The notes beneath the pieces were generated by a model, which worked only from the letters and a program-made list of their open reading frames with translations, searched no databases and was not told the origin of the DNA. Below, in pieces: positions 1 through 64,000 of a DNA stretch of 64,000 nt. Source of the stretch: Brochothrix campestris FSL F6-1037 (lineage in GTDB: Bacteria; Bacillota; Bacilli; Lactobacillales; Listeriaceae); the NCBI RefSeq assembly GCF_000525915.1, contig NZ_AODH01000009.1, positions 62,001 to 126,000 of the forward strand, written 5' to 3'. How positions within the stretch are numbered: position 1 is the first letter of the stretch; every line of letters starts with the position of its first letter. The translations under genes were made by a program, and so were the position numbers.

Positions 1-50
1 TTATTGTAGCACATTTTATTTTGAAACCGATGATTGGCTTCTTAGACAGA

Positions 51-88
51 AAAAAAACCGGTATCGACGTTACACGTCAATACCGGTT
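51..88 (-). terminator. ileS terminator
   Basis: Hairpin at 56-88 with arms AACCGGTAT and ATACCGGTT, extended by a TGACG/CGTCG-like inner stem. On the minus strand it runs straight into seven T (A run at 51-57). It lies 60 bases past the ileS stop and directly abuts a copy of the dispersed repeat. Confidence 0.85.
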
Positions 89-147
89 CAAATTGTAGAC
101 AAAGTCTAAAGAGACTTCATTTTTCTTCTAAACAGTTGCTTTCACTT
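89..147 (-). repeat. Short copy (A) of the terminator-associated repeat
   Basis: Between the ileS stop and its terminator the minus strand reads AAGTGAAAGCAACTG, a short spacer, then AATGAAGTCTCTTTAGACTT and TGTCTACAATTTGA. The last two parts match the end of the large copies at 25721-25918 and 38520-38839; the first matches an internal module of the 38.5 kb copy. It looks like an internally deleted copy. The terminator hairpin starts at the base after the repeat end. Confidence 0.7.
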
Positions 148-2928
148 TTAAGCTTCTAAGTCAATGTCGCCATAATGTTCAGTCACAATGTCAGCACAGT
201 GAGCACATAAGGTTGGATGAGCAGCGTTTGAGCCAACGTCTGTTTTCACGACACGGCAACGTTCACATGTGTCACCGTCGGCAGCAGTGACAGCAACAGC
301 AACTGTTTCTGTTGCAATCGCATCAGCTGGCGCGTTATCTTTACCCACAATTAACTCAAAGTCACTAACGATTAACAATTGTTTCACATCGTTGTTAATT
401 GACTTGATTAAGTCAACCGTTGCTTGATCAGCATAGATTGAAACTTTCGCCATCAATGATTTCCCGATTAATTTCGCATTACGCGCTTCTTCTAATGCTT
501 TTTGAACAGCGTCACGGATAGTCATGAACTGTGTCCATTTTTCAAGTAAGGCTGTTTGTTCTGCTGTCTCAGTCGCAAATTCAAAATCAGTTAAGTGAAC
601 ACTCTTAGCTGTTTCAAACTCAAGATAAGACCAAATTTCATCAGCCGTATGTGGTAATAACGGTGCTAATAATTGTGTTAAACCTTTCGCAATCGTGTAG
701 AATACTGTTTGCATACTACGACGAGCCTCACTCGCTGCCGCTTCAATGTAAACAACATCTTTGGCGAAGTCGAGGTAGAAGTTACTTAAGTCAGTCGTTA
801 CAAAGTTGTTAACCGCACGATAAACAGTTGAAAACTCATATTTATTGTACGCTTCATCAATTTGATGTGCTAGGCGGTTATATGTTGTTAACATGTATTG
901 ATCAGCTTCTGACAATTTGTCATACGCCACCATATCTGTTGTTGGATTAAAGTCTGATACATTTCCTAATAAGAAACGGAAAGTATTACGGATTTTACGG
1001 TAGACATCTGAAACTTGTTTTAAAATATCATCTGAAATACGCACATCCGCTTGGTAATCTGATGAGGATACCCATAAACGTAAAATATCGGCACCCATTT
1101 GGTTCATGATTTTTTGAGGATCAACTGTATTACCAATTGATTTACTCATTTTACGCCCTTTACCATCTAAGACCATCCCGTGGCTTAAGACACCTTTATA
1201 AGGTGATTTCCCTGTGATGGCAACACTCGTTGTAATTGACGAGTTGAACCAGCCACGGTATTGATCTGATCCTTCGAAATACAAGTCAGCTGGACGGCTC
1301 AAGTAATCACGTTCTTCAAGCACACCTTGGTGAGATGAACCTGAATCGAACCAAACGTCCATAATATCAGTCTCTTTTGTAAACGTTCCGTTCGGGCTTG
1401 ATGGATGTGTAAAACCTGCTGGTAATAAATCTTTCGCTTCACGGGCAAACCAAACGTTTGAACCATGTTCACGCACTAATTCAACAAGATGAGCAATTGT
1501 TTCTTTCGTAATAATTGCATCGCCATTTTCACCATAAAAGATTGGTAACGGTACACCCCACGCACGTTGACGTGAAATAACCCAATCGCCACGGTCACGA
1601 ACCATGTTGTGTAAACGTTGTTCTCCCCAAGCTGGTGTCCATTCAACCGTTGCAATCGCATCAAGAATATTCTCGCGGAACGCATCAATTGATGCAAACC
1701 ATTGTGGTGTCGCACGGTAAATAACAGGTTTCTTCGTACGCCAGTCATGTGGGTAACTATGTGAAAAGAAGTCCAGTTTCAAGAGACGACCTTTTTCGGT
1801 TAATAAATCAGTAATCATTGGATTCGCTTTATCATAATAGATACCTTCAAATCCTGGTGCTTCATCAGTATAAATACCGCGACCATCCACTGGTGAAATA
1901 ACTTCTAATTTATAAGCTAATGAGGCAAAGTAATCGTCTTCCCCGTGTCCTGGTGCTGTATGAACACAACCTGAACCAGCTTCTAGCGTTACATGGTCAC
2001 CCAAAATAACAAGTGACTCGCGATCATAGAACGGATGACTTGCAGTAACGTACTCAAGCTCGCTCCCTTTGAACGTTTTGAGCACAGTCGGTGCTTCCCA
2101 CTCTAGTTTTTCAGAAACGGCTTCTAATAAGCCTTCAGCCACGATAAACTTACGGTCAGCAACAGCGACTTCGATATAGTTATAGGTTGCATTAACAGCG
2201 ATTGCTACGTTTGCTGGTAATGTCCATGGTGTCGTTGTCCAAATAACAAATTCTGCATCATTATCCACAATGCCTTTGCCGTCTTTTACGTTAAAAGCAA
2301 TGTATAACGATGGACTTTTAACATCCGCGTACTCAATCTCGGCTTCGGCTAAGGCCGATTCACTTGATGGTGACCAGTAGACTGGTTTTTTACCACGGTA
2401 AATGTAGCCTTTTTCAGCCATCTCACCAAATACTTTAATTTCATTTGACTCAAAAATCGGATCCAATGTAATGTATGGGTTGTCCCATTCAGCCGAAACA
2501 CCTAAGCGTTTAAAGCCTGTACGTTGAAGATCGATTTGTTCACGTGCATATTTTTCACACAGTTGACGGAATTCAACCGGTGACATCTCTTTGCGTTTAA
2601 TGCCTTTTTTCGCTAATTGTTGTTCAATTGGTAAACCGTGTGTATCCCAGCCTGGAACATAAGGTGATGAAAAGCCACGCATTCCTTTGTAACGCACAAT
2701 CATATCTTTGATGATTTTATTCATCGCATGTCCAACGTGAATCGCACCGTTTGCGTATGGCGGTCCATCATGTAAAATAAAAGTTGGTTTATCCGCATTT
2801 TTAGCTTGGATTTGCTCATATAAGTTCATTTCTTCCCAATCAGCTTGCATTTTTGGTTCTTTGTTTGGTAAGCCGCCACGCATCGGGAAGGCTGTTTTAG
2901 GCATAAGTAACGTTTTTTTGTATTCCAT
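148..2928 (-). CDS. ileS: Isoleucyl-tRNA synthetase
   Basis: Cytoplasmic class I aminoacyl-tRNA synthetase that charges tRNA-Ile. The 926-residue product has the usual bacterial length. The HIGH-type motif HVGH is at residues 64-67 and KMSKS near 593. An editing (CP1) domain lies between them. A C-terminal zinc site shows CERC (about 888) and CAHC (about 908). The ATG follows a strong GGAGG-type site at about 2935-2942. It is last in the dcw-linked series and has its own T-box leader, so expression should rise when uncharged tRNA-Ile accumulates. Family and start are secure. Confidence 0.98.
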
Positions 2929-2956
2929 CTTTATTTCCTCCTTAGATTAGCGGTAA

Positions 2957-3197
2957 AACAAAAGAGTCCCATCCCCTTAAAAGGGACGAGACTCGCTCGC
3001 GATACCACCCTTATTAGTACGGCAAATTGCCTCACTAAAAAATGTACTCTCTCAACACTTTAACGCAGTGGCTACGGCTAAGCTTACTTGATTCAGCTTA
3101 ACAGCTCATGGATGATTTTCAACCGTGACCCCTTTTTGACCTTTCACCATTCGTCAAATCGCTAGAAAAGGGCGGATACAGTTAACGTTCCATTCGT
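2957..3197 (-). promoter_or_regulatory. Isoleucine T-box riboswitch with terminator
   Basis: The minus strand carries the T-box consensus AGGGTGGTATCGCG (2998-3011), which pairs with the tRNA acceptor end. It is followed by an intrinsic terminator (about 2964-2995: GAGTC/GACTC arms, GTCCC/GGGGA inner pairs, TTTTG tail). Further 5' lies a Stem I region with GAAAATCATCC at 3111-3120. The likely specifier codon is ATC, isoleucine, at 3114-3116, followed by the usual purine. Uncharged tRNA-Ile should favour the antiterminator and ileS expression. The 5' limit is estimated. Confidence 0.93.
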
Positions 3198-3203
3198 CGC
3201 TTA

Positions 3204-3797
3204 TTATTTTGCTGGAATTTCTTTGTTCTCTTCAATCACTTCAATAGATTGAGTCGTTTCTGTTGGTGTTTCAACGCTTTGTTTCTCCGCAACATCTACA
3301 AATTTATCGGTGATGTTTTGTTCAACATCAATGTCATACTCGAGTGAATTTGACCAATCATCATGTTCAAGTAAGTCAAGTTGTGTCGTTACAAGTAAGC
3401 GTAAACGCTCACGGAACACTTTAGATTGACGTTTTAACTCTTCAATTTCGACCGAGAGACGATGCGCTTTGTTTAAGCCCTCTTTTACAAGCTCTGCTGC
3501 ATCGGCTTTTGCTTCAACAACAATCAATTCGGCTTCTTTCTGTGCTTGTCTGCGTGTTTCATCAGCTGAATCTTGTGCAATCACAAGTGATTTATTCAAT
3601 GTCGATTCAATTGTTTTAAAGTGGTCTAATTGCTCATTGCTTGTTTGCAAATCGCTTGTTAATTTTTTATTTTCTTTAAGGACTAATTCATAATCTTTAA
3701 TGACTTGTTCTAAAAAATCGTTAACCTCATCTTCATCATAGCCACGTAATTTTTTACCGAATTCTTTATTGTGAATATCTAATGGTGATAACGGCAT
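3204..3797 (-). CDS. divIVA: Cell-division protein DivIVA
   Basis: Membrane-curvature-sensing coiled-coil scaffold that recruits division and polarity partners to septa and poles. The N-terminal lipid-binding domain starts MPLSPLDIHNKEF and contains GYDEDEVNDFL near residues 19-29. Long coiled-coil stretches follow (about 30-65 and 80-140), then an acidic tail rich in Thr and Glu. The 197-residue length is slightly above the Bacillus protein. A TATTCCACCTCC-type ribosome site lies just upstream of the ATG. It sits between ylmH and ileS, its conserved place at the end of the ylm block. Confidence 0.95.
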   Translation of the reverse strand: MPLSPLDIHNKEFGKKLRGYDEDEVNDFLEQVIKDYELVLKENKKLTSDLQTSNEQLDHFKTIESTLNKSLVIAQDSADETRRQAQKEAELIVVEAKADAAELVKEGLNKAHRLSVEIEELKRQSKVFRERLRLLVTTQLDLLEHDDWSNSLEYDIDVEQNITDKFVDVAEKQSVETPTETTQSIEVIEENKEIPAK

Positions 3798-3910
3798 TTA
3801 TTCCACCTCCAAGTATGTAAACAAATTAATGTTCTATACACCTTACTATATAGTAAAATGTACCGACTAATCAAGTATAAATCAACATCTTTTGGATAAT
3901 TAACGTTTTT

Positions 3911-4678
3911 TCAGCCTTTTATCCGCACATTCAGTTTTAATTTATCCTTTTTACTCTTGCCGATTTGTTCTAACACTTGTATTCGACCATGTTTACGCAC
4001 CGACAACATATCATTCTCAGTGCATTCAAAGTTGGCCTGTTTCACAACTTGCCAATTGACTTTGACGAGTCCTCCTTCAATCATTATTTTCACTTTTTGT
4101 CGGGAAATATTCAACACCGTTGCAACCACACTGTCAAGCCGCATTGAGCTGACCGTCACAAATTTATGCTCAAAATCATCTGGAATCGCTAGTGCACCTG
4201 TAAACGGTAGCCGTTCTAACTGAATATTAACCTTGCCTATTTTCGTAAGGTTAAGTTGAACATAATTGGCCACCTCTTCTTCGACGACAAATTGCCAGTC
4301 ATTTCCGACATTTAAAATATCACCAAATACCTCTCGCTTCATACCGATGTTCATTAAGGCCCCTAGTATCTCTGGGTGACTCAAGTTTGAAAACTTCGAT
4401 GGGTAACGGATGGAAAATAAACACATTTGATAGTCTGCTTCGTTCTCCTCAAAGTAATCCGGCTTAATTAAAAAACGTTGCCGTTCATGTGTCAACAGTG
4501 ATACGAGCATGAATTCACTATTTTTGCTAATCAATGACTGTAAAATAAATGCTTGTCGCGGATCAATAAACGGGGTCAAATATGGGCTGTATTGATTTTC
4601 AGCCTGCACTATCCAACCCGATGCCGCATCGATAAAAGGCTGTTCTTCTGGTCTGAAATGTTGATATACACCGTCCAT
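3911..4678 (-). CDS. ylmH: S4-domain RNA-binding protein YlmH
   Basis: The 255-residue protein has an N-terminal YlmH-type region and a C-terminal S4 RNA-binding domain (about 175-250: SMRLDSVVATVLNISRQKVK, then EGGLVKVN). YlmH-family proteins bind ribosomal particles, and the Bacillus member has been linked to rescue of stalled ribosomes. Deletion in streptococci affects division. The gene lies between ylmG and divIVA, its usual position. The start ATG at 4678 follows AAAGGACG. The name is based on family and synteny; the molecular role is from the literature, not the sequence. Confidence 0.9.
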   Translation of the reverse strand: MDGVYQHFRPEEQPFIDAASGWIVQAENQYSPYLTPFIDPRQAFILQSLISKNSEFMLVSLLTHERQRFLIKPDYFEENEADYQMCLFSIRYPSKFSNLSHPEILGALMNIGMKREVFGDILNVGNDWQFVVEEEVANYVQLNLTKIGKVNIQLERLPFTGALAIPDDFEHKFVTVSSMRLDSVVATVLNISRQKVKIMIEGGLVKVNWQVVKQANFECTENDMLSVRKHGRIQVLEQIGKSKKDKLKLNVRIKG

Positions 4679-4738
4679 TACATTCGTCCTTTCTATAAAA
4701 AAAGAAGCAAACGCGATGTTTGCCTCCCTCTACTGTTA

Positions 4739-5020
4739 TTACATTGTTACTAAAAATTGATAAATCGATTGCAAGCCACGAGGCAATAACTGATTTAACA
4801 CAATTAAGGCCAAAATCGCAGATATATCTAGCACACCACCGATTGGAGGAATTATTTTTCTAAACGGTTCTAAAAACGGCTCACAGATGCGTCCTAACAG
4901 TTGGCCAAATTTACTGCCTTGCGCATTAGGTACCCAACTAAGCAAGATGTAAATTAAAATCGCCCATGAGTATACAGAGCAAAACGTTATTAAAACATTG
5001 AAAATAGTGTATAAAACCAC
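4739..5020 (-). CDS. ylmG: YggT-family membrane protein YlmG
   Basis: The 93-residue protein has two hydrophobic segments (about 5-30 and 65-85) with the YggT signature between them, including WVPNAQGSKFGQLLGRICEP and FRKIIPPIGG. YggT/YlmG proteins are small inner-membrane proteins encoded in dcw clusters of many bacteria and chloroplasts, and are linked to division or nucleoid arrangement. It lies 19 bp downstream of sepF, so it is probably cotranscribed. The biochemical function is unknown. Confidence 0.9.
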   Translation of the reverse strand: MVLYTIFNVLITFCSVYSWAILIYILLSWVPNAQGSKFGQLLGRICEPFLEPFRKIIPPIGGVLDISAILALIVLNQLLPRGLQSIYQFLVTM

Positions 5021-5039
5021 TTAGTCACCTCTTTTTTAT

Positions 5040-5516
5040 TTACGCATCATAGTTATTAATGTATTCCGAAATAGCACCATCGACGCTAATATTTTCCGGA
5101 GCGCATAAGAAAATATTATTTCCTAGACGTTTAATTTCACCATTGACTGCGTATATATTTCCACTTAAAAAATCAATCATTCGTAGCGATTGTTCTTTAT
5201 CCATTCGTTGTAAGTTTACAACCACAACTTGACGGTTTAACAAGTCGTCTGCGATTGCTTGCACCTCACTATAAATGCGTGGTTCGTGTAATGTTACATT
5301 AGTCGTCTCTGTCTCGGAACCGATTCGAACGACATTATTTTTCTTAGTGACTGCTTTTTTCTCTTTAGGCACAGCTTGACGTTTAGCCTTTGGCTGCGTG
5401 TTGCGGTTACTTACCTGTTCTTTTGTTTCTGTTTGTTGTTTTGCTGATTGCGTCGATTGAAATTCTTCTTCCTCATCTAGGTAGAAAAAGTCTTTTACCT
5501 TTGACAACATTGACAT
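5040..5516 (-). CDS. sepF: Cell-division protein SepF
   Basis: SepF polymerises into arcs and anchors FtsZ to the membrane. The 158-residue protein starts with an amphipathic membrane-targeting helix (MSMLSKVKDFFYL) followed by an acidic EEEE patch. A low-complexity Gln/Lys/Thr linker comes next (about 22-65). The C-terminal SepF fold is at about 75-155, with the conserved VVVNLQRMDKEQSLRMIDFL and GNNIFLCAP. It lies between ylmE and ylmG, 12 bp after ylmE, as in Bacillus. Regulation is likely through the ftsZ-proximal operon. Confidence 0.94.
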   Translation of the reverse strand: MSMLSKVKDFFYLDEEEEFQSTQSAKQQTETKEQVSNRNTQPKAKRQAVPKEKKAVTKKNNVVRIGSETETTNVTLHEPRIYSEVQAIADDLLNRQVVVVNLQRMDKEQSLRMIDFLSGNIYAVNGEIKRLGNNIFLCAPENISVDGAISEYINNYDA

Positions 5517-5528
5517 TGCAATCCCTCC

Positions 5529-6194
5529 TTAATTGACAGTTACAAGTTCTGTTCCAACTCTTACAAACGTGGCCCCTTCTTGCAACGCAATCTGGTAATC
5601 ATTCGACATTCCCATTGATGCTTCAAGGCAAGGTGCATGTTTTAATTGGAGTGCTTGAACGTCATTAGTTAGTTGCTTCAGTTGTGCAAACACTTCGTGA
5701 AGTTCCTGTTCGCTGGCCACAAACGGCGCCATCGTCATTAACCCCACGACTTTAATGTTTGGATAATGCGTAAGTTGCTCGATAAATGGAATGACATCGT
5801 CTGGCGCCATACCATGTTTATTTGCCTCACCGGCTACATTTACTTCCACAAAACAATTGCTTTCTTCGGTTGCACGTTTATTAATTTCTTTCGCAAGTGA
5901 TAAACGATCGAGTGAATGAATATACGTTGTAGCTGGCAATACTTCTTTTACTTTACGGGTTTGTAAACTGCCGATAAAATGCCAGACAATATCTGGATAT
6001 TTGTCACTGAGAGCTGCCTGTTTTGCTGTTAAGACATCGGCACGATTTTCACCGAAATGACGTTGTCCTAAGGCGTAGAGTTGCTCAATGACATCAATCC
6101 CCACTGTTTTTGTGACCGCCACTAGTTGCGCTGGTTGACCGGTTGCCAACATTTTATTCGTGACCTTCGTAAAGTTATCAGTCAGTCCCATCAC
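5529..6194 (-). CDS. ylmE: YggS-family PLP-binding protein YlmE
   Basis: The 221-residue protein is a single-domain alanine-racemase-like barrel that binds pyridoxal phosphate without known catalysis and helps PLP homeostasis (YggS/PROSC family). The PLP lysine lies in LVAVTKTVG (about residue 29). The family motifs HFGENRADVL (about 46), WHFIGSLQTRK (about 71) and MGMSNDYQIAL (near 195) are visible. It follows ftsZ by 8 bp and precedes sepF, its usual place. The annotated start MMGL can begin at either of two Met codons. Confidence 0.93.
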   Translation of the reverse strand: MMGLTDNFTKVTNKMLATGQPAQLVAVTKTVGIDVIEQLYALGQRHFGENRADVLTAKQAALSDKYPDIVWHFIGSLQTRKVKEVLPATTYIHSLDRLSLAKEINKRATEESNCFVEVNVAGEANKHGMAPDDVIPFIEQLTHYPNIKVVGLMTMAPFVASEQELHEVFAQLKQLTNDVQALQLKHAPCLEASMGMSNDYQIALQEGATFVRVGTELVTVN

Positions 6195-6202
6195 TAGACC
6201 TC

Positions 6203-7336
6203 CTAGCGGTTGCGATTACGGTTACGTAAAAAGGCTGGAATATCTAAGTCATCTGAGGCTGCATCAACTTCACGACGTGGTGCCTCATTAACTGGTGAAG
6301 GTGCAACAGTTCCTTCTGCTTTATCTTCTGAGCGTGTTGGTGCCGCTTGACGTGTGAAAGCTGGTTTCACTTGACGGTTGCCCGCTTCAGAAAAACCAGT
6401 CGCGATAACTGTTACAACTAACTCATCATTTAGATCATCATTAATAACAGAACCAAAAATCATGTTAACTTCTGGATCAGACGCACTTGAAACGATTTCA
6501 GCAGCTTCTTGCACTTCGAATAAGCTCAAGTTTGATGCGCCTGTAATGTTCATTAAGACACCCTTCGCACCATCGATTGATGCTTCGAGCAATGGTGAAG
6601 AAATTGCTTTTTTAGCTGCATCAGCCGCACGGTTTTCACCACTAGCAGACCCAATACCCATTAAGGCCGAACCACGGTTAGACATGATTGTCTTAACATC
6701 GGCAAAATCCAAGTTGATTAAACCAGGAACCGCAATTAAATCAGAAATACCTTGCACACCTTGACGAAGAACATTATCAGCTTCTTTAAACGCTTCTAAC
6801 ATCGGTGTGTTTTTATCAACAATTTGCAATAAACGATCATTAGGGATGACAATCAGCGTGTCGACTGCCTCTTTTAAAGCTTCAATCCCGGCTACTGCAT
6901 GTTTTGAGCGTTTTGGACCTTCAAATGTAAACGGACGAGTGACAACACCGACTGTTAAGGCACCAACTTCTTTGGCAATTTGTGCAATGACAGGAGCAGC
7001 ACCAGTTCCTGTTCCCCCGCCCATACCAGCAGTTACGAATACCATATCAGCACCAGCTAATACTTCCTCGATTTGATCACGGCTTTCTTCGGCCGCTTTC
7101 TTACCAATTTCTGGTTGCGCACCTGCACCTAGTCCGCGTGTTAATTTACCACCAATTTGCATCCGTGTTTCTGCCTGTGATAAATTTAATGCTTGGGCAT
7201 CCGTGTTAACGGTAATAAACTCAACACCTTGAACCCCATGTTCAATCATACGATTGACAGCATTGTTTCCGCCACCACCGACACCAATAACTTTAATTAC
7301 AGCTAGTGAACTTCTCGTTTCATCAAAATCATACAT
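6203..7336 (-). CDS. ftsZ: Cell-division GTPase FtsZ
   Basis: Tubulin-like GTPase that forms the Z ring. The 377-residue protein has the tubulin signature GGGTGTG at 106-112, an N-terminal GVGGGGNN phosphate loop, and the T7 catalytic loop [12 protein letters not shown] variable linker with [11 protein letters not shown] follows. The conserved C-terminal peptide [11 protein letters not shown] binds SepF and FtsA, and the tail RNRNRNR is basic. The N-terminus is somewhat short before the first beta strand. The gene follows ftsA, and its ribosome site lies at AGGAGGAAATT. Identity is certain. Confidence 0.99.
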
Positions 7337-7358
7337 ATAATTTCCTCCTACATCGTCG

Positions 7359-8627
7359 CTAGTTTTGTGTTATTCGAATAATGAACCAAACATTTTTTTT
7401 CATTTTATTTACAAGCTTATCTTCTTCAGCTTTAGGCTCTTTCATTCTTTCTTGTGGTGCATTGACGCTTTGATCTTCATACTCTTGAAGCTCATTAGGT
7501 TCACCATGCTCGATTTCATAGCTGATAAGTCCCACCGCGGTTGATAATGACGGATGTCTAACTCCAATGTAATCAGGATAAACAATCCGGACACGCGCTT
7601 GTAGCACCTGTTCAGCAATTTCCATCATGCCTGGAATAACGGTTGTTCCCCCAGTTAAAATATAACCGTTTGGCAACTTATTGAGCCCCGCTCGAACCAA
7701 TTCATCATTAACCATCATTAAAATTTCTTCCAGTCTTGCTTCAATTATAACCGATAAATCCGTTTGATTGATGATAATTGGCTTAGAACCACCAATGACA
7801 TCGATTTCAAATGTTTCTGCCGTGCTGGCATCGTTTGCATAAGCATAACCATGTTCCAGTTTGATTTGCTCGGCTTGACGCAATGAAATGTTTAAACCAA
7901 TGGAAACATCCTTAGTGATTTGACTCCCGCCAACCGGGATGGCAAATGCATCAATCAATTGACCTTGATCAAAGACACCCACAGATGTAATGCCACCACC
8001 AATATCAATCAAAACCGTTCCGAAATCACGATCATCTTTTGTTAAACACGTTTCTGCAGCTGCAAGTGGTTGTAGTACCATCCCCGTTACTTCTAAGCCC
8101 GCGCGCTCGACACATCGTAAAATATTATGTACGATTGACTTCGAACCTGTAATCAGCGTTCCTTCAACTTCCAGTCTGACGCCAAACATCCCGGTTGGAT
8201 CACTGATACCTTCTACGCCATCCACCTTATAGACACACGATTCAAAACTGATTGTTTCACGATCACTTGGTTTAGCAATTGCTTGTGCGGATTCAATCAC
8301 ATCTTGAATATCGTTTGCTGTTATTTCATTGTTTTCATTTTTAATGGCAATCATGCCATGACACCTTGCTAAATTTGTTTGAAAGTTTAACATGCTTACA
8401 ACCACACGTTGAATCGTTACACCCACCATATCTTCAGCCTGACGAATCGCCGCTTTAATTGCCTCGACTGTTTTTTCGATATCAACTACCGTGCCACGAC
8501 GAATGCCTTCTGAAGGGGCTCTTCCTACACCTATTACATTTAATTTTCCATCAGTGTGTTCGGCTATTATAACTTTTGTTGTCGATGTTCCAATGTCTAA
8601 ACTTACATAAATTTCATTTTCACTCAT
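7359..8627 (-). CDS. ftsA: Cell-division protein FtsA (C-terminal tail frameshifted as read)
   Basis: Actin-like membrane tether for FtsZ. Actin-fold motifs are visible: [13 protein letters not shown] at the N-terminus, [15 protein letters not shown] in the middle and [12 protein letters not shown] near the C-terminus. The ATG at 8627 is preferred over the one at 8654 because GGAGGTG lies 7 bp upstream of it. The end is abnormal: after NKMKK the frame reads [11 protein letters not shown]. Removing one A from the A8 run (7393-7400) restores KKMFGSLFE and a stop at 7370, the amphipathic membrane-targeting helix expected for FtsA. The tail is therefore probably a one-base error. Confidence 0.95.
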
Positions 8628-8766
8628 ACATCGGCACCTCCTTCGTCTCTTCATGTTTGTTTTTTTATATAAATATACCTATATTAAGTCTACACTAGTA
8701 AAAAGCGAAATAAAAGAAAAACTACACATTTTGAGGAAATTACTTCATATATGACCCTTTTCTCCC

Positions 8767-9547
8767 TCATTTCGCCTTATTTTTCCTACCTTGATTGTAA
8801 TAGCTTTGATAAAATGCACCAACTTCTAAATCGATAATACCAGTTGATCCATCTGTAACTTGTCCCACAATCGAAGGGTAAGTCTTGATACTGGTTGAAA
8901 AATTAGCGAGACCGATGACCACTTGAAAACCGTCATTCATATTTATGTTCAAACGATTTTTATTTATTTTTGTCGGTTTATAAACAATTTCTGACATTGT
9001 GTTGCGCAGTTCAGCTGGTGTTTTCGTCAATTGTTTGGCCAATTCATTTAAGAGTTGTTTATTATTATCAAACCCGATGATTAACGGTTCGTTACCAATC
9101 GGATACTTCGAGACATTCTGTTCATCCAACAAACCCGAAGACAATAACGGGATATAACCATTAGTCTTTGGCATGTATGCTACTGGTTGCATTTCTTTAA
9201 TCGTTAAACGATACGTATTAATCCCACGTCTTGTCAGCTCAGCTTTCTCAATCAAACGCGAGTCCGTAATTTTTTTTTTCTATCGCACTACTGTGTATTC
9301 CAAAAATACTAACGTCTTTTTCCACCCCAGTTAAGGCCATCACCTGCGCTGTTGTCAGACGGCTATTATTGACGACTTCAATCGATTGCAGACGACTCAA
9401 AGGTGAAATTAAAAAGACAACGATTACGATTAGCAGACCAAACACACCTAAAAGGCCAAACAGTTTCCGACGTCGAACCTTGTCTTTGTATTCCTTTAAG
9501 CCCGGTATTTTTTCTTCGATTGAGACAACTTTCGTCTTAGCTGTCAT
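8767..9547 (-). pseudogene. ftsQ: Cell-division protein FtsQ/DivIB, frameshifted as read
   Basis: Bitopic divisome protein that links early and late division proteins. The first 99 codons (from 9547) encode a cytoplasmic tail, one membrane segment (LLGVFGLLIVIVVFLIS, about 34-50) and the start of the POTRA domain (LQSIEVVNNSRLT). The beta domain is in the next frame (from about 9268), with RRGINTYRLTIKE and a lysine-rich end. The break is at an A10 run (9270-9279); A9 would join IEKK to ITDSRLIEKAEL, the normal POTRA sequence. The gene is essential in most rods, so sequencing error or slippage is likelier than loss. Confidence 0.88.
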
Positions 9548-9574
9548 ACTTTCACCTCACCTTAACTGTTCGTT

Positions 9575-10666
9575 TTATTTCGCTAAATCTGTCACGAGAT
9601 CACATAGGTCTTGGGCTGCCTGTGGTTTCCCTAAGGCTAGGGCTGCCGCTTTCATTTTTGCTTGATACGTTTCATCTAACAAACAATGATCCAATTGTTC
9701 GACCAGTTTCGCTGCGCTCAAGTCTGTTTGTTTAATCATTTCTGCTGCCCCCTTTTCAACTAAGGCCATCGCATTCTTTTCTTGATGATTATTGGTTACA
9801 TACGGACTAGGAATTAGGATTGATGGCAAGCCTAACGCGGTAAACTCAGCTAAGCTGGTTGCACCTGCACGCGAGACAACAACATCACAATTACGTAATA
9901 CGGCCGGCATATTGTAAATGAACGGCACGATTTTTACGTTACTGGCATTGATAGCCTTTGCAGCTGCCTCAATCTGAGCAAAATGAATATCACCCGTTGC
10001 ACAAAGAACTTGATAATCTTTTTGTGCCAAAGTTGGTAAAGCTTCAATTATTGCCTCATTCAAAGCACGAGCACCGCGACTCCCACCAAAAATCAAGGCC
10101 GTTTTTTTAGTTAGGTCAAGACCGTATTCACTTAAGACTGCTGGATTATTTTCGGCTTGAACAACCTCTGTGGCACGTGGATTACCGATTAAGGTTACTT
10201 TTTCGGTAGGAAAATCTGCCATTACCGCTTCAAAGGCCACGGCAATTTTATCGACGTAACGGCTTAAAAATTTATTTGTTAAACCCGCCACACTGTTTTG
10301 CTCATGAATGACAGTCGGAATGTTCTTTTTAGCGGCGGCATACACAACCGGTGCACACACATACCCCCCCGTCCCAACTACAACATCGGGTTTAAATTCT
10401 TTGATTATTTGTTTCGCGCGTGAAACGCCCTTCATAAAGCGGGCAATCGTTTTTATATTTTCAAGTGATAATTTCCGTTTGAATCCGGTAATTTCCATCG
10501 TTTCAAAGGCAATGCCTGCTCGTGGTACGATATCGGCTTCTAAGCCTTTTGATGTCCCCACATAGAGCACTTCTCCATCAGGGTAATTTTCTTTAAACTG
10601 ACGAACTAACGCTAACGCAGGATAAATGTGTCCCCCGGTTCCGCCACCACTAATTAATAATTTCAT
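9575..10666 (-). CDS. murG: UDP-GlcNAc transferase MurG
   Basis: Transfers GlcNAc from UDP-GlcNAc to lipid I to make lipid II on the inner face of the membrane. The 363-residue GT-B protein shows the glycine-rich loop GGGTGGHIYPAL near residues 7-18, a second GGSRGARALNE loop near 194, and the donor-site SRAGATSLAEF near 265. It lies between murD and ftsQ, with a 118 bp leader after murD that contains two overlapping hairpins. The ribosome site AGAGGTG precedes the ATG. Confidence 0.98.
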   Translation of the reverse strand: MKLLISGGGTGGHIYPALALVRQFKENYPDGEVLYVGTSKGLEADIVPRAGIAFETMEITGFKRKLSLENIKTIARFMKGVSRAKQIIKEFKPDVVVGTGGYVCAPVVYAAAKKNIPTVIHEQNSVAGLTNKFLSRYVDKIAVAFEAVMADFPTEKVTLIGNPRATEVVQAENNPAVLSEYGLDLTKKTALIFGGSRGARALNEAIIEALPTLAQKDYQVLCATGDIHFAQIEAAAKAINASNVKIVPFIYNMPAVLRNCDVVVSRAGATSLAEFTALGLPSILIPSPYVTNNHQEKNAMALVEKGAAEMIKQTDLSAAKLVEQLDHCLLDETYQAKMKAAALALGKPQAAQDLCDLVTDLAK

Positions 10667-10690
10667 AATACACCTCTAAGTTTGATTAAT

Positions 10691-10784
10691 ATGTTCACTT
10701 GCTTATCAAAGAAAAATACTTTTTCCTTTGATAAACAGATGACCAAAGAGCCTTAAATAGGCTCTTGTTCGTCTGTTTATCACT
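10691..10784 (-). promoter_or_regulatory. Two mutually exclusive hairpins between murD and murG
   Basis: On the minus strand, GATAAACAGACGAACAAGAG can pair with CTCTTTGGTCATCTGTTTATC-like sequence after the loop GCCTATTTAAGGC. The 3' arm end TTTATCAAAGGAAAAA can instead pair with TTTTTCTTTGATAAG just downstream. The two structures share the TTTATC segment and cannot form together. Neither is followed by a clean T-tract before the murG ribosome site. This has the architecture of an attenuator or RNA processing site; the function is not known. Confidence 0.55.
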
Positions 10785-12131
10785 TTACAATGCGTTGACT
10801 GCTTTGATAAATAAATCGCCACGGACTTCGAATGACGGCACTTGATCCCAGCTCGCACACGCTGGGCTAAGTAAAATGACATCACCTGGTTCACTGCACG
10901 TATACGCAACCGGAACGGCTTCTTCGACGTCGGTCACGATTTTAATGTGTTCAACACCCGCTTCAGTTGCAACGCGGGCAATCTTATGTTTTGTTTCTCC
11001 GAATAACACAACGGCGCGGACATTTTTAAAGAACGGCTTCAAGTCATCAAACTCATTACCGCGATCTAAACCGCCAGCTAATAACACAACGGGTTCTTTA
11101 AAGCCTTTTAGAGCACTCTCAGTTGAAATGATGTTGGTCGCTTTTGAATCATTATAAAAACGACGACCTGCTAACGTCTTAATAAATTGCGTCCGGTGTT
11201 CAACACCATTAAAGCTCGACAAGACTGCCATGATATTTTCGTTGCTCTCACCCTCAAGTTTAGCAACACAAATCGCTGCCAACACGTTTTCCAAGTTATG
11301 TTCACCTGGTAAAACAATATCTGCTTGACGGCCGATGATTTCCCCTTTAAACATCAGGTTCCCATCGAGCACATACGCACCTGCTTCGACAACTTCTTTC
11401 GTAGAAAAAGGCACAATCCGTGATTTAGCAGCTGTAACAAGCTCACGTAACTCTGGTTGATTCCAGTTAACGACTAAGAAGTCATCTGCTTGTTGGTTTT
11501 CAAAAATACGTAATTTCGCTGCCACATACCCTTGGCGTGATCCATGATAATCAAGATGCGCCTCATAAATATTAACGATGACCGCGATATGAGGACGGAA
11601 TGTTTCAATCCCCATTAATTGGAAGGATGATAACTCCATCGTTATGATATCTTCTGCCTTGGCTTCCATTGCAACGCCTGACGCTGGAAAACCAATGTTT
11701 CCTGCTAACAAGGCTGTTTTTGAACGGTTTAACATCTCATTAATTAAGGTTGTCGTTGTGGTCTTACCATTCGTTCCAGTGACACCGACAATTTGTGCTT
11801 CGCTAATTAAGTATGCCAATTCAACCTCGGTAATAATCGGAATATTTAAAGTCAACGCTTTTTGAATCATTTGGTTTTCGTAAGGAATACCTGGGTTTTT
11901 AACGACCAATTCAAAACCTTCATCTAACATTTCGGTCGGATGTGAACCGGTAATAACCGTGATACCTTCTTCTAACAACCCTTGGGCTGCTGGGTTCTCA
12001 TCAAATGACTTTTTATCGTTGACTGTCACAAAGGCACCGAGTTCATGTAATAACTCAGCCGCTTTAACACCGCTACGAGCAAGTCCTAAAACCAATACTT
12101 TTTTATGACGAAAAGAAGTAATCTTTTTCAT
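10785..12131 (-). CDS. murD: UDP-MurNAc-L-Ala:D-Glu ligase MurD
   Basis: ATP-dependent ligase that adds D-glutamate to UDP-MurNAc-L-alanine in the cytoplasm. The 448-residue protein shows the N-terminal Rossmann-like KVLVLGLARSG, the Mur ligase P-loop GVTGTNGKTTTT near residue 115, HLDYHGSRQGY in the central domain, and NDSKATNIIST plus LLAGGLDRGNEF in the C-terminal half. It starts 1 bp after the mraY stop. All the usual motifs are present, so it should be functional. Confidence 0.98.
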   Translation of the reverse strand: MKKITSFRHKKVLVLGLARSGVKAAELLHELGAFVTVNDKKSFDENPAAQGLLEEGITVITGSHPTEMLDEGFELVVKNPGIPYENQMIQKALTLNIPIITEVELAYLISEAQIVGVTGTNGKTTTTTLINEMLNRSKTALLAGNIGFPASGVAMEAKAEDIITMELSSFQLMGIETFRPHIAVIVNIYEAHLDYHGSRQGYVAAKLRIFENQQADDFLVVNWNQPELRELVTAAKSRIVPFSTKEVVEAGAYVLDGNLMFKGEIIGRQADIVLPGEHNLENVLAAICVAKLEGESNENIMAVLSSFNGVEHRTQFIKTLAGRRFYNDSKATNIISTESALKGFKEPVVLLAGGLDRGNEFDDLKPFFKNVRAVVLFGETKHKIARVATEAGVEHIKIVTDVEEAVPVAYTCSEPGDVILLSPACASWDQVPSFEVRGDLFIKAVNAL

Positions 12132-12132
12132 T

Positions 12133-13107
12133 TTACAGCACCTCCATTAACACGGCAGCAACGGCACAAACTAAGCCTGCTGTCCAAAAAACAAAGACAA
12201 CCTTCGTTTCTGACCAACCACCTAATTCAAAATGATGATGAATCGGTGTCATGCGGAAAATACGTTTTCCATGAGTCAGTTTGAAGTACGACACTTGCAT
12301 CATGACTGAAACTGTTTCAATCACATAAACGAGTCCGATTAAGAGCATCAACCATTCAACCTTTAATAATATCGATACAGCCGCCATTGAACCACCAAGA
12401 GCAAGTGAACCGGTGTCGCCCATAAAGACTTTTGCTGGATTACGATTGAAGATTAAAAAGGCCAGTAAGCCACCAATAATCGCCATACAGAAGTACATCA
12501 CAGCTAAGTTATGTTGGTGATAGGCGATAATCGCAAAGGCACCGAAAGAAAAGATGGCTAAGCCCGCCAATAAACCATCTAAACCATCTGTTAAGTTCGT
12601 CGCATTTGAAAAACCAACGAGCCAAAAAATAATGAAGAGTCCATACACATACGGTAATTCAACCATAATGTTTGTAAACGGAATGTTAAGGGCATCGGTG
12701 TAACCATTTAAATGGTAAACAACGTAAAAGAGAATACCAATCACTAATTGGCCAATCAATTTTTGTTTAGCCGTCAAGCCGAGGTTCCGTTTTTCACGGA
12801 CTTTGACGAAGTCATCCCAAAAACCAATAAAAGCATAGCCTAGGAAGGTAATTAATAACAACCACATGCCCGAGACGCTCCCGCGTGAAATTCCAGTGCC
12901 AATCAAGGTTGCAATAAAGACAGCTGGGACAAATACAATCGCTCCCATCGTCGGAGTACCTGATTTAGCCTTATGACTTTGTGGCCCTTCTTCTCGTTGC
13001 TCTTGTCCCACCTTACGTTGACGCATTGCTGAAATGTAAATAGGTAACGCCATCAACGTTAAAATGAATGCGATGAACGCTGTACCAATAATGAATTTTG
13101 TAGACAC
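12133..13107 (-). CDS. mraY: Phospho-MurNAc-pentapeptide transferase MraY
   Basis: Integral membrane enzyme that transfers phospho-MurNAc-pentapeptide to undecaprenyl phosphate, making lipid I. The 324-residue protein has about ten membrane segments. Family signatures are GFWDDFVKVREKRN, NATNLTDGLDGLLAGL and KVFMGDTGSLALGG, plus the cytoplasmic histidine motif MTPIHHHFELGGW. It sits between murE and murD and is probably translated from the same message. Complete and ordinary. Confidence 0.98.
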   Translation of the reverse strand: MSTKFIIGTAFIAFILTLMALPIYISAMRQRKVGQEQREEGPQSHKAKSGTPTMGAIVFVPAVFIATLIGTGISRGSVSGMWLLLITFLGYAFIGFWDDFVKVREKRNLGLTAKQKLIGQLVIGILFYVVYHLNGYTDALNIPFTNIMVELPYVYGLFIIFWLVGFSNATNLTDGLDGLLAGLAIFSFGAFAIIAYHQHNLAVMYFCMAIIGGLLAFLIFNRNPAKVFMGDTGSLALGGSMAAVSILLKVEWLMLLIGLVYVIETVSVMMQVSYFKLTHGKRIFRMTPIHHHFELGGWSETKVVFVFWTAGLVCAVAAVLMEVL

Positions 13108-13133
13108 TTTCGTTCTCCCCTAACTGTTTTTGC

Positions 13134-14600
13134 TTACTTTAGATTTTTTATTGCTTGTTCTGCTACTTCACGATCATCAAAATGGTGTGTGACTGAACCG
13201 ATGATTTGGTATGTTTCATGTCCTTTACCCGCTATTAAAATAACATCATCATCCTTCGCTTCATTGACAGCTAACTGAATCGCTTTTTCACGATTAATTT
13301 CTTTAAGATAAACCGCCTCTGCCGATACGCCAGCTTCCATCTGATTTAAGATCGTCATGGGATCTTCTGACCGCGGATTATCTGATGTCAAAATCGCCAC
13401 ATCCGCTTTTTGCACAGCAATTTTCGCCATGATTGGACGCTTCGTACGATCGCGGTCACCACCACAACCAACCACACAAATAATTCGACCTTTGACAAAG
13501 TCACTGATTGTTTCTAACACATTTTCTAAACTATCAGGCGTGTGGGCATAGTCAACAATGACAGGGAAGGCTTGTCCTGCACTAACGAGTTCAAATCGTC
13601 CAGCCACACCTTTCAGTGATTCAATTGATTTAATCGCTGTTTCCAATGGTACACCTTGTACATAGGTTGTGGCAATAGCTGCCAATGCATTATACACATT
13701 GAAATTACCGACTAACTGCATCGCAATCGGGTATGTTTTTGCTTGAAAATGAAGATTGAAGGTTGTCCCTTTGCCACTGATTGCAATATCAGTCGCTTGG
13801 AAAGTCGCCGGCTTGCGAATGCCATACGTTACAACATGAGCCGCAGTCGCCGTTATCATCCGTTCGCTGGCGGCATCATCACTATTAATAACAGCAAATT
13901 TCGGACGATTCGAACGGTAATCATTACCTAATTGGGCAAACAACAAACTTTTAGCAACGGCATACTCATCCATTGTTTTATGAAAATCAAGATGGTCTTG
14001 GGTTAAGTTTGTAAAGACTGCTACATCATAGTCACAGCCATGTACACGGCCCAATACAAGTGCATGTGACGATACTTCCATTACGGCTGTATCGACATAT
14101 TCTTCGCGCATGCTTGCAAATAAACGTTGTAATGTGAGACTGTCGGGTGTGGTGTTTTTAGTTGTTTGAATCGTATCACCAATTTTTTGATACATTGTAC
14201 CCACCAATCCTGTTACTTGGTTGACACTGCGTAATACATGTTCGATTAAATGCGTCACGGTTGTTTTACCATTCGTTCCTGTTACAGCAATCATCTTCAT
14301 TGCTTGTGTGGGATGATTGAAAAAAGCACCTGCTAAAATTGCCATTGCACGGTTAGTGTCTTCAACAATAATGACTGGCACACGTGTTTCAGCCAACGGT
14401 TTTTGAGCTAAGATTGCAACGGCACCTCGTTCAATTGCTTTATCGACATAATCATGACCATCAACAGTATAGCCATCAATACAAATGAAAAGTGTGCCGG
14501 GAGTGACTAGACGACTGTCTTGTTGCATGTCTGTTATGTCAACGTCCTGCCCCTCATAGTTCGTTAATGGTAGCTGTTTCATCAGTTCAATCAATTTCAT
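13134..14600 (-). CDS. murE: UDP-MurNAc-tripeptide synthetase MurE
   Basis: Adds the third residue of the peptide stem. The 488-residue protein has the P-loop AVTGTNGKTTVTH near residue 108, HLDFHKTMDEYA in the central domain, and a C-terminal domain with DNPRSEDP. DNPR is the established signature of meso-diaminopimelate-adding MurE rather than lysine-adding enzymes, so the organism should make mDAP-type peptidoglycan, as Listeriaceae and Bacillus do. It follows pbpB by 35 bp. Confidence 0.97.
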   Translation of the reverse strand: MKLIELMKQLPLTNYEGQDVDITDMQQDSRLVTPGTLFICIDGYTVDGHDYVDKAIERGAVAILAQKPLAETRVPVIIVEDTNRAMAILAGAFFNHPTQAMKMIAVTGTNGKTTVTHLIEHVLRSVNQVTGLVGTMYQKIGDTIQTTKNTTPDSLTLQRLFASMREEYVDTAVMEVSSHALVLGRVHGCDYDVAVFTNLTQDHLDFHKTMDEYAVAKSLLFAQLGNDYRSNRPKFAVINSDDAASERMITATAAHVVTYGIRKPATFQATDIAISGKGTTFNLHFQAKTYPIAMQLVGNFNVYNALAAIATTYVQGVPLETAIKSIESLKGVAGRFELVSAGQAFPVIVDYAHTPDSLENVLETISDFVKGRIICVVGCGGDRDRTKRPIMAKIAVQKADVAILTSDNPRSEDPMTILNQMEAGVSAEAVYLKEINREKAIQLAVNEAKDDDVILIAGKGHETYQIIGSVTHHFDDREVAEQAIKNLK

Positions 14601-14635
14601 TTTATCATCGTCCCTTTCTTAAATCCCTACATTAA

Positions 14636-16909
14636 TTATTGTCCCACTATCGTTCCAACGGCTTCATTAACAGCGGTTCTTTCAGTGGCAGCTGTCGTTT
14701 CTTCATCAGCTGTCGTTGACGGTTTCACATTGTATTTTTCTAACGTTTCCGCCGCTTTCATCTCTAACGTAATCTTTGTGTTCGCGTTGACTTTCTCACC
14801 AGCTTTAACACTTTGTTTAGCGACATAACCTGAACCATTAAAGGTTAAAGGGACTCCGCTTATTTCAGAAAACTTCAAGGCATCATTTTTTGACCAATTT
14901 GCCATATCTGGTATCGTAATGTTACCGTTTGTTAATAAAAGCACCCGTTGTTTCTCGAGAATTCCTTCACCTTTTTGTGGCAGTTGTTGCACTATTTTAG
15001 TCCCGTCTCCCACTACTGTGACAGATGCCTTCGATTCTTTCAAGGCTTTTTGTGCTTGAGTGATGGTTTGGTCAGTCAATTCTGGCATAACGACTGACTT
15101 AGCATTAATTGTCTTTTCTGGTTTAATATTTAAATATTGTAAACTCGTCTGCATTACCGGATTAAAAATCGATTTTATCACATCGGTACTCGATTGACCT
15201 TCTTGGATAATTGGTTTTTTAACGGTCACATACATAACAAGTTGTGGATCATCTGTTGGGGCAATGCCCATAAATGAATAAATATAATCGTTGGGACCTG
15301 TCATATAGCCTGAGCCATCGGTATTTGCGATTTGGGCAGTCCCCGTCTTTCCGGCCAGTTTGTAACCATCTAATTTATACATTGAACCCGTACCATCTTC
15401 AGCTTCGATAACAGAACGCAATTGTTCAAGTGTTTCGTTCGCTGTTTCTTTAGAAACAGGTGTTCCGACCTGAGTCGGCTTAGTGGTCGTGACTTTACCC
15501 GTCACGCCATCTTTTACTTCTTTAATGTAATATGGTTTCATCATTTTACCATCGTTAGCAATGGCACTAACACCTTGCATCATTTGCATGGCTGTCACGG
15601 TTGTTCCTTGACCGAATGATGTTGTGACACGTTCAATCGGGTAACGGTATAATATATCGCCACTCGCCTCATTGGCTAATCCACTACCCGTTGATTTACC
15701 TAATCCAAATTTTTCAAGTGACGACTTAAAATTACTCGTCCCAATCTTATCAAGTAAGTTAGCAAAAGCAACGTTTGAGGAAATAGCAACCCCTTCATTA
15801 AAACTAATTGTGCCCCATCCTTCACCATTGTTCCAGTCGTTGATTTTAATATCATCGACACTGTACGAACCTGATTTATATAAGGCGTTCGGATTGTATA
15901 CGCCTTTTTGAATAGCAGTTGCCAGCGTGAAAATTTTCATAACTGAACCTGGCTCAAACGGTTCCTCTGCTACAAGGTTACGCCAAGACTTATCCAATCC
16001 TTCTCGTGTTTGCGCATTAAAGGTCGGACGTTGGCTCATAGCAACGATTTCACCTGTTTTAGGATTCATCACAACTGCCATCATTTCTTCTGGTGTGTAT
16101 TTAGCTTGGGCCGCACTCATCCGTTCTTCCAATAAAGTCTGGATGCGCTTATTCAACGTTAAGGTTAACGTGTTACCATTTTCAGCTTTTTTAAGCACCT
16201 TGTCAGCGTTCGGTAAAATCAACCCTAAATTATCCTGACTATAGTTGATTGAACCATCCTTACCACTCAATTCATTTTCTTCACTCGCTTCAATTCCCAT
16301 TTGACCGGTTTGAATCGTCTTGTAGCTATCGTTAACTTTAACTTCCTCATTTTTCACAATTCCCACCAAATTTGAAGCAAAAACACCGTTAGGATAAATC
16401 CGCTTATTTGTTTTAGTGAAAATAATACCTGGTAGCTTTTCTTTTTCTAAGGCCATCTTTGTGGCTGAGCTAATATTTTTACCTGCCGTACCAAACTCAA
16501 CCTGGTACAATCTAGGATTATCTTCAACTTTATTTAAGGTTTTCAAAATATCGGCTTCCTTCATATCGATATACTTACTCAATACTTTCGCCGTTTTCAC
16601 ACGATCAACCACATGTTGTGGGTTATCTTTATCGATTGTGACACCTGGTGTCACAACCGCAACCATTGAATAACTGACGACATTTTCAGCAATGACTTCA
16701 CCATTCGTATCTAAAATATTACCTCTTTGTGAGAACAATGTCTCTTTTTGCAAGTACTGTTGTGCCGCTTGAGCCGCGAGTGGCTTACCGTTAGCAATTC
16801 CGATAATTTCTAAATATAAAAAGCGACCTATCAGTATAATAAAAAACAAACCGAAAAGCACGCGTAAAATCACGGCGCCTTTTTTTCGGTTTTTCGTTAG
16901 TTTTTTCAT
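14636..16909 (-). CDS. pbpB: Division transpeptidase PBP2B (FtsI type) with PASTA domains
   Basis: Septal class B penicillin-binding protein that cross-links peptidoglycan at the division site. The 757-residue protein has one N-terminal membrane segment (about 13-33) and a dimerisation domain with RGNILDTNG. The transpeptidase domain shows the active-site SVMK near 321, the SSN motif (AISSNVAFANL) near 375 and KTGTAQ near 520. Two PASTA-like repeats follow (about 600-730), then a Thr/Ala-rich tail. Its ATG overlaps the ftsL TGA by 4 bp, so translation is likely coupled. Confidence 0.97.
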   Translation of the reverse strand: MKKLTKNRKKGAVILRVLFGLFFIILIGRFLYLEIIGIANGKPLAAQAAQQYLQKETLFSQRGNILDTNGEVIAENVVSYSMVAVVTPGVTIDKDNPQHVVDRVKTAKVLSKYIDMKEADILKTLNKVEDNPRLYQVEFGTAGKNISSATKMALEKEKLPGIIFTKTNKRIYPNGVFASNLVGIVKNEEVKVNDSYKTIQTGQMGIEASEENELSGKDGSINYSQDNLGLILPNADKVLKKAENGNTLTLTLNKRIQTLLEERMSAAQAKYTPEEMMAVVMNPKTGEIVAMSQRPTFNAQTREGLDKSWRNLVAEEPFEPGSVMKIFTLATAIQKGVYNPNALYKSGSYSVDDIKINDWNNGEGWGTISFNEGVAISSNVAFANLLDKIGTSNFKSSLEKFGLGKSTGSGLANEASGDILYRYPIERVTTSFGQGTTVTAMQMMQGVSAIANDGKMMKPYYIKEVKDGVTGKVTTTKPTQVGTPVSKETANETLEQLRSVIEAEDGTGSMYKLDGYKLAGKTGTAQIANTDGSGYMTGPNDYIYSFMGIAPTDDPQLVMYVTVKKPIIQEGQSSTDVIKSIFNPVMQTSLQYLNIKPEKTINAKSVVMPELTDQTITQAQKALKESKASVTVVGDGTKIVQQLPQKGEGILEKQRVLLLTNGNITIPDMANWSKNDALKFSEISGVPLTFNGSGYVAKQSVKAGEKVNANTKITLEMKAAETLEKYNVKPSTTADEETTAATERTAVNEAVGTIVGQ

Positions 16910-17289
16910 TTAATATCCACAGCCTTAACGTTTGTTTCACTCGATTTAAGACCGCTTTTATTCGCCTCTTGATAGACACGGTCGTAACGACTTAATTCAT
17001 CAACATTCGCTTTCAAATCGGCATTTGTTTGTTTTTGTTGCGTAATTTTATTCTCCTGCGTTTGAATGTGACTACTCAGCGTATAATTGTCCGCTTGCAG
17101 CGATAACATCCAAATCGATAAGAGAGCAGAAACTGTAAGTGTGACGGACACAAAGACATTTCTTACTTTGCGAAAGACACGTTGTTCGTAATTATCTACT
17201 GCTGTCTTCGTTATTGTTTGTTTTACTTCACGTTGTGGTTGCCGTTCGATTTGTCGCGCTGCCATATTTGCCATCTCACTCAGCTCCAT
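16906..17289 (-). CDS. ftsL: Cell-division protein FtsL
   Basis: Small bitopic divisome protein that works with FtsQ/DivIB and DivIC. The 127-residue protein has a basic cytoplasmic tail, one membrane segment (about 45-65, VSVTLTVSALLSIWMLSLQA) and an extracellular coiled coil rich in Gln and Asn (about 70-115). The sequence is weakly conserved across the family, as usual, so the call rests on size, topology and position between rsmH and pbpB. Stop and pbpB start overlap (ATGA). Confidence 0.92.
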   Translation of the reverse strand: MELSEMANMAARQIERQPQREVKQTITKTAVDNYEQRVFRKVRNVFVSVTLTVSALLSIWMLSLQADNYTLSSHIQTQENKITQQKQTNADLKANVDELSRYDRVYQEANKSGLKSSETNVKAVDIK

Positions 17290-17303
17290 TCTCTTTAGGT
17301 TCG

Positions 17304-18242
17304 TTAGTCTTTAAGACATTCTGCCACACGTAGTTTTGCTGAACGTGCGCGGTTATTCTGTTCTAATTCTTCATCCGACGGTAAAATCGGCTTGCGCGCA
17401 ATAATTTTAATTTTTGGTTGGTACTCGGTTGGAATCACAGGCATATTACGAGGTACATGAGGGCCTTTAGCATAATCTTTTAAAATCAGCTTCGTGATAC
17501 GGTCCTCTAGCGAGTGAAAAGTGATGACTGACACGCGACCACCAATGTTTAGTAAGTTGACCGCTTGATCTAGCGATGCTTCGACCGCCCCTAATTCATC
17601 ATTAACGGCGATTCGGATGGCTTGGAATACCCGTTTCGCTGGATGACCACCTTTACGTCTCGCTGGTGCTGGAATCGCATCTTTAATCAATTCGACTAAT
17701 TCACCCGTTGTTTCAATTCGTTTTTCCACTCGACGTTTTTCAATTAAACGAGCGACTTGTTTTGAAAATTTTTCTTCGCCATATTGGAAGAAAATACGCA
17801 CTAATTTTTCATAAGGCCATTCGTTGACAACCACTTCGGCTGACAATGCTTGTTGCCGATCCATTCGCATATCTAACTTAGCATCTTGATGGTAGCTAAA
17901 ACCACGTTCTGCTTCATCCAACTGTGGCGACGAGACACCTAAGTCATATAAAATACCATCGACTTTTTCAATCCCACGTTGTTGTAATTCTGTTTTTAAA
18001 TCACGAAAATTTGCTTTAATCAAGGTGACTTGACCATCGTACTGCGCAAGTTTCAGCTTTGCATTGTCAATCGCTGTTTGATCTTGGTCAAACGCATACA
18101 GATGCCCTTTGCTGCTTAACTGCGACAATAAGTAGGCGCTATGTCCTGCACCACCTAATGTGCAATCGACATAAACACCAGCCGGTTTAATCGCCAAAGC
18201 ATCTACTGTTTCATGTAATAAAACCGTTTCATGTTGAAACAT
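17304..18242 (-). CDS. rsmH: 16S rRNA m4C1402 methyltransferase RsmH
   Basis: SAM-dependent methyltransferase that N4-methylates C1402 of 16S rRNA. The 312-residue protein shows the N-terminal [13 protein letters not shown], the SAM-binding motif [12 protein letters not shown] (about residues 24-35), [16 protein letters not shown] near 100 and [16 protein letters not shown] near 245. It is second in the dcw operon, 16 bp after mraZ. Length and motifs are normal. Confidence 0.98.
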
Positions 18243-18258
18243 ATCTCCACCATCTTCT

Positions 18259-18690
18259 CTATAAATTAAAATCTGTCATTTGTTCTGCAATCTCACTAAA
18301 CGACTCTTCTGCCCCCGCAAAGAACGCTTCCCATTCGGACTTAGCCCAAATCTCAATGCGATTCGATACACCGACTACCGTCGTTTCTTTCTCTATCAAT
18401 GAATACGTCAGTAAATTCTGAGGTAGGTTAATACGTCCTTGCTTATCTAATTCACATTCGAGCGCTCCTGATAAGAAAAAGCGCGAAAAAGCACGTGCGT
18501 CTTTTTTAGTCATTGGTAATGCCTGTAGTTTCATCGTTACTTTTTCCCACTCGTGCATCGGATAAACAAAGAGACATTTATCCAAACCACGAGTGACAAC
18601 GAAGTGATCACCTAATTGTTCACGAAACTTAGCCGGCATAATTAGTCGACCTTTTACATCGATATTATGAGCATATTCTCCCATAAACAT
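18259..18690 (-). CDS. mraZ: Transcriptional regulator MraZ
   Basis: DNA-binding repressor of the dcw cluster; it forms ring oligomers built from SpoVT/AbrB-like folds. The 143-residue protein has two such repeats. The first is near residues 5-50 ([19 protein letters not shown]), the second near 77-125 ([15 protein letters not shown]). It is the first gene of the cluster, and three GTGG boxes lie directly upstream, fitting autoregulation. The ATG follows GAGGTGCGCTT. Confidence 0.97.
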
Positions 18691-18713
18691 AAGCGCACCT
18701 CATTTCTGCTTTA

Positions 18714-18745
18714 ATTTTACCACATCCCCCCACTTTCCACCACTT
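18714..18745 (-). promoter_or_regulatory. MraZ operator repeats and probable dcw promoter -10
   Basis: The minus strand reads AAGTGGTGGAAAGTGGGGGG then ATGTGG. GTGG occurs three times with an exact 10 bp period. MraZ is known to bind direct repeats of this kind (TGGG or AAAGTGG boxes) upstream of its own gene. TAAAAT at 18714-18719 immediately follows and could be the -10 element. I see no good -35, which would fall inside the boxes. Confidence 0.75.
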
Positions 18746-18874
18746 AGAACCTAAAAAAAAAATAGCTTTTCACCTATTCAAAACCAGCTGTTCGTTTAAC
18801 TAGTTTTTTTGAATCTTTTATCCTATAAAACAGCTTTTTAAAAATAGTTATTCTTAACGCACGTCTTTTCTATC

Positions 18875-18907
18875 AAAAAAAAGAAAGCACGTTTACACGT
18901 ACTTTCT
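18875..18907 (-). terminator. Terminator of the small membrane-protein gene
   Basis: Hairpin AGAAAGTACGT / ACGTGCTTTCT on the minus strand followed by seven to eight T. It separates the 19 kb membrane-protein gene from the dcw promoter. The remaining sequence 18746-18874 is AT-rich, and I see no gene in it. Confidence 0.8.
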
Positions 18908-19036
18908 GCCAACCTCATTTCCGAAGTCAATAACTTCAGACAAATCCACAAAAAAAGCATCACTCACCTTTTTTAACTAAAAAACATTAGTACGATAGCA
19001 GACGAATAGGTCAAAGGTAATAGTATGAGTAGGATT

Positions 19037-19315
19037 TTAACATACCCTTTCAACACTTTTTTTTACATACAATTCTTTTTTTACAGCATTGAATACTAAA
19101 ATATACACGACACCAACTACCAGATAAAACAGTAGACAATAAAGAAATAGTTGTTCGTTATCTTTCGCGTCGAACAAACAGAAACACGCAACAAGCAAAC
19201 TGACAATCAACACATAGGATAAGAACGCTTTAACCCGTGCGCTTTTGATGAATATTTTCAGTACTACAAACAATATAATAGGCAACACAATTAAACCCAC
19301 TGTCATTAAAGTCAT
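19037..19315 (-). CDS. Small membrane protein of unknown function (C-terminus probably frameshifted)
   Basis: I do not recognise this gene. From the ATG at 19315, which has GAGGTG 6 bp upstream, it reads as 92 residues with three hydrophobic segments (about 4-21, 31-50 and 57-80). The frame then ends in VKKSVERVC after a T8 run (19057-19064). With one base fewer the frame continues KKVLKGYVKILLILLPLTYS, adds a fourth hydrophobic segment and stops at 18973, just before the terminator. That fits the pattern of one-base homopolymer errors seen across the window. The true protein is probably about 113 residues. Confidence 0.65.
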   Translation of the reverse strand: MTLMTVGLIVLPIILFVVLKIFIKSARVKAFLSYVLIVSLLVACFCLFDAKDNEQLFLYCLLFYLVVGVVYILVFNAVKKELYVKKSVERVC

Positions 19316-19482
19316 TACCGACACCTCACTTATGCACATTGATCATCCGCTGATGACCTTTTAAATAAGTATACGACATATCATTTTGTTTTGCGAGAAC
19401 GAAAAAAACCTCCCCAAGAGCCATGGTCTCTCGGAAAGGTTAATTAGCAAAAGTGGACGTTTCACCTTTGCGGTGTGTTGTA

Positions 19483-19662
19483 TTATGCTTTCGCTTCTAC
19501 AACTGTCACACCTTTATATTGTCCACATTCAGGACATACGCGGTGAGATAATTTTGATGCGCCACAGTTAGGGCATGCAGTCATACCTGGTACTTCTAAC
19601 TTGAAGTGAGTACGACGCTTGTTTTTCTTAGCTTTTGAAGTTCTACGTGCTGGTACTGCCAT
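19483..19662 (-). CDS. rpmF: Ribosomal protein bL32
   Basis: Large-subunit protein with a zinc ribbon. From the ATG at 19662 the 59-residue protein begins [20 protein letters not shown], the standard bL32 start. It has two CxxC pairs (CPNC, CPEC), so it is the zinc-binding form. GGAGGTG lies upstream of this ATG. It follows yceD by about 30 bp, the very common yceD-rpmF pair. The tail VTVVEAKA is typical. Confidence 0.97.
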
Positions 19663-19694
19663 TTTCAAACACCTCCTTAAATAAAAATTAAAGA

Positions 19695-20236
19695 TTATTC
19701 ATCTTTTTTAAAATAATCAGCTAAAGCTGCTAATCGAGGATCGCCCTTAGGCGCCTCAGCGTCTTCAGACTGTTGTTCCTGATTGTAATACTCTTCTTGT
19801 CCGATAACAACCCAACCCTTGCCCGCTTTTGATGCTTTTTTAGCATCCGTTGCGTACACTTGCATAGGAATATCAACGAGGACACATTCTTCTATAATCG
19901 GCATTAAATCTACCTGATTGTCAGTCATCTCATATACATCATCACTACCCGTAAACTCAGTTAAGTCTTTGACCATCATTTCGTTAAGTGTTAAGTCTAA
20001 CGGATAAGGAACATCAACTAACGTACGCGCACACGGCAAAATAATTACCCCTGTAACTTTAAGAGAAATCATTACCTGCTCACGTTGAGCAACTAAGTGT
20101 CCTGACACATGGATTGAATTTGCCGAACGTACATCTTTATTTTTAGTATGCAAAATTGCAGTAAGATCTACCACTTCTTCAACGGGAAATCCAGCTCTGT
20201 TTTTTTTGTATTTGTAAAAAAAGACCATTTCAACAT
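19695..20236 (-). pseudogene. YceD/DUF177 family protein, N-terminus frameshifted as read
   Basis: YceD (YlbN) proteins are encoded next to rpmF in most bacteria and are linked to 23S rRNA/ribosome biogenesis. The body is intact, with PCARTLVDVPYPLDL and two acidic regions. The N-terminus breaks at a T8 run (20200-20207). With T7 the gene starts at the ATG at 20236 and reads MLKWSFLQIQKN, matching the expected KWS..QLQK start, with AGAGGTG upstream. As read, only internal Met codons open the frame. This is probably a one-base error. Confidence 0.85.
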
Positions 20237-20354
20237 TTTTTATCACCTCTACATGGACAACAAGACCAATTATAGCGTTAAATCACATCATTTGTCAACC
20301 TTATTATCTTTAAAGACCGTTATTCATTGATTCATTTTTCTTTTAACACTTTTT

Positions 20355-20377
20355 TTTTGTTATGATAATGATTATAT
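20355..20377 (+). promoter_or_regulatory. Extended -10 promoter and Fur/PerR-like box before tmcAL
   Basis: TGTTATGAT at 20358-20366 fits an extended -10 element. It overlaps TGATAATGATTATAT (20363-20377). That matches the 7-1-7 Fur consensus TGATAATNATTATCA at 13 of 15 positions, and the PerR consensus TTATAATNATTATAA also at 13 of 15. The two cannot be told apart by eye. It lies 29 bp before the start codon. Confidence 0.4.
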
Positions 20378-20405
20378 AACAGAAATGTGCGAAAGGATTG
20401 ATGTT

Positions 20406-21581
20406 ATGAAAGCTGTTGGAATCATTGCCGAATTTAACCCATTCCACAATGGGCACCGTTTCATTTTAAACCATGCGAAGCATAAATCACAAGCAGAAGT
20501 TTTAATTGTTGTCATGAGTGGCAACTTTTTACAGCGGGGCGAACCCGCTCTCATTAATAAATGGCGCCGGACGCAAGCCGCCTTAGCTAACGGTGCTGAT
20601 CTCGTGATTGAATTACCTTTCACTGCCGCAACTGAATCGGCCGAAAATTTCGCCCGTGGTGGCGTTCAACTATTACACGACCTTCATTGCGACACCCTTT
20701 GTTTTGGGACTGAAGACGGCGATTCTATACCATACGAAGCTTTAGCTGTCTTTTATCAACAGGAGACAGCCCGTTTTGACGATCTTATTCAAGAACGTCT
20801 AGCCGAACACTATACGTATCCAAACGCACTCACAGCCGCTTGGGAAGCCTTAACACACGACACCTGGCCTAATATCAATTTTCGCCAGCCGAATATCCTG
20901 CTCGGTTTACAATATGCCATTGCCAATCAACTTGGTAATCACCCCATGCAATTATTACCACTCAATCGCATTGGCGCCCAACACAGTGATGAGCATATCG
21001 CGCACGAGGCCTTTGCGAGTGGAACGGCGATTCGTTCGCGTGTGCTTGAAGGCCATGACATCACCGCCTTTATCCCGGAAAACACACAACAACTCGTTAC
21101 AGAAGCAACCAAACATACTTGGGCGGACTACTGGCCCCTGCTCCACTACCAATTATTGTTACAATCACCCGCACAACTTAGTTTGTACCACGGGATTAGT
21201 GAAGGAATCGAATACCGCCTCATCAACGCAGCCAAAAAAGCGAATTCCTTTAGCGAATGGCTCTCTTTAGTCAAAACAAAACGCTATACTGTCAATCGCA
21301 TTCAACGAATGGCACTCAACATCCTCATGCAACATACTGAAGCTGACTTTCAACTGCAACAACAAAAAACATACCATCATTTGCTCGGCATGAGCACAAC
21401 TGGACAAGCTTACTTAAAACAATCTAAAAAAACACGTTCATTCCCTGTAGTAGCAACTTTTTCTAAAGCACCACCTGGATACACGTTTGTTGACGAAAAG
21501 GCAACAGCGCTCTATCAGCTGCCATTTAAGAAAGTCTCCGCCAACGACTATACTCATCCTCCGATAAGGATTGAGCTATAA
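20406..21581 (+). CDS. tmcAL: tRNA(Met) cytidine acetate ligase TmcAL (YlbM)
   Basis: Forms acetylcytidine at the wobble base of elongator tRNA-Met using acetate and ATP. From the ATG at 20406 (AAAGGATTGATGTT upstream) it is 391 residues. The N-terminal nucleotidyltransferase fold shows GIIAEFNPFHNGH with its HxGH-type motif, and MSGNFLQRGEPAL near residue 38. The C-terminus has HHLLGMSTTGQAYLK. It is the only plus-strand gene in this part and converges on ylbL. Confidence 0.95.
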   Translation: MKAVGIIAEFNPFHNGHRFILNHAKHKSQAEVLIVVMSGNFLQRGEPALINKWRRTQAALANGADLVIELPFTAATESAENFARGGVQLLHDLHCDTLCFGTEDGDSIPYEALAVFYQQETARFDDLIQERLAEHYTYPNALTAAWEALTHDTWPNINFRQPNILLGLQYAIANQLGNHPMQLLPLNRIGAQHSDEHIAHEAFASGTAIRSRVLEGHDITAFIPENTQQLVTEATKHTWADYWPLLHYQLLLQSPAQLSLYHGISEGIEYRLINAAKKANSFSEWLSLVKTKRYTVNRIQRMALNILMQHTEADFQLQQQKTYHHLLGMSTTGQAYLKQSKKTRSFPVVATFSKAPPGYTFVDEKATALYQLPFKKVSANDYTHPPIRIEL

Positions 21582-21611
21582 CACTTCATCCACACAGTCA
21601 TTGTTAAAAAT

Positions 21612-21661
21612 AATAAAACGAATGCGCTGTCGAAAGTGATCGAAAGCGCATTCGTTTTATT
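21612..21661. terminator. Bidirectional terminator between tmcAL and ylbL
   Basis: Arms AATAAAACGAATGCGCT and AGCGCATTCGTTTTATT form a 17 bp stem with a 16-base loop. A/T-rich ends on both sides suit termination of the two convergent genes. Confidence 0.85.
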
Positions 21662-21665
21662 GAGG

Positions 21666-22724
21666 TTACTCTTTTTTTATTGGTAATTTTTGCAGTGTGA
21701 CAATCGCATCATTAAGTGATTTAACTGGAATAATCGTCATCGACGTATCAATCGCCTTCGCAACTTTAAGTGCGTCGTCATAATTCGAGTGAACTGATGA
21801 ATCGGCCTTCTTCATGTCAGCGGTAATTTCATCATCGGGCGCTAAGAAATAATCCTTGCCCGCTTTAGCAGCCGTCACAATCTTTTCCTCTATTCCTCCG
21901 ATACGTCCAATTGTACCATCTGCTTCAATTGTACCAGTGCCGGCAATCTCATAGCCACGCGTTAAATCTTCCGCCGCAAGACTACTATAGATTTCGAGCG
22001 AAAACATAAACCCGGCCGATGGTCCACCGATTTTTTCAGTGTGAACCGTAACCTTCGGCGTTGTCTTAACTTCTTTATCATCAACTAAGGTAATACCAAT
22101 TCCTACTTTGCCTTTTTTGTCGATGTCAATTAATTTCACCTGACCGCTACGTTGAGACATTTCGCCTGCTTTAGTATACGTCAAACTGACCGATGAACCT
22201 TTTTTGCGCGAGCCGACATATGCTATAAATTCATCCGATGATTTAAATTGCTTACCATCGATGGCATGAATCGTGTCACCAGCTGCCAACAGTTTTTTTG
22301 CATCACTCTGATCGACTAACGATAAGACAAACACACCGTTATATTTCGCCTCTGCTTTGAGTCCAGCCTGCTTAAAAGCCGCTTCGACTGCATTGTTTTT
22401 AGCACTATTCATGTAATACATTTGACGAACATTAAATTGGGCATCCGTTTCACCTTCGGCGCGCAATTCGCTCGCTTTGTCGATTTCTTGATATTTCATT
22501 AACGAGGCAATGAGCAACGTCACCGGAGTTGCATGCTGTAAACCAATCGTCGTCAAACTAAAACTCCCTGTTTTGTTAGCGTGTTTGCCGGCGACACTAA
22601 TCAACGGTTCTAATTTTTCAGTCGTACCTGGCTTCGTAATATAATACGGCACTGGGATAAAAATTAACCCTAATAGCAGCAAGGTAATAATGACTGTAAG
22701 TAGTTTCTGCAATGTTTTATTCAT
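21666..22724 (-). CDS. ylbL: PDZ/Lon-type S16 membrane protease YlbL
   Basis: Membrane-anchored serine protease; the Bacillus homologue degrades the DNA-damage division inhibitor YneA. The 352-residue protein has one N-terminal membrane segment (about 8-27), a PDZ domain (about 125-190, with AAGDTIHAIDGKQF) and a C-terminal Lon-type domain. The catalytic Ser lies in GGPSAGFMFSLE near residue 239 and the Lys in GGIEEKIVTAAKAG near 278. It follows coaD by 3 bp. Confidence 0.95.
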   Translation of the reverse strand: MNKTLQKLLTVIITLLLLGLIFIPVPYYITKPGTTEKLEPLISVAGKHANKTGSFSLTTIGLQHATPVTLLIASLMKYQEIDKASELRAEGETDAQFNVRQMYYMNSAKNNAVEAAFKQAGLKAEAKYNGVFVLSLVDQSDAKKLLAAGDTIHAIDGKQFKSSDEFIAYVGSRKKGSSVSLTYTKAGEMSQRSGQVKLIDIDKKGKVGIGITLVDDKEVKTTPKVTVHTEKIGGPSAGFMFSLEIYSSLAAEDLTRGYEIAGTGTIEADGTIGRIGGIEEKIVTAAKAGKDYFLAPDDEITADMKKADSSVHSNYDDALKVAKAIDTSMTIIPVKSLNDAIVTLQKLPIKKE

Positions 22725-22727
22725 GCG

Positions 22728-23210
22728 CTACCCCTGCCCGAACTTTTGTGCCACGTCAATCGCCACAAAGTCTGGCACAAACTGTTGCACCGAACGACCG
22801 TATCGCGCGATTTCTTTTACAATTGAAGAACTAATCACTTCATGTTGTGGGCGCGCCATCAAAAAGACAGTCTCGATTTCAGGTGCCAGTTCGGCATTCA
22901 TAGTCGCAATCGGCCACTCATAATTGTAATCGGTTGTGTTACGAATCCCCCTAACAAAACTATCCGCTTTAACAGTCCGGGCAAAATCAACTGCTAATCC
23001 CTCAGAATGAGTAACAATCACAGAGGTATCATTAGCAAAGGCTTGTGTGAGATGGTTGAGACGCTCATCAAGACTAAAAAGAGTCTGCTTCGCCTGATTA
23101 ACCATAATCACGACGTACACACAATCAAACAATCGACTTGCACGCTCGACAATTTCAAGATGACCATTTGTTAACGGATCAAACGATCCGGCATAAACAG
23201 CAGTTGACAT
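22728..23210 (-). CDS. coaD: Phosphopantetheine adenylyltransferase
   Basis: Makes dephospho-CoA from 4'-phosphopantetheine and ATP, the penultimate step of CoA synthesis. The 160-residue protein has AVYAGSFDPLTNGHLEIVER at the N-terminus with the nucleotidyltransferase HxGH-like TNGHL. SFVRGIRNTTDY near 88 and ISSSIVKEIARYG near 128 are the family substrate motifs. It lies between rsmD and ylbL as in Bacillus. Confidence 0.98.
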   Translation of the reverse strand: MSTAVYAGSFDPLTNGHLEIVERASRLFDCVYVVIMVNQAKQTLFSLDERLNHLTQAFANDTSVIVTHSEGLAVDFARTVKADSFVRGIRNTTDYNYEWPIATMNAELAPEIETVFLMARPQHEVISSSIVKEIARYGRSVQQFVPDFVAIDVAQKFGQG

Positions 23211-23216
23211 CGTTCA

Positions 23217-23774
23217 TCACTCTCCTACTTCATAAAAGCTCAAACTAGTAATACCATATAACGCTTGTTTAAAGCGACTAAAACCACCAATCACATCCGG
23301 GAGCTCATAAGTTTTTTCATGTTCTACCACAATGATTGACTGCTCAGACACTAATTTTAACGTTTCAATTTTATTCAATAACGCTTCCATTTGATGAAAA
23401 CGATAAGGCGGATCCAAAAAGATTAACTTGAAGGTATCGCCCGATTGGGCCAATTGATCAATCGTTCGCAACGCCTCACCTTTCTTAATAACTGCTTGTT
23501 TTTCTAAATGACATTTTGCGACATTCTCGGTAATAATTTTAATCGCTGGCGCGGCTTGATCAACAAAGACTGTTTCATCAATCCCCCGACTCAGCGCCTC
23601 AATTCCAAGACCACCACTGCCCGCAAAGAGATCCAATGCTTTTCCGCCATCAAAATAAGGGCCAATGATATTGAACATTGACTCCTTAATTTTATCGGTT
23701 GTCGGGCGTGTTTTATCACCTGGTACGGCTTTCAATTGGTGGTTTCTAACTGTTCCTGCTACAACTCTCATCAT
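23217..23774 (-). CDS. rsmD: 16S rRNA m2G966 methyltransferase RsmD
   Basis: SAM-dependent N2-guanine methyltransferase acting on 16S rRNA during 30S assembly. The 185-residue protein shows TRPTTDKIKESMFNI near residues 22-36, the SAM motif ALDLFAGSGGLGIEALSRG near 43-61 and the catalytic DPPY motif near 121. It is directly upstream of coaD, a conserved pair. Complete. Confidence 0.97.
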   Translation of the reverse strand: MMRVVAGTVRNHQLKAVPGDKTRPTTDKIKESMFNIIGPYFDGGKALDLFAGSGGLGIEALSRGIDETVFVDQAAPAIKIITENVAKCHLEKQAVIKKGEALRTIDQLAQSGDTFKLIFLDPPYRFHQMEALLNKIETLKLVSEQSIIVVEHEKTYELPDVIGGFSRFKQALYGITSLSFYEVGE

Positions 23775-23798
23775 TATGCTCCTTTATTGTTCACTTCG

Positions 23799-24077
23799 TT
23801 AGAGTGAGTGATACTCTAATTCGACATTTGGATTTTCAATCGTCGTATAGGTTGTCTTTATAAATGGACGTTGCGAAACTTCCACTTTTTTAACCCAATT
23901 CAACGTTTTTAATTTAGCAACGACACCCTCAACATCATCACAATTACAGTAAACAACACCGTACTTCATTCGACGTGATGTATATTGCAAGTGACCGTAA
24001 CGACGTAATGTTTTTAACTGTTTAAAATGATGACCCCAAACAACAATCCCTTGTCGTTCAATTGGTGTAAATGTCAT
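23799..24077 (-). CDS. ylbG: YlbG family protein (DUF2129)
   Basis: The 92-residue protein belongs to the YlbG family. It shows the HFKQLKTLRRYGHLQYTSRR motif near residues 17-36, a central YCNCDD and the end VEVSQRPFIKTT. No enzymatic role is established. It is found next to ylbF and rsmD in Bacillales. It follows the ylbF frame by 13 bp. Confidence 0.9.
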   Translation of the reverse strand: MTFTPIERQGIVVWGHHFKQLKTLRRYGHLQYTSRRMKYGVVYCNCDDVEGVVAKLKTLNWVKKVEVSQRPFIKTTYTTIENPNVELEYHSL

Positions 24078-24090
24078 AAATTCCCTCCTC

Positions 24091-24540
24091 TTAACCTACT
24101 GAGCAACCACAGCCGCCTCCGGTACTACAGCCACCGCCATGACGACGTTTCCCTTCGAAAAACGGATTGCCCACAGGCACTTTTACTTGTTCTGATACAC
24201 TTTCGCCGATGAGGATACCCACTTGGTCCAATAATGATTGTACGCCCATTTCGGCTTGACGAAAAGTCATGATGACTTCATCCATGTCTAACTCTCACTT
24301 CAATCGACGTGTTTCCCGGTTAATCTCTTTGTACTCGGGATGATAACGTCCAAATCGTTGCACTTCATCGAATCGCTCTTTCATTGTTGCAAAAGCTTTT
24401 ATTTTTTCTTGCGTTACTGGTGTCGTCATTAATTGTCTTTTGGCAGAATGGTATTCTGACATCGCTTCTGATTGATTGATCATCTCAGCAAGTTCGTCTG
24501 CTAAATCAAGCACTTCAATCGTTTGATAGGTTGCAAACAT
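24091..24540 (-). pseudogene. ylbF: YlbF (RicF), interrupted by an in-frame TGA
   Basis: YlbF is a subunit of the Y-complex that modulates RNase Y and is needed for competence and biofilm in Bacillus. The first 81 codons run from the ATG at 24540 through RFGRYHPEYKEINRETRRLK. A TGA at 24295-24297 then stops the frame. The same frame continues without a shift, ELDMDEVIMTFRQAE, to the conserved VKVPVGNPFFEG and the Cys-rich tail CGCSVG. Family members have Arg or Lys at the TGA position. This is a single-codon nonsense change, unlike the homopolymer breaks elsewhere, and may be real. Confidence 0.88.
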
Positions 24541-24581
24541 CTAACCACCCTTTCTTATAATACTCTCTTAATTATACTGCT

Positions 24582-25659
24582 TTATGAAGGGTCTGTCACT
24601 TCCGCTACATAGCCAATGATTTGCGTTGTATAAAACTGAAAGCTTCCGACCCCCATAACGTTCGCATTCTCTAGCTCCAACGTTTGACGATGACTAGCTG
24701 AACTTAACCACGCGGCAAAGGTCGCGGCACCATCGACGTAATTAGCCGCAATATTTTCTTCAACTTCCTCAAATACGAGTTCAGAGACGGTCATCCGTTT
24801 TGCTAAATCACCCTTTGTAGCAGAATCATGGCTAAAAAATTCATTCTCGTGCATGTCCTTACTATGAGCACTTGCCGCCTGCCCAATTTTTTTGTTTTCA
24901 ACTAACGTACTCAAGCCCCGTTTCGTCCGATAAATATTAGTTAAATCAACAATATCGCTGTTCATCCCTGCATTAATTTGACGCCATTTTTCATCAGATA
25001 ATTTAGGTACCTCATAAAGTTCCCCTTCATAAACTGATTCATAAGGATGCAGTTTCACTAACGTATCGCTATCCATAAATGAGACTGCGAATAACTCACG
25101 TGCGTTCGAATCAATCGTCAACTGGGCATAGCGATTGGGTGCAAGTTTAATTAAAGGGCGCGTATAAAGGTCGTCTTCCGATAAACTCAATTGATATTTC
25201 CCATAGCTTGAATTAACAATGATTTCAGATTCCATCGCATAGCGATTCATGATTGTCTCAACTGGCATCCCAATTTCAAAGGGATTAATTTCTAGCTTAT
25301 TACCGACTACATTGATTCGAACAACACGATCTGCTAATACACCAACCGTCATGTAACCTTGCACACCTTTGGTAAATACGTATTCCTCATATTCGTAAGC
25401 CGTTTGTTCCACCCGATCTGCCTTACCATATTTTTTTTTCAATCGTCGCGTAAGGCTTGCCAATATATTTTGCAATACTCTTATCTTCGTCGTATTTCAG
25501 TGCCGTTTCTTTCGAGGCTACTTTCATTTTCAAATCACCTTGTTTCGCATCATACGTTTGAAATAAGGCAGTACTTTTATCCTTTGTGTATAAAGGAGAA
25601 GTATAGGCAATTAACATAAAAAGCACGACTAACAATAACACTTTTAAAATACTTTTCAT
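24582..25659 (-). pseudogene. YlbC-like CAP-domain protein, frameshifted as read
   Basis: The ATG at 25659 follows GAGAGGGGAAAA and starts a hydrophobic export or anchor segment (ILKVLLLVVLFMLIAY, about residues 3-18). The middle region resembles the CAP-associated domain. The C-terminal CAP/SCP domain (about 235-355) shows LTNIYRTKRGLSTL, SAHSKDMHENEFFSHDS and ENIAANY. The frame breaks at a T9 run (25431-25439); T8 joins IEKK to YGKADRVEQ. It lies at the ylbC position of the Bacillus ylb block. The function of the family is not established. Confidence 0.85.
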
Positions 25660-25675
25660 TTTTCCCCTCTCCATC

Positions 25676-25720
25676 AAAAAAGATATTAACAGTAACAACG
25701 AAACGTTACTGTTAATATCT
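25676..25720 (-). terminator. ctaB terminator, distal copy with T-tract
   Basis: Perfect 16 bp stem AGATATTAACAGTAAC / GTTACTGTTAATATCT with an 8-base loop at 25681-25720, followed on the minus strand by five to six T. An identical 40 bp hairpin lies at 25919-25958 on the other side of the repeat element. Confidence 0.85.
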
Positions 25721-25918
25721 TGAGACTGAAGATAAACGCTGTACTAGGTCGTTACGACTTGCTCGCTCGGGATTACGTACCATCAATACGCGCACCGTCA
25801 CTCGCTCGTCGTTCCTACTATAACACCGTTTCTTTTCAGTCAAGTCATTTTGTACACAAAGTCACTGTAATAGCATTACAAAGAAAATGAAGTCTGTTTA
25901 GACTTTGTCTACATTCTG
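25721..25918 (+). repeat. Large terminator-associated repeat, copy B
   Basis: A 198 bp non-coding element between two identical copies of the ctaB terminator hairpin. In the plus direction it starts TGAGACTGAAGATAAACGCT and ends GACTTTGTCTACATTCTG. A central block of about 78 bp (around 25744-25821, starting CTAGGTCGTTACGACTTGCT) matches the copy at 38520-38839 with only two mismatches. The outer parts form an imperfect inverted repeat (GACTGAAGATAAACGCTGT with ACACCGTTTCTTTTCAGTC). I find no coding frame. It occupies the place where Bacillus has ctaC-ctaG. Confidence 0.85.
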
Positions 25919-25958
25919 AGATATTAACAGTAACAACGAAACGTTACTGTTAATATCT
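25919..25958 (-). terminator. ctaB terminator hairpin, proximal copy without T-tract
   Basis: The same 40 bases as 25681-25720, including the loop AACGAAAC, but on the minus strand it is followed by CAGAATGTAGAC rather than T. It is nearest the ctaB stop at 25997. Without a T-tract it is unlikely to terminate by itself. Confidence 0.8.
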
Positions 25959-25996
25959 TATCGTCTTTCTTGAATTCATGCAATCATCAACTGTGC

Positions 25997-26902
25997 TTAC
26001 ACAAAAGGTGCTAACACCATCATCGCCACAAATAAAATCATTAGATAGCTTAATGAGAAGAAAAACATTGATTTTGCCCATTGATCTGGATCGGCGGTTT
26101 TATAGCCGCGTAACCCGAGCACAAGCCACGCAATATTCATAATTGTCGCTAACACAACATAGATTATACCGAAATCAAACATGAAGAATGGTAACACGGT
26201 TAAAAAGCCCACCCAGAGAAGGATGCTTTTACGCCCTCGTTCTACACCTTTAACAACTGGCAGCATCGGAATACCTGCAGCTGCATAATCAGCACGACGA
26301 CGGATGGCAATTGCATAAAAATGCGGTGGTTGCCAACAAAACATGAATAAAAAGAGCATGATTGCTGGTAATTCTAACGTTGGCGCAATTGCAAACCAAC
26401 CAATTAGCGGTGGTACTGCACCTGAAAACGAACCGATAATCGTATTTGAAACAAGGTTTCGTTTCGCCCACATCGTGTAGACAACGTTATATAAAAACAC
26501 ACCTGCTAAACCAGTAATACCGGTCATCGGATTAATCATGAACAGCAACACTTCACCGACAACGGTTAAAGCAATAAAGGCTACAAGTGTCATTTTCGGA
26601 CTAATTCGCCCCGTAATTGTCGGCCGTGTTTTTGTTCGCTCCATTTTTTTATCGATGTCACGATCGTAGTAATTGTTCCAACAGCCTGCTCCCGCAATAA
26701 TCGCCGCCGTACCGATTACAAGCATAATAACGGTCACTATGTTTTGTAAAAAGGGTGTGTTCGTATATTGGAAAGCAATCCACATCCCTGCAAAGGCAGC
26801 AATCGTATTCGAATCAACGATGCCCATTTTTACAAGCCCCGTCAAATCATTGATTGTAACGCGTGACGTTGCTTTGTTTGTTTCAAGACTTTTTTCTGTC
26901 AT
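25997..26902 (-). CDS. ctaB: Heme O synthase (protoheme IX farnesyltransferase)
   Basis: Membrane UbiA-type prenyltransferase that adds a farnesyl group to heme b. The 301-residue protein has about eight membrane segments. The first aspartate-rich motif is NYYDRDIDKKMERTKTRP (about residues 78-95) and the second region YAIAIRRRADYAAAG lies near 198-212. It is divergent from ctaA, as in many Bacillales. No cytochrome oxidase subunit genes follow, in contrast to Bacillus. Confidence 0.97.
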   Translation of the reverse strand: MTEKSLETNKATSRVTINDLTGLVKMGIVDSNTIAAFAGMWIAFQYTNTPFLQNIVTVIMLVIGTAAIIAGAGCWNNYYDRDIDKKMERTKTRPTITGRISPKMTLVAFIALTVVGEVLLFMINPMTGITGLAGVFLYNVVYTMWAKRNLVSNTIIGSFSGAVPPLIGWFAIAPTLELPAIMLFLFMFCWQPPHFYAIAIRRRADYAAAGIPMLPVVKGVERGRKSILLWVGFLTVLPFFMFDFGIIYVVLATIMNIAWLVLGLRGYKTADPDQWAKSMFFFSLSYLMILFVAMMVLAPFV

Positions 26903-27033
26903 ATTATAAACCCCTTACCTTCTTTTTTCCTAAAAAAACTCTTATATCAATATACCATATTTCACATAATATACACCAACTAATTGTTTAGTCATATTTC
27001 AGACACATTTATTCAAATTGCCAAAATGACCTC

Positions 27034-27062
27034 TTGGGTGTTTAGCGATTATAAGGTAAAAT
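27034..27062 (+). promoter_or_regulatory. Possible ctaA promoter
   Basis: TTGGGT (27034-27039) and TAAAAT (27057-27062) are 17 bp apart, 40 bp before the ctaA start. The -35 is imperfect. The rest of the 200 bp ctaB-ctaA gap is AT-rich, with no other clear signal. Confidence 0.4.
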
Positions 27063-27102
27063 TAGAAGTGATTGTATTAAAGAAAGTGGGGTTCTCTTAC
27101 AC

Positions 27103-28017
27103 ATGACTAAGTTTTTAAAAATTCTCTCAATAGTAACAATCGTCTTAATGACTGTTGTGGTGTTCGGTGGTGCTCTCGTAACAAAAACAGGCTCCGCCGA
27201 TGGCTGTGGCGCTACATGGCCCTTATGTAACGGACAACTCGTTAATTTAACCGATGTCACCATCGAAAAATTAATTGAAGTGTTCCACCGTCTTTCAACG
27301 GGACTAGCCTCTATTTTCGTGATTGCACTTGCCATTTTCTCATGGCGCTATATTAAAGGACGTGCCGAAACAAAGGTTATTGCCATTATTTCAGTTGTTT
27401 TTTTAGTTTTACAAGCAATCATGGGTGCGATGGCAGTCGTTTGGAGTCAAAATGCCGTTATTATGGCATTGCATTTCGGAATTTCAATCATCTCATACGC
27501 TTCCATCGTGATGCTTGCCTTGTTCATCTTTGAAATCGACCTTAAGTTCGATGCCAAGTCGGTTAAAATGACCAAGAAATTACGCTACAGTATTTATTAC
27601 TTGTTGCTTTTTACGTACATCGCAATTTACACCGGCGCCTTAGTGCGGCACATGGATGCCAGCTTAGCGCTACCGTCCTTCATGTTTGAAGATGGTAAAT
27701 TTGTCATGCCGACAACAACGCCACAATTCGTGCAGTTATTACATCGAGCAGCAGCCTTCGTCTTGGCGGTTTGGATTGCTTGGCTTGCTTGGTACACATC
27801 GAAGCACTACAGCCATTCCAAAGTATTACGTGGCTGTTCATCACTCCTTGTACTCCTCGTTGTAATTCAAATCATTTTAGGGATTGCTACTGTTGACTCA
27901 AACGTCAACCTCTACATTGCCTTAATGCATTCCTTAACCATCACGATTATCTTTGCCGTCTTGAGCTACTTAGCATTGATCGCATTCCGTAGTGGTCGAC
28001 GTAGCAACAACAATTAA
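27103..28017 (+). CDS. ctaA: Heme A synthase
   Basis: Membrane monooxygenase that converts heme O to heme A for aa3-type terminal oxidases. The 304-residue protein has eight membrane segments. It has the N-terminal GGALVTKTGSADGCGATWPL with the loop cysteines (CGATWPLC), glutamate and histidine in IEVFHRLSTG near residue 62, and a second half with QLLHRAAAF. Both halves keep the heme-ligand histidines. It ends at a strong bidirectional terminator shared with pycA. Confidence 0.96.
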   Translation: MTKFLKILSIVTIVLMTVVVFGGALVTKTGSADGCGATWPLCNGQLVNLTDVTIEKLIEVFHRLSTGLASIFVIALAIFSWRYIKGRAETKVIAIISVVFLVLQAIMGAMAVVWSQNAVIMALHFGISIISYASIVMLALFIFEIDLKFDAKSVKMTKKLRYSIYYLLLFTYIAIYTGALVRHMDASLALPSFMFEDGKFVMPTTTPQFVQLLHRAAAFVLAVWIAWLAWYTSKHYSHSKVLRGCSSLLVLLVVIQIILGIATVDSNVNLYIALMHSLTITIIFAVLSYLALIAFRSGRRSNNN

Positions 28018-28028
28018 TATGCCCTATC

Positions 28029-28068
28029 AAAAGAGCCTGTCCAACCGTTTGGTTGGACAGGCTCTTTT
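28029..28068. terminator. Bidirectional terminator between ctaA and pycA
   Basis: Perfect 18 bp stem AAAAGAGCCTGTCCAACC / GGTTGGACAGGCTCTTTT with a GTTT loop. It has T-rich ends in both directions, placed between two convergent genes. Confidence 0.95.
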
Positions 28069-28078
28069 GACATTTCGG

Positions 28079-31000
28079 TTAATCTAATTCAATCAGCAAA
28101 TCAGCGGTTTCAATTGCATCACCGACTCCGATGTACACTTGTTTAATCGTGCTATCGTATGGCGCTTGAATCGTTGTTTCCATCTTCATTGCTTCTGTCA
28201 CTAAGATTGGTTGGCCTTTTTCGACCTTATCGCCTTTAGCGACTAATACTTGCAGAACGCTCCCTGGCATTGTCGCACCAACGTGACCACGAACAGATGG
28301 TTCGATTTTACGACGTGTCGCAATCGTACTCGTAACGTTATTATCTTTAATTGTTACCTCACGTGGTTGACCATTTAATTCAAAGTAGAAGACACGCGTA
28401 CCATCTGGCATTGCTTGTGAAATCGAGTTCAATTTAATGTTCAACGATTTACCGCGTTGAATTTCAACTTCAATTTGTTCTCCTAAACGCATCCCTTTAA
28501 AGAAGGTTGGCGTATCTAGTTTTGTTAAATCACCAAATTGATCGACCATTTTTGTATACTCAACAAATACTTTTGGATACAGTACATACGAAATAATTTC
28601 TTGTTCAGACGGTTCATAACCAATTAAGGCTGCTAATTCAGCCTTCACATCGTCAAAGTTGATTGGATCAAGCAAGGTGCCTGGTCGTACTGTAATTGGT
28701 TCACGATCTTTTAAAATTACCAATTGTAGTTTTTCTGGGAACCCTTGGTAAGGTTGACCTAATTGTCCTTCGAAGAACGAAATAACTGACTCTGGGAAAT
28801 CAAGTGTCAAACCTTTTTCGTAAATATTTTCTTCATCTAGTTCATTTTGCACCATGAACAATGCCATGTCGCCAACTACTTTAGAAGATGGTGTCACTTT
28901 AATAATATCGCCGAACAACACATTGACTTTCATGTACATCGTTTTAACTTCTTCCCAACGATCGCCTAAACCAACAGCGCGTGATTGTTGTTGTAAGTTA
29001 GAGTATTGTCCACCTGGCATTTCATGGTCGTAAACTTCTGTTTGCGGTGCGTTTAAGCCGTTTTCGAAATCAGTATAGTAACGACGGACATCTTCCCAAT
29101 AACGGTTAATGGCTTGTGAATTTTCTGGATTTAAGTTTGGTGTCCGACTGCTATTTACCTGACCGTAGAACAATGTGGTCATGCTTGGTTGTGACGTAGA
29201 GCTTGACATTGCGCTCGTCGCAACATCAACAATATCAACGCCTGCACTGATGGCGGCAGCATATGTATAGTTCCCATTACCGCTCGAATCATGCGTATGC
29301 AAGTGAATTGGAACGTCAACTGTTTCCTTCAGTTCACTAATTAAGCGATAAGCTGCCTGTGGTTTCAAGATACCTGCCATGTCTTTAATCGCGATAATGT
29401 CTGTTCCGACTGACACAAGGTCCTTCGCTAAGTTTTTATAGTAATCAATGTTATATTTCGGACGGTTTTCATCTAAAATATCACCCGCATAACAAATCGT
29501 TGCTTCAACTAGTTTGTTAGCATCTTTGGTCGCTTCAATCGCTGTTTCCATATTGGGAATCCAGTTGAGACTATCGAAAATACGGAACACATCAATGCCG
29601 GCCTCAGCTGATTGTTTAACGAATTCGCGCACCACATTATCAGGGTAGTTTTTATAGCCCACTGCATTAGCGCCACGCAATAACATTTGGAACAATACGT
29701 TCGGTACTTGCTTACGCATTGTTTCCAATCGCTTCCAAGGGTTTTCATTTAAGAAACGGTAAGCGACATCAAACGTAGCCCCGCCCCACATTTCGTAAGA
29801 GAACATATTAGGTAATAAGCGTGCCATTGCCGGTGCAATCGCTGTAATGTCCTTAGAACGCACACGAGTCGCCAATAACGATTGATGTGCGTCACGCAAC
29901 GTTGTATCTGTTAACAATACTTCTTCACGAGATTTAATCCAATCGACAACCGCTTGTGGTCCACCCTGTTCTAAAATTTGTTTTGTACCCGCTGGTGGCG
30001 GTGTCTGTAAATCAATTTTAGGATAGCGAACTGTATCAAATAATTCTTTTTCTTTATGATCAATCCCAGGGAAGCCGTTAACGGTTACGTTGCCAATGTA
30101 GCGTAATGTTTTGCTGCCACGGTCACGTAATTGTGGAAATTCAAACAGTTCTGGTGTCGTATCAATAAACGACGTATTGTAGTTCCCTGTAATAAAGTTT
30201 GGATGCTCAACAACATTTTTTAAGAAGAGGATATTCGTTTTAACACCACGGATACGGAACTCTCGTAAGTTACGTTCCATTTTACGAGCCGCTTGTTCTA
30301 ACGTCATCCCCCATGTACACACTTTAACGAGCAATGAATCGTAGTAAGGCGTGATTTTGGTTCCTTGGAAACCACTACCCGCATCTAAACGTACACCAAA
30401 ACCACCCGGTGAACGGTACGTATTAATGACACCTGTGTCTGGCATAAAGTTGTTTAACGGATCTTCAGTCGTCACACGACATTGAATCGCTGAACCATTA
30501 ATGCGAATGTTTGCTTGTGTCGGTACGCCAACTTCAGAATCAAAAATATTATAGCCATCTGCCACATATAATTGCGTTTGAACAATATCAATCCCTGTGA
30601 TTAATTCCGTAATTGTATGCTCAACCTGCACGCGCGGGTTAACTTCGATAAAGTAAAACCCTTCATCTGAAACTAAGAATTCAACTGTACCAGCATTGAC
30701 GTAATCAACATTCTTCATTAATTTAACTGCTGCATCACAAATTTCAGCACGACGTTCATCGCTTAATGTCGCACATGGCGCAACTTCAACTACTTTTTGA
30801 TGACGACGTTGTACGGAACAGTCACGTTCGAATAAATGCACAATGTTGCCATGATCATCACCAAAGATTTGCACTTCGATATGTTTTGGATTCAGGATAC
30901 ATTTTTCAACGTATAACTCATCGCTACCAAAAGCTGCCTTTGCCTCTGAAGCCGCCCGTTCATAGCCGTCCTTCACTTCTTTTTCATTATTAACGATACG

Positions 31001-31513
31001 CATTCCACGACCACCACCGCCAAGAGCGGCTTTAACCATAATCGGATAACCGACTTTTTCAGCAAATGCTTTTACTTCATCAAGTGATGAAACAGAACCA
31101 TTCGTGCCTGGAATAACAGGAATACCTGCGAGTAACGCTTGTTCTTTCGCTTTAATTTTATCACCGAACATATTCAAATGTTTTGGCTGTGGTCCAACAA
31201 ACTTAATACCTTCTTCTTCACAGCGTGTTACAAACTCTAGGTTTTCTGACAAAAAGCCGTAACCAGGGTGGATTGCATCTGCACCCACTTCTTTGGCAAT
31301 TCGTAAAATATCTTCAATATCTAAATAAGCATCGATTGGTTTTTTACCTTCACCTACTAAATAGGATTCGTCTGCTTTGAAACGATGGAGTGATGCTGCA
31401 TCCTCTTTCGAATATACCGCAACGGTTTTTATATTTAATTCATTACAAGCACGTAATATACGGATAGCAATTTCCCCTCGGTTTGCTACGAGAACTTTGT
31501 GAATGTTTTTCAT
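28079..31513 (-). CDS. pycA: Pyruvate carboxylase
   Basis: Biotin enzyme that carboxylates pyruvate to oxaloacetate using ATP and bicarbonate, feeding the TCA/aspartate pool. The 1144-residue protein has an N-terminal biotin carboxylase with ATP-grasp (ALGGGGRGMRIV near 162, then EVNPRVQVEHTITE near 290). A carboxyltransferase barrel follows (LTDTTLRDAHQSLLATRVR near 535, and a metal-site HLHTHDSSGNG near 738). The C-terminal biotinyl domain carries the biotin lysine in EAMKMET near 1110. It has its own promoter and follows ftsW. Confidence 0.98.
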   Translation of the reverse strand: MKNIHKVLVANRGEIAIRILRACNELNIKTVAVYSKEDAASLHRFKADESYLVGEGKKPIDAYLDIEDILRIAKEVGADAIHPGYGFLSENLEFVTRCEEEGIKFVGPQPKHLNMFGDKIKAKEQALLAGIPVIPGTNGSVSSLDEVKAFAEKVGYPIMVKAALGGGGRGMRIVNNEKEVKDGYERAASEAKAAFGSDELYVEKCILNPKHIEVQIFGDDHGNIVHLFERDCSVQRRHQKVVEVAPCATLSDERRAEICDAAVKLMKNVDYVNAGTVEFLVSDEGFYFIEVNPRVQVEHTITELITGIDIVQTQLYVADGYNIFDSEVGVPTQANIRINGSAIQCRVTTEDPLNNFMPDTGVINTYRSPGGFGVRLDAGSGFQGTKITPYYDSLLVKVCTWGMTLEQAARKMERNLREFRIRGVKTNILFLKNVVEHPNFITGNYNTSFIDTTPELFEFPQLRDRGSKTLRYIGNVTVNGFPGIDHKEKELFDTVRYPKIDLQTPPPAGTKQILEQGGPQAVVDWIKSREEVLLTDTTLRDAHQSLLATRVRSKDITAIAPAMARLLPNMFSYEMWGGATFDVAYRFLNENPWKRLETMRKQVPNVLFQMLLRGANAVGYKNYPDNVVREFVKQSAEAGIDVFRIFDSLNWIPNMETAIEATKDANKLVEATICYAGDILDENRPKYNIDYYKNLAKDLVSVGTDIIAIKDMAGILKPQAAYRLISELKETVDVPIHLHTHDSSGNGNYTYAAAISAGVDIVDVATSAMSSSTSQPSMTTLFYGQVNSSRTPNLNPENSQAINRYWEDVRRYYTDFENGLNAPQTEVYDHEMPGGQYSNLQQQSRAVGLGDRWEEVKTMYMKVNVLFGDIIKVTPSSKVVGDMALFMVQNELDEENIYEKGLTLDFPESVISFFEGQLGQPYQGFPEKLQLVILKDREPITVRPGTLLDPINFDDVKAELAALIGYEPSEQEIISYVLYPKVFVEYTKMVDQFGDLTKLDTPTFFKGMRLGEQIEVEIQRGKSLNIKLNSISQAMPDGTRVFYFELNGQPREVTIKDNNVTSTIATRRKIEPSVRGHVGATMPGSVLQVLVAKGDKVEKGQPILVTEAMKMETTIQAPYDSTIKQVYIGVGDAIETADLLIELD

Positions 31514-31549
31514 AATTACCCTCCTAGTATGTTTGAAACTTATCTTTAT

Positions 31550-31578
31550 ATTATAGTATTACTTTAATGTAATTGTAA
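31550..31578 (-). promoter_or_regulatory. pycA promoter
   Basis: On the minus strand TTACAA (31573-31578) and a consensus TATAAT (31550-31555) are separated by exactly 17 bp, 36 bp upstream of the pycA ATG. This is a good sigma-A-type promoter. Confidence 0.75.
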
Positions 31579-31672
31579 AATATTTTTTCGCTATCAATGC
31601 TAATACTTTCGGTTTTTTTTACATTCCAACCGTTATTCACTACAAAAATACGTGTATTCGTTATTTTTAAGC

Positions 31673-31711
31673 AAAAAAAAAACGAACATATTCTCGTATG
31701 AACAAGAATAT
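31673..31711 (-). terminator. ftsW terminator
   Basis: Minus-strand hairpin ATATTCTTG / CGAGAATAT with a six-base loop (31688-31711), then GTTCG and ten T. It separates ftsW from the pycA promoter. Confidence 0.8.
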
Positions 31712-31741
31712 ATCCGTCAAAAGCAAGCGATGTTCTCATCG

Positions 31742-32906
31742 TTATAGCTCTAATCGTTTCCGTTTGTTTTTCATACTAATATTAGCGACAATCCCCAACG
31801 GAATTAAAATCGACAGCAGTGATGAACCCCCTGCACTAATAAACGGCAATGCGACCCCCGTTAACGGCATCAAACCTGTTGCACCACCGAGATTAACGGC
31901 TGACTGGATAAAAATCCAGCTCGCCATCCCATAGCAGATTAGGGTTGCAAAACCGTCTTCAGCTTCAGAACCAATCCGTAAACACCGAAAAATCAAATAC
32001 CCCAGACCGAGAATAACGAAGGCGACCCCGATAAACCCTAATTCTTCGGCAATGACAGCAATAATAAAATCGGTGTGTGCCTCAGGTAAATAACCTAACT
32101 TTTGAACACTGTTGCCAAGCCCTTGTCCAAAAAAAACCACCCGAACCAATCGCATAGTATGAGTTAATCACTTGATGCCCCGTCGTATCTGAATACTTAA
32201 ACGGATCAGAAAAACTAATTAACCGGTTGGCTCGATTTTTCCCGAGGACACTAATGAAAATGTGTGGCACATAGATTACGAGTGTAAAAACAACAGCCAC
32301 TAACCCTAACAAGACGCCATATATATTAACCAACCTTCTCATATCAATACCCGAACCCGCGATGGTGAATAAGATAATACCTAAGTATAAAATTGACATA
32401 CCGACATCAGGCTCTGCCCCCACCAATATTAAAAAGCCACTAAAAATATATAACGGTTTAATCAACTCTTGATTCGTTAACGCATAATCCTCATTTTTAG
32501 TACTGTATATTCGCGCAACATATAATACGAGCGCAATTTTACAAAATTCAGCAGGCTGAATCCCAAATAACCAACTTTTAGACCCATTAATATCTTCGGC
32601 AAAAATCAATACCATCAATAGTGAAAGCAAGGCAATTCCGACCATCCACATTGATATTTTCGCTTGCTTGAAAAAGCGATAATTAAAAAAGGCAAAGAAG
32701 AAAAAGACGAAAAAACCTAAACAAGCAAATTTTATTTGCTTCGCAAAAAAATAATAGGGCGATACGTCTTTTTCAATTGAGATTGTCAAACTTGAGCTAT
32801 AAACCATGATACAACCAAAGATAACCAGGGCTGTAATGGCGATTAATAGGCCGTAATCAAACGATTTCATATTTCTTAAGAGTCTTGTTTTGACAGTATT
32901 AGCCAT
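31742..32906 (-). pseudogene. ftsW: SEDS-family glycosyltransferase FtsW, frameshifted as read
   Basis: Lipid-II polymerase of the septum, working with PBP2B. The N-terminal part (from the ATG at 32906, GGAAG upstream) has the membrane segments and DINGSKSWLFGIQPAEFCKI of the SEDS family. The C-terminal part is in the next frame and has GLGNSVQKLGYLPEAHTDFI and the family GGSSLLSILIPLG region. The break is at an A8 run (32129-32136); A7 restores AIGSGGFFGQGLGNS. The join is unambiguous, so a one-base error is likely. The position between ylaN and pycA is the conserved one for ftsW. Confidence 0.92.
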
Positions 32907-32936
32907 GATGTTTCTTCCAATCTGGTGATATCACAA

Positions 32937-32966
32937 ATAAAAATAGAGCGTAGTACACTCTATTTT
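32937..32966 (-). terminator. ylaN terminator
   Basis: Minus-strand hairpin AAAATAGAG / CTCTATTTT with loop TGTACTACG, followed by TTATTT. It lies between ylaN and ftsW. Confidence 0.65.
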
Positions 32967-33001
32967 ATCGTTTTTTTATTCGTTCAGTGAAGGGTCACCT
33001 G

Positions 33002-33280
33002 TTATTTTTTCAACGTTACCGATTCATGTAAGTTGGCCAATTGACGTTCAAGTGTCATCATGATTTCACGACCAACACTAGCTTCAATCAAACCAAGTCT
33101 GACTGCAAAATTAATTTCACGCGAAAGACCGTACATCTGTGTATCAAGTACCTCTTCATAGGCTGGACATTGTGGTAATGTTAAATTATCCATCTGCACC
33201 TTAATCAATTTCCAAATCCGGTTTGCATCTGTTTTTAATGCTTCATATGCTGCATGTTTCATTTCTTTTCCATTCATCAT
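33002..33280 (-). CDS. ylaN: YlaN family protein (UPF0358)
   Basis: The 92-residue protein matches the YlaN family: [20 protein letters not shown], then [20 protein letters not shown], then [12 protein letters not shown]. In Bacillus YlaN is needed under iron limitation and is reported to interact with Fur. It lies upstream of ftsW, as in Bacillus and Listeria. The ATG follows GGACGTGGCGA. Role beyond the family literature is unknown. Confidence 0.92.
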
Positions 33281-33396
33281 TCGCCACGTCCTTCACTTTT
33301 ACTAAAGTTCCCTACGATCCTGTTATTTTAGTATAGCATGTTAAAAATAGTGGCGCAATTACTATCCCACTTTCACTCCTTCACGAACATCATTTT

Positions 33397-33424
33397 TTGA
33401 ATTTTTGTCGGTTTTTGTTATACT
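33397..33424 (+). promoter_or_regulatory. ylaI promoter
   Basis: TTGAAT (33397-33402), 16 bp spacer, TATACT (33419-33424), 23 bp before the ATG at 33448. The ribosome site ACGAGGTGATTTTA follows. Confidence 0.65.
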
Positions 33425-33447
33425 ATAAGTTATACGAGGTGATTTTA

Positions 33448-33652
33448 ATGAAAGTAAAATGTATTTTATGTGATGGCAAACAAGAAATTAATGACCAAAG
33501 CATCGAAGCTAAAAAAAATTCGTAACCATCCACTGTATTTATATACTTGCCCCGCTTGCTCAAAACGTGTCACACAACAAACGTTAATTCGGATTAACTC
33601 AAAAAACTATGATCCGCATCGTCCTAAGAGCGAGTCGTTTTACCGTTTATAA
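33448..33652 (+). pseudogene. YlaI-like zinc-ribbon protein, frameshifted as read
   Basis: A small protein of the YlaI type. It starts MKVKCILCDGKQEINDQSIE at 33448, with the first CxxC. The frame hits a stop after an A8 run (33511-33518). With A7 it continues KKIRNHPLYLYTCPACSKRV (second CxxC) to a stop at 33650-33652, giving 67 residues. Four cysteines in two CxxC pairs suggest zinc binding. Function is unknown. The gene is read opposite to its neighbours ylaN and typA. Confidence 0.8.
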
Positions 33653-33657
33653 AGCTG

Positions 33658-33687
33658 AACCACATCCATTTAAGGATGTGGTTTTTT
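33658..33687 (+). terminator. ylaI terminator
   Basis: Perfect 10 bp stem AACCACATCC / GGATGTGGTT with loop ATTTAA, followed by TTTT, five bases after the ylaI stop. Confidence 0.9.
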
Positions 33688-33694
33688 GACACAT

Positions 33695-33728
33695 AAAAAC
33701 CCTTGAAGAATATTCTTCAAGGGTTTTT
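33695..33728. terminator. typA terminator (symmetrical)
   Basis: Palindromic stem AAAAACCCTTGAAGAAT / ATTCTTCAAGGGTTTTT with almost no loop. It terminates typA on the minus strand and could also back up the ylaI terminator. Confidence 0.85.
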
Positions 33729-35571
33729 AAACGATTCGCTTATTTAGATTTTTTTTTGTGCTTTTTCGCGTTCGTTTTTGTTTAAGATTTTTTTTACGTA
33801 AACGGATTGATTCTGGAGTTACTTCACAGTACTCATCATCAGCTAAGAATTCTAATGATTCTTCAAGCGTTAATTTACGCGGTGTTTTGATAACGTTAGT
33901 TTGATCTTTGTTAGCAGAACGAACGTTAGTCATTTGTTTTTGGCGAACGATGTTAACAGTGATATCTCCGTCTCGAGCGTTTTGACCAACAACCATACCT
34001 TCATAAATTTCAGTACCTGGTTCTACGAAAATAGTCCCACGGTCTTCAACTTGCATGATACCGTAAGTCGTAGCTTTACCAGTTTCCATAGAAACAAGTG
34101 CACCAATACGACGTCCACCTACATAACCTTTTTGTACAGGTTGGTAGCTGTCATAAGTATGGTTGATGATACCATAACCACGAGTTAATGACATGAACTC
34201 AGTTGTGTAACCAATTAAACCTCGTGAAGGAACAAGGAATTGTAAACGAACTTGTCCGCTACCGTTGTTTTCCATGTTTTTCATTTCACCTTTACGAGAA
34301 GATAATGATTCAATTACGCCACCCATGTATTCTTCAGGAACGTCAACTTGAACATCTTCGTAAGGCTCACATTTTTTACCGTCGATTTCACGAACGATAA
34401 CTTCTGCTTTAGAAACTTGTAATTCGAAACCTTCACGACGTAAGTTTTCGATAAGAATTGACAAGTGTAACTCTCCACGACCAGAAACGATCCATGCATC
34501 AGGTGTTTCAGTAGGTTCTACACGTAAAGAAACATCTGTTTGTAATTCAGATAATAAACGTTCTTCAATTTTACGTGAAGTAACGTATTTACCTTCACGA
34601 CCAGCAAATGGTGAGTTGTTAGTAACAAACTTCATTTGAAGTGTTGGTTCATCAATACGAAGAACTGGTAAAGCATCTAATTGGTTTTGAGGAGTAACAG
34701 TTTCACCTACGAAAATGTCTTCCATACCAGAAACGGCAATTAAATCACCAGCTTTAGCTTCTTGAATTTCAACACGTTTAAGACCAAGGAAACCAAATAA
34801 TTTAGTTACACGGAAGTTTTTAACTGTACCGTCTAATTTAATTAATGATACCGATTGTCCAACTGACATTGTTCCACGGAAAACACGTCCGATACCAATA
34901 CGACCAACATAATCGTTGTAATCAAGTAAAGATACTTGGAATTGTAATGGTTCATCAGAGTTATCTTCAGGAGCAGGAATTGTATTAACGATTAAGTCAA
35001 ATACAGGATCCATTGTTGATTCTTGATCAGCAGGATCAGAACTAATTGAGCTTGTTCCGTTAAGAGCTGATGTGTAAACAACTGGGAATTCTAATTGAGA
35101 ATCATCTGCACCTAATTCGATGAATAATTCTAAAACTTCATCAACAACTTCTTCTGGACGTGCTGAAGGGCGGTCAATTTTGTTTACTACAACGATTGGT
35201 GTTAATTTTTGCTCAAGCGCTTTTTTCAATACGAAGCGCGTTTGTGGCATTGTTCCTTCGTAAGCATCAACGATTAAACAAACACCATCTACCATTTTCA
35301 TGATACGTTCAACTTCACCACCGAAATCGGCATGTCCAGGTGTATCCATGATGTTGATATGAGTCCCTTTATAGTTGATTGCTGTGTTTTTAGCTAAGAT
35401 TGTGATACCACGCTCTTTTTCGATAGCGTTGCTATCCATTGCGCGTTCTTCCACTTGTTCGTGGTCGTTATAAGTACCTGATTGTTTTAATAATTCATCG
35501 ACGATAGTTGTTTTACCATGATCGACATGGGCGATAATTGCAACGTTTCTTAAATCTGTACGTTTTGTCAT
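33727..35571 (-). CDS. typA: Ribosome-associated GTPase BipA/TypA (C-terminus frameshifted as read)
   Basis: Translational GTPase of the EF-G superfamily that helps 50S assembly and stress or cold adaptation. G motifs are clear: AHVDHGKTT (about 15-23), DTPGHADF (about 76-83) and NKID near 131. Domains III, V and the BipA C-terminal domain follow, with [20 protein letters not shown] and [10 protein letters not shown]. The last residues [20 protein letters not shown] are out of frame. Removing one A from each of two runs (the T8 near 33790-33797 and the T9 at 33749-33757) gives [20 protein letters not shown] and a stop at 33740, the normal BipA end. Confidence 0.96.
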
Positions 35572-35717
35572 TTTTTTCCGTTCACTCCTACTTCTATTCG
35601 ATTCTATACTCTTGCCAAAAGTGGCATTTTATAGTCTTTATATAGCACTTTAAAAAAAATCTTTTTACACAATTAAAAATTATAGCACAAGTTAAGTCAT
35701 TTGACTAATATGTTTTT

Positions 35718-36506
35718 TTAATTTTTCATAATAAAATCATGTAAAAGTGTCTCATGCACTTGTTCAGAGGCAATCAACAGTGAACCTGACTTTAACACAT
35801 TTATTTCAGTGCCGTCAATCCGACTGATTTTCAAGCCCAGTTCATTGGCCATGATAAACCCGGCAGCAATATCCCAAGGCATCAAGTGTCGTGATAGATA
35901 GGCATCCGCTCGGCCCGTAATAACTGCGGCCATTTCGAGTGATGCCACACCGTAGAGACGAACACTTCGTGCTTGAGCCCCTGCTGTGGCCAAACCAAGA
36001 TAGTTAGCAGCAATAATACCAAAATTCATAATTAAGGTGCTCTCTGCTAACGAAGGATTGGGTCGTCGTCGTTCGACCTGAACACCATCAACAAATACAC
36101 CTTCACCAACCTTACAACTATACAACGTTCGACGCTCAACATCAAATATATACGCCAGTTGGCCGACACCATCCTCAAAAATAGCCAGTGAAATGGCATA
36201 ATCAGCCTGTTGTTGGATAAAATTTAATGTCCCATCAATGGGATCAAGAATCCAAGTCACACCGCTAAATGTTTGGTGCTTATGGGTTGGGTCTTCTTCT
36301 GCCACCAACTGATGGGTCGGATAAAATGTCGCTAGCTTGTCCGCAAAAAAAACTTCAATTTGTTGATCAACAGTCGTTACCAAGTCAGTCGGACCGGTTT
36401 TTTGTGACACCTGATAACGTGCCATTTTAAGTTCTGTTTGAATTAAATCGGCGGCTTCATTAAGCCATTGGCGCACGGAACGATCGATTTCAAGTTGTTC
36501 AATCAT
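35718..36506 (-). CDS. suhB: Inositol monophosphatase family protein
   Basis: Mg-dependent phosphatase of the IMPase/SuhB family (YktC position in Bacillus). The 262-residue protein shows the metal-site motifs VAEEDPTH near 68, WILDPIDGTLNFIQQ near 84-98 and MPWDIAAGFIMANELG near 208. The ATG follows GGAGGAGGTGACACG. The natural substrate cannot be read from the sequence. It lies between typA and yktB, a conserved block. Confidence 0.92.
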   Translation of the reverse strand: MIEQLEIDRSVRQWLNEAADLIQTELKMARYQVSQKTGPTDLVTTVDQQIEVFFADKLATFYPTHQLVAEEDPTHKHQTFSGVTWILDPIDGTLNFIQQQADYAISLAIFEDGVGQLAYIFDVERRTLYSCKVGEGVFVDGVQVERRRPNPSLAESTLIMNFGIIAANYLGLATAGAQARSVRLYGVASLEMAAVITGRADAYLSRHLMPWDIAAGFIMANELGLKISRIDGTEINVLKSGSLLIASEQVHETLLHDFIMKN

Positions 36507-36677
36507 CGTGTCACCTCCTCCTTTTTATTTTACCATAAACGCGATTTGCGAAACATATCACATTGTGATTAAACTAAAACACTTGCGATAACACTTTTAG
36601 GACGGACCGTGCTATCATTTTTTGCCAAATCAGCTATAATAGAAAGGACAGAAAGCTTTATATAAGGAGGAACAACA

Positions 36678-37295
36678 ATGACATTTAACGGCTTTTTAAG
36701 CGATGATTTTACACAGATGACTTCACCCACGCTCGAAGGACGGATGCATTTTTTACGTGAAACCATCCAACCCAAATTTTATGAACTCGGTGGCTCTTTA
36801 ACCGACTTTTTAAGTGTCTCGCTCGGAAATGAAATGTACCTCCATGTCGCTAAACACTTACGCCGTTCAGTTAACCCACCAGATAGTACTTGGTTAGGGA
36901 TTTGTCACAGTAAGCGCGGCTATAAAAAACACCCGCATTTTCAAGTCGGCATTTGGAAGGATTATATTTTCCTCTACCTTTCATATATTTATGAAACAGA
37001 AAACCGCACCGCTATTTCTGATGCCTTTTTAGAAAATAATGAGCTCTTCGCTGCTTTACCTGCTGACTTTGTTATTTCACCAGACCATACTGAGAATCGT
37101 TATTTACCACTAACAGAGGCTAATTTGGCTGCCACTTTGACGCGTTTTAAAACCGTTAAAAAGGGTGAATTTTTAGTCGGAAAAGTACTTTTAAAAGACA
37201 ACCCACTCCTCGCTGACCCTGTGGCGCTTGAAAAAGAAATCGAAGCAACCTTTACAGCCATGCTCCCGCTTTATAAATTATCGATGTCTATCTAA
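36678..37295 (+). CDS. yktB: YktB family protein (DUF1054)
   Basis: The 205-residue protein matches DUF1054/YktB (UPF0637): MTFNGFLSDDFTQM at the start, LEGRMHFLRETIQPKFYELG near 24-43, and SKRGYKKHPHFQVGIWKD near 75-92. The ribosome site AAGGAGGAACAACA precedes the ATG. The family has a solved fold but no assigned function. It is divergent from suhB and upstream of corA, as in Listeria and Bacillus. Confidence 0.93.
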   Translation: MTFNGFLSDDFTQMTSPTLEGRMHFLRETIQPKFYELGGSLTDFLSVSLGNEMYLHVAKHLRRSVNPPDSTWLGICHSKRGYKKHPHFQVGIWKDYIFLYLSYIYETENRTAISDAFLENNELFAALPADFVISPDHTENRYLPLTEANLAATLTRFKTVKKGEFLVGKVLLKDNPLLADPVALEKEIEATFTAMLPLYKLSMSI

Positions 37296-37315
37296 GCGCT
37301 TTCAATGATTGCACG

Positions 37316-37344
37316 TTGATATATCTTGATTTGTTAGCTATACT
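37316..37344 (+). promoter_or_regulatory. corA promoter
   Basis: TTGATA (37316-37321), exact 17 bp spacer, TATACT (37339-37344). Transcription should begin near 37350, giving a leader of about 190 bases before corA. Confidence 0.75.
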
Positions 37345-37349
37345 TATAA

Positions 37350-37537
37350 GGTTGAATCTCTTTTGAAAGGAGCCTGTCACTATGAAAAATGCAAGCACGC
37401 CGAAAGAACCAGATCCCCTGTCTGAGCAGCAGGATTGGAATAGGAATTGTCCAACTAGCTTTAGCAGGCTCTTGAACTAAGTCGTTTCTGGTTCTGCCTT
37501 CCCAATAATAGTACGTAAAAATGAGGAGGTTATTAAC
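37350..37537 (+). promoter_or_regulatory. Structured corA leader with possible pseudoknot
   Basis: The long leader holds two crossing complementary pairs. AGCCTG (37371-37376) matches CAGGCT (37465-37470), extendable with AAGG/CTT. AGAACCAGA (37405-37413) matches TCTGGTTCT (37486-37494). The order a-b-a'-b' means they form either a pseudoknot or alternatives. A 32-codon reading frame lies across them. The start GGTTGAATCTCTTTTGAAAG recalls the ydaO class, but the rest of that motif is absent. I cannot assign a known riboswitch class. Confidence 0.5.
37382..37480 (+). CDS. Possible leader peptide upstream of corA
   Basis: A 32-codon frame, MKNASTPKEPDPLSEQQDWN followed by 12 more residues, starts 9 bp after a good AAAGGAG site in the corA leader. 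It contains Pro and acidic residues near the middle (PKEPDP), reminiscent of leader peptides that respond to Mg. It overlaps both arms of the complementary pairs described for the leader, so its translation would alter the fold. Whether it is translated is unknown. Confidence 0.4.
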   Translation: MKNASTPKEPDPLSEQQDWNRNCPTSFSRLLN

Positions 37538-38482
37538 ATGCTACAAATCTTCAAAACCGATATGAATACCGGCAAATTAATTGAACTCGATGAGATTGAA
37601 AATCACTGTTGGGTCAATTTGATTAATCCAACGACGGAAGAAATCAACCACATTGTTGAACACACGAACGTGCCGGTTGAATTTATCCGCGATCCCCTCG
37701 ATAACGATGAAAGTTCACGGATTGAACGTGAGGATGATAACGTCCTTATCATTGCCGATTTCCCGATTGAAAATACGGATGATGATGTCAGTTCAATTTC
37801 GTTTGAAACAATGCCCTTGGGGATTATTATTACGAATAAAGTTTTCATCACTGTTTGTTCAGAAAATTCACCGATTTTACAATCGTTCATCCACCAAAAG
37901 GTACGTAATTTTTATACTAATATGAAAACACGGTTTGCCTTGCAAATCTTATATTTAATCTCAACCAGTTATCTGCGTTTGTTAAAACGACTTAATCGTC
38001 ATTCTGATCGGATTGAAAAAGAATTACACCGGTCAATGAAAAACAAACAGCTGTATGACTTGATGGGTATCGAAAAAAGTTTGGTTTACTTTGTAACCTC
38101 ACTTAAAACAAACAAGGTTGTCTTAGATAAAATGTTCCGTCAAAATATGATTCGAATGTACGAAGAAGACCAAGACTTGCTTGAAGATGTTATTATTGAA
38201 AACCGCCAAGGTCTTGAAATGGCAGAAATACATAGTAATATTTTAAGTGGGATGATGGATGCCTATGCCTCTATCATTGGGAATAACATGAACATCGTGA
38301 TGAAATTTTTGACGACGGTCACAATCATTCTTTCCTTTCCAACAATGGTCTTTAGTTTTTATGGCATGAATGTCAAACTCCCATTCATGGATAATGAATA
38401 CGGTTGGATTATCGCCATCGGCTTCGCTGTTTTGATTGCAATTGTCACAGCCATCTTTTTTTCACGAAAAAAATTCTTTTAA
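37538..38482 (+). CDS. corA: CorA-family magnesium/divalent cation channel
   Basis: Pentameric membrane channel for Mg and related divalent ions. The 314-residue protein has a large N-terminal cytoplasmic domain, a long helix, and two C-terminal membrane segments. The selectivity motif YGMN lies between them near residue 276. The loop after it, KLPFMDNEYGW, is typical. The C-terminal tail SRKKFF is basic. The ribosome site ATGAGGAGGTTATTAAC precedes the ATG. Ion specificity cannot be read from the sequence alone. Confidence 0.95.
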   Translation: MLQIFKTDMNTGKLIELDEIENHCWVNLINPTTEEINHIVEHTNVPVEFIRDPLDNDESSRIEREDDNVLIIADFPIENTDDDVSSISFETMPLGIIITNKVFITVCSENSPILQSFIHQKVRNFYTNMKTRFALQILYLISTSYLRLLKRLNRHSDRIEKELHRSMKNKQLYDLMGIEKSLVYFVTSLKTNKVVLDKMFRQNMIRMYEEDQDLLEDVIIENRQGLEMAEIHSNILSGMMDAYASIIGNNMNIVMKFLTTVTIILSFPTMVFSFYGMNVKLPFMDNEYGWIIAIGFAVLIAIVTAIFFSRKKFF

Positions 38483-38488
38483 CTAGAC

Positions 38489-38519
38489 AAGCCCCAACTG
38501 AGATACTCAGTTGGGGCTT
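38489..38519 (+). terminator. corA terminator hairpin, proximal copy without T-tract
   Basis: Perfect 14 bp stem AAGCCCCAACTGAG / CTCAGTTGGGGCTT with loop ATA, 7 bp after the corA stop. It is followed by CAGATTGTAGAC instead of T. The same 31 bp recurs at 38840-38870. Confidence 0.8.
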
Positions 38520-38839
38520 CAGATTGTAGACAAAGTCTAAAGAGACTTCATTTTCTTTCGAATGCTATTACAGTGACTTTGTTTATAAGATGATAAGACT
38601 GAATAGAAAGGCTGTTCTATCCTCTCGTTTAATCAGCTAACTTCTATGATATTTCATGGAAAAGTAGCGACGGTAAATAGTCGCTATTCTTTTCCATTCC
38701 AATATCTTCAAAGTTGAACGAGCTGATTTCACTTTCGTTCTAGTAGGCACGACGAGCGAGTGACGGTGCGCGTACTGATGGTACGTAATCCCGAGCGAGC
38801 AAGTCGTAACGACCTAGAACAGCCTTTCTATTCAGTCTC
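38520..38839 (-). repeat. Large terminator-associated repeat, copy C
   Basis: A 320 bp non-coding element between two identical corA terminator hairpins. Read on the minus strand it starts GAGACTGAATAGAAAGGCTG. It shares the 78 bp core with the 25.7 kb copy, then has an extra nested palindrome region (ATGGAAAAG...CTTTTCCAT around GCGAC/GTCGC), and ends GACTTTGTCTACAATCTG. AGACTGAATAGAAAGGCTGT plus TCTA occurs as a perfect 24 bp inverted repeat at its two inner sides. Orientation relative to the upstream gene is the same as in the 25.7 kb copy. Confidence 0.85.
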
Positions 38840-38874
38840 AAGCCCCAACTGAGATACTCAGTTGGGGCTTTTTT
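38840..38874 (+). terminator. corA terminator, distal copy with T-tract
   Basis: The same 31 bp hairpin as 38489-38519, here followed by TTTT within a run of six T. The tail overlaps the 3' end of the convergent hydrolase gene. Confidence 0.85.
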
Positions 38875-39530
38875 ATCGAAGGTAAGGTAGCAAGTTGGGA
38901 TACAAACGGTCGGTATGCTCGATATAACTACTATGCGTTTCACCAGGTAAGACGAGTAACTGCGCGTTAGGCAAGACGGCCGTGACTTGCTCAAAAAATA
39001 CGGGTTCACAAACATCATTTTCACCGGCAACAATTAAAGTCGGAATTGTCATTGTCGTCAGTTGCTCCAACTCAATCTGCGGTTCTTCTAACATTAATTG
39101 AATTAATGGGTCGTTGGTCTGGCGATACTCGAGTTGCAGCAGCGCCCGTACTGCCGGTTTAAAATCCGCCGGCGTTAAATTAAGACCGAGTAACAGTAAT
39201 TGTTTCAGTTGAGGCTGTTGCGCTAATCCGAGCAACAAACCAATGATCGCCCCATCACTAAACCCAAGAATGGTTACGTCTTCTAACTGTAATACTGCAA
39301 TAAAGGCGGCGACGTCATCACACATTGCTTGATAGCTTGTTGCTACATTTTTGGTGCTTTGACCATGGTTACGACTATCAATCGCGTAGACAGTCCGATG
39401 ACGGCTTAGTTTAGTAGTGATTTCAGCGAATAGTTCGTGTGTTTCACCATTGCCGTGTAGTAATAGTAGTGGCGGACCACTACCACTTTTTTTTGTAATA
39501 TAAACTAACACCGTTGCATTTCAATTGCAT
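38873..39530 (-). pseudogene. Alpha/beta hydrolase, N-terminus frameshifted as read
   Basis: Alpha/beta-fold hydrolase of unknown substrate. The ATG at 39530 has GAGGTGAAGGC upstream and reads MQLKCNGVSLYYKK. The frame breaks at a T8 run (39487-39494); T7 restores KKSGSGPPLLLLHGNGET, the oxyanion-hole HGNGE region. The body has YAIDSRNHGQS, the nucleophile elbow LGFSDGAI (Ser in GFSDG), an acid-region VAGENDV and a final HSSYIE histidine. The catalytic triad is therefore complete. As read only the part from a GTG at 39511 is open. Confidence 0.85.
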
Positions 39531-39549
39531 GCCTTCACCTCTTTTAAGA

Positions 39550-39820
39550 TTACATTTTAACGATTGAACGGGGTGTTTCTTTCATTTCTTTAATCGTTTT
39601 ATAGATTGAGTAGCCACTTTCTTTTTCGAACTCAGCGCCAATTTTTTTTCTCTTCACCAATACTTTTTATGACCATCTTAAACGCTTTATACGCCAGTTC
39701 AAGCTCTGTTACAGGCAACCCTTTTTCATAGGCCAATTCAATTTTTTGCAAGAACTCAATCACTGCAATTGTTTCTGCTGTTGACCAAGCCACATCGATC
39801 GGATAACTATAAGTATTCAT
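39550..39820 (-). pseudogene. YktA/UPF0223 family protein, frameshifted as read
   Basis: The ATG at 39820 follows AAAGGGAGCGATACA and gives MNTYSYPIDVAWSTAETIAV. The frame reads to SIGEEKK and breaks at a T8 run (39642-39649). With T7 it continues IGAEFEKESGYSIYKTIKEM and stops at 39550. Both halves match UPF0223 (YktA), a 90-residue family of unknown function found next to pdh genes in Listeria and Bacillus. Confidence 0.85.
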
Positions 39821-39974
39821 TGTATCGCTCCCTTTGATTAAACGTCGTGCGTCTGCACACACTTATCTCTTTTATATTATAAGCTATTTTTAAGATAAAA
39901 AAAGGGGTACACTATAATAGTGCTCTCATTTTAGTTTCTCAATAGATCTGGCACCACCTACTTAGGAGGACTTC

Positions 39975-40624
39975 ATGAAAAAAATACTGTTATATTTGTT
40001 CATCTCACTAAATTTAAATGCCTTTGGTAATGCCCTCACGATTAAAATTAACTTAGGGAGTGCACCATGGACTGGTTTATCTACGAATGCTGCTTTTTTT
40101 TCTTCGACGTTCCCATTAGCGTAACGTTGACGATAGTTGGTGTCACTGCACTTATCATTAACTATTTCGCCTACAAACAGGCTTCACTTAAGCGCTCATT
40201 TTTCAACCTGCTCTTTTTATTATCGTTTAGTTATCTAGTCGATTTTTGGTATTACCTCATTCCGGATATAACAATTGACGCCTACCTAATCCGCTTACTA
40301 CTGAATGTGTTTGGCATTGTTTTTATTGCCGCTGGTGTTTCAATATACTTACGCCTCAATGTCGTGCTTCATCCTGTCGATGAGCTCTTACAAGTCTTTC
40401 GTTTACAAGTCTTCCGCGGTAATGTCGTTAAAGCTCAGGTTACAAGTTTATCGATTCCATTAATCGGCTCGCTTATTTTTTGGTGGCTGAGTGGCAATCT
40501 GTATGCGGTAAATGTTGCAACGCTCGTGTCGTTTTTCTTTATGGGTTGGTTCATCGTCTTCTTTGATAAATACTTATTCCCAAGCATCAAATTGAACGCG
40601 AAAATCACCACTACTCCAAATTAA
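39975..40624 (+). pseudogene. YczE/YitT-like membrane protein, frameshifted as read
   Basis: Multi-span membrane protein. The ATG at 39975 (AGGAGGACTTC upstream) opens NAFGNALTIKINLGSAPWTG, typical of the YczE/YyaS family. The frame stops soon after a T8 run (40094-40101). The rest is in another frame (FFDVPISVTLTIVGVTALII onwards), with about four more membrane segments and the LHPVDELLQVF motif. The shift needs one base more (T9) or two fewer, unlike the +1 events elsewhere. Substrate unknown. Confidence 0.78.
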
Positions 40625-40625
40625 T

Positions 40626-40651
40626 GTTTTAACTTTTATTTTTCGGGGTAA
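40626..40651 (+). promoter_or_regulatory. Possible sigma-B promoter
   Basis: GTTTTA (40626-40631), 14 bp spacer, GGGTAA (40646-40651). This is close to the sigma-B consensus GTTTAA / GGGTAT of Bacillus and Listeria, 36 bp upstream of a small gene. No good sigma-A promoter is seen there. Confidence 0.5.
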
Positions 40652-40687
40652 TAGTTAATAGATACAAAACAGAATGGGGATGTGTGA

Positions 40688-40879
40688 ATGGCAAAAGAGG
40701 ATTTGTTTGCAAAAATTAAGACGTTAGTGCAAGAGGGCAAGTTAGATCATGCCAAGGGTTTTTATGCCGAGCATAAAGATAGCTTAGGTGATTATGCTGC
40801 CAAAGCAAAAACCTTAATTCACAGTTCTAAAGATGAAAATTTGGTGGATAAGGTGAAACACTTATTTGATCAAAAATAA
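40688..40879 (+). CDS. Small charged hypothetical protein, possibly stress-induced
   Basis: I do not recognise this 63-residue protein. It is rich in Lys, Asp and Glu, has no membrane segment or cysteine, and should be mostly helical (EDLFAKIKTLVQEGKLDHAK, then YAAKAKTLIHSSKDENLVDK). It looks loosely like small soluble stress proteins but I see no family motif. It is monocistronic: a sigma-B-like promoter upstream and a strong terminator 10 bp downstream. The ATG follows GGGGATGTGTGA. Confidence 0.75.
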   Translation: MAKEDLFAKIKTLVQEGKLDHAKGFYAEHKDSLGDYAAKAKTLIHSSKDENLVDKVKHLFDQK

Positions 40880-40888
40880 CTAAAAAAA

Positions 40889-40921
40889 ACCGTACTGCGC
40901 TTGTCGCAGTACGGTTTTTTT
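40889..40921 (+). terminator. Terminator after the small charged protein
   Basis: Perfect 11 bp stem ACCGTACTGCG / CGCAGTACGGT with loop CTTGT, followed by six to seven T. Confidence 0.95.
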
Positions 40922-41079
40922 ATTATAACTTGTTCTTGGTATTTGACACATTATGATAAACTAATAACAGCTAAAAACAGAATATATCCTTCCGCTAAAA
41001 TAAGGATGAAGTTTTTATACTATACAACATTTGTCGCTCGGTTCAGCATATAATTGTTCTTAGATGGAGGTTTTTTTTG

Positions 41080-41882
41080 TTGGCTAAAGTAAAAGCAATT
41101 CTATTTGTTTTTTTTTATGGCATTTTTTTTTAACGGCTTGTACACAAGTCAAACTAAGTAACTATGACAGCACTAATCCGCTAATCATTTCACACAGAGG
41201 CAGTCCACTTACATTTCCAGAACATAGTTTCGCTGGGTATGATGACGCTATTGTCAAGGGCACTTACTTTATCGAACAAGATTTGATTTTAAGCAAAGAT
41301 AATAAGCTTGTTGTTTCACATGATGATAACCTAATGAGAATTTTAGGCGTCAATCGTAATATCAGCGATTCAAACTACCTTCAACTATCAAACTACCGTT
41401 TTACAAATGGTGAACAACTACATCTTTTAAATGACGTTTTCGAAAGATACTCCAACGCTATCAACTATGTAATTGAAACAAAGTTCAATCAAACAAACTC
41501 TTTTCATACAATGGAACGTGAGTTAATTGCGCTGATAGAAAAACATCGTTTAGAAAAGAATGTTATTTTACAATCCTATTCAATCGACAGTCTCAATTTC
41601 ATGTACGAAAAATCAAAAAAGATTCCGCAGATGCTTATCTTAGATGAAGCTAAAAGTAACAAACTGCAAGAAGCTCTAGTTAATGTACCTGAACATATTC
41701 AAATCATTACCATAAGCAGCAACTATTTGACTCCCACAGCTGTTAAACTAATTCACGATACAGGTAGATTAGCGATGACTTATAATTTGGATTCCTATGA
41801 CCAATTAAATTATGGAACGCAAGTGAAAATAGATGGTTTCTTTACAAATGATACAAAAAAAGCCTATGATAAAAAAAATTAA
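41080..41882 (+). pseudogene. Lipoprotein glycerophosphodiester phosphodiesterase, frameshifted as read
   Basis: GDPD-family enzyme that would hydrolyse glycerophosphodiesters at the cell surface. A TTG at 41080, with GGAGG nine bases upstream, starts the frame. The signal region is broken by two T9 runs (41108-41116 and 41123-41131). With one T removed from each, or one added to the second, it ends in a lipobox FLTAC. The body has HRGSPLTFPEHS, EQDLILSKDNKLVVSHDD and IETKF, the catalytic and Ca-site residues. It ends KKN at 41882. A 37-codon frame follows (from 41900), which I do not recognise. Confidence 0.78.
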
Positions 41883-42012
41883 CCGCTCTATTTTCAAGGA
41901 ATGGAGCTGTCATCCAAAAACGATGAACAATCAACATACGATAGCTCATCACCCTTTGCTATTGATAACCACTCTGCCAAGTTAGTTGCTATCCTTCAAT
42001 TATCTGAAAAAT

Positions 42013-42050
42013 AGAAAAAGAAACCGATTGTCATATCGGTTTCTTTTTCT
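42013..42050. terminator. Bidirectional terminator
   Basis: Perfect 16 bp stem AGAAAAAGAAACCGAT / ATCGGTTTCTTTTTCT with loop TGTCAT. It lies after the phosphodiesterase gene, and T-rich arms suit both directions. Confidence 0.9.
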
Positions 42051-42097
42051 ATTTGCAAACACTATCCACCTACACAGACCATTGTCTTATGTAAATC

Positions 42098-42133
42098 AAA
42101 AAAACAGTTGGCCACATTGAGTGTGACCAACTG
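42098..42133 (-). terminator. pdh operon terminator
   Basis: Minus-strand hairpin CAGTTGGTCACA / TGTGGCCAACTG followed by seven T, 12 bp after the pdhD stop. Confidence 0.9.
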
Positions 42134-42144
42134 CTCGTACTAAC

Positions 42145-43548
42145 TTACATGTGAATCGGCATACCGAGCGCTAACTCAGCAGCTTCCATCACTGTTTCAC
42201 TTAATGACGGATGCGCGTGAATTGTTAAAGCGATATCTTCAGCATTCATTCCTGCTTCGATTGCTAAACCAATCTCAGATACAACATCACTTGCGTTTAC
42301 ACCAACAACTTGACCACCAATGACCAAGTTGTCAGATTTACGTGTAACAAGTCTGACAAAGCCTTCAGGTGCGTTTAATGATAAGGCACGACCGTTACCA
42401 CCAAGTGGGAACTTAGATGCTTTTACGTCATAACCAGCGTCTTTTGCTTCTTTTTCAGATAAACCAACTTGCGCGATCTCTGGATCAGAGAAGACGATAG
42501 CAGGCATTACGATGTAGTCAACTTCTGAAGACTCACCAGCAATTGCTTCTGCAGCTACCTTACCTTCGTAAGATGCTTTGTGAGCAAGTGGTGCACCGGC
42601 AACAATATCACCGATTGCGTAAATGTTAGGAACGCTTGTACGTCCTTGTTTATCAACTTCAATTAAACCGCGCTCTGTTAATTTAACACCCGCTTGTTCT
42701 AAACCGATTTCAGCAGTGTTTGGTGAACGACCAACCGTTACCATGACGTAATCTGCTTCCACAGTTTCCTCTTTATCGTTCGCTTTATATGAGACAACAA
42801 CGCCTGTATCTGACTCTTCAACACCTTGTGCTAAAGCGTTAGTAATAATTGTTGCGCCCTTGTCTTTCATTTTACGCTTAACCGGTTGAACCATATCTTT
42901 CGGGTATTGCGGTAAAATTTCAGCGCCACCTTCTAAGATAACAATTTCAGTTCCTAAGTTCGCAAAGGCACTACCTAACTCAGTTCCGATATAGCCACCA
43001 CCAATGATGACTAATTTTTTCGGTACTTCAGGTAACGCTAACGCTGACGTAGAGTTAAGTACACGTTTAGAGTATTTAAAGCCTTTAATTTCAATTGGCG
43101 TTGATCCTGTTGCGATGATCAGATTTTTGTATGTGTATGTTTCAGCACCGTTTTCGTGCATGACACGAATCGTGCTTTCTTCACCAACATAAGCTTCACC
43201 GGCAACAACAGTTACTTTATTTTTTTTGAGAAGACCAGCAACACCTGCTGTTAATTTATTAACAACGCCGCCCTTCCATTCTTGTGCTTTAGTGAAGTCT
43301 AATTTTACATCTTCAGCTAATACACCCATCACATCTGAGTGTTGCGCTTCTTGGTAGCGGTGACCGATTGTGATCAATGCTTTTGAAGGGATACAGCCAA
43401 CGTTTAAGCATGTCCCACCAAGGTTTTCTTTTTCAATCAATGTTACTTTTTGACCAAGTTGTGCGGCACGGATTGCTGCTACATATCCCCCAGGTCCACC
43501 ACCGATAACGATTGTTTCTGCATCAATTGGAAAATCGCCTACTACCAT
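42145..43548 (-). CDS. pdhD: Dihydrolipoyl dehydrogenase (E3)
   Basis: Flavoprotein that reoxidises dihydrolipoamide of the E2 subunit and makes NADH. The 467-residue protein has an N-terminal FAD motif [17 protein letters not shown], the redox disulfide [15 protein letters not shown] (about residues 44-58), an NAD motif [19 protein letters not shown] near 180 and the C-terminal HAHPSLSE with the catalytic His. It starts 3 bp after the pdhC stop and is last in the pdh operon. Confidence 0.98.
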
Positions 43549-43551
43549 TGT

Positions 43552-44847
43552 CTATCCCTCCATTAATAACAATTCTGGATCAGCCAGTAATCGTTTAATA
43601 TGATTCATTGCATTTTGAGCTGTTGCCCCATCAATAATACGGTGATCAAAGCTTAATGATAACGCGATAACCGGTGCAACAACAACTTCGCCATTAACAA
43701 CGATTGCTTTGTCAGCAATACGACCAATTCCTAAAATCGCAACTTCAGGATGGTTAATAACAGGTGTGAACCATTGTCCACCAGCAGAACCGATGTTTGA
43801 AATAGTAATTGAACCGCCACTCATTTCAGTTGCCGCTAATTTACCGTCGCGTGCTTTAACAGCCAATTCATTAATTTCAGCAGAGATTGCAAAAACAGAT
43901 TTAGTGTCAGCATCTTTGACAACCGGTACTAATAAACCACGGTCTGTATCAGCCGCAATACCGATGTTCGCATAGTGTTTGTAAACAATTTCGTCTGTTG
44001 CATCATCAATTGACGCATTCAACACTGGGAATTTTTTAATCGCACTTGTTAACGCCTTAACCACATATGGTAAGTAAGTTAATTTAATGTTTTGTTCAGC
44101 CGCAACTTCTTTGAAACGTTTACGGTGTGTTACTAATTTAGCAACATCAATTTCGTCCATTAACGTTACGTGAGGTGCTGTATGTTTCGAGTTAACCATT
44201 GCTTTAGCAATTGCTTTACGAATACCAGACATTTTTTCACGTGTTTCACGTTCACCGACTGCAAGTGGTACTGGCGCTTCTTTTGGTGTTGCTGCCGTTG
44301 TTGACTCTGCCACTGGAGCTGTTTCAGCTACTGCAGACGCGTCTCCATTTAAGAATGCCTCAACGTTTTCTTTTAAAACACGGCCAGCTTTGCCTGTGCC
44401 TGCAACGCTTGAAATCGCAACGTTGTTATCACGAGCAAATTTACGAACAGATGGCATTGCAATAACACGATCGTTTTCGCGTGCCACTTCTGCAGTTGCA
44501 ACAGCTGGTGCCGCTGCTACAGGTGCTGCTGCAGCTTTAACTGGTGCTGCAGGAGTTACTGGCGCTTCTACTGGCGCTGATGCCTCTTCTTCTTGGTCAT
44601 TATCATGACCTGGTGCATCGATGGTAATTAATAAATCACCAACGATTGAAACTGTTCCTTCAGTTACGTGAACTTCTAAAACCGTTCCTGTAACAGGACT
44701 TGGAATTTCTTCGACACTTTTATCGTTTTGGATTTCTAATAATGGTGCATCCTCTTCAATTGTATCGCCTGCTTTTACAAACCATTTTACGATTTCGCCT
44801 TCGTGAATACCTTCACCAATATCTGGCATTTTAAATTTAAATGACAC
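43552..44847 (-). CDS. pdhC: Dihydrolipoyl acetyltransferase (E2) of pyruvate dehydrogenase
   Basis: Core of the pyruvate dehydrogenase complex. The 431-residue protein has one lipoyl domain (residues 1-77, lipoyl lysine in [11 protein letters not shown] near 44), an Ala/Pro/Val-rich linker (about 85-125), a peripheral-subunit-binding domain ([11 protein letters not shown], about 129-160), a second linker and the catalytic domain with [12 protein letters not shown] near 399. The start is GTG at 44847 with AAGGGG upstream. A hairpin lies in the 110 bp pdhB-pdhC gap. Confidence 0.97.
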
Positions 44848-44877
44848 GTTTATTCATCCCCTTACATCATAGTAGTA

Positions 44878-44932
44878 AGTAGCTTCACAGATGCGAAGCT
44901 ACTCGAGACTGACACAACTTATCGTTCAGCCT
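44878..44932 (-). promoter_or_regulatory. Hairpin between pdhB and pdhC with repeat-like flank
   Basis: Perfect 9 bp stem AGTAGCTTC / GAAGCTACT at 44878-44903, no T-tract. On its 5' side in the pdh direction lies GTCAGTCTCG, resembling the TTCAGTCTCA end of the terminator-associated repeats. It may stabilise or process the pdhAB part of the message, or be a remnant of the repeat family. Confidence 0.5.
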
Positions 44933-44958
44933 AATATATTTGTTAATACAGCTTTAAT

Positions 44959-45936
44959 TTAGAAAGAAAGAATTTCTTTTGCTTTGTTGTAAATATCTGT
45001 TTTGTTTGGTAACCAAGCTGTTTCTGCTTGTGCAAATGGGAATACTGAATCCGCTGCTGTTACACGACCAACAGGTGCATCTAAGCTAAGGATGGCACGG
45101 TCATTGATTTCAGCAATAACGTGAGCTGCCACACCCGCTTGTTTTTGCGCTTCTTGAATAACAACCACGTGGTTCGTTTTTTCAATAGAAGCAACAAGGG
45201 TATCTGTATCGATTGGGCTAACTGTACGTAAATCGATTACCTCAGCTGAAATGCCCTCTTTTTCAAGTTCATCTGCCGCTTTAAGTGATTCTTGTACCAT
45301 CGCACCGTATGCGATTAACGTAATGTCAGTTCCTTCGCGACGAATGTTTGCTTTACCTAATGGAATTGTGTATTCGCCTTCAGGTACATCTTCACGGAAT
45401 GAACGGTATAATTTCATGTGCTCTAAGAAAACAACCGGATCGTTGTCACGAATTGCTGAAATTAACAAGCCTTTTGCATCGTAAGGCGTTGATGGAATAA
45501 CAACCTTAAGACCTGGCGTTTGTGCCATTAAACCTTCTAATGAATCAGCGTGCATTTCTGGTGTATGTACACCACCACCAAATGGTGCACGGAATACAAC
45601 TGGCATGTTACGTGTATTACCTGAACGGTAACGTGTACGCGCCACTTGACCCGCTACTTGGTCAAATACTTCGAAGACAAATCCGAAGAATTGGATTTCG
45701 GCAACTGGACGGAAACCTTTATAAGATAAACCGTTTGCTAAACCACCAATAGCTGATTCTGCAAGTGGTGTATCGAAGACACGGTCAACACCAAATTCTT
45801 TTTGTAAGTTTTCAGTTGCGCGGAATACACCACCGTTGTTACCAACATCTTCACCAAAAACGAGGACATTTTCATCGTTACGTAATTCTGTTGCAAGCGC
45901 ATCTGTGATGGCTTGGATCATTGTCATTTGTGCCAT
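44959..45936 (-). CDS. pdhB: Pyruvate dehydrogenase E1 beta subunit
   Basis: Forms the alpha2beta2 thiamine-dependent E1 with PdhA and decarboxylates pyruvate. From the ATG at 45936 the protein has 325 residues. [14 protein letters not shown] lies near residue 29, and [20 protein letters not shown] and [17 protein letters not shown] are typical of E1 beta. This start is preferred to the upstream one because GGAG lies 9 bp before it and it begins 1 bp past the pdhA stop. Complete. Confidence 0.98.
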
Positions 45937-45937
45937 G

Positions 45938-47610
<1,673 letters not shown>

Positions 47611-48162
47611 ATGATTACAATGAAAGATATTGTTCGCGAAGGTCATCCCGCTTTACGCGTAAAAGCCGCTGAAGTTACTTTACCACTATCAAAAGAAGAT
47701 ATTGCAATTGGTAACGACATGCTAACATTCTTAAAAAATAGTCAAGACGAAGAAATCGCTGAAAAATACGAATTGCGTGCTGGTATCGGTATCGCTGCCC
47801 CACAATTAGCGATTGAAAAACGTATTATTGCAATGTATCTCTTAGATGACCGCGAACGTTTGATTAGTCATGTGCTTTACAACCCAAAAATAGTCAGTCA
47901 TTCTGTTGAAGATGCTTGCCTTGCTGGTGGCGAAGGCTGTTTATCGGTTGACCGTGACGTTGAAGGCTATGTCGTACGTCACATGCGTGTGACTGTGCAA
48001 GCCTTTGATATCAACTCAAAACCGATTAAATTGCGTTTCAAAGGTTACCCTGCTATGTGTGTCCAACATGAAATCGATCATATTAACGGCGTCATGTTTT
48101 ATGATCATATCAATGAAAAAGAACCGTTTAAATTAAACGGCGAAGTGACAATTATTGATTAA
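47611..48162 (+). CDS. def: Peptide deformylase
   Basis: Metalloenzyme that removes the formyl group from nascent chains. The 183-residue protein has the three family motifs: GIGIAAPQL near residue 57, GGEGCLSVD near 108 and [13 protein letters not shown] near 153, with Cys and two His as metal ligands. The length fits type II deformylases of Gram-positives. The ATG follows AAGAGGTGTAACTATT. It is divergent from pdhA, as in Bacillus and Listeria. Confidence 0.98.
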
Positions 48163-48188
48163 TTCACTGAGCCAGGAATGAGGGCCCC

Positions 48189-48824
48189 TTGCCAAAACGA
48201 TTGGATGGTTTCACCTTAAAGATGATTGCACTCCTATCGATGACCTGCGATCACCTCGGCGTCTTTTTCTTTTTAGGACCTGAATGGCGCATCATTGGTC
48301 GACTCGCTTTTCCGTTATTCGCCTTTCTCTTGGTCGAAGGCTTTTATCATACGCGTAACCGTCAAAAATACTTTCTTACAATTGCTGGGGCTGGCCTCTT
48401 AATGCAACTGCCTCTCTATTTAATGGGAGAACACACTTTTAATATTTTTCTAACGTTAGCATTAGGACTAATCGCCTTACAGTTGCTATCCTATCGAAAT
48501 CATTTAAGTGTCGCTTTGTTGCTATTCGTCGCTTGGTTTTTACCCTTTGATTACGGCATGTATGGCCTACTACTCATCCTTGGTTTTTATCTCTTTAAAG
48601 TGAAACCTTCGCTGCTAATTGGTTATACCATCATCGTCACAGGCCTCAGCTTAACGATTGACCATCTGAGTGTATTACAACTGTATTCCTTATTTGCCCT
48701 GCCGTTACTCTTAATGTATAACGGACAACGAGGTAAAAATTGGAAGTGGTTTTTTTACCTCTATTATCCCTTACACATCATTGTTATTAACGCACTTGCG
48801 CTAATACTTTTTTCAAACCAATAG
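48189..48824 (+). CDS. TraX family membrane protein
   Basis: The 211-residue integral membrane protein has six to seven hydrophobic segments. The TraX signature is visible: LDGFTLKMIALLSMTCDHLG at the start, RIIGRLAFPLFAFLLVEGFY near 36-55, and YYPLHI near the end. TraX was first described as an F-pilin acetylase, but chromosomal Firmicute members are of unknown substrate. The start is TTG at 48189 with AGGAATGAGGG upstream. It is probably cotranscribed with gshA, 16 bp downstream. Confidence 0.88.
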   Translation: MPKRLDGFTLKMIALLSMTCDHLGVFFFLGPEWRIIGRLAFPLFAFLLVEGFYHTRNRQKYFLTIAGAGLLMQLPLYLMGEHTFNIFLTLALGLIALQLLSYRNHLSVALLLFVAWFLPFDYGMYGLLLILGFYLFKVKPSLLIGYTIIVTGLSLTIDHLSVLQLYSLFALPLLLMYNGQRGKNWKWFFYLYYPLHIIVINALALILFSNQ

Positions 48825-48840
48825 AAATGAGAGGTTCACT

Positions 48841-50037
48841 ATGATGTTTCAACCTTCAGAACTTGAACAGATCAAACAAATTATGACTGGGAAATTTGGC
48901 ATTGAACGTGAAAATTTACGCGTCACACCAAACGGTGAGCTCGCCTTAACACCTCATCCAAATGCATTGGGTGATAAACGTACCAATCCTGAGGTCACCA
49001 CTGATTTTTCAGAAAGCCAACTTGAAATCATTTCACCTGTTGTTGATTCCATCGAACAACTTTTACCTGAATTGGCCCGTATTTCAACCACTGTCAAACA
49101 GGCATTATCGCAGGAATTTTTATGGATGCAAAGCGTGCCTCCAACCGCATTGCCAGCTGAAGAGACGATTCCGCTTGCACAATTCGGTACACGTGCTGAT
49201 GCCGCTTATGAAAAAACACTCTATCGTGAGTATCTTTCGACCAAATACGGACGATACAAACAACTCTATTCGGGGATTCATTTTAACTTTTCATACGACG
49301 ACAGCCAGTTGCGTTCATTGTTTCCACAAACAACAATCAATGATTTTTACATCCGACTGATGGCACAAACTTTAAAATACCGCTTCTTTCTTAACTTTGT
49401 TGTGGCAGCAAGTCCTGCAACTATTAATAAGGTGACCTATCGATCAGCTCGCCTCGGTGAAGAAGGCTATCATAATTTGACAATGATTCCGTTGGATTAC
49501 ACATCCACCGCCAATTATCTCGCTTCTTTGAAAGCCGTGATTGCTAGCGGAATCATCGAAGGCTCACGTGAGCTTTATGAATTGGTGCGGGCTAAGGGGA
49601 CGTCAATGGATTCATTCAAGGCTGAGTATGCTGTGATTAATCGCATTGAACTGCGCATGCCTGATTTAAACCCGCTCTATCCAGAAGGAATCAATCCGAG
49701 CGACCTCTATGTCATGCACCTTTACATTAGGTGGTGTAGTTCACTCGTCGATCAAAGTTACGACGTTGCTGAACAACGCACAGCAGCAGAACTTGCCAAT
49801 TCCGCTGCTTTATTCGAACTAAGTCAACCGCTTGAACATAAAATCAAGTCGATTTTCGATGCCTTGTTTGTTTACTTAGAATGGGCCAATCTACCCGCCG
49901 TTTATCACGCTAGTTTACTCGAGGCCTACCAACGTTTCTTATATCCAAACAAACGCTATGCCGAACAGTTAGTAGCCGCTTATGCCAAAAGCTCATTTGA
50001 TGAAGTTAATTTAAATATCGCCAAACAACAGGCATAA
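48841..50037 (+). CDS. gshA: Glutamate-cysteine ligase (GshA type, short)
   Basis: ATP-dependent synthesis of gamma-glutamylcysteine, the first step of glutathione synthesis. The 398-residue protein shows FGIERENLRV near residue 19, NPEVTTDFSESQLEIISPV near 44, LYSGIHFNFSY near 142 and RIELRMPDLNPLYPEGI near 274. These match the E. coli-type ligase. That enzyme is about 518 residues, so the C-terminal part is shorter here, and there is no fused ATP-grasp GshB domain as in Listeria GshF. No gshB lies nearby. Activity is inferred. Confidence 0.85.
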   Translation: MMFQPSELEQIKQIMTGKFGIERENLRVTPNGELALTPHPNALGDKRTNPEVTTDFSESQLEIISPVVDSIEQLLPELARISTTVKQALSQEFLWMQSVPPTALPAEETIPLAQFGTRADAAYEKTLYREYLSTKYGRYKQLYSGIHFNFSYDDSQLRSLFPQTTINDFYIRLMAQTLKYRFFLNFVVAASPATINKVTYRSARLGEEGYHNLTMIPLDYTSTANYLASLKAVIASGIIEGSRELYELVRAKGTSMDSFKAEYAVINRIELRMPDLNPLYPEGINPSDLYVMHLYIRWCSSLVDQSYDVAEQRTAAELANSAALFELSQPLEHKIKSIFDALFVYLEWANLPAVYHASLLEAYQRFLYPNKRYAEQLVAAYAKSSFDEVNLNIAKQQA

Positions 50038-50073
50038 AAAAGAAGCATAGGCCCTTAATCAGCCTGTGCTTCT
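50036..50073 (+). terminator. gshA terminator overlapping the rex 3' end
   Basis: Stem AGAAGCATAGGC / GCCTGTGCTTCT (one G-U pair) with a 9-base loop, followed by TTATTTT. The rex stop codon lies inside the loop region, so the two convergent genes share it. Confidence 0.75.
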
Positions 50074-50714
50074 TTATTTTCATGGAGACGATCTTCAAAC
50101 GCAAATAACGTCTGTAACTCTGAGACGACATCGAATGATCTCATAACAATCGATGAAGGAATCTGTGGTGTCATCACGCTGAGATTTAAAATTGTCGTCA
50201 CGGCTGTCGTACCTACCTGCTTTTCAATCGTATGCCATTCTTGTTCGCTACAATCTAAGACGAGTGTGCTAATGTTTTTTTCCAACATCACTTCCGTAAA
50301 ATCCGTGATTGAGTATATCGGTACACCTTCATGAATTGTACCAACTGCGTGCTCTGTCTCAGTAAAAGCGCAACTAATTGTCATGTTTTTCTCGGTCAAA
50401 CTGCGGTGATTAAAAAAACGACGACCACGTTGACTGACACCAATTACTGCGATTAAATGACTCCGATTTGTCATAAACAAATTATTTAGCACAATCACTA
50501 ATGACTGTACGTGATAACCATATCCTTGCTTTCCGAGAGAGCCGATATGAGATAAATCTCTTCTTAATGTCGCAGCCTCAATTTTTAAATCGTGACTCAT
50601 TTCAGTTGACGATATACGTTCTACCTCATTATCAGCCAACATTTTAACGTACTGATGATAGATCGACAAGCGCTTAGCTGTTGCTTTTGGCATGTTTGGA
50701 TATTTATGAAACAC
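50055..50714 (-). CDS. rex: Redox-sensing repressor Rex, divergent NAD site
   Basis: Rex represses fermentation genes when NADH is low. The GTG at 50714 is preferred over ATG 50738 because GGAAG lies 7 bp before it; this gives 219 residues. The winged-helix domain is well kept: MPKATAKRLSIYHQYVKML, then AATLRRDLSHIGSLGKQGYG. The Rossmann loop reads VIGVSQRGRRFF, where the family has GVGNLG. The usual acid after the second strand (AFD) is AFT. NADH binding may therefore be altered or lost. The C-terminal MRSFDVVSELQTL is normal. Confidence 0.9.
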   Translation of the reverse strand: MFHKYPNMPKATAKRLSIYHQYVKMLADNEVERISSTEMSHDLKIEAATLRRDLSHIGSLGKQGYGYHVQSLVIVLNNLFMTNRSHLIAVIGVSQRGRRFFNHRSLTEKNMTISCAFTETEHAVGTIHEGVPIYSITDFTEVMLEKNISTLVLDCSEQEWHTIEKQVGTTAVTTILNLSVMTPQIPSSIVMRSFDVVSELQTLFAFEDRLHENKEAQAD

Positions 50715-50867
50715 GTCATCACTTCCTTTTCTTACCATTCACTACATCTATTGTAGCTTTTTTAATCAAATATAGCTAGTTACGGATAATTTCAATCATT
50801 CCTTCTCGATACATTCCTTTTTGGTCGGATATCGGTTAAAATTAAGAGGTGAAGGATGTGACGACAG

Positions 50868-52795
50868 ATGATTTTACTCCAAGTAAATCAATTAACGAAA
50901 CGATTTGGCGCCGAAGCCATACTCGAAAATATTCAATTAGAAATCAAAACCAATGACCGAATTGCTCTCGTCGGTAAAAACGGGGCTGGTAAATCAACTT
51001 TAATTAAAAATAATTGCTAATCAGCTCTCTTATGATGAGGGACAAATAAGCAAACCAAAAGACGTAACGATTGGCTATCTCGCTCAAAATACTGGCCTCG
51101 AATCGACTCGTACGATTTGGGATGAGATGCTCAGTGTCTTTGAACCGTTAAAAGTAATGGAACAACGCATTCGTACCTTAGAAGAACAACTCGCTCAACC
51201 CAATGTTTATGAAAATGAGGAACGCTATCAACAAGTATCTGCCCAATATGATCATCTCCAACATGAGTTCAAAGAAAAAGGCGGCTATCAATACGAATCG
51301 GATATCCGTTCGATTCTACACGGTTTCCGTTTTTATGAAGAACGCTACCAACAAGTCATTACAAGTTTATCGGGTGGCCAAAAAACACGGTTAGCCCTTG
51401 CTAAATTACTATTATCCAACAATGATATTTTAATTTTAGATGAACCTACTAACCATCTCGATATTGAAACATTAACTTGGTTAGAAAACTATTTGGCGAA
51501 CTACCGAGGCGCGCTCTTAATTGTTTCTCATGACCGCTATTTTCTCGACCGCGTTGTCAATCAAGTGTATAGCATTAGCCGTACCCATTCGAAACACTAT
51601 GTTGGTAACTATTCACATTATTTGACCCAATATGCCGCTGATCTCGAAAAAGAATGGAAACAATTTGATAAACAACAGGGGCAAATTGCCAAACTGGAAG
51701 ATTTCGTGCAACGTAATATTGTACGTGCCTCAACGACAAAACGCGCCCAAGCACGACGAAAACAACTTGAAAAAATTGACCGCATCGATAAACCACTTGG
51801 CGATGAAAAGGCCGCTCATTTTAGTTTTAAGATCAATAAACCGAGTGGTAAAGATGCCCTTTTAACAACCGATTTAGGCATTGGCTACGATGCTCCGTTA
51901 GCTCAGCATTTAAACATCGATATTAAGCGAACGGACGCGATTGCCCTCGTTGGACCAAATGGTGTTGGTAAATCAACCTTGCTCAAAACGTTAATCAAAC
52001 AACTGCCCGCCTTGAGTGGTACTTTTACTTTCGGTGCAAACACTGAAATCGGCTATTATGATCAGGAGTTATCCAACTTAAATAGTCGCCAAACGGTCTT
52101 AGAAGAACTTTGGTCTGCCTATCCTAGTCTCGATGAAAAAATCATCCGAACGTTATTAGGTTCATTCTTGTTTACAGGCGATGACGTAAAAAAAAGCAGT
52201 CAACATGTTAAGCGGCGGTGAAAAAGCCCGCCTCGCCCTCTCTAAGCTCACGTTACAACAGGCCAACTTTTTAATCTTAGATGAACCGACCAACCATCTT
52301 GATATTGATAGTAAAGAAGTGTTAGAAAATGCCCTAATTGATTACGAAGGTACACTCTTATTCGTTTCCCATGACCGCTATTTTATCAACCGGATTGCGA
52401 ATAAAGTGATTGAACTATCAGCCGATGGTGCGGTGACGTATTTAGGAGACTACGATTATTACGTCGAAAAACTAGCAATCCAAACAGAGCGGGCCGCTTT
52501 ATTAGCTGCTGAAAAAACACCAGAAACACTCAGCACTGTTGTCAATGACCGTAAATTAAGCTATGCCGAAGAAAAAGCTGCTGTACAACAAGCACGTAAA
52601 CAACAGCGGGCCGTTGAAGCTGTTGAACGTGAAATTTCCGAAACAGAAACCTTAATTGACACATTGGAACACCGCTTAGCTGATCCAGCCATCTTTGGTG
52701 ATGTTACACAAACCCAAAAATACCATCAACAATTACTCGATGCCCAAGCAGCACTCGAACAACTGATGATTGACTGGGAACATTTATCCTCTTAA
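50868..52795 (+). pseudogene. ydiF: ABC-F ribosome-associated ATPase YdiF, two frameshifts as read
   Basis: Soluble ABC-F protein of the Bacillus YdiF type; such proteins act on the ribosomal E site. The ATG at 50868 opens MILLQVNQLTKRFGAEAI and the first Walker A GKNGAGKS. The frame breaks at an A5 run (51006-51010). The second part holds LSGGQKTRL, the first Walker B, the linker HYVGNYSHYL and the second Walker A GPNGVGKS. It breaks at an A8 run (52188-52195), then continues MLSGGEKARL and a C-terminal coiled coil. Removing one A at each site gives one frame of about 642 residues. Confidence 0.88.
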
Positions 52796-52803
52796 CTTAA
52801 CGT

Positions 52804-52840
52804 CAAAAAGTAGCAACCCATTAAAGGTTGCTACTTTTTG
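52804..52840 (+). terminator. ydiF terminator
   Basis: Perfect 15 bp stem CAAAAAGTAGCAACC / GGTTGCTACTTTTTG with a 7-base loop, nine bases after the ydiF stop. Confidence 0.9.
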
Positions 52841-52905
52841 ATTGTGTATCGATCAGACTAGTAATAATAATTAAGACGACACCAATGATGAAACACCAAC
52901 GCGCT

Positions 52906-53826
52906 TTAGTTTGTGTCAACTTTTACATCTCCTGACTTATTTTCAATGGTTAATTGATTATTCTTTGTTGTCGTTTTTTGATAGGAACCATTGTAATTTT
53001 TACCGTTGACTTTTACATCACCATAAGCCGTATCAATCGTTAAACCAACTGCATTTTTCGTGCTAATTTTAATGTCGCCGTACTGATTCGAAATGTGACT
53101 TACACCTGCTAGAACACTGTTTAACACCTTAATATCGCCACTACTGGCTTCGAGTGTTAATGCCGTTAAGTCACTTTCTTTAAAGGTGACATCACCATAG
53201 CGGCTCGAAATTTGCGCCTCGTTAAATGCATTCTTTGTGCTATCAATATCACCGGATTCACTCGTAATACGCAGTTGTTTGGCCGAGCTATTATCGATTT
53301 GAATATCGCCATACGTTTGTGTGATTGTTAAGTCATCCGTTAGTTTAACTGCTGCTATGTCGAGGTCGCCACTTTTCACCTGAATAACACTTACTTTTGC
53401 TTTAATGTCTGTCACACTCACATCGCCATATGTATTCATAATATTGACGGTTTCAAGCTTTTCTTTCGGTAATGTAATCTTTATGGTCGGTGTTGTCTCG
53501 ATGATACCAAATATCATGGCATCTCCTTTTTCAGCTGTCACATTTAGTGTCCCATTGCTCACATCGACCTTTATCGGATGATTTTTATCAGCGGTCCATT
53601 CCGCCTTAGCTTCCACACCTGTCTCTAGTACGACATCCGCCGATTTCACAGCAATGTTCACATTATGAATACCTGTTACTTTTTTCGTTTCTTTCACATA
53701 ATCAACCGTTTCGAAGCGATGGTTATGCCATGCAATGGCACTGATTGTACCACTTGAAAAACTGATGCCTGCTATAATAAGACCGACTACTACCAACGCA
53801 CTATAAATCATTGTTCTTTTCTTCAT
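52906..53826 (-). CDS. DUF4097 beta-helix envelope protein (LiaG/YvlB type)
   Basis: The 306-residue protein has one N-terminal membrane or signal segment (about 7-27) and a long beta-rich domain. The domain is built of short repeats ending alternately in YGD and SGD: TYGDVSV, SGDLDI, TYGDIQI, SGDIDS, RYGDVTF, SGDIKV, QYGDIKI, AYGDVKV, SGDVKV. This is the DUF4097 fold of putative adhesin or LiaG-like proteins linked to envelope stress. It overlaps the DUF1700 gene by 4 bp in an operon led by padR. Confidence 0.9.
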   Translation of the reverse strand: MKKRTMIYSALVVVGLIIAGISFSSGTISAIAWHNHRFETVDYVKETKKVTGIHNVNIAVKSADVVLETGVEAKAEWTADKNHPIKVDVSNGTLNVTAEKGDAMIFGIIETTPTIKITLPKEKLETVNIMNTYGDVSVTDIKAKVSVIQVKSGDLDIAAVKLTDDLTITQTYGDIQIDNSSAKQLRITSESGDIDSTKNAFNEAQISSRYGDVTFKESDLTALTLEASSGDIKVLNSVLAGVSHISNQYGDIKISTKNAVGLTIDTAYGDVKVNGKNYNGSYQKTTTKNNQLTIENKSGDVKVDTN

Positions 53827-54425
53827 TGGTTACTCCCTCGTTTGCGATTGAATTTTAAATAGGTTGCTTGAATCATATTAGCAATTAGTTTGAAACACAC
53901 GATCCATAATTTTTTAAACGGCTGTGCCAATAAACAACCACCACCGATTAAGGACAGACCACATCCGATTAAGAAGGCTGCAGTCACTCCATCTTGAGCA
54001 ATCACTAAACCCCCTAACAAAAGTGAACCGATGCCACTAATAATAAAACTAACGAAGACACTTACATAACTGATGAGGACTGCGAACACAACTGCTACTA
54101 TGGCAATAAATACAGCGATCACAGATACTGCTAATGGTAAAATAATCGGACTAGAGGCGATACCCATCAGCACCCACCATAATTTTCGAGGTCGATCTTT
54201 AACCGTTCCCTCTGACGCACTCAATTCTTTCATTGCAAAGGTAGCCGTCACTTCGCGCGCGACTTTCTTCGGATGACCCAATCGTGCAATGACGGTTACC
54301 TCATCGTCTTCCAATAAGCCATCAGCAATTATTTCTTGGTAATAAGCCATAATATCGGCTTGCTCGTCCATCGGTAACTTTTTAATTTGTTTTTGTAATA
54401 CTTGTAGAAAGGTTGCTTTATTCAT
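53823..54425 (-). CDS. DUF1700/HAAS-domain membrane protein
   Basis: The 200-residue protein starts with a HAAS-type helical domain (about 1-55: FLQVLQKQIKKLPMDEQADI, MAYYQEIIADGLL, ARLGHPKKVAREV). Three to four membrane segments follow (about 85-185) and a basic tail (KFNRKRGSNQ). Such genes sit between padR regulators and DUF4097 genes in many Firmicutes. It is thought to act as a membrane partner of the system; the mechanism is unknown. Start and stop overlap both neighbours, so it is translationally coupled. Confidence 0.9.
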   Translation of the reverse strand: MNKATFLQVLQKQIKKLPMDEQADIMAYYQEIIADGLLEDDEVTVIARLGHPKKVAREVTATFAMKELSASEGTVKDRPRKLWWVLMGIASSPIILPLAVSVIAVFIAIVAVVFAVLISYVSVFVSFIISGIGSLLLGGLVIAQDGVTAAFLIGCGLSLIGGGCLLAQPFKKLWIVCFKLIANMIQATYLKFNRKRGSNQ

Positions 54426-54739
54426 TTTTTTTTCTCTCCTTCGACGACCATCTCAATTTTCTTAATAAACTCGGTCCATTCTGCTGCCAACTCTGTTTTT
54501 CGCTGTAGGCCTGTCGCTGTAATTTGGTAGTAGCGTCGGTTACGCCCTTGAAAAGCTTCATCATAGGTTGTAACAAACGCTTCTTTTTTCAAGCGACGCA
54601 ACACTGGATACAAGGTCGATTCGCTGATTGTCATCACCTTTTTCACTTCGACGGTTAAGGCATAACCATAGGCATCTTCACGCGCCAATACACCGAGCAC
54701 ACAATAATCGAGCAAGGCTGCTCCCATTTGAAAATTCAT
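54422..54739 (-). CDS. PadR-family transcriptional regulator
   Basis: The 105-residue winged-helix protein has the PadR core: LDYCVLGVLAREDAYGYALT, then ISESTLYPVLRRLKKEAFV and the wing GRNRRYYQITATG. A C-terminal helix ends EGEKKK. The ATG at 54739 has GGAGGAGAGAACAAA upstream, so it is preferred over the one at 54766. Two identical 18 bp operator-like repeats overlap its promoter. It probably represses its own operon and responds to envelope stress, by analogy with LadR/LtrR-type systems. Confidence 0.92.
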   Translation of the reverse strand: MNFQMGAALLDYCVLGVLAREDAYGYALTVEVKKVMTISESTLYPVLRRLKKEAFVTTYDEAFQGRNRRYYQITATGLQRKTELAAEWTEFIKKIEMVVEGEKKK

Positions 54740-54755
54740 TTTGTTCTCTCCTCCG

Positions 54756-54812
54756 ATACTATACATCGTATAACATACACATACTATACATCGTATAATA
54801 TCATTTTGTCAA
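54756..54812 (-). promoter_or_regulatory. padR promoter with tandem 18 bp operators
   Basis: ATACTATACATCGTATAA occurs twice, at 54756-54773 and 54781-54798, with centres 25 bp apart. Each contains the dyad TATAC-atc-GTATA. On the minus strand TTGACA (54807-54812) and TATAGT (54783-54788) are 18 bp apart, so one repeat covers the -10 and the other lies downstream of it. Confidence 0.8.
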
Positions 54813-54914
54813 TACCAATAGTTATTTTTTAGTGTTTTAAGCTTCCCTAAACAACATAACAGTATCAGAGATGGGCATTGAAGGGACGCTTTTTTTATAT
54901 TAGTAATTTAATTC

Positions 54915-55037
54915 AATCAAAACGGTGCCAACATAATTGTCGACACCGCTTTGATTCACTTAGTTAGGCTGATCCAGTTACTGACGGTTTGTACGATAGT
55001 TCCGCTTTTTGCGAAGTTGAATGAGCTGCTTTCACTT
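54915..55037 (-). repeat. Terminator-like hairpin and repeat-related 3' region (copy E)
   Basis: After the permease stop the minus strand reads AAGTGAAAGCAGCTCATTCA and then ACTT. This matches a module of the 38.5 kb repeat (GAAAGTGAAATCAGCTCGTT) and the segment right after the ileS stop. A hairpin follows at 54915-54957 (AATCAAAGCGGTG / CACCGTTTTGATT), without a strong T-tract. It probably ends the ABC operon. No gene is seen in 54813-55037. Confidence 0.55.
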
Positions 55038-55979
55038 TTATTTCACTAAACACAATTTTTCCTGACGATGAAAGCAGTAGCCAATCAAACCACAAATTAG
55101 ACCCGCACCACTTAAGATGACCGCGGCAAACACGGTGTTGACCTCGGAGGCATGAAGATAATTTGCCAAAGTGCCATCAACTGTGCCCACAACATTCGCA
55201 TACACAAACGGATTATACACTACCCACCATGCATCGATTGTATCTAATCGTTCAACCATCTGTTGTGTAGCTATCAGGCATACAATCAACACACTCAAGG
55301 TCAATACGCTATTTTTCAAGAGCAACACGCACAGGCTTGCAAGGTTGACTAAAAAATAAAGTACCGTTAGACTCAACACGGTTGTTTGCAACAACAGAAC
55401 ACCGATAGAACTCAAATGATAACTGCCCACCGTTTGAATAATGACCGGATAAGAAAAGATGCTCCATCCACCACTGCAACCGGCTAAACTATACGGAAAC
55501 AAATACGAGAGGCTTGCCTCCGCAAAATCAGGTGCCCAAATGAAAAATCCTGTGTCATTGACTGGATAATGCTCAGCTGCCAACTTACGTTTGAGAGCAA
55601 GGCCCGCTTCAATCGCACGCGTCTCTTCTCCATCTGCTAATGTCCCGGCTGCAATCTGGTCTAATCGATAAACTAAGCTTTCTATCTCTAATTGCAAGGC
55701 GGTTAAGCGGTCTTTTCCCAATTGAAGCTCATGCTCATTACTGGCAATCATTTGGTTTATTCCTTCATCCGCTTCTTGCAACTGTAATTGATGCAAGGTC
55801 AGTTCAATCGAGGTGTTATTTACTTGTTGATCAGAGATGGCCGTTTGGGTTAGGATCTTTACTTGATTATGATGTAAACCATAGACTCCCACAACGGCGA
55901 TGAGCAAGAGAATGAGTGTAACATAGCCCGCTTTTTGCTTCCCCACTTTTTTCAATTCAAAGGCTAACAGCTGCAACAT
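55038..55979 (-). CDS. ABC transporter permease
   Basis: Membrane partner of the ATPase upstream. From the ATG at 55979 (GAGGGGAAGCG before it) it has 313 residues. One membrane segment is near 20-38, a long extracellular region with a coiled coil and Glu/Gln-rich helix covers about 40-150, and about five more membrane segments follow. This layout fits ABC-2-type exporters. The start lies 23 bp inside the ATPase gene, so translation is coupled. I cannot name the substrate. Confidence 0.85.
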   Translation of the reverse strand: MLQLLAFELKKVGKQKAGYVTLILLLIAVVGVYGLHHNQVKILTQTAISDQQVNNTSIELTLHQLQLQEADEGINQMIASNEHELQLGKDRLTALQLEIESLVYRLDQIAAGTLADGEETRAIEAGLALKRKLAAEHYPVNDTGFFIWAPDFAEASLSYLFPYSLAGCSGGWSIFSYPVIIQTVGSYHLSSIGVLLLQTTVLSLTVLYFLVNLASLCVLLLKNSVLTLSVLIVCLIATQQMVERLDTIDAWWVVYNPFVYANVVGTVDGTLANYLHASEVNTVFAAVILSGAGLICGLIGYCFHRQEKLCLVK

Positions 55980-56826
55980 CACGCTTCCCCTCCTCACCAT
56001 AGAGTGCTTCATATGCTCGTCTCGTTTCATCCAGCCTACTAGTCACGGTCTTAACTGTTAACTGACATGCTTCACAGCTCTTAATGAAGGCATGTATTGT
56101 TTCAGGTGTGATCGTAACAGTAAGGTTCTCATCGTTCATTACCAGTTGCTGAACGTTTGCTTCCGCTGTTAAATATGCGATTTCGGTTGCGAGGGGTACA
56201 CGATTGAGCCTGAGTAAATAACGCTCAGTCGTTGGTTGAATCGTCGTCTGTTCAAGCAATTTCCCAGCCTTCATAAAATAACAGTCATCCGCTAATTGGT
56301 CACTATCAGAGTGCTGATGCGATGAAAAAACAATCGTTGCCCCCTGTTTTTTCAAGCTCATCACCTGTTGCTTCAATCGTTGCGCCACAATTACATCGAG
56401 TCCATTAAAGGGCTCATCCAATAAATAGAAGGAGGTCTCAGACAATAGTGCCATCGCAAACAAGAGCTGCTGTTTCATCCCCAATGAATAATGTTTCACT
56501 TTGCGATGGATCCAAGCAGTGAGCTGTAATTTTTTCACCAACGCTCCAAGCGATTGGGACGACTGATACATGGCTGCTACGAACTGTAAATGATCATACA
56601 GCATCTCATGACCTTGTAAGAAGAAACAGTGTTTCAATCGTTCTGACCGTGAGACAGTCCCCGTTGTTGGTGCAATAATACCCGCTAACAAGCGAAACAA
56701 GGTCGTTTTTCCACAGCCATTCGGCCCAATAATGGCGGTGATTGTTCCTGGCGCTAAGCTCACCGACAGGTCATCCAACACCTTCGTCTGTCCCCACTTT
56801 TTCGTAATGTTTTGAGCGTGTAACAT
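55957..56826 (-). CDS. ABC transporter ATP-binding protein
   Basis: ATPase subunit of an exporter. From the ATG at 56826 (GGAGGTTATC upstream) it has 289 residues. Walker A is GPNGCGKTT near residue 35, the signature SLGMKQQLLFAMALL is near 120 and Walker B FYLLDEPFNGLD near 142, with the H-loop SSHQHSD near 175. The signature is SLGMK rather than LSGGQ, common in ABC-2 exporters. The C-terminal 80 residues are accessory. Confidence 0.93.
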   Translation of the reverse strand: MLHAQNITKKWGQTKVLDDLSVSLAPGTITAIIGPNGCGKTTLFRLLAGIIAPTTGTVSRSERLKHCFFLQGHEMLYDHLQFVAAMYQSSQSLGALVKKLQLTAWIHRKVKHYSLGMKQQLLFAMALLSETSFYLLDEPFNGLDVIVAQRLKQQVMSLKKQGATIVFSSHQHSDSDQLADDCYFMKAGKLLEQTTIQPTTERYLLRLNRVPLATEIAYLTAEANVQQLVMNDENLTVTITPETIHAFIKSCEACQLTVKTVTSRLDETRRAYEALYGEEGKRDVAAVSL

Positions 56827-57051
56827 GATAACCTCCACCCATCTTTTACACTTTCTCCGTGTATTAGCGTTAGACTATCCTTCTCAAGCAGCGCTGTCAA
56901 TCAACCAGTCGTTACCTTTCTGAGATTATATATCGCTAGACTATTATTTATATCGAACATCATTTTTAACATTTATAGATTATCACCTATGTTATCGTTA
57001 GCTTAGCTATCACTTAAAAATAACTGTGTATTGCTTAAAATTAATTAGGAC
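56827..57051. other. AT-rich intergenic region upstream of the ABC operon
   Basis: No gene is visible. The stretch has several related short words (AGCGTTAGACTAT, TCGCTAGACTAT, TATCGTTAGC) that could be regulator sites for the ABC operon. I cannot pick a promoter with confidence. Confidence 0.4.
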
Positions 57052-57082
57052 AAAAAAAAAGATAGCTCATGCTATCTTTTTT
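57052..57082 (-). terminator. tsa operon terminator
   Basis: Hairpin AAAAAAGATAGC / GCTATCTTTTTT with loop ATGA (on the minus strand), then nine T. It ends the tsaE-tsaD operon. Confidence 0.9.
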
Positions 57083-57116
57083 CAGACTGAAGATATCTGC
57101 TGTTCCTAAGTGAGTA
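57083..57116 (-). repeat. Remnant of the terminator-associated repeat (copy F)
   Basis: Between the tsaD stop and its terminator the minus strand reads TAGGAACAGCAGATATCTTC then AGTCTGA. It aligns with TAGAACAGCCTTTCTATTCA then GTCT of the 38.5 kb copy, and again ends at the hairpin base. Confidence 0.5.
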
Positions 57117-58139
57117 TTAATGTTTTTCAAACATAAAACCCGGGCGGGCATTCAAACTCATGTCACTAAAGACACCTTGTTGCAACAACATATCGCCTGC
57201 TGCACCAATCATTGCGGCATTATCGCCACAGAGACTTAACGGCGGAATCACCAATTCAACCTCAGGGAACTGTGCTGTTAAAGCAGCTGCTAAGCCTTGA
57301 CGTAACCCTTGGTTCGCGGCCACACCACCAGCCATAACAAGCATACCGACCGAATAGTGTTCCAACGCACGCATCGTTTTGGTCACGAGCACTTCCACTA
57401 CAGCCGCCTGGAAACTCGCCGCAAAATTGGCTTTATCGATTGGTTCATTGCGTTGTTCTTTATTATGAATCGTATTGATAAATGACGATTTTAAACCTGA
57501 AAAACTAAAATCCAAGTTATCTTCATGGAGCATTGCCCGTGGAAAATGATAGGTATCTTCGCCTTCAAGCGCCAATTTATCAATCTTGGCTCCTCCAGGA
57601 TACGTCAGTCCCATTGTCCGTCCAACTTTATCATACGCTTCACCAGCGGCATCATCACGTGTTTCACCGATGATTTCAAAACTATGATCGTTGGCCATGT
57701 AGACTAACTCGGTATGCCCACCACTAACGACTAGTGCAATCAGTGGATACGTTAAGGGTTGGACTAATCGATTCGCTAAAATATGACCTTCAATATGATG
57801 GACACCAATCAATGGTTTTTGATGGACAAACGCCAATGATTTAGCGGCACTAACACCGATTAACAAGGCACCGACCAAACCAGGTCCTTGTGTCACAGCG
57901 ATGGCGTCCATTTCATCTATCGTTTTGCCAGCTTCTGTCAAAGCTGCTTCAATCACATACGTAATTTGTTCAACGTGATGACGTGATGCGATTTCAGGCA
58001 CTACGCCACCAAATCGTTGATGACTTTTAATTTGCGAAGACACCACATTCGATAAGATTTCTGAGCCGTTTTGTACAACTGCGACACTCGTTTCATCACA
58101 GCTTGATTCAAATGCTAAAATTAAGCGCTTAGTTTCCAT
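57117..58139 (-). CDS. tsaD: tRNA threonylcarbamoyladenosine transferase TsaD
   Basis: Kae1/Gcp-type protein that, with TsaB and TsaE, transfers threonylcarbamoyl to A37 of ANN-decoding tRNAs. The 340-residue protein shows [15 protein letters not shown] at the N-terminus, the metal site [10 protein letters not shown] near 110, [10 protein letters not shown] near 132 and FSFSGLKSS near 219. The ATG at 58139 is chosen; an in-frame GTG at 58151 is also possible. The start lies inside the end of fumC. Confidence 0.97.
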
Positions 58140-59535
58140 TAGTTTCTTCACCTTCAGTTGTTGACGTTTGTAAATTCACCATTTTTAGTGGATCAATCCA
58201 TTGTTCGTATTGCGCTGGAGTGACGTCACCTGAAGCAATGGCCGCTTCTTTGAGTGAGCAATTATTAACAAAGGCAGCCTTGGCAATTTTCGCTGCTTTT
58301 TCATAGCCAATCTGCGGATTTAAAGCCGTAACGAGCATGAGTGATTGCTGTACTAATTCGTCCATCCGACTCGGGATTGCTTCCATTCCTACCAAGCAAT
58401 TAACATTAAATGAGCGCAGTGCATCGGTTAATAAGCCGACCGACTGTAAAAAATTATAAATAATAACAGGCTTATAGACATTCAGCTCAAAGTTACCTTG
58501 ACTAGCTGCAAAGCCGATTGCCGCATCGTTTCCCATCACTTGTACACTTACCATCGTTAAGGCTTCCGCCTGCGTCGGATTCACCTTACCTGGCATAATT
58601 GAACTACCAGGTTCATTTGCGGGTAACTGTAACTCACCGATGCCACTGCGTGGGCCACTTGCTAACAAGCGAATGTCGTTAGCAATTTTCAGCGCATTGG
58701 CAGCGAGGCCTTTAATTGCACCATGCGCATAAACTAAGCCATCATGACTAGTCAGCGCATGGAATTTATTGTCAGCACTCACAAACGGGTAACCGGTTTG
58801 TACGCTTAACTGTTGGGCCACCTTCGCACCGAACAGCGGATGCGCATTTAAGCCGGTACCGACTGCTGTACCGCCAATCGCTAACGCTAATAAGTGTTGC
58901 GCACTTTCGTTAATCTGGTGCATCGACATGCTAAGCATCGCTTCCCAACCAGAAATTTCTTGCCCAAAAGTTAAAGGAGTCGCATCTTGTAAATGCGTCC
59001 GACCAATCTTAACAAGCTGTTGGTATTGTGCTTGTTTTTGCAACATGACAGCCTGCATCTGTGCCACAACTGGCAGCAAGCTAGACTGTATTTCAGCATA
59101 AGCAGCAATATGCATCGCTGTCGGAAACGTATCATTTGAACTCTGAGACATGTTAACATCGTCATTCGGATGAATTGTTTCTGACGTTAACTGATTCGCA
59201 CGATAGGCAATGACCTCATTCATATTCATGTTCGTCTGCGTGCCACTACCAGTTTGCCAGAGCGATAACGGAAATTCATCGGCCCATTGACCGGCAATAA
59301 TTTCATCACAGGCTTGTGCAATGGCTGCTTGCTTAGCAGCTGACAATTTATTCAAGTTATGATTCGCAACACTTGCTGCTTTTTTCAACTGAGCAAATGC
59401 TAAAATAAGTGCATCTGGCATTTTTTCAGTACCAATTTTAAAATGCTCGAGGCTCCGTTGTGTTTGTGCACCCCATAAATGGTCGGCGGGCACTGCAATT
59501 TCACCCATCGTATCATGTTCTATTCGCACGTTCAT
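58129..59535 (-). CDS. fumC: Class II fumarase
   Basis: Interconverts fumarate and malate; iron-independent tetramer. The 468-residue protein shows the family signature [13 protein letters not shown] near residue 312, [15 protein letters not shown] near 95 and [12 protein letters not shown] near 182. It begins by overlapping rimI by 4 bp and ends overlapping tsaD, so it is embedded in the tsa operon. All catalytic motifs are intact. That neighbourhood is unusual for fumC. Confidence 0.97.
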
Positions 59536-60005
59536 TTGACATCCTCACTCTCTTTGTTAAAATCAACCCGCATAATAAGCGCATCTTCTTGATTATCACT
59601 GTAATATTTTTTGCGAAGAGCGACTGGACGAAAAGCCAATTTCTGATATAAGCGCTGGGCAATCACATTGCTTTCGCGTACTTCTAACGTTAAGTAACTG
59701 ACCTGTTGTTTTTGTGCCTGTGCGATGAGTTGTTGCATGAGTCGCAACCCTAATCCTTGACCACGGTAAGCCGGTAATATCCCCACATTAGTTATATGAC
59801 CTTCATCAAAAATAAAGCCGGCCCCTGCATAACCAATAATCGTCTGCTCACTTTCAATCACAACGTAATAGGCATACTGATTGATGGTTAATTCATATGC
59901 AAACGCGGCTCGATCCCAAGGTGTTGCAAAACAGGCCTGTTCAATCGCAACAAGCTGATCAATATCACGCGCCACTGCTGGACGAAAGGTTAATGAACTA
60001 GCCAT
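59532..60005 (-). CDS. rimI: Ribosomal protein alanine acetyltransferase RimI-like
   Basis: GNAT-family N-acetyltransferase. The 157-residue protein has [19 protein letters not shown] near residue 22, and the acetyl-CoA loop [13 protein letters not shown] near 81-93, followed by [19 protein letters not shown]. In many bacteria it acetylates the N-terminus of uS5 or uL12 relatives and often sits beside tsaB. It overlaps tsaB by 1 bp and fumC by 4 bp. Confidence 0.94.
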
Positions 60006-60709
60006 TAATCTAATCCTTGGGCTTTACGCCAATTGGTTTCCGCTTCTGTCATGCGAATATAGGTTGGCACAAATGTATGGACATCCTGTGGTTTTTCATA
60101 TTGAGCAAGTAACGCCAAGCGTGCCCCTGACGGCATCCCAGCGGCCGTATCTGCAAAAACAGTTTGTGCCAAATGTTCTTCAATTTGTGCTTGATAGAGA
60201 CTAATATCAGCTGCTGAGGCAACGATCATCACCGCTTCTTGACGCTCTGCGAGTTGCTCGAGCAAGTCGGGCATCGTGACGTATTGATCAGTCACAACCG
60301 TTTCAATCGTATCGCCTATTGCTGCGCGACGATAAATACCCGCGAAAACAGCATTGCGTCGGGCATCGACTAACGAAACGATTAAACCATCGAACACCGT
60401 AATATTATCAGCCAACGTTCGTAAGGTCGACACACCATATAACGGCAGTTTTAAATCCCAGGCAAGTGTTTTCGCAATTGTTACCCCAATGCGCAAACCT
60501 GTGTAAGAACCTGGTCCTTGGGCGACGGCAATCGCGCTAAGTTGTTGCGGTGTAACCTGACTCGCTGCCATCAAATACTCGATAGCTGGCATCAATTGTA
60601 CACTGTGATTTTGTTGGACGTTCAAGGTGATTTCACCTAAGACGGTTTCGTCGTTAACTAGACCGACAGTCATTGCTTTTGCTGATGAATCAATTGCGAG
60701 TGTTACCAT
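60005..60709 (-). CDS. tsaB: tRNA threonylcarbamoyladenosine protein TsaB
   Basis: Inactive Kae1 paralogue that forms a heterodimer with TsaD for t6A synthesis. The 234-residue protein has LAIDSSAKAMTVGLV at the N-terminus and AVAQGPGSYTGLRIGVTIAK near 63. It lacks the TsaD metal-site histidines, as expected. It overlaps the tsaE stop by 7 bp. Complete. Confidence 0.97.
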   Translation of the reverse strand: MVTLAIDSSAKAMTVGLVNDETVLGEITLNVQQNHSVQLMPAIEYLMAASQVTPQQLSAIAVAQGPGSYTGLRIGVTIAKTLAWDLKLPLYGVSTLRTLADNITVFDGLIVSLVDARRNAVFAGIYRRAAIGDTIETVVTDQYVTMPDLLEQLAERQEAVMIVASAADISLYQAQIEEHLAQTVFADTAAGMPSGARLALLAQYEKPQDVHTFVPTYIRMTEAETNWRKAQGLD

Positions 60710-61158
60710 TGTGCCAAGACCTCCTCAACGAGCATTTGATAATGCTCGCCTTCTGCTTCGATTGTTAGTTCACGTGAAAATTCATCAATATGTTTGAGTG
60801 ACAGACGTAAAAACTGCGACGGTAAAAAAGTAGCAATATAATGCGCCCACTCAACGACTACTACACCGTTATTGGTAAAGTATTCTTCAAATCCTAAATC
60901 ATCGTCTGCATCTTCAAGACGGTAGGCATCCATATGATATAACGGTAACCGTCCTTCATACTCGCGAATGATAGTAAAGGTCGGGCTTTTAACCATTGCT
61001 TCAACACCTAAACCACGGGCAATCGCCTTTGTTAAAGTTGTTTTGCCCGCACCTAAATCACCCTCGAGTAAAATGCAATCGTTGGCTTCTAACAGACGAC
61101 CGATGCTCAGACCGAGACGTTCTGTATCTTCTAAATTTGCTATTGTTAATGTGGTCAT
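60703..61158 (-). CDS. tsaE: tRNA threonylcarbamoyladenosine ATPase TsaE
   Basis: P-loop ATPase of the t6A complex. The 151-residue protein shows the Walker A GDLGAGKTTLTKAIARGLG (about residues 34-52), VKSPTFTIIREYEG near 57, YHMDAYRLED near 74 and VVVEWAHYI near 99. First gene of the tsaE-tsaB-rimI-fumC-tsaD operon. A conventional promoter is not clear; rodA lies 66 bp upstream. Confidence 0.97.
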   Translation of the reverse strand: MTTLTIANLEDTERLGLSIGRLLEANDCILLEGDLGAGKTTLTKAIARGLGVEAMVKSPTFTIIREYEGRLPLYHMDAYRLEDADDDLGFEEYFTNNGVVVVEWAHYIATFLPSQFLRLSLKHIDEFSRELTIEAEGEHYQMLVEEVLAQW

Positions 61159-61224
61159 TAAACATCACCTTCACTTCGATTCAATGCCTTTATTTTAGCA
61201 TAAAATTGCAGTAAAGGCATTAGC

Positions 61225-62395
61225 CTACTCCTCAAAATTAGTCGCCATTTCTTCGTACTGCCGTTTTTTACCGAAGACTGATTCATAATGATTTTTTTGA
61301 ATCGCTAGAACGATGCCTAAACTGAGCATATTTGCTAAAATTGAGGATCCGCCATAACTTATAAAGGGCAGTGGAATCCCCGTAACCGGCATTAGGCCGA
61401 TGTTCATCGCAATGTTTTGAAACATATGAAAACTCATCAAAATCAAAATACCTGAAATCACATAGGTGTGATACAGTGTTTTCGTCATAAAACACGTCCG
61501 AATTAAATAATACATCAGAAAAAAGTAAACAATAATCAAAATGGCACAGCCAATCATACCAGTGGTTTCACCAATCATACTGAAAATAAAATCCGTATGG
61601 CGTTCCGGCACATAGACCTGCGATTCAAAGCCATTGCCAAAATAGCCACCTGATCCAATCGCCTTAACGGCTTGTTCAACATTAAAGGCCGAATCGGCAT
61701 CTACTGCAGAACCATCGAACCATGTATCAATCCGTTTAAACTGGTAATTTTCAAACCCTATTTTTAATAACAGCCCACGGTTAAAAATAACTAAATAAGC
61801 AAATAAACCTAAGATGGTACCGCCTATCAAAATGGCTAAGGCAATAATTTTCTTCGAGATGCCCCCAATAAACAACATGCCACACGTAATAATGATAAAA
61901 ACGATAGCAGTCCCTAAGTCAGGTTGTTTTAAAATGAAAATTAGTGGGATAATTAAAACCCCTAGTACTTTACCAATCAACAGAATATCACTGGCACGTT
62001 GTTTTGTCTGACGATGCTTTGCGATGACATGTGCCAAAAACAACACATAAAAAAATTTTCATAAACTCAGACGTTTGCAAGCTAACTGGACCAAACTTTA
62101 GCCACCGTTGCGCACCATTAATATTGCTACCAAACAATAAAACTGCTACCAACGATAGGATACCTCCAAAGTATAACCAGATGGCGTATTTCTCAATCAA
62201 TTTTGTATCAAATAATCGGATGATTGCTATTCCCACTGAGCCCACGATGTACCATAAGGTTTGCATAATCACTAAATTAAAACTCTTGGTTACTAAATAA
62301 ATCATCGTGACACTGACTAAATATAAAACCACAATACTAATAATGATATTCGCACTTAAAAATCCTGCCTCGCTTTTAACCGCCTCATTTTTCAC
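61225..62395 (-). pseudogene. rodA: SEDS-family rod-shape protein RodA, frameshifted as read
   Basis: Elongation-specific peptidoglycan glycosyltransferase or lipid-II polymerase. The GTG at 62395 has GGGGAG about 9 bp upstream. The first part has four membrane segments and INGAQRWLKFGPVSLQTSEF. The second part is in the next frame: LAHVIAKHRQTK, ILKQPDLGTAIVFII and ERHTDFIFSMIGETTGM, then a final GGSSILANMLSLG. The break is at an A7 run (62049-62055); A6 restores FMKIFYVLFLAHV. The join is clear, so a one-base error is likely. Confidence 0.9.
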
Positions 62396-62599
62396 GTTTA
62401 CCACTCCCCAAATTCTGTTGTTCAACCAATGAGACCTTACGAATTCAACAATTCAATTGACTGTTAGCAGGGTATCTCACACATTACGTTCTTTTGAAAC
62501 AATCATTTATAACTAGTCACAAAACATTGTTGTTTCATTGTACAAATAAAAGCAAGGCATGAGCAAATGATATGAGGCTTGTTCGTTCTTTTTCTCCAC
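62396..62599. other. Intergenic region upstream of rodA
   Basis: AT-rich, with no recognisable gene. TGAAACAA and TTGTTTCA form an 8 bp inverted repeat with a 27-base gap near 62495-62540. TGAAAC is also an ECF-sigma -35 word, but I see no matching -10. No confident promoter. Confidence 0.35.
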
Positions 62600-62624
62600 A
62601 AAAAAAGCCACTTAAAAAGTAGCT
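62600..62624 (-). terminator. lysC terminator
   Basis: Minus-strand stem AGCTACTT / AAGTGGCT (one G-U pair) with a TTT loop, followed by six to seven T. Confidence 0.8.
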
Positions 62625-62722
62625 CAGATTGTAGACAAAGTTGAATCAAACTGCTTTTTCTGTGAAAAGTGATGCAGCGACTTTGTTTACGAGGTGATTA
62701 GATTGAATAGGTAGACTACGAT
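62625..62722 (-). repeat. Short copy (D) of the terminator-associated repeat
   Basis: Between the lysC stop and its terminator the minus strand reads TATTCAATCTAATCACCTCG then TAAACAAAGTCGCTG, a spacer with AAGCAGTTTGATTCAACTTT, and finally GTCTACAATCTGA against the hairpin. All three modules occur in the 38.5 kb copy. AAACAAAGTC and GACTTTGT give it an internal inverted repeat. Confidence 0.75.
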
Positions 62723-63934
62723 TTAAAGCTCAAAAGCAGTATGGCATACGTTTGCTGCTACGAGCATTTTAGCCTGCGGTACCACAACGGATACCTTGAT
62801 TTCAGAAGTACTAATCATCCGAATGTCCACATCGGCTTGACGCAATTCCGTAAACATTTGCGCCGCTACCCCTGGATTGGAAACCATCCCCGAACCAACA
62901 ATTGATACCTTCGCCAAACCAGCCTCAGTCACTAAGCTATCATAGCCAATCACGTCTTTATAGGCTGCTAAAATCGCCACTGCTTCATCGAGTGCAGCTT
63001 CTTTTAATGAGAATGACACCGCTGATGGTCCATCGTCTTCTCCGATACTTTGGACAATAATATCAACGTCAATATGTGCCTCTGCTAACTTCGTAAAAAT
63101 ACAGGCGATATTCATCGCTGTAATCGATGTGAAACTCACACGAATACGCGCAATTTCATCATCAAAGGCCACGCCTCGCACAACTTGTTTTGTTTCCAAT
63201 AATGTTCCCTCCTTAATAATTGTTCCCGTTTCTGTCACATGTGCTCCACGTACTTCTAATGGGATTTGGTGATTTTTTGCATATTCGACTGCCCGCGGAT
63301 GCAACACACCCGCACCGAGATTGGCAAGTTCTAACATTTCATCGTAATCAATCTCTCTTAACTTTTGTGCACCTGTAATATAACGGGGATCACTTGTGAA
63401 CACACCAACGACATCGGTACAAATACTACATTTAGCAGCACCTAAGGCCGCTGCTAAAGCAACTGCCGTTGTATCTGAACCACCGCGACCTAAGGTCGTA
63501 ATTTCACCGTTTTCACTCATTCCCTGAAAACCAGCAACAATGACAATCTGATTGTCAGCTAACGCCGTTGCAATTTTTGTTGTTTCGATTGTTTGAATCC
63601 GAGCATTACTATGTACCGCTTCAGTAATAATACCAGCCTGCCAACCTGTATAGGAGACCGCCTTTTGACCAGCAGCCTGTAGCGCCATCGTTAATAGTGA
63701 AATGGTGACCTGTTCGCCCGTTGTGAGCAACATGTCCATTTCGCGTGTACTTGCCTGTGGGTTAATTACTGTTGCTAACGCGACTAAGTCATCGGTTGAT
63801 TTCCCCATCGCTGAGACAACTACAACCACCTGATTTCCTTGTGCTTTTTCACGAATCGCTTGCTCAGCCGTAGCCTTAATCTTAGCTACATCACCTACTG
63901 ATGTGCCTCCAAATTTCAAAACAACAATGCCCAT
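62723..63934 (-). CDS. lysC: Aspartokinase
   Basis: Phosphorylates aspartate, the first step of lysine, threonine, methionine and DAP synthesis. From the ATG at 63934 (GGAGAG 8 bp upstream) it has 403 residues. The kinase domain shows VVLKFGGTSVGDVAKI at the start, GRGGSDTTAVALAAALGA near 150 and STREMDMLLTTGEQV near 66. Two ACT domains follow from about 255, so feedback inhibition by lysine or threonine is likely. DAP supply links it to MurE in this window. Confidence 0.96.
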   Translation of the reverse strand: MGIVVLKFGGTSVGDVAKIKATAEQAIREKAQGNQVVVVVSAMGKSTDDLVALATVINPQASTREMDMLLTTGEQVTISLLTMALQAAGQKAVSYTGWQAGIITEAVHSNARIQTIETTKIATALADNQIVIVAGFQGMSENGEITTLGRGGSDTTAVALAAALGAAKCSICTDVVGVFTSDPRYITGAQKLREIDYDEMLELANLGAGVLHPRAVEYAKNHQIPLEVRGAHVTETGTIIKEGTLLETKQVVRGVAFDDEIARIRVSFTSITAMNIACIFTKLAEAHIDVDIIVQSIGEDDGPSAVSFSLKEAALDEAVAILAAYKDVIGYDSLVTEAGLAKVSIVGSGMVSNPGVAAQMFTELRQADVDIRMISTSEIKVSVVVPQAKMLVAANVCHTAFEL

Positions 63935-63943
63935 GCGTAACAC

Positions 63944-64000
63944 TCTCCTATGACTTAATTTAGCTAAATGAATAGTCGTCCGGTGTCCTCTTTTAAAAAA
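63944..64000 (-). other. Truncated lysC leader
   Basis: Only 57 bases upstream of lysC are inside the window. The minus strand starts with a T/A-rich stretch and AGAGGACACCGGACGAC. This could be the end of a leader or terminator, but a lysine riboswitch cannot be confirmed from so little. Confidence 0.25.

Follow-up and report, generated by a model that had tools for sequence, protein, structure and literature searches.

Group IIC introns insert after terminator hairpins. Insertion sequences of the IS1182 family are also attracted to structures of this kind: some members target palindromes, and IS1272 is reported to use terminator hairpins, with a blunt deletion and no duplication of the target (PMC4923244). 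The direct repeats listed for the family range from 2 to 60 bp (PMC7335449). Here we describe a short element of Brochothrix campestris, found in a window of 64,000 nt (the whole stretch of DNA analysed). Its insertions do not have the blunt partial hairpin deletion without duplication which is reported for IS1272: the full hairpin is present on both sides.

We will start with the corA locus; gene names were assigned by reading translations. The corA gene (37538–38482, + strand) has its stop codon 6 nt upstream of a hairpin, AAGCCCCAACTGAGATACTCAGTTGGGGCTT, which is present in two identical 31-bp copies at 38489–38519 and 38840–38870 (+). Each of them has a perfect 14-bp stem and an energy of −15.8 kcal/mol when folded as DNA (z −8.2). 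The proximal copy, the left target-site duplication, is followed by CAGATTG, the start of the inserted element. The distal copy, the right target-site duplication, has retained the original T-tract (TTTTTT, 38869–38874, +) and is the only one of the two detected by a terminator scan. Between them lies an element of 320 bp (38520–38839, +, terminal C counted), which ends in CAGTCTC. The identical flanking hairpins and the position of the T-tract had been reported in a sequence-only reading of this DNA, and both are confirmed here. If the element and one hairpin copy are removed, the corA 3′ region becomes an ordinary terminator. A convergent gene for an alpha/beta-hydrolase-like protein has its 3′ end at the corA T-tract.

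The element has imperfect terminal inverted repeats (CAGATTGTAGACAAA / CAGACTGAAGATAAA). The left one is CAGATTGTAGACAAAGTC (38520–38537, +); the right one (38823–38839, −) has the genome consensus S-AGACTGAAGATAAACG when read inwards and is AGACTGAATAGAAAG in the corA copy. This large form differs from a small form of about 200 bp by an extra internal module at 38620–38731 (+), about positions 101–212 of the element, with a terminator-like hairpin on both strands. In the window's genome (G000) the module is also found on its own, outside the element, and in neighbouring partial copies (L028, L029), so that the element is modular like BOX.

The window contains a second copy, of the small form, after ctaB on the − strand. 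The anatomy is as at corA with a different hairpin: identical 41-mers at 25681–25721 and 25919–25959 enclose an element at 25722–25918, whose left repeat (IRL) is on the 25918 side. Here also the hairpin proximal to the gene (25919–25959) has no T-tract and the distal one (25681–25721) has it, as AAAAAA on the + strand. Two partial copies are found on the + strand, each immediately 3′ of a terminator hairpin: a truncated left end alone at 89–132 (hairpin 56–88), and a truncated or diverged copy at 62625–62717 which keeps only its left part (hairpin 62606–62624). An Rfam scan of the window gave only a T-box leader elsewhere (2979–3206, − strand, RF00230, 119 bits); a group IIC intron or a known RNA family was accordingly rejected as an identity for the element.

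The sequence-only reading noted at both loci the same orientation of the element with respect to the upstream gene. This is true of corA and ctaB, where IRL is turned towards that gene, but it is not a rule: among 19 copies with a duplicated hairpin a poly-A/T tract lies only outside IRL in 7 and only outside IRR in 3, while 8 have a tract on each side and 1 has none.

Copies in the rest of the genome were counted from pattern searches and extracted stretches of sequence. The element gave 61 matches in the window's own genome. The 18-bp left end, with up to 3 mismatches, gave 61 + 53 matches, and its reversed control gave 2 + 3; some of the former are internal palindromic partners of a left end. 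We inspected 97 left-end occurrences. We looked for a strong hairpin stopping not more than 4 nt from the element. It is present at 65 of 84 ends on the left and at 31 of 46 on the right, and at 117 of 7620 positions drawn at random from this DNA (1.5%). Many of the remaining ends have visibly weaker hairpins, and others are internal partners. Thus most copies do not lie away from terminators, a distribution that would have spoken against the earlier proposal of terminator targeting. Plasmid and phage sequences were also searched, with no match to the element.

The hairpins are different from one locus to another. The same hairpin is found left and right in 13 of the 25 two-ended copies with enough flanking sequence, and none of 600 pairings between left and right hairpins of different copies match. 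We conclude that the hairpin is a target duplication specific to each locus, and the earlier argument that it is host sequence, which was based on the unlike hairpins of corA and ctaB (31 and 41 bp), stands. Since at most copies the hairpins adjoin the element boundary, one might consider them as part of it, a cassette with a terminator at each end which spreads its own terminators. We give this practically no credence and reject the hairpin as an element part: hairpin sequence and length vary with the locus while the element is conserved, and in the sister genome described below the same flanks enclose a hairpin with no element at all.

About half of the two-ended copies have no visible hairpin duplication. 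Many copies, truncated or decayed, have a single recognisable hairpin, and several (L009, L012) keep one hairpin or part of it. Some draft contigs are broken inside copies, and their ends carry matching hairpins (C24/C12, C40/C32, C42/C5). A particular arrangement is found in L233 (G000:C40:1-700, about 110–200), where two element left ends diverge from one common hairpin; it suggests a second insertion into a hairpin which was already duplicated.

For comparison with a sister species we used one genome of the same genus (G001). It has seven copies with a duplicated hairpin at sites of its own (L207, L209, L210, L211, L212, L216, L218). Its ctaB site has matching flanks and a single hairpin of diverged sequence, with no element: it is a naturally empty site. 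Nor is the element present 3′ of the sister corA gene, whose protein is 91% identical. We looked there for an exact empty site and rejected it, as a different terminator array is found in this position, with three terminator-like units arranged in tandem or nearly so (ACCACTTGATGATATTTT.ACAGTCATCGGGTGGTTTTT and a variant; L230).

The palindromic module from the right-hand part of the element (TAGTAGGC..CGTAATCCCGA..CCTAG) also appears in G001 outside the element, in tandem arrays with units of 102 bp and 220 bp (L228, G001:C1:2010300-2012300; L229, G001:C1:2320500-2322200). These arrays are possibly a separate repeat family.

The absence of the element at corA and ctaB in the sister species bears on a further question, whether the element is kept as a useful 3′-UTR or insulator structure and is not a selfish insertion. 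Copies are many, and the RNA of the hairpin–element–hairpin unit folds very strongly, with −175 kcal/mol (z −14.6). Such a fold follows from the inverted repeats, and many copies are truncated or decayed, so that we find a maintained function improbable; the long single hairpin of the transcript is taken as a by-product.

The element has the features of a MITE: a length of 197–320 bp, no transposase gene, an intergenic location, dozens of copies, terminal inverted repeats and a flanking target-site duplication. Its relationship with IS1182 comes from the ends. The 18-bp left end is present in 44 named stretches, mostly of Firmicutes DNA; most of these ends are preceded by unrelated hairpins, and in several cases the hairpin is duplicated. 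Some of the 44 matches are probably due to chance, being in coding sequence and without a hairpin. In an Exiguobacterium metagenome-assembled genome (MAG) the same ends, with an identical left one, enclose a transposase of the IS1182 family (Pfam DUF772 and DDE_Tnp_1_6; NCBIfam NF033551, 5.6e-146). The left and right hairpins of this insertion sequence differ, and the right one is found again on the left side of a further copy in that assembly (L104): we read this as a collapsed repeat.

Complete IS1182 insertion sequences with CAGACTGTAGACAAA-type ends were found in relatives and across the phylum. We have 12 insertions in 8 genomes (L152–L155, L235–L237, L248, L253, L254, L259, L260), with palindromic duplications of 17–35 bp which are almost always centred on the dyad. 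The claim that rho-independent terminators are targeted and their hairpin duplicated, first made from two loci, thus extends to the whole genome, to the sister species, to unrelated Firmicutes and to full elements of the IS1182 family. A different subgroup of the family, with GAGGCCACTGAAAAAG-type ends, makes duplications of 8–9 bp (L162, L243, L247, L261, L262), so that duplication of the hairpin seems to be bound to a subgroup. For many distant IS1182 copies the automatic end finder gave no believable ends, and the counts refer to the others. In the genus itself we searched for a resident IS1182 transposase: the draft genome of the window, 85% complete, has only a remnant of 31 amino acids and the sister genome has none. 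An intact resident insertion sequence was thus not found in these two genome sequences, which counts against the mobilisation proposed below.

Two other elements should be mentioned. In a Clostridiales MAG (DUNO01000066.1, L084) an element of about 1.5 kb with the same ends, its left end at 3028, is flanked by an identical 23-bp hairpin duplication (AGGGAAGCACCAGGTGCTTCCCT). It codes for a MarR-like regulator and a Flavodoxin_5 protein, with no transposase: it is a passenger transposon of the hairpin-duplicating group. In a Hungatella MAG (L078) an element of 1.26 kb with its left end at 6027 shows hairpin duplication and codes for no recognised transposase; of its two open reading frames, of 208 and 133 amino acids, the first has no Pfam match.

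We consider it very probable that the element is a MITE moved in trans by a DDE transposase of the IS1182 family, from the subgroup which targets hairpins (ends CAGAYTGTAGACAAA), by joining at the hairpin base followed by fill-in. Sequence comparison demonstrates the ends in common with IS1182 insertion sequences, the terminator hairpin as target, the duplication of the complete hairpin (17–41 bp, with a length that follows that of the hairpin) and an empty site with one hairpin. The transposase would recognise an extruded hairpin or cruciform at its base, or else a hairpin in single-stranded DNA. Both 3′ ends of the element would then be joined to hairpins on opposite strands, each at its 5′ base; at a four-way junction these two bases would be close together whatever the length of the stem. 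Gap filling of the two single-strand hairpins would give two hairpin copies, and the original T-tract (or A-tract) would remain with the outer one. As the outer tract stays with the outer hairpin, one working terminator is left and the insertion should be nearly harmless.

The same footprint would result if the hairpin was attacked in single-stranded DNA, on the lagging strand or in a transcription bubble, instead of in a duplex cruciform, with repair producing the second copy. Terminator hairpins are transcribed, and the transposases of IS200/IS605 use single-strand hairpins. Duplex DNA is the normal target of DDE transposases of the DDE_Tnp_1 type; we regard the single-strand route as possible but less likely than not. 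It is a variant of the explanation given above, and the confidence placed in the two overlaps. Hairpin-base joining is to be compared as well with the mode reported for IS1272/TnSha1 (PMC4923244), in which the stem is cut bluntly and the hairpin is replaced; duplicates would appear later by recombination or gene conversion. The copies with one or a partial hairpin, such as those in L009 and L012, agree with it. We consider this mode very unlikely here: full duplications, exact or nearly so, are found at 13 loci of this genome, at seven in the sister genome and in the 12 insertions of full insertion sequences, and the empty ctaB site of the sister has one complete hairpin.

Transposition by hairpin-base joining may have a wider meaning. 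We are inclined to think that a clade of IS1182-family transposases targets the shape of DNA, the base of an extruded hairpin, so that the duplication is the hairpin exactly and its length is not fixed. If this is true, it would account for the 2–60 bp listed for the family, and it would allow MITEs to spread into terminators while a working terminator is left behind. The natural insertions now available are many, dozens in one genome and more in other Firmicutes. They show that DDE transposition can have a hairpin as its target, with a duplication as long as this hairpin dictates, and they make the odd range of direct repeats in IS1182 testable. Such a choice of target spares the host, as the terminator survives each insertion.

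In the literature searched we did not find an IS1182-derived MITE with duplicated terminators, nor the exact duplication of the hairpin, its restriction to a subgroup or the expansion of MITEs; ISfinder may record such an element or such a pattern. The element of the window is a new MITE family, while palindrome targeting and direct repeats of 2–60 bp in IS1182 were already on record. It differs from group IIC introns, as it has no Rfam intron match and has paired terminal repeats and a duplicated hairpin. Pneumococcal BOX, RUP and SPRITE resemble it in being short, intergenic, structured, modular and present in many copies in a Gram-positive species; RUP is associated with a transposase family other than IS1182. 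The part of PMC10969869 consulted mentions no hairpin target duplication for these three repeats. IS1272 and TnSha1 of staphylococci are closer: they belong to the IS1182 family and enter terminator hairpins with no sequence preference (PMC4923244). The published mode is a blunt partial deletion of the stem, whereas the element of the window duplicates the whole hairpin. The closest systems are the IS1182 insertion sequences (NF033551) with CAGACTGTAGACAAA-type ends: they share with our element the terminal repeats, the terminator palindromes as targets and direct repeats with the length of the hairpin, and they differ from it by their transposase gene and by a size of about 1.5 kb.
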